Shown piece by piece: positions 1-32,527 of a stretch of 32,527 nucleotides of DNA; positions within the stretch are counted from its first letter, which is position 1; every line of letters begins with the position of its first letter. This DNA is from Bacteroidales bacterium. Lineage in GTDB: Bacteria > Bacteroidota > Bacteroidia > Bacteroidales > GWA2-32-17. The notes under the pieces were generated by a model. The model was not told the origin of the DNA. It was given only the letters and a program-made list of their open reading frames with translations, and did no database searches. The stretch is from NCBI GenBank assembly GCA_026416095.1, contig JAOAFV010000034.1, forward strand, positions 1 through 32,527, given 5' to 3'. The position numbers and the translations under genes are program-made.

Positions 1-1
1 C

Positions 2-478
2 ACTAGTAGTTATACAGGTAGTTGGGCTACGTGCGATCCATGCGGTAGCAGTGGTCGTCAGGGCATTTGTCCATCGGGGTTTCATATTCCGACTGATTTA
101 GAATTTAGCCGATACGAATGGTGTATAGAAACAACGATAAGCCCAACAGGTAGTACACCGCTATCAACATTTCAGACTACTACTTATTGGCGTGGTGATA
201 ATAGCGTTGCCGGTCCTGGTCATAAAATGAAAGTAACAAGTAGTCATTCTCCCAGTTGGGATGGTAGTAATGTCAGTGGTTTTACTGCACTCCCCTCCGG
301 TTATCGCGAAAACCTCGGTGTCTTCTACGGCCTTGGCGGCCACGCCGTCTTCTGGACTGCTACAGAGTATTCTCCTACCTACGCTTGGTACCGTGGCCTG
401 CTCACAGCCAACTATCAGAGCAACCGCACCATCAACTTCAAGACGTTCGGCCATTCGGTTCGCTGCCTTCAGAATTGA
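2..478 (+). CDS. FISUMP-domain protein, C-terminal part (DGR target), 5' truncated by window
   Basis: The reading frame is open from base 2 to the TGA at 476-478, so at least 158 residues of a larger protein are visible and its start lies outside the window. The features of the Fibrobacter succinogenes major paralogous (FISUMP) domain are present: GICPSGFHIPTDLEF near the left, FWTATEYS in the middle and a C-terminal GHSVRCLQN. FISUMP domains are C-type-lectin-like folds, usually on secreted or lipid-anchored surface proteins, and are frequent DGR targets in Bacteroidota. The C-terminal 60 or so residues hold the variable repeat that matches the template-like repeat downstream. The reverse transcriptase starts 85 bp further on, on the same strand. 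The role is inferred to be a surface ligand-binding protein whose C-terminus is diversified; the ligand is unknown. An internal ATG at 227 is not the start, because domain homology continues upstream of it. Confidence 0.85.
   Translation, partial: TSSYTGSWATCDPCGSSGRQGICPSGFHIPTDLEFSRYEWCIETTISPTGSTPLSTFQTTTYWRGDNSVAGPGHKMKVTSSHSPSWDGSNVSGFTALPSGYRENLGVFYGLGGHAVFWTATEYSPTYAWYRGLLTANYQSNRTINFKTFGHSVRCLQN
284..382 (+). repeat. DGR variable repeat (VR), homologous part
   Basis: This segment aligns without gaps to 2746-2844 (constant offset 2462). By hand count there are 23 mismatches in 99 positions, of which 14 fall on adenines of the downstream copy (29 adenines in total) and 9 on the other 70 bases. 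An uninterrupted identical block lies at 349-373. The changes fall mostly at first and second codon positions, turning AAC-type codons into codons for Tyr, Gly, His and Val. This is the pattern expected of adenine-specific mutagenic retrohoming. The variable region probably continues to the stop at 478, judging from mixed codons such as TAC, GGC, CTC, ACC, ATC and TTC set among conserved ones, but that part has no counterpart in the template-like copy. Confidence 0.85.
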
Positions 479-514
479 CAATTTGACTATTTTACTATTT
501 GTCTATTGGGGGGT

Positions 515-535
515 ATGGGGGGCTTTGCCCCCTAT
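515..535 (+). other. GC-rich hairpin 37 bp after the VR gene
   Basis: A perfect stem GGGGGC/GCCCCC (518-523 with 527-532) closes a TTT loop. One G-T pair plus two A/T pairs extend it to 515-523/527-535. It lies between the target-gene stop codon (478) and the reverse transcriptase (564). Known DGRs often have a DNA hairpin or cruciform just downstream of VR that stimulates retrohoming. The position and strength fit that role. It could also be a transcription attenuator, but no T-run follows it (the next bases are CGAAAAATAAATT), which argues against a simple intrinsic terminator. Confidence 0.5.
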
Positions 536-563
536 CGAAAAATAAATTATAAAAGAAAGAAAA

Positions 564-1700
564 ATGGAAAGAGAAAAAATAAAAGTAGATTTATACGAAA
601 CCTACAAAGAAGCTAAACGACATAAAAGGAACAAGGCAGAAGTAATTGAATTTGAAATAGAAGAACAGAAAAGCTTGTACAATTTGTTTGAGTTGTTGAT
701 AGAAAAACGATATGAGCCATTACCGTCAAAAGTATTTATAGTAGAGAAGCCTGTAAAACGTGAGGTATTTGCTGCTCAGTTTGTTGATCGTATTGTACAT
801 CATTTGTTAGTGCGGTACATAGGACCTATATTTGAGAGGCGAATGATAGATGACAGTTATAGTTGTCGGGTTGGAAAGGGGACATTGTATGGAATAAAAA
901 GGATGGCAAAATTTATGAGACAGTGCAGTAAAAATTATAGAGAAGATGCTTATGTAATGAAATTAGACATAGAAGGATATTTTATGAATATACATCGACC
1001 AACATTGCTAAAAATCGTTAAAGAAACGTTAGAAAGATATGCTAATGAATTGCTAACATACGTAGATAAGGAGTGGATTAAGTGGCTAAGTGAGGTGATA
1101 ATATTACACGACCCTACAAAGAATTGTATATACAGAAGCAATAAAAGAGCATGGCAAGATTTACCACGTAGCAAAAGTTTATTTTATACACCAAAAGATT
1201 GCGGTTTGCCAATAGGTAACTTAACTTCGCAATTATTTGCCAATGTATATTTAAATGCCATGGATTGGTATATTAAGAAAGAGCTTCGAATAAGATATTA
1301 TGGACGATACGTTGACGATTTTTGCCTGATGCATAAGAGCAAAGAATACTTATTAGAATGCAGAGAAAAGATAGACGATTTTTTACAAGTGCAGTTAAGA
1401 TTACGACTACATAGTCAAAAGTTCTATTTACAGCCTATACACGTTGGAGTAAAGTTTTTAGGAGCGTATATAAAGCCGTATCGCATATATGTAGGTAAAA
1501 GGATAAAAACAAATTTATGGCAATGCATCAAATCTTGGAATGAAAGGATAAATGAAAAGATGAAAATAGATGTATATTCGATGCGAAGTCAGATTCAATC
1601 ATATTTTGGCATGATAAAGCATTTTAATACTTATAGATTACAGCAAAAAATTATTCGTAGTAGTCATCCTATAATACAATATTATGCTATATCAAATTGA
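564..1700 (+). CDS. DGR-type reverse transcriptase
   Basis: This is a 378-residue group-II-intron-related reverse transcriptase, the usual size for DGR enzymes, with no maturase or endonuclease domain. Visible motifs in order are LDIEGYF (about 134-140, first catalytic Asp), LPIGNLTSQ (215-223), YVDD (249-252, the other catalytic Asp pair) and VKFLGAYI (about 295). The (I/V/L)GxxxSQ motif in place of QGxxxSP is the hallmark of the DGR clade and is linked to its low fidelity opposite template adenines. In known systems this enzyme, with Avd, copies the TR RNA into mutagenised cDNA that replaces the VR. The start ATG at 564 follows an A-rich stretch, with no Shine-Dalgarno site, as is typical for Bacteroidota. 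The MutS-like gene follows 6 bp after its stop. All catalytic residues are present, so the enzyme looks intact. Confidence 0.95.
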   Translation: MEREKIKVDLYETYKEAKRHKRNKAEVIEFEIEEQKSLYNLFELLIEKRYEPLPSKVFIVEKPVKREVFAAQFVDRIVHHLLVRYIGPIFERRMIDDSYSCRVGKGTLYGIKRMAKFMRQCSKNYREDAYVMKLDIEGYFMNIHRPTLLKIVKETLERYANELLTYVDKEWIKWLSEVIILHDPTKNCIYRSNKRAWQDLPRSKSLFYTPKDCGLPIGNLTSQLFANVYLNAMDWYIKKELRIRYYGRYVDDFCLMHKSKEYLLECREKIDDFLQVQLRLRLHSQKFYLQPIHVGVKFLGAYIKPYRIYVGKRIKTNLWQCIKSWNERINEKMKIDVYSMRSQIQSYFGMIKHFNTYRLQQKIIRSSHPIIQYYAISN

Positions 1701-1706
1701 CTGAAT

Positions 1707-2237
1707 ATGGTACCATTAAAAGAGAAATTAGACATAGAAAAAAATAATAAAAATAAGATAATTTTATACAAGGAAGGAGTGTTTTGGCGTGCATATGGTG
1801 TGTCGTGTTTATTGTTTTATAGATTGTTTCCCCATATAAAAGTATTAGCAAATAAGACATCAACAATAGGTTATGTTTTCATAGGTATACCTAATACGAA
1901 GATAGAAGAGTATCATCAGAAATTACTTGAAAAACAGGCATATTTTTGTAATGTAAAAGAACATGAGCAAGTACATGTACCAATGGAAAAATTAACCCTA
2001 AGAGAGTATATTCTAAATACTGAGATTGCGACTCACGAATATGAAGAGTTTTTGCATAATCAATTACACAAGCAAAAAGAGAAAGAAAAACCGACAAAGA
2101 TAGTCGTAGTAAGCGATGAGCGAATAGCATATGTGATACAAAAAATAAAATCCATAAATATTGAAAATTTGAAGCCCGTTGATGCATTGGTTGAATTGAA
2201 GGAGATAAAAGATTATATAAACGGATTAGGTATATAG
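1707..2237 (+). CDS. MutS-like (MSL) DGR accessory protein
   Basis: This 176-residue protein lies between the reverse transcriptase and avd. Its N-terminal half (about residues 15-75), with YKEGVFWRAYGVS followed by YVFIGIPNTKIEEY, resembles MutS domain I, the mismatch-contacting domain. Its C-terminus, NIENLKPVDALVELKEIKDY (about 152-171), resembles the short tail found at the end of MutS proteins. The lever, clamp and ATPase domains of MutS are absent. MutS-like accessory genes have been described in a subset of DGRs. Mismatch binding or recruitment during retrohoming is an inference from the domain, not an established function. A poorly conserved, Lys/Glu-rich linker (about 125-145) joins the two parts. 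The assignment rests on recognition by eye. The alternative is a DGR-specific protein with only fold-level similarity. Confidence 0.65.
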   Translation: MVPLKEKLDIEKNNKNKIILYKEGVFWRAYGVSCLLFYRLFPHIKVLANKTSTIGYVFIGIPNTKIEEYHQKLLEKQAYFCNVKEHEQVHVPMEKLTLREYILNTEIATHEYEEFLHNQLHKQKEKEKPTKIVVVSDERIAYVIQKIKSINIENLKPVDALVELKEIKDYINGLGI

Positions 2238-2241
2238 GAGG
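2236..2241 (+). promoter_or_regulatory. Shine-Dalgarno site for avd
   Basis: AGGAGG overlaps the TAG stop of the MutS-like gene and ends 6 nt before the avd ATG. A perfect Shine-Dalgarno sequence is uncommon in Bacteroidota, and most genes in this window have none. This suggests avd is translated independently, or that the cassette was imported. Confidence 0.5.
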
Positions 2242-2247
2242 TTAGGT

Positions 2248-2598
2248 ATGGCATTGGTTTATGAGTTGGATGTATATAAAAAGAGCTACGATTTACTAGT
2301 CAAGACATTTGAAGTGGTAAAGAATTTTAGACGCGAGTATAAATATACGTTAGGAGATAAAATAAAGAATGAGGTATTAGAAGTAATGCTTAATGTGTAT
2401 CGGGCAAATGTAAATGTTCAGAAAAGCATTCATATTCAGAGATCTCGGGAGCATATAGAAATGCTTAAGATTTTGTTTCGACTGAGCAAGGACTTGCGAT
2501 TGATCAATGTGGGACAGTATACACAGTTATTTTCGTTTACAGAAGAGATATCGAAGCAATTAGTATCGTGGCAGAAATGTGAAGAGAAACGCATATGA
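2248..2598 (+). CDS. avd: DGR accessory variability determinant (Avd)
   Basis: This 116-residue, all-helical protein begins MALVYELDVYKKSYDLLVK and continues with FEVVKNF, YTLGDKIKNEVLEVMLNVY and SREHIEMLKILFRLSKDL. That is the four-helix-bundle pattern shared by Avd proteins and the related 23S rRNA intervening-sequence proteins. In DGRs Avd forms a basic pentameric barrel that binds the reverse transcriptase and the TR RNA and is needed for mutagenic retrohoming. The length is normal for the family and the sequence is rich in Lys and Arg. Its position between the reverse transcriptase/MutS-like pair and the template-like repeat supports the assignment over a stand-alone four-helix protein. 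An AGGAGG ribosome-binding site precedes the ATG. Confidence 0.85.
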   Translation: MALVYELDVYKKSYDLLVKTFEVVKNFRREYKYTLGDKIKNEVLEVMLNVYRANVNVQKSIHIQRSREHIEMLKILFRLSKDLRLINVGQYTQLFSFTEEISKQLVSWQKCEEKRI

Positions 2599-2669
2599 AA
2601 CAGGAGCCGGCAATAGCTACGGCGTTGCCGGGAGTGTGGTCAGTTCCGTTGCCCACTTCTCATAGATAT

Positions 2670-2714
2670 GTGAAGTACTTTCACTCAGTGGATAGAGTAG
2701 ATCTGATTACTGAG
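2670..2714 (+). other. Paired inverted repeats between avd and the template-like repeat
   Basis: Two potential RNA stems lie side by side: GTGAA/TTCAC (2670-2674 with 2680-2684) and CTCAGT/ACTGAG (2684-2689 with 2709-2714). The stretch from 2599 to 2740 has stops in all likely frames and no recognisable coding content. In known DGRs the TR RNA includes flanking sequence bound by Avd and the reverse transcriptase. These stems could be part of that RNA, but short stems of this size also occur by chance. Confidence 0.3.
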
Positions 2715-2745
2715 CAATGTTTCGGTGGTCGGAGTAAGGAGTGGC

Positions 2746-2844
2746 AATGTAAATACCACCGGTTATCGCAACAACGGCGGTGGCTTCAACAACCTTGGCA
2801 GCAACGCCAACTTCTGGACTGCTACAGAGTATTCTGCTACTAAT
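2746..2844 (+). repeat. DGR template repeat (TR)-like segment, 3' truncated
   Basis: The segment is non-coding, on the same strand as the reverse transcriptase, and rich in AAC/AAT codons in the register of the VR (TR codons such as AAC AAC, AAC AAC, AGC AAC and GCC AAC). It aligns with 284-382. Homology stops abruptly near 2846, where the sequence becomes a TTTGCAAAG-type repeat, so the last 95 or so bases of the VR gene (383-478, including the conserved RCLQN-coding end where an IMH-like element would sit) have no match here. Nine of the 23 mismatches are not at adenines. Notably GGC at 2776-2778 and 2782-2784 faces CTC and GTC, whereas AAC would be expected in an intact template. It may be a decayed TR or a truncated former VR copy. 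Confidence 0.7.
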
Positions 2845-2850
2845 GCGTTT

Positions 2851-2869
2851 GCAAAGCCTTTTGCAAAGG
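2851..2869. terminator. Possible bidirectional stem-loop between DGR and kinase gene
   Basis: CCTTT/AAAGG (2857-2861 with 2865-2869) forms a short hairpin. It competes with GCAAA/TTTGC (2851-2855 with 2860-2864). The site lies between the convergent DGR and the minus-strand kinase gene, whose stop codon is at 2872-2874. The stems are short and lack a clear T-tract, so terminator function is only a guess from position. Confidence 0.25.
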
Positions 2870-2871
2870 TC

Positions 2872-3999
2872 TCATAATATAATTCTTAATGTTGTACCTT
2901 CGCCTATTTTCGACGATTTAACAAATATTTTGCCCTTATGATAAACTTCTATTATTCTTTTAACAAAAGTAAGTCCTAATCCCCAGCCTCGTTGTTTTGT
3001 GGTATAGCCTGGTTTAAATATTGTTTTATATTTTGAGCGAGGAATACCTTTACCAGTATCTGATATGTCAATAATTATTTTTTTGTTTTGTTTATGTGCC
3101 GATATTGTTATTGTACCTTTTCCGTTCATGGCATCGACAGCATTTTTAATTAAATTTTCGAAAACCCACTCGAATAATGTTTTATTTATAGTAACATAAA
3201 TGTTATTTGGTATATTCAAAATTATATTTATCGATGCTGGCATACGAGGTTGTAAGTAATCGATAGTTTTAGTGATTATATCTTTTAAATTAGTGTTTTC
3301 GAGAGTGGGCCGACTTCCTATTTTAGAAAAACGTTCGGCTATTTTGGATAAACGAGCAACATCGCTTTCTAGTTCATCAATTAACTGGTCCGAAAAGTTT
3401 TTATTTTTTATTAATTCAATTATAGCAGTCAACGAAGAAATAGGTGTACCTAATTGATGAGCGGTTTCTTTTGCCATTCCCATCCATAAAAAATTCTGTT
3501 CAGCTTTGCGAAATGAACTAAAAGCTATGTACGAAACAACAATATAAATAAGTATTATTGTTAAAAAAACGAGTGGAAAGTAATTCATTTTGTCGAGAAG
3601 TATTGAATCTCTATAATAAACATATTGTTTTGAATTCCCAAGATGTATTTCTATAGGTTGATAAGACTTTTTCATTCTTTTAAGTTCATTTAAAAGTTTT
3701 TTTGTTGGGTTCTGGTTAGTAGTGTCAATATTTCTAAAAGTTATAATATTGTCTTTTTCGTCGGTTACAATTACAGGTACTGTTTCGTTGTTTTTAATAA
3801 TATTAAAAAGAAAAGATATATCTTCGTCGGGGTTGGCCTTTGAAAGTTTTTCCATGGCTTCTGCCCATAGTTCGATTTTTTTTCTTTCTTCTTTTTTCAA
3901 GCTGTCTACTAAGCTTTTTGATAAATAAAGTATTGTTCCTGTTATAATTATTCCGACTAAAAGAATAATAATTTTATAATATAACTTCTTTGAATACAT
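2872..3999 (-). CDS. Membrane sensor histidine kinase (orphan)
   Basis: This 375-residue inner-membrane kinase has transmembrane segments at about 9-27 and 140-160 that enclose a sensor region of roughly 110 residues. The dimerisation/phosphoacceptor motif is KETAHQLGTP with His181. It is followed by an N-box (FENLIKNAVDAM, about 280-291), a G1 box (DISDTGKGIP, 311-320) and a G2 box (GWGLGL, 338-343), so the ATP-binding domain is complete. No response regulator lies nearby, so the partner is encoded elsewhere. Its ATG overlaps the sprA stop by one base (TAATG), implying translational coupling and placing it last in the valS-to-kinase operon. A role in controlling surface or type IX secretion functions is suggested only by this coupling. 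Confidence 0.9.
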   Translation of the reverse strand: MYSKKLYYKIIILLVGIIITGTILYLSKSLVDSLKKEERKKIELWAEAMEKLSKANPDEDISFLFNIIKNNETVPVIVTDEKDNIITFRNIDTTNQNPTKKLLNELKRMKKSYQPIEIHLGNSKQYVYYRDSILLDKMNYFPLVFLTIILIYIVVSYIAFSSFRKAEQNFLWMGMAKETAHQLGTPISSLTAIIELIKNKNFSDQLIDELESDVARLSKIAERFSKIGSRPTLENTNLKDIITKTIDYLQPRMPASINIILNIPNNIYVTINKTLFEWVFENLIKNAVDAMNGKGTITISAHKQNKKIIIDISDTGKGIPRSKYKTIFKPGYTTKQRGWGLGLTFVKRIIEVYHKGKIFVKSSKIGEGTTLRIIL

Positions 4000-6900
4000 T
4001 AAGGCACTAAACTGAACTTAACACTAAAGCCAAATTCTGCATTTATTGTTTCAAAAGTAGTGGAAACTAAAGGCTTACGCATATTTCTTCTCGCATATAA
4101 GCCAACAGTAAAACTTGGGCCAAGTTGATAATCGGCAGTAGCATCGATCATAAAACTTATATTTCCAGAGGTAATCTGATTTTGCTGAGTACCGTTTACT
4201 ATTTTACGTAAAATTGTAAAGTCGTGTCGCCGGGTTATATTTAACCTTATATTCAAATCGCTTTTAAATGTTTTTTCGTTAACTTTAATTACTAAATCTT
4301 TAAATCTATAGCCTGTACCTATAACAATATCGCGTGCTTGCATTTCGTTGACTTGTGTATTAGCGATATTTAAAGATATATTTTTGTTTCTTTTAAATTC
4401 TATATTAAACATTAGGCTATTTTTCATTACTGCATTTATACTTAAAAACGGAGCAAATTGCTCGGAAATTGTAATTGTTCCTATTTCGTATTGGGGAATA
4501 AAATCGCCTAACGATTGCCTTACCCAACTTAATCCATCGCCAATAGGAGAATATTCAATGTTTGTAGTAAATGAATTTATGTTATAAGTAGAACGGTAGC
4601 TATGTGTTAGTGTTATTGACGAAAAGTATTTTTTAATAATTTTAATGTCTGTTAATCCAGTAAAGTTTATACTCCAGTTAGGACTCATAAACAAAATGTT
4701 TAAGAATGGGCTAAGAGGAATTCTTTCGGGCGAAATACCTGAATAAGCCGATAGGAAAGCTGGAATAATAACATCTTGCGAGTTTGCACTATAACCATCG
4801 TAAAAGTGTGTTTGTAAATTTTGTGCACCAGTGTAATTAAAAGCTGCAGCATTTTCGTCTTGTGCCCTCTTTTCGGCAAGTCGTTTTGATATTCTTATTC
4901 TATAATTTATAAAATTTTCGAAAGTTTTAGAATAGAATCTTTCGTCGTATTTTTCGAAACTTGTTCGCCAAGTATTGAAAGACATTGAAAAACTACCCGT
5001 GTATAGTTTATTCTGAAATTCAAATTTTGAATTTGTTGCACTATACTGGAAAAGTTGCGAAAATCTTTGATTTTCTGTTCTACTGGCAGTAACATCTATT
5101 TTTAGAGTTCTTATTGGATTTATGTTTATTCTTACGTTTAAGCTTTTTGAATTTGACATTTGAAAAGGCGAATTAAGTATGCTGTCGGTTGTAAGCCAGT
5201 GGTAACGATTACCAGCAATATCGGCAAAACTTTCGTTTTGAGCACCTAAAATAAAAGGTAAGCCTGGAGCCCAGGTATTATTATAGTTTCTCAACCCCAA
5301 AAATTGCGTGCGAGGTAAATAACCTGGTAATATTGTTCCATCGTTTGTTGTGTACGAAACGCTAATACTTTTAATACCCATAAGAACGTATAATGTTCGT
5401 TCAAGTACTATAAGCAAAGGCTCTTCTTTTTTCTCTCTTTCGCCTGTTATTACTACTGTTACATTTTTATAATTACTATCGGTTTGGATAATTAATCTGT
5501 TTTCGTTAACAATTTTAGTAGAAAAATTAGTTATTTGCTGACCATTTTCTTTTGTTAGCTTAACTGTTACATTTTCGGTTTTTAGGTTATGTTTTATTGG
5601 TTTAGGTACATTGGCTTTTAAGTTAATTATATAAGGAGGATCGCCTTGTTTAGGAAATTGTACCTGTTCTTTTTCTTTTTTTGGTTTTTTTGGTGCACTA
5701 TACTTTTGATTTATTTTTTGTAGGTAAGAAATTTTTGTGTATAGATTAACCATATTAAAACTTGCACTGTTTTGAATATTTCTGCTATTTTTAATTGTAT
5801 TTCCTAAGGTTAGATTTTTATTGGCAAGTGAGGGCGAAGTTTGCCATTCGTACGAACCTCCATAGCGGGTACTTAAGCTTACCCAGTTAAATAATTTAAT
5901 TTTATTTATAGGAACATTGTATGTCAAATTAAAATCATGTCTATAAGTAAGAGTACGTCCGCCGTTTAATAAGCCCGAAGGACCATAAAGTACCGAATCT
6001 TTCCAGTGAGAATATGCTTCTCTATTGTTTTTATTAACTTCCATTCCATATTTAATAGGTTCGTCTATTATTGCATTGTTTAAGGCATTGAATTCGAATC
6101 GTAACGATCGAGTTAGATCGAAACGCATAGTGTATGAACGATTCCAGAAAAATGTTTTATTATATGTAGGTGGAAATTCAAGAGTAAAATCTTGTACATT
6201 CCTTAGTTTTGTAGCATTGTACGACCTATCGAAGTCGTTTATTATAGAAAATTGTGATGGTATATAATAGAAGTTAAAATCTTTTATTAGTCGCATTTTG
6301 TTAAATAATTTAGTTTTTTTAAAGGGTTCAACAATCTTTGGATTAGTATTAAAATTATATGCAATTTGTAGTCTATGGTTTTTACGTAAATCGTATTCGG
6401 TAGAAATATTACGCATGTATTGCTCAGAATATGCATAACCTAAAGTAAAATTGCTTATATGAACTGGATTAGGTTTTTTAGGAGTTTTATTGACCCTTAT
6501 ATTTGTTAAGTTAAAACTTTTTCTTTTGGTATAACTGCGTGCTAATCTTAAAATGCTATCTTTCTCAGATTGCGTTGCATTTTTTAACGCAATTTTTAAT
6601 TCAATATCGGGGTTAAGAGGGTTATATTGCGGAGTACTAAACGTTTCGTTATAGCCTATGAATACTGGTAAGGATATTTGCCATTCACTTGGGAAAAATT
6701 TACTCATATCTATGTTTGAAGATATATCGTAAGCATAAATATCTTCTTTTTGTCGTTCGTTAACTTTTTTTTCTATTGAACCAAACCCTCTTCGACTGGT
6801 ATTCCCACTTAAATTTATTTGTGCAAAATCGGCAAGTTTAGTTGTAGTGCGCACATTAGAAGCCCATCCTCCCTGATTATCGAAATCGGCCAAGCGTAAT

Positions 6901-9900
6901 TCATTAACCCATACTTCTACCGACTTAGGTAAACCATCGTCGGGATCGCGATTAGTATTTTTTGAGCGGTTTCTTATTCCAATCATAACAGTTTTAATAT
7001 TACTCAAATTGGGATTACCTTTTATCGACACACGTATGTTTTTATTGTATTCTTCAAAAAATTCGTAATATTCAGAAGTCATTGTTACGTTTTTATTTCC
7101 CATTCGCATTAGATCGTTTCGTTTTTGTTTAAGGCTTTGAAAAACATCAAAATCGACATCGAACATATTTTCTTGAGGCCAAACGATTTTTCGGTGTTCA
7201 TCATTATCTTTATCGTACGAACCGTATGGAGTAAGAGATAATGGGATTTCGTATTCATAATAGTTATTTTGGTAATCGCTTCCTATTCTTAAAAACACAC
7301 ATAAATCTTTATTGTTCAATGGATATCCGGCAATTGCTTCGGCATGAACAAACATTTGAATTTTTTTGTATTGTCTTACATCTAAATTAACATTTTTATA
7401 AACAGCCCGAGCATCGCCGTCTTGTAAGTTAATGACTTTCAGTAACATTGCTTGTTCGTTAAGTTCGCGAAGTTGAGGATTTGAAGGATCAATAACTCGC
7501 GATACTCCCGGGGGCAAAACATAATTAACTGGTTTTTTTGTGTAATTTTCTTCTATATTAACTGCCGATACATCAAAAGTAGCGTTTTCTATTTCATTTG
7601 GTACATATAATCCACCCTGAAGTAAATTGTCGGTATATTTTCGCCATTCCGAACGAACAATGTCAAGTTTTGCAAAACGTAGCACTACTTGCTTTTCGAA
7701 GCCTGTTAAAAACATTCGTATAAAACGAATAGATTTAAAATCTTGAATATTGCCCACAATGGTATCTGGTTTATTTAAAGGTATCCTGAACTGATACCAT
7801 TTAACAGGGTCGCCATTTTTATTTCTGCCAACAACCTCGTCTACTATATAATTTTTACCAATTTGCATTAATTCTGGTTTAAGGTGTATACGATATTGGA
7901 AATAATTTTCTGATTCGTTAAGAGTATTATCTCGGTTAATGTCTTCGGTATTTGGAGTTATTGAAGAAGCCGTAGAATAGTTTTCAGGTGATTGTTTATC
8001 GGTAGGGCTATTGCCTTCCATACCATTATAGTATTTATAACGATCGAGTATTCCTAGCAGTTGCTGATCGTAATCGGAGCCACGGTAATAGTGGTAATTA
8101 TCTTTTGATACATCTTTAAGAGCTTTCTGATATGCTAGACTATTTTCGCCAAATAAAGATTTAATACTATCGAGGTATGATTTAAAAAATTCTCGTTCCT
8201 GATTATCTTTCAGTCCGTCTAAGCCTATATCTTGGTAAGCTCGCGATTCTTCGTTATTATCGAAACCATTAACAACCGATTGTATTGTAGGCACATATCC
8301 CCAAGTTGTAGTATCAACTACAAGTGGATTTGCAGGGCTAGGAAAACCGTTTTCAAAACTTTTTCTTCCGTCTTTTAAGATGTCTTCACTAATGTCGCCA
8401 AGATTAAAATAAAGATAACCACCAGAATGTGTGGTATCGTAAACAAAGGGGTCCATTAGCCAGAACTCTATAAACTCATAGTTTGCTGCTTCAAAGTCGT
8501 TTGTTTGCAAAGGTCTCATAATGCCGTTCCATGACTTTTTGGGATTTTTAAGACGACCAAGACTATCTATATCAAGTGAGTAGTTATAAATACCTGGTTC
8601 GTTAGGGTAAAAAACAAGATTTAGGGTTTGAATATATGTTGGTTGTCCTGTTGGTAATTGTTTATTAGGCCATAATTCGGTTTCATGAACTTCGCGAGTA
8701 AAATGGTTTATAAGATCATTAGCAATGCCAGGTGGAGTTGAAGAGGAAGTACGATAAAATATTGTTTGATCTATTGAGAAAAACGACATGTGAGCTCTTT
8801 TAGAATTAAATTTTAAGTCGTTAAAAACAGATGCTTCGGGAAATAATCCTTGTTGCCCTTGTGGTGTGGAAGCGTAATACCAACCAGTAGCAGTTAATAA
8901 TGATAAGGGCGATTTAGCTCCTTCGAAATCGTCGATATAGGCAAGGCCTTTTTTGTCTATGATTTTATTATGTCCCGGAATTAGGTGAGCAAATTCGCCA
9001 AACACATTAAACCCCGATTGTGCTTTGGTTTCGATAAAAGGAAGTTTATCAACAAATTTTGTAAGCAATGGTAAATCTTTTTTATAACTTAAATCGAACC
9101 CCCATATGGTATTTGAAATTGGTTCATCTCCTATATTTACTTTTTGTGTTAACGGTCGCTCTGTAAGGTTAATTATAGTTGCTCCAATACTAAAGTCTTT
9201 ATTAAATTCGTAAAGTAAATTAGTTCCAACTAGGGTTTTACTTTGTATACTGAATAACGACCTGTTCTCTAAAGAAATTTTAATAGGCAAACCCGACTGT
9301 AAAATACCCTGATTAATAATTTTTACTTTTCCCATTGTATAATCGACAGTGTAATCGATGTTTTCCTGGAGTATTTGTCCGCCAGCAGTTACTTTTACTG
9401 AACCTTCGGGAATATTTATAGCATTTAAAGATATTTCGTTGCCAGCTGCTGATTTATATTGCCCTTTTAAAAAAAATTTATTTTTTTCACTTACTTGTTG
9501 AGCTTTGCTTTGCGTTGAATCGTATAATTCGGTAAATGCATATTTTTGAGCTAACTCGGTGTTTACAGCAGGATTATTGCCTATTATTTTTTTGGCTAAA
9601 TGCCGGCCAAAAGGTTCAACAACAGGAAAAATTATCCTTCCGTTTTGCTGGTTAACAGTAATTTTGTCAATAAAATCGAAAAAGCCATCTTTATAAGGTT
9701 CAAGATTTTGGTTAAGTCGATCTAAATTCATAACTTCTAATAGGCGTAAATCTTTAATATCGCCATATGGTAATTGTGGAGTAGCAATTCCGGTTAAATC
9801 GTTCTGATAAAAAATATCGAGTTTAAAGTCTTCTTTATTTATCTGATATGCTCCTATTGAGTAAATATTTTTCATCATTAATTTCCACAAAGGATGTTTA

Positions 9901-11438
9901 GGACTAAGAGATGCTGGTTTTACCAATTTAACAATTAACGTTTTTGGAGATGGTACCGATGATGCAAATTCTCCTACTCTGTATACTTTACCACCAACAG
10001 TATATTCATATGCAACTGCAAGAATTTCGTCGGCATTAAGAGCAAAGTTTAAGGAAATGTAACCTAAATTTGGGTTAAACGTATATTCAGAAGGACTAAG
10101 CATACGCATTGATTCAACTTTTTCAAAATCCTTACCTTGTACAAACCCATATTGTTGAAGTACACTTGAAGCTTTTGTAATATCGCGAATATCGGGCAAT
10201 ACATATTCTATGGTAGATAATGAATTTATTGTATCGGATGGATAATTACTAACGCCAAGATTAAGGTTCACTAGCGGAGACGATATATTAAGTGATCCGT
10301 CGGGAGCAAGGCCTTCGCCCAAATCGGAAAAAGCTACTATATTGCGTGTATCTGTTGTATTTCCTTGTTTATTTGTTATCCAAACTTCGATTCTGTTTAT
10401 TGTAATTCCACCACCAATTACGGGAAGATTTTCGAGAAATTTGTCGTAATTGTCGTAAAAAAATTTGTTCAAAAAAAAGTGTCGATTAGCTTCGTATTCA
10501 TCAGCAGAAACTTCAAAATCGTTAACAATTGCCCCACCTTGAATTTCCATTACTTGAGTTTTACCTTTTTGTTGAGCAAACATTGTTGAAACAAATAATT
10601 TCCCAAATTGAAGTTGGGTTTTAATTCCAAATAAGCTATAGCTACCTTGTATTAATGAACCACGTAAAGGCAAACTAACGTCGCCAGCTTCAATTTTTTT
10701 TATGATTTCGTCTTCTTTACCTTCGTAAGCAAGTTTCATTTTGTTTTCAAACTCGAAGGTAGCTTCTGTGTTAAAATTAGTTGTTAATTTAAGTTTATCA
10801 CCAATCTGACCAACAACACTCATTTGAATTTTTTCGTTAAAATCGAAAGTAGTAGATCTTCTTTCTTTTACAGGTAAAGCATTATTTTTAGTATGTTGAT
10901 ACCTTAGTCCAAATGTTAATTCAGCAAATCCTTGGGGTCTAATATCAATAATATTTGTGCCGAAAATTTGTTCAAATACTTCACTTGGAACTTTTAATTG
11001 AGGAATGATACTCGACTTATGTTCAAAATTTTCAGAAGCAAATCTTTGTCGCCAATAATTTTTTAGAGCATTATCAAATTTTTCTTTTTTATATTCTTCG
11101 AAAGAATACACTTGAGGGTAGCGATAATGAAAATTTCCTATTTTTTCGCTTATAATAACTTCATTATCTTTAAGATTAAGTTCTTCTTCGGTTTTTATAT
11201 TTGATGGTTTTTTTAGGTATAGTTTTGATTCGTATCCTTTATTAGTTCCAGGCAAAAAGTCTTGGTCTGTAAAGGGATAAGGTAATATTATGGAATCGGG
11301 TTTTCCTGTATCAGGTGGAGTAGTATAAATTTTATTATGATTAGAATTTGGCTGTATTATTAAAATGGGTGAAGAAAGCCAAAAAATACTACTTAAAGTA
11401 AAAGAAAGGTAAATGATATTTAAAAATAAGCGATTCAA
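3999..11438 (-). CDS. sprA: Cell-surface protein SprA, type IX secretion translocon
   Basis: At 2479 residues this is by far the largest gene here and the usual length for SprA, the giant outer-membrane beta-barrel that forms the conducting channel of the type IX secretion system in Bacteroidota. A hydrophobic signal-like N-terminus (MNRLFLNIIYLSFTLSSIFW) is followed by an alternation of beta-rich periplasmic and strand-forming segments. The C-terminus, GFSVKFSLVP, is an aromatic-ending outer-membrane strand. The start is a TTG at 11438: it follows ruvA by 5 bp and no in-frame ATG lies between the ruvA end and the signal segment. The ruvA-sprA neighbourhood is common in this phylum. No frameshift or truncation was seen. 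Partners of the secretion system, such as the gld genes, are not in the window. Confidence 0.95.
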   Translation of the reverse strand: MNRLFLNIIYLSFTLSSIFWLSSPILIIQPNSNHNKIYTTPPDTGKPDSIILPYPFTDQDFLPGTNKGYESKLYLKKPSNIKTEEELNLKDNEVIISEKIGNFHYRYPQVYSFEEYKKEKFDNALKNYWRQRFASENFEHKSSIIPQLKVPSEVFEQIFGTNIIDIRPQGFAELTFGLRYQHTKNNALPVKERRSTTFDFNEKIQMSVVGQIGDKLKLTTNFNTEATFEFENKMKLAYEGKEDEIIKKIEAGDVSLPLRGSLIQGSYSLFGIKTQLQFGKLFVSTMFAQQKGKTQVMEIQGGAIVNDFEVSADEYEANRHFFLNKFFYDNYDKFLENLPVIGGGITINRIEVWITNKQGNTTDTRNIVAFSDLGEGLAPDGSLNISSPLVNLNLGVSNYPSDTINSLSTIEYVLPDIRDITKASSVLQQYGFVQGKDFEKVESMRMLSPSEYTFNPNLGYISLNFALNADEILAVAYEYTVGGKVYRVGEFASSVPSPKTLIVKLVKPASLSPKHPLWKLMMKNIYSIGAYQINKEDFKLDIFYQNDLTGIATPQLPYGDIKDLRLLEVMNLDRLNQNLEPYKDGFFDFIDKITVNQQNGRIIFPVVEPFGRHLAKKIIGNNPAVNTELAQKYAFTELYDSTQSKAQQVSEKNKFFLKGQYKSAAGNEISLNAINIPEGSVKVTAGGQILQENIDYTVDYTMGKVKIINQGILQSGLPIKISLENRSLFSIQSKTLVGTNLLYEFNKDFSIGATIINLTERPLTQKVNIGDEPISNTIWGFDLSYKKDLPLLTKFVDKLPFIETKAQSGFNVFGEFAHLIPGHNKIIDKKGLAYIDDFEGAKSPLSLLTATGWYYASTPQGQQGLFPEASVFNDLKFNSKRAHMSFFSIDQTIFYRTSSSTPPGIANDLINHFTREVHETELWPNKQLPTGQPTYIQTLNLVFYPNEPGIYNYSLDIDSLGRLKNPKKSWNGIMRPLQTNDFEAANYEFIEFWLMDPFVYDTTHSGGYLYFNLGDISEDILKDGRKSFENGFPSPANPLVVDTTTWGYVPTIQSVVNGFDNNEESRAYQDIGLDGLKDNQEREFFKSYLDSIKSLFGENSLAYQKALKDVSKDNYHYYRGSDYDQQLLGILDRYKYYNGMEGNSPTDKQSPENYSTASSITPNTEDINRDNTLNESENYFQYRIHLKPELMQIGKNYIVDEVVGRNKNGDPVKWYQFRIPLNKPDTIVGNIQDFKSIRFIRMFLTGFEKQVVLRFAKLDIVRSEWRKYTDNLLQGGLYVPNEIENATFDVSAVNIEENYTKKPVNYVLPPGVSRVIDPSNPQLRELNEQAMLLKVINLQDGDARAVYKNVNLDVRQYKKIQMFVHAEAIAGYPLNNKDLCVFLRIGSDYQNNYYEYEIPLSLTPYGSYDKDNDEHRKIVWPQENMFDVDFDVFQSLKQKRNDLMRMGNKNVTMTSEYYEFFEEYNKNIRVSIKGNPNLSNIKTVMIGIRNRSKNTNRDPDDGLPKSVEVWVNELRLADFDNQGGWASNVRTTTKLADFAQINLSGNTSRRGFGSIEKKVNERQKEDIYAYDISSNIDMSKFFPSEWQISLPVFIGYNETFSTPQYNPLNPDIELKIALKNATQSEKDSILRLARSYTKRKSFNLTNIRVNKTPKKPNPVHISNFTLGYAYSEQYMRNISTEYDLRKNHRLQIAYNFNTNPKIVEPFKKTKLFNKMRLIKDFNFYYIPSQFSIINDFDRSYNATKLRNVQDFTLEFPPTYNKTFFWNRSYTMRFDLTRSLRFEFNALNNAIIDEPIKYGMEVNKNNREAYSHWKDSVLYGPSGLLNGGRTLTYRHDFNLTYNVPINKIKLFNWVSLSTRYGGSYEWQTSPSLANKNLTLGNTIKNSRNIQNSASFNMVNLYTKISYLQKINQKYSAPKKPKKEKEQVQFPKQGDPPYIINLKANVPKPIKHNLKTENVTVKLTKENGQQITNFSTKIVNENRLIIQTDSNYKNVTVVITGEREKKEEPLLIVLERTLYVLMGIKSISVSYTTNDGTILPGYLPRTQFLGLRNYNNTWAPGLPFILGAQNESFADIAGNRYHWLTTDSILNSPFQMSNSKSLNVRININPIRTLKIDVTASRTENQRFSQLFQYSATNSKFEFQNKLYTGSFSMSFNTWRTSFEKYDERFYSKTFENFINYRIRISKRLAEKRAQDENAAAFNYTGAQNLQTHFYDGYSANSQDVIIPAFLSAYSGISPERIPLSPFLNILFMSPNWSINFTGLTDIKIIKKYFSSITLTHSYRSTYNINSFTTNIEYSPIGDGLSWVRQSLGDFIPQYEIGTITISEQFAPFLSINAVMKNSLMFNIEFKRNKNISLNIANTQVNEMQARDIVIGTGYRFKDLVIKVNEKTFKSDLNIRLNITRRHDFTILRKIVNGTQQNQITSGNISFMIDATADYQLGPSFTVGLYARRNMRKPLVSTTFETINAEFGFSVKFSLVP

Positions 11439-11443
11439 AGTTT

Positions 11444-12031
11444 TTACATCATTTTCAAGGCGAGTTTTATTAAGTCTTCGGTTGTAATGTTTTTATTTTC
11501 TGATAATATTTTATTAACTATTTTTTCAGCAATGCTTTTACTGTATCCTAACATAATTAAAGCAGATAACGCATCTTCTTTAATTTTATTGTGTATGGTA
11601 GTTGTTATTGAATGTGCAGGGTAGTATTTTGTAAATTTGTCGCGTAATTCGACCATTATTCTTTCGGCTGTTTTTTGCCCAATTCCTTTAATTTTTTTAA
11701 ATTCTTCGATATTACCGGTACTAATTGATGTTATAATATCTTCTAAAGAAGCAGACGATAAAATTGTACGAGCTGTATTTGCTCCTATTCCGTTTACACT
11801 AATTAATAAATTAAAAATTTCTTTTTCTTCTTTTTTATAAAAGCCAAACATTTGTAATGAATCTTCTTTTACTATAAGTTGAGTATATAATTTAATGTTT
11901 GAATTAAGGCAATGTTGAATTTGCGAATAGGTTTGAACAGAAATTTCGATTAGGAATCCTATACCCGATGTTTCAATTATTGCATTAGTAGGGGACACAC
12001 TTACGAGCTTCCCTTCAATATATTCGAACAT
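11444..12031 (-). CDS. ruvA: Holliday junction branch migration protein RuvA
   Basis: The protein has 195 residues, the normal length. It has an N-terminal OB-fold domain (MFEYIEGKLVSV onward). Two helix-hairpin-helix motifs follow, ISVNGIGANTARTILSS (about 79-95) and FKKIKGIGQKTAERIMVELR (about 112-131). The C-terminal domain that contacts the RuvB motor is EDALSALIMLGYSKSIAEKI. RuvA binds four-way DNA junctions as a tetramer and loads RuvB during recombinational repair. It lies between pdxA (14 bp upstream) and sprA (5 bp downstream), so it is co-transcribed with them. ruvB and ruvC are not in the window. Confidence 0.97.
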   Translation of the reverse strand: MFEYIEGKLVSVSPTNAIIETSGIGFLIEISVQTYSQIQHCLNSNIKLYTQLIVKEDSLQMFGFYKKEEKEIFNLLISVNGIGANTARTILSSASLEDIITSISTGNIEEFKKIKGIGQKTAERIMVELRDKFTKYYPAHSITTTIHNKIKEDALSALIMLGYSKSIAEKIVNKILSENKNITTEDLIKLALKMM

Positions 12032-12045
12032 AAATGTTTTAGTTA

Positions 12046-13101
12046 TTAATCTTCAATGGTTGTTTCTCGAGGCATTCTTTCTACCTTATCTTTTGGTAAC
12101 GAGTCGTATTTTTTTCTATTTTTAAGAATATCTATGGCAGTATATATAGCATTTCTAAAGGATGATGGATCAGCAAGGTTTTTATCTACAATATCATGAG
12201 CTGTACCATGATCGGGTGAAGTTCGTATAATAGGTAACCCTGCTGTATAATTAACGCCCATTTCAAAAGCAAGAGTTTTAAAAGGGATTAACCCCTGATC
12301 GTGATACATTGCAAGAATTACATCATAATTTCTATAAAGCTGTTTGCCAAAAAATGAATCGGAAGGGAATGGACCTAAAGCAAATATTTTTTCTTTTCTC
12401 ACTTCTTCAATGGCAGGAATTATAATTTCTTCTTCTTCTGTTCCTATAAACCCATTATCGCTTGCGTGTGGATTTAATCCTAAAACAGCGATTAAAGGTT
12501 TTATAATCCCAAAATCCCTAATTAATGTTTGGTGCAATAATCTTAGGGCATTTATTATTGTGTCTTTACTAATAGACTTCGATACTTCTTTCAAAGGTAT
12601 ATGATCTGTTAGCACAGATATTCTAATATTTTCATAGACCATTAGCATAAGGACGTTTGAAACATTAAACTTGTGTTTTAAATAGTCGGTGTGTCCTTTA
12701 AATTTAAAGCCAGCTAATTCCATAGATTTTTTATTGATGGGAGCTGTTACAAGCACATCAATATAATTTCTATTCAGGTCGTCGATAGCTCTTTCGAGAG
12801 CTGTTAGAGCACTTATACCACTTTCGCGTGAAATAACACCAGGTTCTGCCTTTATTCCAGATGTTATAACATTAACAATGTTTAATATTTTAGGTTTTGC
12901 GTAAGAGGCTCTTTCTATAATATTATAGTTAACACTTTGTAGTTTCGTACTTTGCTTGTAGTATGCTAAAATTTTTGATGAGCCGTATATTATTGGTGTG
13001 CATAAGTTAAACATTTCAGGTTCGCTAAAAGTTTTTAGTATAAGTTCGTACCCAATTCCATTAATGTCGCCGTGAGTTATTCCCACTCTAACTTTTTCCA
13101 T
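12046..13101 (-). CDS. pdxA: 4-hydroxythreonine-4-phosphate dehydrogenase
   Basis: This 351-residue enzyme oxidises 4-phosphohydroxy-L-threonine with NAD in the DXP-dependent pathway to pyridoxal 5'-phosphate. Clear family motifs are GITHGDINGIGYELI at the start, VTAPINKKSMELAGF, FKGHTDYL, LGLNPHASDNG and YHDQGLIPFK. The His residues in GHTDYL, NPHA and YHDQ are the known divalent-metal ligands. The C-terminal block GLPIIRTSPDHGTAHDI is also diagnostic. PLP is the cofactor of SerC and of the YggS protein encoded further along, though these are in separate operons. It starts at an ATG 15 bp after the small lipoprotein gene and precedes ruvA by 14 bp. Confidence 0.96.
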   Translation of the reverse strand: MEKVRVGITHGDINGIGYELILKTFSEPEMFNLCTPIIYGSSKILAYYKQSTKLQSVNYNIIERASYAKPKILNIVNVITSGIKAEPGVISRESGISALTALERAIDDLNRNYIDVLVTAPINKKSMELAGFKFKGHTDYLKHKFNVSNVLMLMVYENIRISVLTDHIPLKEVSKSISKDTIINALRLLHQTLIRDFGIIKPLIAVLGLNPHASDNGFIGTEEEEIIIPAIEEVRKEKIFALGPFPSDSFFGKQLYRNYDVILAMYHDQGLIPFKTLAFEMGVNYTAGLPIIRTSPDHGTAHDIVDKNLADPSSFRNAIYTAIDILKNRKKYDSLPKDKVERMPRETTIED

Positions 13102-13116
13102 AATTTAATTTTTATA

Positions 13117-13503
13117 TTACATTAAAGTTACTCTTTCGCTTTCTGAGTGCGTTTCGAAAGTAATTATAGGTAAGCTACCACTCGAAATAAATATTTGCTT
13201 AAATTTTTTATCTTTAATATTAATTGTTGTACCCTTGTGGTCTCTTTGAATATTGGTTATTTTAAATTTCCAAATACTATCTCCAAAATCAACTTTAATG
13301 TTTTCGTTATTGTACAATAACATAACATTTTTTGCTATATTGCTTACATTTCCGTCGGGCAGTGTTTTATAAATTGACGATGTCCTAATTGTATCGGTGT
13401 ATTTTTCTTCAACCTTTTTGTCGAGATTTTCTTCTTGTTTTTGTTCAACATTTTGTGTACAACAATTAAATATTAAAAGCAATAAAGCTAAAATTTGTCT
13501 CAT
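13117..13503 (-). CDS. Small exported protein, probable lipoprotein, function unknown
   Basis: This 128-residue protein has an N-terminal hydrophobic segment (MRQILALLLLIFNCCTQN) ending in two cysteines at residues 14-15, compatible with a lipoprotein signal, although Phe-Asn before Cys is a weak lipobox. A charged Gln/Glu/Lys-rich linker (about 20-35) leads to a compact domain with alternating hydrophobic residues, KITNIQRDHKGTTINIKD and IFISSGSLPIITFETHSES. No family was recognised. It lies 6 bp from valS and 15 bp from pdxA in the same operon and is a plausible Bacteroidota-specific envelope protein. Confidence 0.7.
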   Translation of the reverse strand: MRQILALLLLIFNCCTQNVEQKQEENLDKKVEEKYTDTIRTSSIYKTLPDGNVSNIAKNVMLLYNNENIKVDFGDSIWKFKITNIQRDHKGTTINIKDKKFKQIFISSGSLPIITFETHSESERVTLM

Positions 13504-13509
13504 AAATAT

Positions 13510-16161
13510 TTAGTTTTTTATTTTATTATGTTCAAGTAACTCTTTTAATTGCTTTTCAAGAAGTTCAATTTTCTTAATAGTATCGTTTTTCTTAATTTTT
13601 TCTTTATTAATTATTTCTTGGGGTGCTTTTTTTATAAAATTTTCATTCGATAATTTTTTTTCTATTGATAATAGAAAACCTTTGTAGTATTCTATTTGTT
13701 TTTTTATTTTATTTATTTCTTCATCAATATTGACAATTGTATTATGTTGTATGAAGTATTCAACAGTTCCAACAAGAAATGAAAAAGTAGCAGATAGTGG
13801 TTTACTGAAAACAAAGCCTTCGAGGTTGGCCATTTTTTCAACTACAGGCATAAGTTCAATTAAATTGTAATTTTCAGGTATTGCGTTAATGTATAATGTT
13901 ATTTTTTCTTTATGAGGAATATTGTTTTCTTTTCTAATAGCTCTTATTTCTGTAATGATTTGTTTTACTTCTTCCATTTGTTTTAAGCGATTTTCGTTAT
14001 AGAAGGTAGAGGTTGTAATATTTTTTAGCATTATTGTGTCGTTATCGTGTTTTTTAAATAACTTTTGCCAAATTTCTTCTGTAATAAAAGGCATAAACGG
14101 ATGAAGTAGTTTTAACAGTTCTTCGAAGTAATATAAGGTAGTTTTATAGGTTTCTATATCTATATTTTCATTTGCTGGCGGTTTAATTATCTCAAGGTAC
14201 CATGAACAAAATTCATCCCAAAATGTTTTATATATTTCTACGGTAGCTTCTTGTAATCTGAATTTTTCAAAATCTTCTTCTACGTTGAGTATTGTTTGCG
14301 ATAGTTTATTTAGAAACCAATCTGTAGCAACTTTACAATAAGGAGGTTGAAGTTTTTTTTCGTCGGGTTTCCACAAAGAGATTAAACGATAAGCATTCCA
14401 TATTTTATTGAGGAAGTTTCGCCCTTGTTCACAGAGCGTTTCGTCGAATAGTAAATCATTACCAGCAGGCGAACACATCATCATGCCAAATCTTACTCCA
14501 TCTGCTCCGTATTTTTGAATTAATTCGAGTGGCTCTGGAGAATTACCTAACGATTTCGACATTTTTCTACCAAGCTTATCGCGAATTATTCCATGTAAAT
14601 AAACATTTTTAAAAGGCTTTTCTTTAGCATATTCATAGCCTGCCATTATCATTCTTGCAACCCAGAAAAAAAGTATTTCAGGTGCAGTAATAAGGTCGTT
14701 TGTTGGATAATAGTATTTCATTTCGTTATTTCCAGGATTTCTGATGCCATCGAATACAGAAATTGGCCATAACCACGAAGAAAACCATGTATCAAGAACA
14801 TCTTCGTCTTGTCGTAAATCATCTATTGTAATTTCAGGATATTTTTTACGTGCAAGATTTAATGCTTGTTGTTCTGTTTCAGCAACAAAGAATTCATCTT
14901 CGTTCGATTTCAGATACCATACTGGAATTCGATGCCCCCACCAAAGCTGACGACTGATACACCAGTCTTTAACATTTTCCATCCAGTGCTTATAAACATT
15001 CTTATATTTAGTAGGAATAAGTTTAATATTATCGTTTAATACATTTTCTAACGCAGGCTTAACTAGGTATTGCATTTTTAAAAACCATTGTTTTGACAAG
15101 CGAGGTTCAACAACTACATTTGTACGTTCGCTATAGCCTATTTTATTCACATAAGGTTCAATTCTAACTAAAAGATTGGCCTTTTTCAGTTCTTCTACTA
15201 TTAGTTTTCTTGCTTCAAATCTGTCTTTACCAATAAAATATACAGCATTTTCGTTAAGATGAGCTGTATCGGTAAATATATTTATTATTTCAAGATTGTG
15301 TTTAATTCCTAAATCATAATCGTTTGGGTCGTGGGCTGGAGTTACCTTTAATGCACCAGTGCCAAATTCCATGTCAACATATTCGTCGGTAATTATTGGT
15401 ACGGCTCTGTTTATAATTGGAACAATTACTTTTTTTCCATGATACCTTTTATAACGATCGTCGTTAGGGTGTACACACAAGCCAGTATCGGCAAGTATGG
15501 TTTCGGGCCGCGTTGTTGCTACAACGATATAATCGGACGAATTTTCAATATAATATTTGACATAGTATAGGTTTGACTTTTCTTCTCTATATATAACTTC
15601 TTCGTCGGAAATTGCAGTAAGTGCTTCTGGGTCCCAGTTTATCATACGGTATCCACGATAAATATAGCCCTTGTAATATAAATCGACAAAAACTTTAATA
15701 ACGCTTTCGCTACGAATGTCATCCATTGTAAAGCAAGTACGCTCCCAATCGCATGAAGCTCCAAGTCTTTTTAGTTGCTCAAGAATAATATTACCGTGTT
15801 TTTCTTTCCATTCCCATGCGTATTTTAAAAACTCTTCTCTCGAAAGATCATGCTTATTTATGCCCTGTTCTTTAAGTTTTGCTACCACTTTAGCTTCGGT
15901 TGCAATAGATGCATGATCTGTTCCTGGTACCCAACAGGCGTTTTTCCCTTTCATGCGAGCACGACGAACTAATATATCTTGGATTGTATTGTTCAGTATA
16001 TGACCCATATGTAAAACACCTGTTACGTTTGGAGGAGGTATTACAATGGTATAAGGTTCTCTTTCGTCAGGTACCGATCTGAAAAAATTATTTTCTAGCC
16101 AATACTTATACCATTTTTCTTCTACTTCTAAATGATTGTATGTTACACTAATATGGCCCAT
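13510..16161 (-). CDS. valS: Valine--tRNA ligase
   Basis: This is an 883-residue class I aminoacyl-tRNA synthetase that charges tRNA-Val. Visible elements are [17 protein letters not shown], with the HIGH-type signature HMGH at 51-54; [13 protein letters not shown]; the editing (CP1) domain with [31 protein letters not shown]; and the [12 protein letters not shown] signature (KMSKS loop). The anticodon-binding domain follows. The C-terminal 70 or so residues ([20 protein letters not shown] onward) form the coiled-coil arm typical of ValRS. The length is complete. The ATG at 16161 is preceded by a -7 box about 27 bp upstream, making valS the first gene of the valS-lipoprotein-pdxA-ruvA-sprA-kinase block. 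Confidence 0.98.
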
Positions 16162-16187
16162 TAAACAACTTTATGAAATTCAACTTG

Positions 16188-16195
16188 CAAAGTTA
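16188..16195 (-). promoter_or_regulatory. Bacteroidota -7 box for the valS operon
   Basis: Read on the minus strand the site is TAACTTTG, a full match to the Bacteroidota consensus TAnnTTTG. It would give a leader of roughly 20 nt before the valS ATG. No clear -33 TTTG lies at the expected distance in the T/A-rich sequence upstream. Confidence 0.5.
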
Positions 16196-16429
16196 TGAAT
16201 TTATTTTTTTTATTAAAATTATAGGATAATAGCCGATCGGTGTTTTTTCTATATTTTGGTATAAAGTTTTACTTATACATAGTTTCTATCTTTATAAAAA
16301 AGTACCTTTTGCTGGTTATAAAGGTATTTAATTTTTCTGGTGGGTCGTAAAGCTGTAGTCTATATTTTTTGCGTTTTAGTTTTAATTTCTTATTAAGCAG
16401 TTATTTTTTATAATTTAAAATCAACTACA

Positions 16430-16585
16430 ATGAAAAAAGATAAGAATTTGTCTTTTAATAATGGCTTATATGCTAAATGTATATTTTTTGAAAAATTAGT
16501 TTTCGATTTTTTTAATAGTTTTTATTTTGCTTGTATTTTAACACTACTTATCAAACAAGTGGTGAAAATAAAAGGTAAATATTGA
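16430..16585 (+). CDS. Possible small ORF in the valS upstream gap, unknown
   Basis: A 51-codon frame starts at ATG 16430 and ends at TGA 16583-16585. The peptide begins MKKDKNLSF and contains a hydrophobic, Phe-rich centre (FDFFNSFYFACILTLLI) that could span a membrane. The surrounding 16196-16690 gap is otherwise very AT-rich with no recognisable RNA gene or repeat. No homologue was recognised, and in such AT-rich DNA a frame of this size may be fortuitous. Confidence 0.2.
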   Translation: MKKDKNLSFNNGLYAKCIFFEKLVFDFFNSFYFACILTLLIKQVVKIKGKY

Positions 16586-16690
16586 AAAAAATATTTAACC
16601 TTATAATTTTAACTCAAAAAAATTTTTTATCTCTTTTTGTACTCTCTCTTATGAAACGCTCTCTTTTGATTAAGAAATTAACGCTATGAT

Positions 16691-17146
16691 TTATTTTTGT
16701 AAAGTATCTTCAACGTTAAGAAACCCTACCAGAACTGCAACACATCCACTTAATATTTGGTCGGTAAGTTCTTCAGCGGTTTGAACCTGAATGGATATTA
16801 TAAGTTGCTTACTACTTTGCAATTTAAAATCCCATGTTTTAGCGTAGTTATGTTTTTTATTATCGTACAACACATTTCTATCGGTATCTAACACTTGGAA
16901 TTGTATAGGAGGTAAATTTTCATCGCCACACACAGCAATTCTATATTCTTGACCGGCATAAAATGTTTTATATAATTCTGCTGTTTCTCCTTCGCTTAAT
17001 ACAGTTGCATTATAAATACCATCGTGTACATATGGTAACAATTCAAGTTTACATATTTTTTTAGCAAAGTTCTTACATTGAGAAAAAGACTGATAAGAAA
17101 AGAAAACCACATTAAATGCAAGTAAACTTAAAAATATCTTTTTCAT
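16691..17146 (-). CDS. Secreted protein of unknown function
   Basis: This 151-residue protein has a clear Sec signal peptide (MKKIFLSLLAFNVVFFSYQSFSQ, cleavage expected near residue 23). The mature part has four cysteines (CKNFAKKIC, VCGDENLP and GCVAVLVG) that may form disulfides, and a beta-rich centre with YNATVLSEGETAELYKTFY and AGQEYRIAVCGD. It may be a small beta-sandwich domain, but no named family was recognised. It lies 9 bp downstream of the lipoprotein gene at 17156-18034, so the two are co-transcribed and are probably exported together. Confidence 0.75.
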   Translation of the reverse strand: MKKIFLSLLAFNVVFFSYQSFSQCKNFAKKICKLELLPYVHDGIYNATVLSEGETAELYKTFYAGQEYRIAVCGDENLPPIQFQVLDTDRNVLYDNKKHNYAKTWDFKLQSSKQLIISIQVQTAEELTDQILSGCVAVLVGFLNVEDTLQK

Positions 17147-17155
17147 AGTTTATAA

Positions 17156-18034
17156 TTATTTAATAATGTTCGACCTTATTTCGCTTGTTACTTTTTCAAG
17201 TTCATCAAAAACTTCTTTTGGAAAAACTATTTCTGAAGTTGATGAAATATATGTTTTTCCATCTTTTTCAACTACTTCGAGTTTAGATGATTTACTTTGT
17301 ATTTTATCGAAAATAACTTTTAGTTTTTCGAGCATTGGTATAACTTGCTTAACATTAGCATCGTTTTTGTAATCGTTTAATAAACTAATAAGTGTATTTA
17401 GAGAGAGACGTTGATCTGCAATTCTTTCCATTAATTCTTGGTTATACGATGTGTTTTTTACGATCTGGCATGCTATGTATAAACCTTCTATCCATCCTCC
17501 TGTTAATATAATAGCTGCAATTTCCCCTCTATCGTTTTCCTTCAAAAATGAGTTAGTATTCATGAACGACTCACTAATTATTTCCATTACACTGTCTCTG
17601 TTATTAATATTGTTTTCCATTCGTGTAATAAGACTCTTGTCGATTGCGTTTAATATTCCAAGATCATCGGCAAGTTTTTTACATGCAGATAGGTACTTAA
17701 TGCTTGCTTGTGACTGGTCGAACATACTTGAAAAACTAAGATCGGCACTGTAAACACCTAAATTTAAAGCCATGCTTAGAGTAGATGAATAATTTCCTAA
17801 ATTTTCTATTGGATTAAGGAATTCTTGACTGTATTTTGCACCAGCTCTTTTCATTAACATTGCTGTTTCTACGGGAGATGGAATTCCATAAATTATTTGT
17901 TTTGCTTTGTTAACTTGATCGGCAATAGTTGTGCTATCAAGTAGTTGATTTTCATCGGAACTTGTTCCTTTACAACTATACAAAATTAATACTACAAATA
18001 CCAAGATACTGAAATTTAGTAAATTACGTAACAT
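17156..18034 (-). CDS. Lipoprotein of unknown function
   Basis: The protein has 292 residues with a lipoprotein signal: a hydrophobic segment MLRNLLNFSILVFVVLILYSC, whose lipobox LYSC puts the lipidated Cys at residue 21. The mature part is largely helical, with PSPVETAMLMKRAGAKY, LNLGVYSADLSFSSMF and TGGWIEGLYIACQI as distinctive blocks. It resembles conserved hypothetical lipoproteins of Bacteroidales by impression only. No catalytic motif was recognised. It is the first gene of a two-gene unit with the secreted 151-residue protein, preceded by a TAnnTTTG box. Confidence 0.8.
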   Translation of the reverse strand: MLRNLLNFSILVFVVLILYSCKGTSSDENQLLDSTTIADQVNKAKQIIYGIPSPVETAMLMKRAGAKYSQEFLNPIENLGNYSSTLSMALNLGVYSADLSFSSMFDQSQASIKYLSACKKLADDLGILNAIDKSLITRMENNINNRDSVMEIISESFMNTNSFLKENDRGEIAAIILTGGWIEGLYIACQIVKNTSYNQELMERIADQRLSLNTLISLLNDYKNDANVKQVIPMLEKLKVIFDKIQSKSSKLEVVEKDGKTYISSTSEIVFPKEVFDELEKVTSEIRSNIIK

Positions 18035-18069
18035 ATTTTATGTTTTTAATTTTTTTAAAAATTACAGCA

Positions 18070-18077
18070 CAAAGATA
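18070..18077 (-). promoter_or_regulatory. Bacteroidota -7 box for the lipoprotein pair
   Basis: On the minus strand the site reads TATCTTTG, matching TAnnTTTG, about 36 bp upstream of the ATG of the 292-residue lipoprotein. It sits in the 90-bp spacer between divergent genes. No convincing -33 element is visible. Confidence 0.45.
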
Positions 18078-18124
18078 ATAAATTTTTAAAAAAAAAATTT
18101 TTTCATCAATTTTGTTAAAAAAAA

Positions 18125-18655
18125 ATGAAAAATCTATCGAAAACTAAAGAATTATTGTTTTCAGAAAATACAGAAAATATATTAACAGCTATAAATCGCA
18201 TAATAGAGAATAACTATATAGAATTAATTCCATATTTATTTGAAGTATACATAAATAAGAAGGATGAAAAGATTAAGAAAAAAATATATTTTATTTTATC
18301 TACCCTTAAGCAAAATGCAAGTGTAGATTACGTAATAGAAGGAATAAAAAGAGTAAAAGTACTAGATAAATACCCAGAATTAATAAGAATATGTTGGGAG
18401 AATGGGCTTGATTACAGTAAGCATCTAAGATTCTTTATAAATTATTTTATTAATAATTCAATTGAGGTGGCAATAGAGTCGTTTTCTGTTATAGAAAATA
18501 ATTTGTACAATGCTTCGTTTGAAGAATTAAAATATTCTTTAATTGAACTAGATAAAAACAAGAATAAAATATCGGAAGAAAAAATGATGCTTTATAAAGA
18601 ATTATGTTTATTATTATATCAGAAATTAGAAGATAATTCTTTCTCCAAATATTAA
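18125..18655 (+). CDS. Conserved-looking helical protein, unknown
   Basis: This 176-residue protein has no signal peptide, so it is cytoplasmic, and is almost entirely alpha-helical and Lys/Glu/Asn-rich. Repeating helical pairs, such as ILTAINRIIENNYIELIPYL, KIKKKIYFILSTLKQNASVD and DYVIEGIKRVKVLDKYPELI, suggest HEAT-like repeats at about 20-110. No active-site motif is visible. It is divergent from the lipoprotein pair and convergent with yggS, overlapping the yggS 3' end by 30 bp (18626-18655). It may be a scaffold or adaptor protein, but no function can be assigned. Confidence 0.7.
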   Translation: MKNLSKTKELLFSENTENILTAINRIIENNYIELIPYLFEVYINKKDEKIKKKIYFILSTLKQNASVDYVIEGIKRVKVLDKYPELIRICWENGLDYSKHLRFFINYFINNSIEVAIESFSVIENNLYNASFEELKYSLIELDKNKNKISEEKMMLYKELCLLLYQKLEDNSFSKY

Positions 18656-19282
18656 GGTACCTACACGTATCATTGTACTTCCACAGGCAATAGCAATTTT
18701 ATAATCGTTCGACATACCCATTGATAATTCTGTAAAAGATGGAAAATTGTTTTTTAATTTTTCGAAAAGATTGCGTAAGAATTTGAATTCTTTTTCAATT
18801 TGTTTAGTATCGTCTGTAAATGTGGCCATGCCCATAAGACCTTTTATGTTTATATTTTTTAGTGATGTAAATTCGGGGTTCTCAATTAATTCATAAAGTT
18901 CTTTCTCGTATAATCCAAACTTAGTTTCTTCTTTGGCAATATGAACTTGTAAAAGGCAATCTATTATGCGATTATTTTTTTGAGCAAACTTATTAATTTC
19001 CTTGGCAAGCTTAAGAGAATCGAGCGAATGAATTAGATGTATAAAAGGAGCAATGTATTTTACCTTGTTTGTTTGTAAATGTCCAACCATATGCCACCTT
19101 ATTGGTAAGCTTAAGTTTTTTTGTTTTTCGTTTAGTTCTTGTACTTTGTTTTCTCCAAAATCTATTATTCCACATTCGTAAGCTTCTTTAATTTTATCGA
19201 TATTATGGGTTTTTGAAATAGCTACAATTGTAACGTATTCTGGTACTTCGCTTTTTAATTTAAGTATATTATCTTTAATCAT
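18626..19282 (-). CDS. yggS: YggS-family PLP homeostasis protein
   Basis: This 218-residue single-domain TIM-barrel protein of the YggS/PROSC family binds pyridoxal phosphate and keeps vitamin B6 and amino-acid pools in balance. The PLP lysine lies in VAISKTHNIDKI (about 20-31). Further signatures are DFGENKVQELNEK, RWHMVGHLQTNK, HSLDSLKLAKEINK and LSMGMSNDYKIAIACGSTMIRVGT. The length is normal. It lies 28 bp downstream of the DUF1015 gene and is the last gene of the serC-serA-DUF1015-yggS run. This puts a PLP-buffering protein with the PLP enzyme SerC. Its stop codon lies within the 3' end of the oppositely oriented helical gene. Confidence 0.95.
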   Translation of the reverse strand: MIKDNILKLKSEVPEYVTIVAISKTHNIDKIKEAYECGIIDFGENKVQELNEKQKNLSLPIRWHMVGHLQTNKVKYIAPFIHLIHSLDSLKLAKEINKFAQKNNRIIDCLLQVHIAKEETKFGLYEKELYELIENPEFTSLKNINIKGLMGMATFTDDTKQIEKEFKFLRNLFEKLKNNFPSFTELSMGMSNDYKIAIACGSTMIRVGTLIFGERIIF

Positions 19283-19310
19283 TGAATAAAATAGATGTAT
19301 ATAAAAATTG

Positions 19311-20558
19311 TTAATCTAACAAATGGATTACTAGGCCACTTCGTAATTTTGGTTCAAACCAAGTTGTTTTTGGGGGCATTATCATATCTTTATCAGCTAC
19401 ATTTAATAATTGTTCCATACTTACAGGGTATAGTGCAAAAGCAACTTTCATTTCTCCAGAGTCAACTCTTTTTTTAAGTTCACCAAGGCCTCTAATTCCA
19501 CCAACGAAATCAATTCTTTTGTCTGTCCTTAAATCTTTAATATCGAGTATTTTGTTTAAAATCCATTCACTTAAAATTGTAACGTCCAACGATTTTATAG
19601 GATCGTTATTATCGTAAGTATGAGGTTTTGCTGTTAGCTTATACCATTTATTGTTTAAGTACATAGAAAATTCCCTTATTCTTGAGGGTTTAAATATCTC
19701 GTTACCTTTATCTTCAATATAAAAATGTTCTTTTATTTTTTCTATAAATTCCGATTCACTTAAGTTGTTTAAGCTTTTAACAACTCTGTTGTAATCTAAT
19801 ATTTTTAAATGGGTGTGTGGAAAATGAACTGCCATAAAATAGTTAAACTCTTCAGTGCCATTGTAATTTTTGTTTTTTTCTCTTTTTTCTTTTCCTACCA
19901 AAACAGCAGCAGCGGTTCTATGGTGCCCATCGGCGACGTAAACATATGGAACTTTTTTATAAAGTTCAACAATTTTATTTATTGTGTTTTTGTTTTTAAT
20001 AACCCAAAAACGATGACCTATTTTATCATCTGTTACAAAATCGTATTCTGGTTCATTGTTGTTTGCATATTCGAAAATAAGAGCTTCGATCTCTTCTAGA
20101 GTTCTGAAGGTAAAAAACACCGGTTCCATGTTAGCGTTTGTAGCACGTACATGATTCATTCTATCTTCTTCTTTATCTTTTCGTGTGAGTTCATGTCGCT
20201 TTATGGTACCATTAAAATATTCGTCTATAGATGAACAACCAACAATACCATATTGCGTATGGTCGTTCATGGTTTGTGAATAAATATAAAGATATTCTTC
20301 TTCGTCGGGGATTAACCATTTATTGCTTAAAAATTTTTCAAAATTTTCTTTAGCTTTTTCGTAAACGCGAGGATCGTGTTCATCAATTTCTTCTGGAAAG
20401 TCTATTTCTGGTTTTGTTATATGTAGCAATGAATATTGGTTGTCTTTAGCTTCTTCTCTTGCTTCTTTTGAGCTAAGTACATCATAAGGTTTAGCAGCAA
20501 CATATTTTACAATACTTTTAGGCGGACGTAATCCCTTAAATGGTTTTAGTATTGCCAT
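19311..20558 (-). CDS. DUF1015-family protein
   Basis: The 415-residue protein starts MAILKPFKGLRPPKSIVKYV, contains AAKPYDVLSSKEAREEA and carries the diagnostic YVADGHHRTAAAVL (about 216-229). DUF1015 is a broadly conserved family, and its DGHHR motif recalls the ParB-like fold used by free serine kinases. It sits 18 bp downstream of serA and two genes after serC, the usual arrangement in Bacteroidota. No serB-type phosphoserine phosphatase is present in the cluster. A function in the last step of serine synthesis or in serine phosphorylation is therefore an inference from context and motif. An uncharacterised housekeeping role is the alternative. Confidence 0.9.
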   Translation of the reverse strand: MAILKPFKGLRPPKSIVKYVAAKPYDVLSSKEAREEAKDNQYSLLHITKPEIDFPEEIDEHDPRVYEKAKENFEKFLSNKWLIPDEEEYLYIYSQTMNDHTQYGIVGCSSIDEYFNGTIKRHELTRKDKEEDRMNHVRATNANMEPVFFTFRTLEEIEALIFEYANNNEPEYDFVTDDKIGHRFWVIKNKNTINKIVELYKKVPYVYVADGHHRTAAAVLVGKEKREKNKNYNGTEEFNYFMAVHFPHTHLKILDYNRVVKSLNNLSESEFIEKIKEHFYIEDKGNEIFKPSRIREFSMYLNNKWYKLTAKPHTYDNNDPIKSLDVTILSEWILNKILDIKDLRTDKRIDFVGGIRGLGELKKRVDSGEMKVAFALYPVSMEQLLNVADKDMIMPPKTTWFEPKLRSGLVIHLLD

Positions 20559-20576
20559 ATCACAATTTTTTTAATC

Positions 20577-21494
20577 TTATTTATTAACTTGAAATGTTCT
20601 ATCGCCATTTTTAAAAAAGGCCACTATTTGGCGGGCAGCTGCTAAGCCAGCATTAATATTGGCCTCAGCGGTTTCTGCACCTTGTTTTTTGGGTGTTGCA
20701 TAATAACGTAGATTATATTTTAATAATTCATTATGACAATCTGGTGCAACGTCTGTTACATATTTGAAGTCATCGCGAACTTCGAATATTCTTTTTAGAG
20801 AATCTTCACATATTACTTCTTTACGAGCAGTATTAACTAGCAAAGCATTTTTTGGCATCATAGACATTAATTCATAATTCACCAACTTTTTTGTTTTTTC
20901 ATTTGCAGGTATATGTATTGAAACTATATTACACATGCTGTAAAGATCTCTAATATCTTTTACTTCTGTTACGTTTTCTTTTGTAAAATCTTCGGGTTGG
21001 AGAAATGGATCGTAGGCGTATATTTCCATTCCGAAGCCATGTGCAATATGAGCAAGCGCCTTACCAACATAACCAAATGCATGTAAACCAAGTTTTTTAC
21101 CTTTTAATTCATTTCCAGAAATTCCCTTTAATTGACCTCTGTACATAAAAATCATCATACCAATGGCCAGCTCAGCTACAGCATTTGAATTTTGACCTGG
21201 TGTATTCATAACCACTATGTTCTTAGCTGAAGCTGCGTTTAAGTCGATATTGTCGTATCCTGCTCCTGCCCTAACAATAATTTTAAGATTTTCAGCTTTT
21301 TCTATTATTTCTGCATTTATTATATCACTTCTCACAATAACAGCATCGGCATTTTTAATGGCATTAATGAGTTCTTCTTTTGTTTTATATTTTTCTAATA
21401 ACAAAAGTTCATAACCCGCATTTTCAATAATTTGACGAATCCCATCTACTGCAACTTTTGCAAAGGGCTTTTCTGTTGCAACAAGTATTTTCAT
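20577..21494 (-). CDS. serA: D-3-phosphoglycerate dehydrogenase (short type)
   Basis: The 305-residue NAD-dependent 2-hydroxyacid dehydrogenase catalyses the first step of serine synthesis, from 3-phosphoglycerate to 3-phosphohydroxypyruvate. The substrate-side motif is VRAGAGYDNIDLNAA (about 76-90). The nucleotide-binding loop is GLHAFGYVGKALA, with Ala in place of the first Gly of GxGxxG. The catalytic Arg lies in LLVNTARKEVI. The C-terminal block reads YATPKKQGAETAEANINAG, where most family members have the catalytic His in TPHIG. This variant is, to my knowledge, usual in Bacteroidota. No ACT or other regulatory domain follows. It is 12 bp downstream of serC, with DUF1015 18 bp after it. 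Confidence 0.92.
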   Translation of the reverse strand: MKILVATEKPFAKVAVDGIRQIIENAGYELLLLEKYKTKEELINAIKNADAVIVRSDIINAEIIEKAENLKIIVRAGAGYDNIDLNAASAKNIVVMNTPGQNSNAVAELAIGMMIFMYRGQLKGISGNELKGKKLGLHAFGYVGKALAHIAHGFGMEIYAYDPFLQPEDFTKENVTEVKDIRDLYSMCNIVSIHIPANEKTKKLVNYELMSMMPKNALLVNTARKEVICEDSLKRIFEVRDDFKYVTDVAPDCHNELLKYNLRYYATPKKQGAETAEANINAGLAAARQIVAFFKNGDRTFQVNK

Positions 21495-21506
21495 AGCTTA
21501 ACATTT

Positions 21507-22586
21507 TTATTTATTGTTTCTTTCAAATTCATCCATAACTTGAATAAGGTATTTTACCGATTCTAATGGTAAAGCATTATACAACGAAGCTCTAAAACCA
21601 CCTACTGACCTATGCCCTTTAATTCCAACAATACCTTTTTGTTTTGCAAATTCTAAAAAAGCTTCTTCTTTTTCTTTATATTCAGGACGCATAACAAAGC
21701 AAACGTTCATGATTGAACGATCTTCTTTAACAACGGTGCCTACAAACATTTTGCTATTATCAAGATATTCATATAAAATTTTTGCCTTTTCTAAATTTAT
21801 TTTTTCTATTTCGGCTACGCCTCCAATTGATTTTAACCATTTTAGCGTTTGATTTACCACGTAGATATTAATAACAGGAGGAGTATTAAACAAACTATTG
21901 TTTTTTACATGTACTTTATAATCTAACATAAGAGGCATAACTCTGTTTTGTACTTGTTTACTATTAAGAAAATCTTCTTTAATAATAATAATTGTTACGC
22001 CAGCAGGGCCAACATTCTTTTGAGCTCCTGCATAAATTAAAGAATACTTGCTTACATCGATAGGTCTACTACAAAAGTCTGACGACATATCGGCAACTAA
22101 TGGCACTGGAGATTCAATGTCGTATCTGAGCTCTGTACCAAAAATTGTATTGTTTGTTGTAATATGAAAATAGTCAACATCAGTAGGAATTGTCCATCCC
22201 TTAGGAATGTAAGTAAAATTTTTGTCTTTTGATGAAGCTACAATATTAACTTCACCATATTTCTGAGCTTCTTTTATTGCCCTTTGAGCCCATTCTCCTG
22301 TTTCTAAATATGCTGCTTTTGTATTTAGAAAATTATGAGGTACCATATAAAATTGTGTATGAGCACCTCCACCTAAAAATAAAACATGATATCCAGAAGG
22401 TATATTTAGTAATTCCTTAAAAAGTTCTACCGTTTCGTTTAGTATATTTTCGAACTCTTTTGAACGATGAGAAATTTCCATTATAGACAAACCAGAATTA
22501 TCTAAATCAATTACAGCTTTAGCTGTATTTTCTAATACTTCTTTAGGAAGTATTGCAGGCCCCGGATTAAAATTATGTTTTTTCAT
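21507..22586 (-). CDS. serC: Phosphoserine aminotransferase
   Basis: This 359-residue PLP-dependent class V aminotransferase converts 3-phosphohydroxypyruvate and glutamate to 3-phosphoserine. Family motifs are [15 protein letters not shown] at the start, [27 protein letters not shown] and [15 protein letters not shown], in which the Lys is the PLP Schiff-base residue. [20 protein letters not shown] lies near the C-terminus. The length is normal. It is the first gene of the serine operon, followed by serA 12 bp downstream. A -7-like element lies about 25 bp upstream of its ATG. Confidence 0.97.
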
Positions 22587-22610
22587 GGTTTTCTTTCTTT
22601 AAATTCGTAT

Positions 22611-22618
22611 GCAAGTTA
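22611..22618 (-). promoter_or_regulatory. -7-like element upstream of serC
   Basis: On the minus strand the site reads TAACTTGC, one T short of the TAnnTTTG consensus, and would give a leader of about 20 nt before the serC ATG. The 203-bp serC-comB spacer (22587-22789) holds nothing else recognisable. Confidence 0.3.
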
Positions 22619-22789
22619 CAAAAAATTTTATATTTAAAATATGTTTAAAAAAATTTCTAATCTTTATTTATGAAAAAAAACATAAGATTTGTTAGACTGA
22701 AATAATAAAATAAATAAAGTGTAAAATAAGTTAAGTAGAAAGCCCACCCTTAAAACGTTAATAGGTTATTTTACTAACAAAAAACATAC

Positions 22790-23509
22790 TTATTTTCTTA
22801 AAATATCGACTATTTTCCCTTCTTTGAAACATGGTACAACATCCACAATATTTAACGAAAAACAATATTCAAGAATGTTTTCAGAGACAAGTTTGTTTAA
22901 TCTGGTGCGATGAGATGCTTTTTTAGTATAAAGAAGCAAATTGTCTTTTGCTAGATTCCATAAGTCAATAGCGGCATGTGTGCTATCGCAATTAGTAATA
23001 TATTCACCCGAGTTTAATAGTTGTTGAGCAATAGCTCCTGCGCAAAGAGTATCTTCAAGGTTGAACATATTTTTCCACCCAGAGCAAAACAGCAAAATAT
23101 TATCTTTATTATGTGTAAGGAAATTTATGATTGACTTCAAATTAATGAAAGATCCAATTAACGAAAGTTTAGCATTTTCGGTCATTTTAATTGTTTGTGT
23201 ACCATTTGTAGTGTTGTAAACTATTGTTTTCCCTTTGACGTTACTAGGGGTAAAAAAGGATGGTGAATTACCAAAGTCGGCAAAATCGAGTTTTTGTCCG
23301 TCGCGTTCGGCTGCCACAATATATCCTTTATTTTTATATTCTTTAGCTTCGGCAATTGTGGCTACTGGAATTAACTCCTTAGCACCCGAAGCAATTGCTG
23401 TGCAAATAGAAGTTGTTGCTCTTAAAATATCTATAACAACAACACTTCGATCTTTGGCTTCATAATAATTATAAAGAGCTGGTGAAAAGCAAGTTTCGAT
23501 CTTAAACAT
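22790..23509 (-). CDS. comB: 2-phosphosulfolactate phosphatase family protein
   Basis: The 239-residue ComB-family protein has motifs VVIDILRATTSICTAIASGA (about 24-43), AAERDGQKLDFADFGNSP, GKTIVYNTTNGTQTI and LFCSGWKNMFNLEDTLCAGA. In methanogens ComB is a Mg-dependent phosphatase acting on 2-phosphosulfolactate in coenzyme M synthesis. Bacteroidota have no coenzyme M. The substrate here may be a sulfonate intermediate (sulfolactate, as in some sulfonolipid or sporulation-type pathways) or another acid phosphate. The family assignment is strong, the substrate is not. It starts 2 bp after gcvT ends on the same strand, so it is co-transcribed with gcvT, and its stop lies 203 bp before serC. Confidence 0.9.
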   Translation of the reverse strand: MFKIETCFSPALYNYYEAKDRSVVVIDILRATTSICTAIASGAKELIPVATIAEAKEYKNKGYIVAAERDGQKLDFADFGNSPSFFTPSNVKGKTIVYNTTNGTQTIKMTENAKLSLIGSFINLKSIINFLTHNKDNILLFCSGWKNMFNLEDTLCAGAIAQQLLNSGEYITNCDSTHAAIDLWNLAKDNLLLYTKKASHRTRLNKLVSENILEYCFSLNIVDVVPCFKEGKIVDILRK

Positions 23510-23511
23510 AT

Positions 23512-24609
23512 TTATTGTCCTTTATAAATAGGTAATTTTACAACTTTACCTTTCATAAGTTTATCGCGTATAGCAACAAATATTTCAGTATCGGGCATTG
23601 AATATTGAGTTTTAACATATCCCATACCAATACCTATTTTCATCATTGGCGACATTGTTCCTGAAGTTACATGTCCTATTTGATTGCCATTTATTTCGCA
23701 AATCTTGTATCCATGACGAGGAATTGCTCCTTTTTCTTCCATAACAAACCCAACCAACCTACGTTCAGTACCATTTAGTTTCTGTTTCAAAAGAAAATCT
23801 TTATCTATAAAATTTTTATAATCAACAAATTTAGTAATCCACCCAAGCCCTGCTTCTATTGGCGAAGTTGTATCGTCTATGTCGTTGCCATATAAACAAT
23901 ACCCCATTTCTAAACGTAATGTATCGCGAGCAGCAAGACCACATGGCTTTATTCCATATTCTTTACCTGCTTCCATTACAGCATCCCAAATTCTTTCGGC
24001 ATATGCATTAGGGAAGTATATTTCGCAACCGCCAGCTCCAGTGTACCCAGTGATTGAAAAAATTACATCTTTTACACCAGCAAATTCAATTACTTTAAAT
24101 GTATAATATGGCATTTCGAGTACATTAGTAGAAGTTAATTTTTGCATTGCTTTTAATGCTAAAGGCCCTTGTACTGCTAGCTGCGAAATATTTTCGGAAT
24201 CGTTAATTAATGTAACATTAAATTTTGTTTTTTGAGAATTAAGCCAAAGCCAATCTTTTTCAATGTTTGCCGCATTTACAACAAGCAGATATGTTTGCTC
24301 ATCAAATCTATAAACAAGTAAATCGTCAACAATACCACCTTTACCATTAGGTAAACACGAATATTGGACTTTGCCATCGAATAATAATTTAACATCGTTA
24401 GATGTAACATATTGTAGAAAATCGTAAGCCATTTGCCCTTTTACCCATATTTCTCCCATGTGCGACACATCAAATACTCCTAATTTTGTTCTAACTGTTA
24501 TATGTTCGTCTATATCGCTACTGTATTTTACAGGCATCTGAAAACCAGCAAAAGTAACAATTTTTGCTCCTAACTTTTCGTGTATATGATAAAGTGCAGT
24601 TTTTTTCAT
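23512..24609 (-). CDS. gcvT: Glycine cleavage system aminomethyltransferase (T protein)
   Basis: The 365-residue T protein transfers the methylene group from the aminomethyl-lipoyl H protein to tetrahydrofolate, releasing ammonia. Clear signatures are TVRTKLGVFDVSHMGEIWVKG, ITGYTGAGGCEIYFPN, GLAARDTLRLEMGYCLYGND and GHVTSGTMSPMMKIGIGMGY. The catalytic Asp lies in FDVSHMGE. It is full-length with an ATG start at 24609. A near-consensus -7 element (TATACTTG on the minus strand, 24618-24625) sits very close to the start, so the leader would be minimal. No glycine riboswitch structure was seen upstream, where only 80 bp separate it from the divergent DUF4175 gene. gcvH and gcvP are not in the window. 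Functionally it links to serine/glycine metabolism of the adjacent ser operon. Confidence 0.97.
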   Translation of the reverse strand: MKKTALYHIHEKLGAKIVTFAGFQMPVKYSSDIDEHITVRTKLGVFDVSHMGEIWVKGQMAYDFLQYVTSNDVKLLFDGKVQYSCLPNGKGGIVDDLLVYRFDEQTYLLVVNAANIEKDWLWLNSQKTKFNVTLINDSENISQLAVQGPLALKAMQKLTSTNVLEMPYYTFKVIEFAGVKDVIFSITGYTGAGGCEIYFPNAYAERIWDAVMEAGKEYGIKPCGLAARDTLRLEMGYCLYGNDIDDTTSPIEAGLGWITKFVDYKNFIDKDFLLKQKLNGTERRLVGFVMEEKGAIPRHGYKICEINGNQIGHVTSGTMSPMMKIGIGMGYVKTQYSMPDTEIFVAIRDKLMKGKVVKLPIYKGQ

Positions 24610-24689
24610 TTTTTTTGCAAGTATAAAGAATTTTTTATAAAATAAATCATATTAAAATTCAGTTTTTTTATTTTATTTTGTGCAGTGTT

Positions 24690-27600
24690 ATGGATAATAA
24701 TAAATTTAATATCATAATAAACAAGCTCGATGAGTTCATTCATAAATATTATCTGAATGAAATTAAAAAAGGTATTGTGTTATTATTTTTAACTTTTTTG
24801 CTGCTTTTCTCTTTTTTTTCTTTTATAGTGTACTTTAACAATCTGTCGATAACAGAAAAAACAATAATTTTTTATTTTTTATTATCGACAATTTTGTTTA
24901 TTTTTTTTAAATTCATTGTGTTTCCGTTAATGAGTCTTTTCAAAATTAGAGAGGGTTTAACCTATTATGATGCCGCTCGTATTATATCTTTTCACTTCAA
25001 AGAAATAGAAGATAGGCTTATAAATATACTTGAACTGGCTTCTTTAGGCAAAACAAGTAATTATTCACAAGAACTAATTGTTGCAAGTATTAATCAGAAA
25101 ATTGATAATATAAAAATGTTTAAATTTAACAAAGCAATCGATTTAAAAAAGTTATATAAATATACAAAAGCATTATTAATAATTTTAATTTTTACAACTA
25201 TTTGTTTTATATATAAACCAGATATTTACATTAAAGGTGCTGAACAAATTTTACATCATAGAACTGTTTTTGAAAAAACTGCCCCATTTAATTTTATATT
25301 ACTAAACGAATCGTTAAAAGTTGAACAAGGTTCAGACTTAAAAATAAAATTAAAAATTGATGGTTTATATATTCCAGAAAGAGTATACATGATAATTGGA
25401 AGTACAAAATTCTTGTTAAGTAGAGATTCTGCAAACTACTTTTCATATCTTTTAAGTAATATTAATAACGATGTAACTTTCCATTTTTATGCCGAAGATT
25501 ATAATTCAAAAGAATATAAAATAAATGTTATTTATCCACCACTTATTTTAGATATTAAAGCAGAAGTTAATCCTCCGGCTTATACAGGTTTATCGCCTTT
25601 TGTTCTGGAAAATACGGGCGACCTAATTGTGCCTGCTGGTAGTAAAATTTCATGGAAAATTAAGTGTGCTAACGCTTCAGATCTCAAATTTTTTATATAT
25701 GATTCTTTAGAAATTAAAGGAGAAAAACATAATGATAATATTTATTCCTTTGCAACTACTCTTTTAAGAAGCTCAGATTATGTAATTGTATCAAAAAATG
25801 ATAAAGATAACATTTTAAAAAAGGTCGAGTATTTTATAAAAGTTATTCCCGATAATTATCCCACAATAGGAATAGACTTTATAAAGGATAGTTCATCGCT
25901 CGTTAATTATTACTTTAAAGGCACTATTTCTGACGATTATGGCTTTACCCGTTTAACATTCAATATTAAGAAAGGAGATTCGCTTATTAAAATAAATCTG
26001 CCTATATCGCAAACTCCAAAGGATCAAGAATTTTATTTTAGTTATAACTTTTCTGAGTTAATTAAAAGTAACGATAAAATAGAGTTTTATTTTGAAGTTT
26101 TTGATAACGATGCAATTAATAAATACAAGTCTACTAAATCTCAAATACTTAAGCTTAATGTACCTACAAAAGAAGTTTTACAAAAAAACTACGAAAAAAG
26201 CAATGAAGAGATAAAAAGCAAGCTTAACGAACTTAATAACGAGATGATTAAAACTAAAAATGAAATTGAAAATTTCAAAAAAGAACTATTAAATACAAGA
26301 TCGATAGGATGGGAACAAATGCAAAAGCTTCAAAGTATTTTAGAAAAACAAAGATTGTTTGAAAGTACTATAAATCAAATTAAAAACGAATTCAAGCAAA
26401 GAAATAATTATATTAATACTTTTTCGGAACAAGAAAAAGAAATTCTCGAAAAACAACAACAACTTCAAAAAATTTTGGAAAACATTATGGACGAAGAGTT
26501 AAAACAAATGATTAATAAAATTAATGAACTCTTACAAAAAGTCGATAAGGAAAGAATACAGCAAATAACAAAAGAATTTGAAATTAAAACTGAAGAGTTA
26601 AGTAAAGAATTAGATAGAGCTATTGAGTTATTTAAAAAACTTGAAATAGAAGAAAAAACAAATAATATAATAAAAGAACTCGAGAAACTTTCGGAAGAAC
26701 AAAACAATTTATCTCAATTATCGGAGAATAAAAAAATCCCACTCGATTCTTTAAAAGATGCCCAAAAACAGCAGAGTGAAAATTTTGAAAATCTAAGAAA
26801 AGAATATGAAAACTTACTCAAAGAAAATAATCAATTGCAATACCCTTTTATGATGCAGTCGTTCAAAGAAGAAATGGAAGCTATACAAAATGAATTTAAT
26901 ATAGGAACTCAACATCTTGAACAAAATAACCGAAGAAATGCTTCTAAAAGTCAGAAAAAAAATTCAATACAAATAAAACAACTTAGCGAGAAAATACAAA
27001 ATATGATGCAGCAGTCGGTTGATGCACAAGCAGAAGAAGATGAAAATACACTTAATTTTTTATTTGATAACCTTTTAACTTTATCGTTTAATCAAGAGGA
27101 GATTTTAAACATGACAAAAAAACTCAAATACGGCGACCCCTTTACCAAAGAAATTATTCAAAAACAAAGTTATATAAGAAGTAACCTAAAAGTTATTGAA
27201 GATTCTTTAAATGCTCTTGCAAAAAGGAATCCTTTAATTGATGAAACCATAAAAAAACACTTAAAGACATTAAAGACCAATCTAAATAAATCTTTCACCA
27301 ACATAGAGCAGTCAAACTTTGGGGCAGCTACAGTTAATCAGCAAACAGTGATGGCCGAGGCCAATGAACTTGCTCTTATTATTAATCAAATACTTCAGCA
27401 AATGAACCAAGAAAGCGATCAGATGTGTGCCGGAAGTCAATGTAAAAGAAAATCTAAAAAAAACTCACGCCCAGTTCCAGGATACGATCAAATGAAAAAC
27501 TTACAACAACAATTAAAGAATCAGTTACAATCTCTTTTAAATGAATTAGAAAAAAGGAGCGAAGAAAAATCTGCAAAACAGATAAATGAGCAAATAGCGA

Positions 27601-28004
27601 AAATGATTTCAATACAAGATAAATTTATGCAAATGTTAAATCGGATGATGCAACAAGAAGGAATAAGTCCCGAAAGTATGCAGAAACTAAAGGAAATTAA
27701 AAATATTACCGAAGAACTTCAAAGAGAAATTGCTAACAAAAATATTACAAGACAAACATTAATGAGACAAGAACAAATTTTAACACGTTTACTAGAAGCC
27801 GAAAAATCCGACAGGGAAAGAGAAATAGAGCAAAAAAGAGAATCAAATCCAGGAAAAAATGATTTTAATCGGAACTTTTTTGAAAATTTAAAGTATAATT
27901 ACAAAAAAGCAACTTCGGAAGATTTTATGGAATTTAATGATTTACCTTTACAAAAATTTTACGAAGATTTATTTAGAAAGTACATAATAAACTTAAAAAA
28001 ATAA
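24690..28004 (+). CDS. DUF4175-family membrane protein with long coiled coil
   Basis: The frame is open from a TTG at 24678, but the ATG at 24690 (MDNNKFNIIINKLDEF) is the more likely start, giving 1104 residues. Two transmembrane segments at about 24-50 and 57-78 and a third near 160-180 (TKALLIILIFTTICFIY) precede a beta-rich region (about 200-480, with PPAYTGLSPFVLENTG). The second half, about 490-1060, is a long Gln/Glu/Lys-rich coiled coil with runs such as EKEILEKQQQLQKILENIM and many Met/Gln repeats. This layout matches the DUF4175 family of Bacteroidota, which has no established function. The gene starts the DUF4175-RsbW-YbeY run, 3 bp before the ATPase gene. A structural or scaffolding role at the envelope is inferred. 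Confidence 0.88.
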   Translation: MDNNKFNIIINKLDEFIHKYYLNEIKKGIVLLFLTFLLLFSFFSFIVYFNNLSITEKTIIFYFLLSTILFIFFKFIVFPLMSLFKIREGLTYYDAARIISFHFKEIEDRLINILELASLGKTSNYSQELIVASINQKIDNIKMFKFNKAIDLKKLYKYTKALLIILIFTTICFIYKPDIYIKGAEQILHHRTVFEKTAPFNFILLNESLKVEQGSDLKIKLKIDGLYIPERVYMIIGSTKFLLSRDSANYFSYLLSNINNDVTFHFYAEDYNSKEYKINVIYPPLILDIKAEVNPPAYTGLSPFVLENTGDLIVPAGSKISWKIKCANASDLKFFIYDSLEIKGEKHNDNIYSFATTLLRSSDYVIVSKNDKDNILKKVEYFIKVIPDNYPTIGIDFIKDSSSLVNYYFKGTISDDYGFTRLTFNIKKGDSLIKINLPISQTPKDQEFYFSYNFSELIKSNDKIEFYFEVFDNDAINKYKSTKSQILKLNVPTKEVLQKNYEKSNEEIKSKLNELNNEMIKTKNEIENFKKELLNTRSIGWEQMQKLQSILEKQRLFESTINQIKNEFKQRNNYINTFSEQEKEILEKQQQLQKILENIMDEELKQMINKINELLQKVDKERIQQITKEFEIKTEELSKELDRAIELFKKLEIEEKTNNIIKELEKLSEEQNNLSQLSENKKIPLDSLKDAQKQQSENFENLRKEYENLLKENNQLQYPFMMQSFKEEMEAIQNEFNIGTQHLEQNNRRNASKSQKKNSIQIKQLSEKIQNMMQQSVDAQAEEDENTLNFLFDNLLTLSFNQEEILNMTKKLKYGDPFTKEIIQKQSYIRSNLKVIEDSLNALAKRNPLIDETIKKHLKTLKTNLNKSFTNIEQSNFGAATVNQQTVMAEANELALIINQILQQMNQESDQMCAGSQCKRKSKKNSRPVPGYDQMKNLQQQLKNQLQSLLNELEKRSEEKSAKQINEQIAKMISIQDKFMQMLNRMMQQEGISPESMQKLKEIKNITEELQREIANKNITRQTLMRQEQILTRLLEAEKSDREREIEQKRESNPGKNDFNRNFFENLKYNYKKATSEDFMEFNDLPLQKFYEDLFRKYIINLKK

Positions 28005-28007
28005 AAA

Positions 28008-28412
28008 ATGAGAAATATAATAAAATTTCCGTCAAGGTTTGAAGTTATAAATGAAGTTGAAAAAATTATTGATGAGCTAACTCAAAAGTATAATATAAAT
28101 AGCGATATCTATGGTAATATTTTAGTTTCGGTGGTAGAGGCAGTAAATAATGCAATAATTCACGGGAATAAATTAGATGAAAGCAAAACTGTAACACTGG
28201 AATATGGAGTAGAAAATGGAGAATTTTGGTTTAGCGTAAAAGACGAAGGGGAAGGCTTTAATTATAAAGATTTACCAGACCCTACAAGCATAGAAAATAT
28301 TGAAAAACCTTATGGTAGAGGAATTTTTCTTATTACCCATCTTGTCGATGAATATCGTTTTGAAGATAATGGTTCAAAAATATATGCTAAAATTAAAATA
28401 AATCCAAATTGA
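28008..28412 (+). CDS. Anti-sigma-factor-like serine/threonine kinase ATPase (RsbW type)
   Basis: The 134-residue GHKL ATPase domain stands alone with no receiver or membrane part. N-box residues appear in VSVVEAVNNAIIHGN (about 41-55), the G1 box in VKDEGEGFNYKDLPDP and the G2 box in PYGRGIFLITHLVDEY. Proteins of this type bind and inactivate a sigma factor, or phosphorylate an anti-anti-sigma protein, in partner-switching systems. No STAS-domain partner or sigma gene is in the window, so its target is unknown. Its TGA overlaps the presumed TTG start of ybeY by 4 bases, so the two are translationally coupled. Confidence 0.9.
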   Translation: MRNIIKFPSRFEVINEVEKIIDELTQKYNINSDIYGNILVSVVEAVNNAIIHGNKLDESKTVTLEYGVENGEFWFSVKDEGEGFNYKDLPDPTSIENIEKPYGRGIFLITHLVDEYRFEDNGSKIYAKIKINPN

Positions 28413-28840
28413 TACAAATTTATTTCTGTTTCAAAAATATAAAAAATTTGCCAATTAAAAGGAAAAAAATTAAAGAATTAATAAAAAAAATCTTTATTGA
28501 CTTTAATATAAGTGAAGCAGATATTACAATTATATTTGTCAATAATAACTTTATAAGAAGGCTAAATAAGCAATATTTCAAAAGAAATTATAATACCGAT
28601 ATTATAACTTTAAACTACAACGATGTAAAAGATAAAAATATTATTGCTGATATTTTTATTTCTACAGAGCAAGTAAAGGAAAATTCGAAAGATTATAAAT
28701 GCGACTTTAAAACCGAACTTCTTAGAGTTATTGTACATGGAATTTTGCACACCATTGGTTTTTCAGACAATTCAAACGAAGAAAAACAAAAAATGCATGA
28801 TTTAGAGAACTACTATATCAAAGTGTTTAACACTAATTAG
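28409..28840 (+). CDS. ybeY: Endoribonuclease YbeY (rRNA maturation factor)
   Basis: The 143-residue metal-dependent RNase of 16S rRNA maturation is recognised by NKQYFKRNYNTDIITLNY and IADIFISTEQVKENSKDY, with RVIVHGILHTIGFSDNS (about 109-125). The usual zinc site is H-x3-H-x5-H. Here the first two His residues are present (HGILH), but the third His of the canonical GYDH is missing. GFSDNSNEEKQKMH follows instead, as in many Bacteroidota homologues as far as I recall. The start appears to be TTG at 28409, overlapping the upstream TGA as TTGA. No ATG precedes the conserved region in frame. Confidence 0.9.
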   Translation: MIQIYFCFKNIKNLPIKRKKIKELIKKIFIDFNISEADITIIFVNNNFIRRLNKQYFKRNYNTDIITLNYNDVKDKNIIADIFISTEQVKENSKDYKCDFKTELLRVIVHGILHTIGFSDNSNEEKQKMHDLENYYIKVFNTN

Positions 28841-28841
28841 T

Positions 28842-29276
28842 TCAAATATTTCTGTAAATGTTAATAATCCAGTTAATAATCAGAATAAAGAAAATTATTA
28901 TTTTAATGTAAGAATTTAATGGCTTAGTGGTAAATTCGTAAAAAGTATTTTTCTTTTTAAAAATATCATACACTAACCAGATGCATACTATAAAAATAAA
29001 CAAATTAAAAGGTATTGCCAGTAAATTGTAAGATAACGATTCAGCAATTTTGCCTTTAATTAAGCAAATTGTTGCTCTTCCCATTCCACAACCCGGGCAA
29101 GCAACTCCTGTAATTAATTTAAAAAAACAAAAGTTGTGGCTATGAAATGCATTATCAAACAAAAAAAGAAACACATAACCCCCTATTATTGCCAATAATA
29201 GAAGTATTTTTTTGAAAAAAAAATTTTGCAATACCTTACTGAAGGCAGTGAGATAATTTTTTAAAATTGTATTCAC
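28842..29276 (-). CDS. DUF2752 membrane protein
   Basis: The 144-residue protein has a cysteine motif ITGVACPGCGMGRATICLI (about 50-68) characteristic of DUF2752, flanked by hydrophobic segments at about 20-42, 82-104 and 122-142. The Cys-Pro-Gly-Cys pair may bind metal or be redox-active; the family function is not established. The start appears to be GTG at 29276, which overlaps the upstream TM2 gene by 41 bp and implies coupled translation. A later start inside the same frame cannot be excluded. It sits tail-to-tail with ybeY, with one base between their ends. Confidence 0.88.
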   Translation of the reverse strand: MNTILKNYLTAFSKVLQNFFFKKILLLLAIIGGYVFLFLFDNAFHSHNFCFFKLITGVACPGCGMGRATICLIKGKIAESLSYNLLAIPFNLFIFIVCIWLVYDIFKKKNTFYEFTTKPLNSYIKIIIFFILIINWIINIYRNI

Positions 29277-29574
29277 GAGTTCTTTGCGTAACAGTAAACC
29301 AGTCGATTATTGTCCATATACCTATGCCACCACATGTTAGCAACTTTAATATACCCATCGTAACATCATCAAGTAAAAACCTGTCGATTCCTAATGCGCC
29401 AACAAGAATAGAAATGATTAATAACGTTGATGGTTCTTTGTAATCCAGAGAGCATATTAAAGAATATTTGCTATCGTCAATTTTAGCCAACTGTTCTTGA
29501 ATGTACAATAATTTTTCAGGTGGAAATTTGTTGCCAAACTGTGCTATAAAAAAATCTATCTTGTTTTTTTCCAT
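29236..29574 (-). CDS. TM2-domain membrane protein
   Basis: The 112-residue protein has an N-terminal cytoplasmic part of about 48 residues (NKFPPEKLLYIQEQLAKIDD). The TM2 domain contains two transmembrane helices joined by a short turn: PSTLLIISILVGALGIDRFL and GILKLLTCGGIGIWTIIDWF (about 50-93). TM2 proteins are common next to DUF2752 genes in Bacteroidota, as seen here. Function is unknown, possibly a membrane microdomain or transport accessory. It is the first gene of a two-gene unit with a -7 box about 22 bp upstream. Confidence 0.9.
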   Translation of the reverse strand: MEKNKIDFFIAQFGNKFPPEKLLYIQEQLAKIDDSKYSLICSLDYKEPSTLLIISILVGALGIDRFLLDDVTMGILKLLTCGGIGIWTIIDWFTVTQRTREYNFKKLSHCLQ

Positions 29575-29595
29575 ATAAAAAATAATTTATAACTT

Positions 29596-29603
29596 CAAAT
29601 GTA
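29596..29603 (-). promoter_or_regulatory. Bacteroidota -7 box for the TM2/DUF2752 pair
   Basis: On the minus strand the site reads TACATTTG, a full TAnnTTTG match, 21 bp before the TM2 ATG. It would give a leader of about 15 nt. Confidence 0.4.
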
Positions 29604-29669
29604 GAAAAATTTAAAATAAAAACATATTACAAAACATTTGTTTTAATGCAAGTTTGATACAAAATATTT

Positions 29670-29677
29670 TATTTTTG
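29670..29677 (+). promoter_or_regulatory. Bacteroidota -7 box for pckA
   Basis: TATTTTTG matches TAnnTTTG and lies 43 bp before the pckA ATG. A TTTG at 29653-29656 is too close (13 bp) and one at 29637-29640 too far (29 bp) to be an ideal -33 element. Confidence 0.4.
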
Positions 29678-29720
29678 TGAATACATTATTACTTTTGAAT
29701 TCGTTAAATATGAAAATTAT

Positions 29721-31355
29721 ATGGTTAATAAAATAAGGTCGTGGTTAGAATCGTTTGATATACTGAATAATACCGAAATATATTATAATCTATCTTACGA
29801 AGAGTTATATATTCACGAAGTGAATCCTAACAATAAGGGTTTTGAAAAAGTTTTTGTAACCAAATGTGGTGCCATTGCTGTTGATACGGGTATATATACA
29901 GGGCGTAGCCCAAAAGATAAGTATATTGTTTTTGATGAAAATACAGCCAATGTAATTTGGTGGCAGAACGCTGAAAATAAAAAATCGGACAATAAACCTC
30001 TCACTATCGAAAAGTGGAAATATCTTTTGCAATTGATGAAACAGCACTTGTCGGGTAGAAAACTATTTGTGAACGATGTATATGCAGGAGCAAGCGAAAG
30101 TTCAAGAATCAAGATAAGATTTGTAAGCGAAATTGCATGGGCGTCGCACTTTGTAAAAAATATGTTTATAAATATTCCACCCGAAGAAATTGAAAGTTTT
30201 ACCCCAGATTTTATTATTTTTCATGCTCCTTACCTGATAAATGAAAAGTGGAAGGAGATGCAAATGAACAGTGAAATTTTTATTGTTTTTAACCTTACTG
30301 AACGAATAGCCCTTATTGGTGGCACATGGTATGGCGGCGAAATAAAGAAAGGTGTTTTTACTATAATGAATTATTATTTACCGCTCAAAGGGGTGCTTTC
30401 AATGCATTGTTCGGCGAATATGGGAAAAGAAAAAGGTGATGTTGCTCTTTTTTTTGGATTATCGGGGACAGGTAAAACATCGCTTTCGGCCGACCCAAAA
30501 CGTTTGTTAATAGGCGACGATGAACATGGATGGGATAATGAAGGAATTTTTAACTTCGAAGGTGGTTGTTACGCTAAATGCATTAATCTTAACCCAGATA
30601 AGGAACGCGATATTTATAACGCTATCAAGAGAAATGCTATTCTAGAAAATGTTGTGTACGATGTAACCACTGGTGAAATAGATTTTAATAATGCGAGTAA
30701 AACAGAAAACACAAGAGCATCGTATCCGCTTTATCATATTGAAAATATTGTCAAGCCTGTTTCGAAGGGTGGACATCCGCAAAATATTATATTTCTTACT
30801 GCCGATGCTTTTGGAGTATTACCTCCTGTTGCAATTCTTGACGAAAAACAAGCAATGTATTATTTTATAAACGGCTATACTTCTAAGCTTGCTGGTACCG
30901 AGCGTGGAATTATTGAACCAATACCAACGTTTTCTGCATGTTTTGGTGCAGCCTTTTTACCATTGCCTCCTATATATTATGCCGAATTGTTAGAAAAGAA
31001 AATTAAAGAACATAAGACAAAAGTTTATTTGATAAATACCGGCTGGGTAGCTGGTCCTTATGGTACGGGTTACAGAATAGATATAAACTTAACACGTAAG
31101 ATTATTGATTACGTTTTAAATGGTGTAATTGAAAAACAAGATTTTACTGTATTTCCTATCTTTAATTTTAAAATTCCTACAAGTTTACCAGAGTTTGACA
31201 ACTCAATACTTAATCCAGTTAATTTATGGCCTAATAAAGAAGATTATCAAATACAATTAAGAACCCTTGCTAAGCACTTTATTGAAAATTTTAAGCAATT
31301 TGAAAATACAAAATTAGGAAAAGAAGTTTCAAATTTTGGACCAAGTTTATTATAA
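29721..31355 (+). CDS. pckA: Phosphoenolpyruvate carboxykinase (ATP)
   Basis: This 544-residue gluconeogenic enzyme interconverts oxaloacetate plus ATP with phosphoenolpyruvate, CO2 and ADP. Family features are GRSPKDKYIV (61-70, oxaloacetate-binding Arg), GGTWYGGEIKKGVFTIMNYY (catalytic Lys), MHCSANMG (metal-binding His229), the kinase-1a P-loop GLSGTGKTS (246-254), and LIGDDEHGWDNEG with the metal-binding Asp residues. Near the C-terminus NTGWVAGPYGTGYRI carries the adenine-binding region. The length is normal and no motif is missing. In anaerobic Bacteroidota the enzyme often runs toward oxaloacetate during succinate formation. An out-of-frame ATG at 29709 is not used. It is monocistronic, between the TM2 promoter region and tRNA-Lys. 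Confidence 0.98.
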   Translation: MVNKIRSWLESFDILNNTEIYYNLSYEELYIHEVNPNNKGFEKVFVTKCGAIAVDTGIYTGRSPKDKYIVFDENTANVIWWQNAENKKSDNKPLTIEKWKYLLQLMKQHLSGRKLFVNDVYAGASESSRIKIRFVSEIAWASHFVKNMFINIPPEEIESFTPDFIIFHAPYLINEKWKEMQMNSEIFIVFNLTERIALIGGTWYGGEIKKGVFTIMNYYLPLKGVLSMHCSANMGKEKGDVALFFGLSGTGKTSLSADPKRLLIGDDEHGWDNEGIFNFEGGCYAKCINLNPDKERDIYNAIKRNAILENVVYDVTTGEIDFNNASKTENTRASYPLYHIENIVKPVSKGGHPQNIIFLTADAFGVLPPVAILDEKQAMYYFINGYTSKLAGTERGIIEPIPTFSACFGAAFLPLPPIYYAELLEKKIKEHKTKVYLINTGWVAGPYGTGYRIDINLTRKIIDYVLNGVIEKQDFTVFPIFNFKIPTSLPEFDNSILNPVNLWPNKEDYQIQLRTLAKHFIENFKQFENTKLGKEVSNFGPSLL

Positions 31356-31390
31356 CTTAAAAACTTTTACTAAATTTGAAGCATGAAAAT

Positions 31391-31463
31391 CGACCCGTAG
31401 CTCAGCTGGTAGAGCACGTGACTCTTAATCATGGGGTCGTGGGTTCGAATCCCACCGGGTCGA
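31391..31463 (+). tRNA. tRNA-Lys (anticodon CUU)
   Basis: This is a 73-nt cloverleaf. The acceptor stem CGACCCG pairs with CGGGTCG, the D arm is GCTC-AGCTGGTA-GAGC, the anticodon stem CGTGA pairs with TCATG, and the loop CTCTTAA gives anticodon CTT, which reads AAG. The variable loop is GGGTC and the T arm is GTGGG-TTCGAAT-CCCAC. The discriminator base is A and CCA is not encoded. It follows pckA by 35 bp and is probably intact and functional. Confidence 0.95.
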
Positions 31464-31473
31464 CTTAATAGAA

Positions 31474-31490
31474 GTGCCCATAGCTCAGTT
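31474..31490 (+). pseudogene. 5' stub of a second tRNA gene
   Basis: GTGCCCATAGCTCAGTT has the exact layout of a tRNA 5' end: a seven-base acceptor strand, TA at positions 8-9, the D-stem strand GCTC and then AGTT. After 31490 the expected GGTAGAGC is replaced by unrelated AT-rich sequence, and no 3' half follows. It starts 10 bp after tRNA-Lys, so it is likely the remnant of a tandem tRNA cut by insertion or deletion. The amino-acid identity cannot be told. Confidence 0.6.
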
Positions 31491-31513
31491 AAGTTGATCT
31501 TAAACACTAATAA

Positions 31514-32203
31514 TTAAAATTTTTCTTTTATTTCATTTAAATTAGCAAACCAATAATTTTTATAAGGATCGGGTACTTTTGATATGTCGGAAGTTTTAAA
31601 AAATAACAATACTTTTACGTTCAAGTTGTGTGAGTTAAAATTTTTATTTTCAAAAATTCTTTTGTAACCATCAATCTTTCTGTAGGCATCGGTAAATTCA
31701 GTTCCTTTTGGATCGATAAATAAAATGCTGTAGTTATTATCTTTCTTAAGCCAAAAGATAAAATCTGGTTTAAACTTTTCTATTCTGTTTGTTTTGGGTT
31801 GATAATAAGGTATATAAACTTCATCGAGAGTTTCATCTATTTTTGAGAAAAACCACCAGTCGAATTTGCTAAAGAAGTTATTTTCTTGCTGAATGTAGTT
31901 TTCTAATTCGTTTACAAAATTAATTTCACTTTTTGTTTTAATGATGTGTTGCATATAAATTTCTTTTTCGCTTTCAGACAAGGCAATGGGAATATAATAA
32001 TGGTTAGCTAAATCCTAAAACTTATTTTTTTCCCCGCCATACTCTACTTGACTTTCTTTTACATATTTTTGAGATACTTCTTCTATTTCCTTTGCGTACT
32101 CTAATGCTTTTTGTGGTTCTTTTTGAATTTTTTCTGCAATTTCTTTAAGTTTTTTATCCTTTTCTTTATAAGATAAAATCTTTTTTATTTTTTGTTCAAT
32201 CTT
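31514..32203 (-). pseudogene. Type III restriction endonuclease (Res) subunit, C-terminal remnant
   Basis: The open part (31514-31981 from a TTG, or from 32014 without a start codon) encodes the C-terminal nuclease domain typical of type III Res subunits and related SF2-helicase nucleases. It contains FDWWFFSKIDETLDEVYIPY, KFKPDFIFWL and LFIDPKGTEFTDAYRKIDGY, in which PD...DPKG is the PD-(D/E)xK active site. Translation upstream continues in the same frame through DLANHYYIPIALS, is interrupted by a TAG at 32015-32017, and goes on for 62 more codons ending in EYGGEKNKF before a TAA at 32204-32206. The helicase domains, expected as several hundred more residues, are absent. It is a decayed fragment, not a functional nuclease. 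Confidence 0.7.
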
Positions 32204-32291
32204 TTACCTTCATTTATTTAATATTTCCTTTAGTTCTAGATATTAATTATCAAAATAAGCATGGGGGAAATACAATAATTAAAATAATACC

Positions 32292-32441
32292 TCACTCCTC
32301 CCACACCTTATCAATCACCCGCTTGATTTTTCCCTCGTAGGTTTTTATTAACTCCCGACAACCCTCACCCAACTTTTGCTCGGTTTCGATCCGATCGATA
32401 ATACGCTGCTTGAAGGAAAGAGATAGAAGAAAAGAAGACAT
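32292..32441 (-). pseudogene. Type I restriction-modification subunit, C-terminal tail remnant
   Basis: A 49-codon frame from ATG 32439-32441 to TGA 32292-32294 encodes KQRIIDRIETEQKLGEG, ELIKTYEGKIKRVIDKVWEE and a short hydrophobic start. The pattern ending in a Lys-Ile helix and VWxE is the characteristic last helix of type I RM proteins (HsdM or HsdS C-termini). Everything before it is missing. GC content is visibly higher than in the flanking DNA, so it came from another genome or lineage. The segment 32204-32291, between it and the Res remnant, shows nothing recognisable. Confidence 0.55.
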
Positions 32442-32527
32442 TAATCTTTAAAATTACATAAGCAATCAAAATGCTCTTTATCTTTTTTCTGTAGCAAATC
32501 TAAAATAATACCTACACACTCTTCTAT
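32441..32527 (-). CDS. C-terminal end of an unidentified gene, 5' part outside window
   Basis: The frame is open from the window edge to the TAA at 32441-32443 and gives 28 residues ending LLQKKDKEHFDCLCNFKD. Its stop shares one base with the ATG of the next small frame (TAATG), a translational-coupling layout typical of operons. The sequence is too short to identify; it may be a gene of the same restriction island. Confidence 0.35.
   Translation of the reverse strand: MEECVGIILDLLQKKDKEHFDCLCNFKD

Follow-up and report, generated by a model that had tools for sequence, protein, structure and literature searches.

A probable cellular Bacteroidota-type DGR with a truncated template repeat in a Bacteroidales genome

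Does a contig end that carries a lectin-type target gene, a reverse transcriptase (RT), two accessory genes and a partial second copy of the target's 3' end hold a complete diversity-generating retroelement (DGR)? The question is raised by the window analyzed here, a stretch of 32,527 nucleotides that makes up the entire contig C55 (JAOAFV010000034.1) of the Bacteroidales assembly GCA_026416095.1 (2.46 Mb, 62 contigs, 96.9% complete). The first-pass annotation had described a complete DGR set next to sprA. While the parts are all present (Table 1), the template repeat (TR) is without its 3' half, the target is without its 5' end, and sprA lies one gene away. The locus is best explained as a cellular Bacteroidota-type DGR whose template has been cut short, a reading in which we have good confidence; that the loss of template is real and recent is favored with rather less assurance.

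Table 1. Features of the DGR locus and its flank, in window coordinates.
Feature	Position	Strand	Remarks
FISUMP target gene, C-terminal part	2..478	+	PF09603, TIGR02145; 5' end off contig
Variable repeat (VR)	294..478	+	Template counterpart now for 294-383 only
25-nt block, VR = TR	349..373	+	Identical in both repeats
Hairpin GGGGGC-TTT-GCCCCC	518..532	+	40 nt past the target's stop
DGR-type reverse transcriptase (RT)	564..1700	+	378 aa, open frame, LPIGNLTSQ and YVDD
MSL, accessory protein with MutS domain I	1707..2237	+	PF01624
Avd	2248..2598	+	PF22296, PHROG 3206
Leader, Avd to TR	2599..2755	+	Usual length
Truncated template repeat (TR), 5' half only	2756..2847	+	Alignments to VR and relatives
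Palindromic intergenic repeat, partial copy at break	2848..2871	-	Dispersed family
Sensor histidine kinase gene, sprA neighbourhood, outside DGR	2872..3999	-	Domain matches
sprA	3999..11438	-	TIGR04189; one histidine kinase gene away from DGR

The cassette reads target-RT-MSL-Avd-TR with every part on the forward strand, and the analysis bore out the identities first proposed for these parts, namely a FISUMP target, an RT with both of its motifs, a MutS-like protein, an Avd and a same-strand repeat. The FISUMP domain of the target, a surface-type protein, was matched by PF09603 (E 2.1e-15) and by TIGR02145 (E 6.7e-14), and the VR ends at the stop codon of this target, which is of lectin type by its domain match; Fib_succ_major DGR targets are already on record (PMC4159848). 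The RT matched PHROG 1423 (E 6.3e-94). MSL is named as a DGR accessory protein with Pfam PF01624 (PMC10053308), and the protein of the window matched that family at E 4.3e-6 (27.4 bits against a cut-off of 20.6). Avd scored above the cut-off of PF22296 (E 4.1e-15) and matched PHROG 3206, "Avd protein of DGR" (E 2.8e-21), yet with the NCBIfam model DivGenRetAVD (E 2.8e-16) it reached 59.7 bits and so stayed below the cut-off of 80. The distance from the last codon of Avd to the TR is 161 nt, and in relatives it is mostly 104-288 nt. The hairpin downstream of the target might possibly be the counterpart of the BPP-1 target hairpin, a weak parallel, as the same loose test found a hairpin 3' of the VR in just 33 of 69 relatives, at varying distances, and does not discriminate. 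When the rest of the genome was searched for a second RT, VR/TR or IMH, only those of the window itself were found. A phage origin was rejected, the best phage RT being just 39.4% identical. A scan of viral_contigs with the RT, of a kind that finds close relatives only, gave no match, and exact 24-mers of the TR and of the junction occurred there 0 times. Of the flanking proteins 13 were scanned; 11 of these matched a cellular-type family and 2 matched no family.

The repeat had been placed at 250-478 and 2599-2870. It is real, but it could be aligned only between VR 294-383 and TR 2756-2845, an ungapped match with 73 of 90 positions identical that is beyond chance in a search of the organism's own genome (E 1.6e-19). 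Outside this match identity fell to 24/95 for VR 384-478 and 10/24 for VR 270-293, and local alignment of VR 384-478 with the sequence after the TR was no better than that of shuffled sequences, 203 of 500 of which reached it. Changes in the VR were concentrated at template adenines: 9 of 21 adenines against 5 of 64 other bases over VR 294-378 (Fisher p 6.5e-4), 10/23 against 7/67 over 294-383 (p 1.2e-3) and 17/33 against 14/81 over 270-383 (p 3.3e-4). The VR carries adenine-directed change, and the earlier claim that the C-terminus of the target has been diversified in this way stands. A hand count of 14 of 29 adenines against 9 of 70 other bases had pointed in the right direction. The bias of this pair is weaker than usual for DGRs. 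While DGR pairs overwhelmingly have at least 75% of mismatches at template adenines (PMC8144416), here 10 of 17 mismatches faced a template adenine over 294-383 and 9 of 14 over 294-378, and the pair failed our own stricter pair filter.

To set the template against those of relatives, 92 loci were examined: 12 regions, together with the 80 best out of at least 586. These gave 70 TR/VR pairs, 20 loci without a pair by the filter, some of them probably cut by a contig end, and 2 duplicates. Among the 70 pairs, whose loci include near-relatives of each other, the TR match was 112-222 nt long (median 183) and by automated count reached the target's stop in 67, meaning that the stop codon ended no more than 75 nt before the match did and no more than 10 nt beyond it. 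In two of the three exceptions the script had picked the wrong frame, the right-frame stops lying at +10 and +3. The third also has a stop where the repeat ends, but in a frame other than the one chosen, and its VR copy looks frameshifted. At 8992-9146 of locus L140 lies a VR copy that exceeds its own template by two bases and is apparently frameshifted. In the window the match stops 95 nt before the target's stop, at about 2847. While 11 of 11 relatives' TRs aligned with that of the window extend as far as the target gene itself, the TR of the window stops half way, and a search of the assembly for another copy of the VR/TR 3' end (the IMH* end) found none. As assembled, the TR is without about half its length, including the IMH* end. 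With all 70 pairs pooled, differences were counted at 1459 of 3691 adenines of the templates and at 105 of their 8237 other bases. The non-adenine divergence of the window (5/64) is higher than this pooled figure (p 0.0014) and exceeds that of every one of the 70 pairs (highest 0.070), a contrast in drift that is exaggerated by the filter, which demands few non-adenine changes and favors clean pairs.

The half of the VR that now has no template was compared with a column consensus drawn from 42 of the 70 TRs, those of at least 180 nt, from relatives at roughly 45% RT identity. Up to position 383 the VR differed from this consensus at 9 of 16 adenine columns and 3 of 26 others (p 0.003), and from 384 to 478 at 11 of 19 adenine columns and 2 of 22 others (p 0.001). 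Because VR 384-478 differs mainly at columns where the templates of relatives have adenine, a longer template most likely once existed, and the VR would have been diversified along its whole length. A full-length TR would at one time have supplied the RNA template, which the RT together with Avd would have copied with errors opposite adenines, and the cDNA would then have taken the place of the target's entire C-terminal VR. At a later time the TR would have lost its 3' half with the IMH* and any spacer beyond it, the break falling, on this proposal, at an intergenic palindromic repeat that adjoins the kinase gene of the sprA neighbourhood. Because RT, MSL and Avd all keep an open frame, the loss should either be recent or be a fault of the assembly.

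At about 2847 the TR runs into the partial copy of the palindromic repeat. The stop codon of the kinase gene follows 24 nt past the TR, and all of those 24 nt belong to the repeat. With up to 3 mismatches allowed, the 24-nt junction pattern had 13 matches at 11 distinct places in the genome, every one of the 11 outside long open frames, and the junction copy itself occurred exactly once in the assembly. The family has the form GACCTTTGCAAAA-NN-TTTTGCAAAGGTC. The full palindrome was found at 19 places in this genome at up to 3 mismatches and was not found in three congeners. Compared with its counterparts in five relatives, the kinase gene is about three codons short at its end. Three genomes of the same genus gave no RT match, yet no clean empty site; the kinase gene was found in two of the three, and the sequence downstream of it differs there. 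In BPP-1, cDNA synthesis starts in the IMH* at the 3' end of the TR with priming from the spacer that follows, RT and Avd being recruited by that spacer, and both IMH* and spacer are needed (PMC12875486). With the IMH* absent and just 24 nt between the TR and the kinase stop, the element should by analogy be silent in cis as assembled, the need for IMH* and spacer being known from BPP-1 only.

Whether the truncation is real depends on how far the assembly can be trusted at this point. It is possible, though we think it the poorer bet, that the DGR is intact and working and that its TR was wrongly joined or cut back at the palindrome during assembly. The target paralogues, the VR copies and the TR have sequence in common, the enzyme frames are as open as a working element would have them, and related target-gene pieces were found at other contig ends. 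Those on C2 (L149, 1-1401) and C60 (L163, 7763-8581), each with a fibronectin III domain, stop at the contig end just before the VR part, and C28 carries an N-terminal piece at its end (L164, 2-580). The first 19 nt of L149, at the end of C2, look like leftover library adapter. Because C2 ends in such adapter-like sequence, the contig ends of this assembly deserve caution, and since the target pieces too are cut off where their contigs stop, the assembly could lack a full template that the genome has. The ends of C2 and C55 have no exact overlap of at least 9 nt, and the tests made among C55, C60, C28 and C2 gave none of at least 8 nt. The C55 fragment differs from the C2 and C60 pieces across the overlaps, and by their sequences the three look like two or three paralogues, unless strains are mixed. 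On C2 a LytTR-domain gene (PF04397, E 4e-13) lies in front of the target, and on C60 a small gene that looks similar by eye. Against a fault of assembly, the junction is continuous sequence with a repeat copy that is exact only once, and the shortened end of the kinase gene fits a real breakpoint. A real loss is supported by this continuity, by the open RT, MSL and Avd frames and by the high non-adenine divergence.

Far less probable is that the half template still works, with the identical 25-nt block standing in for the IMH and diversification confined to the first half of the VR. While the adenine-biased change lies in 294-383 and the block is near the present end of the TR, no such cut is seen in any of the 70 related pairs (67 by count, with 3 explained), the 24 nt to the kinase stop leave no room for a spacer, and the non-adenine divergence is high.

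That the locus is no DGR at all, with a chance duplicate of the end of a FISUMP gene lying next to an RT of group II intron or defence type, can be set aside with near certainty, for although the RT is matched by NCBIfam models for group II, retron and Drt3a (TIGR04416 best, with E 1.7e-29) and PADLOC gave 48 RT-type matches, the NCBIfam matches are far under their cut-offs (103 against 300 bits), and the Avd, the MSL, the adenine bias and the placement of the RT all speak against it. In profile comparison the best solved relative of the RT was 8ub7 (E 3.7e-42), which we take to be the BPP-1 enzyme, followed by a group II maturase (4.5e-16). In a tree of 47 selected rows made by a quick method, in which L066 and L121 are under half filled and 16 of 44 inner branches are open, the window falls in the starred clade (98) of 34 RTs. 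The other 33 comprise 25 from loci with a detected adenine-biased TR/VR pair and 8 from loci without one, and outside the clade are 12 other RTs and the BPP-1 bRT, the latter on a long branch of uncertain position. The RT thus groups with those of loci with clearly adenine-biased TR/VR pairs, and is of the DGR type.

The locus is a DGR by descent and, apart from the cut template, an ordinary one of the known Bacteroidota type. Should the truncation be real, a DGR has been caught soon after the loss of its template with its enzyme genes still open, and its VR, which must now drift, is a natural control for a VR after diversification stops. If it is not real, the locus is one more Bacteroidota-type DGR. 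Were the half template to work, it would start without the usual IMH* and spacer, and the second half of the binding surface would be frozen. The presence of all the gene names does not make a complete element, and the 3' end of the template needs checking.

With respect to gene order, the observation that it differs from that of Bordetella phage BPP-1 (mtd, avd, TR, brt) was correct. Among the 70 loci the orders included VR-Avd-TR-RT (42), VR-MSL-Avd-TR-RT (11) and VR-MSL-RT-Avd-TR (2); the window's order, VR-RT-MSL-Avd-TR, was found in 0 of 70 and is a rotation of VR-MSL-Avd-TR-RT. DGRs require no strict gene order (PMC3521204), and 122 cassette patterns have been reported (PMC6642488). Variable order and MSL being already described, the order of the window is unremarkable in itself. 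The DGRs of order VR-MSL-Avd-TR-RT, from Bacteroidota and others (such as L077, L081 and L097), have the same protein set and a VR at the target's 3' end, but their TR is full-length and lies upstream of the RT, while the window's is cut and its order rotated. In L129 (Desulfocapsa) and L130 (Balneolaceae), of order VR-MSL-RT-Avd-TR, the TR comes last, after Avd, as in the window, but RT and MSL are swapped and the TR matches, of 137 and 183 nt, reach the stop codon. BPP-1 (NC_005357) shares with the window the RT, Avd, TR and a VR at the target's 3' end, and differs in being phage-borne, in its 134-nt TR and in having no MSL annotated in the stretch. The DiGReF survey describes apparently inactivated DGRs and "sloppy" repeats with several non-adenine changes (PMC3521204); in those degenerate elements the RT is broken or the repeat sloppy, whereas in the window the template end is lost and the RT frame is open. 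A literature search at the level of titles, which proves little, turned up no half-template DGR by title. Six small RTs from within the same order (L014, L018, L022, L023, L024 and L030) lie outside the main DGR clade and near the BPP-1 bRT with weak support; five of them have an SQ motif of the GNLTSQ/GSLSSQ/GNYLSQ type, and L030 has VYPSQ.
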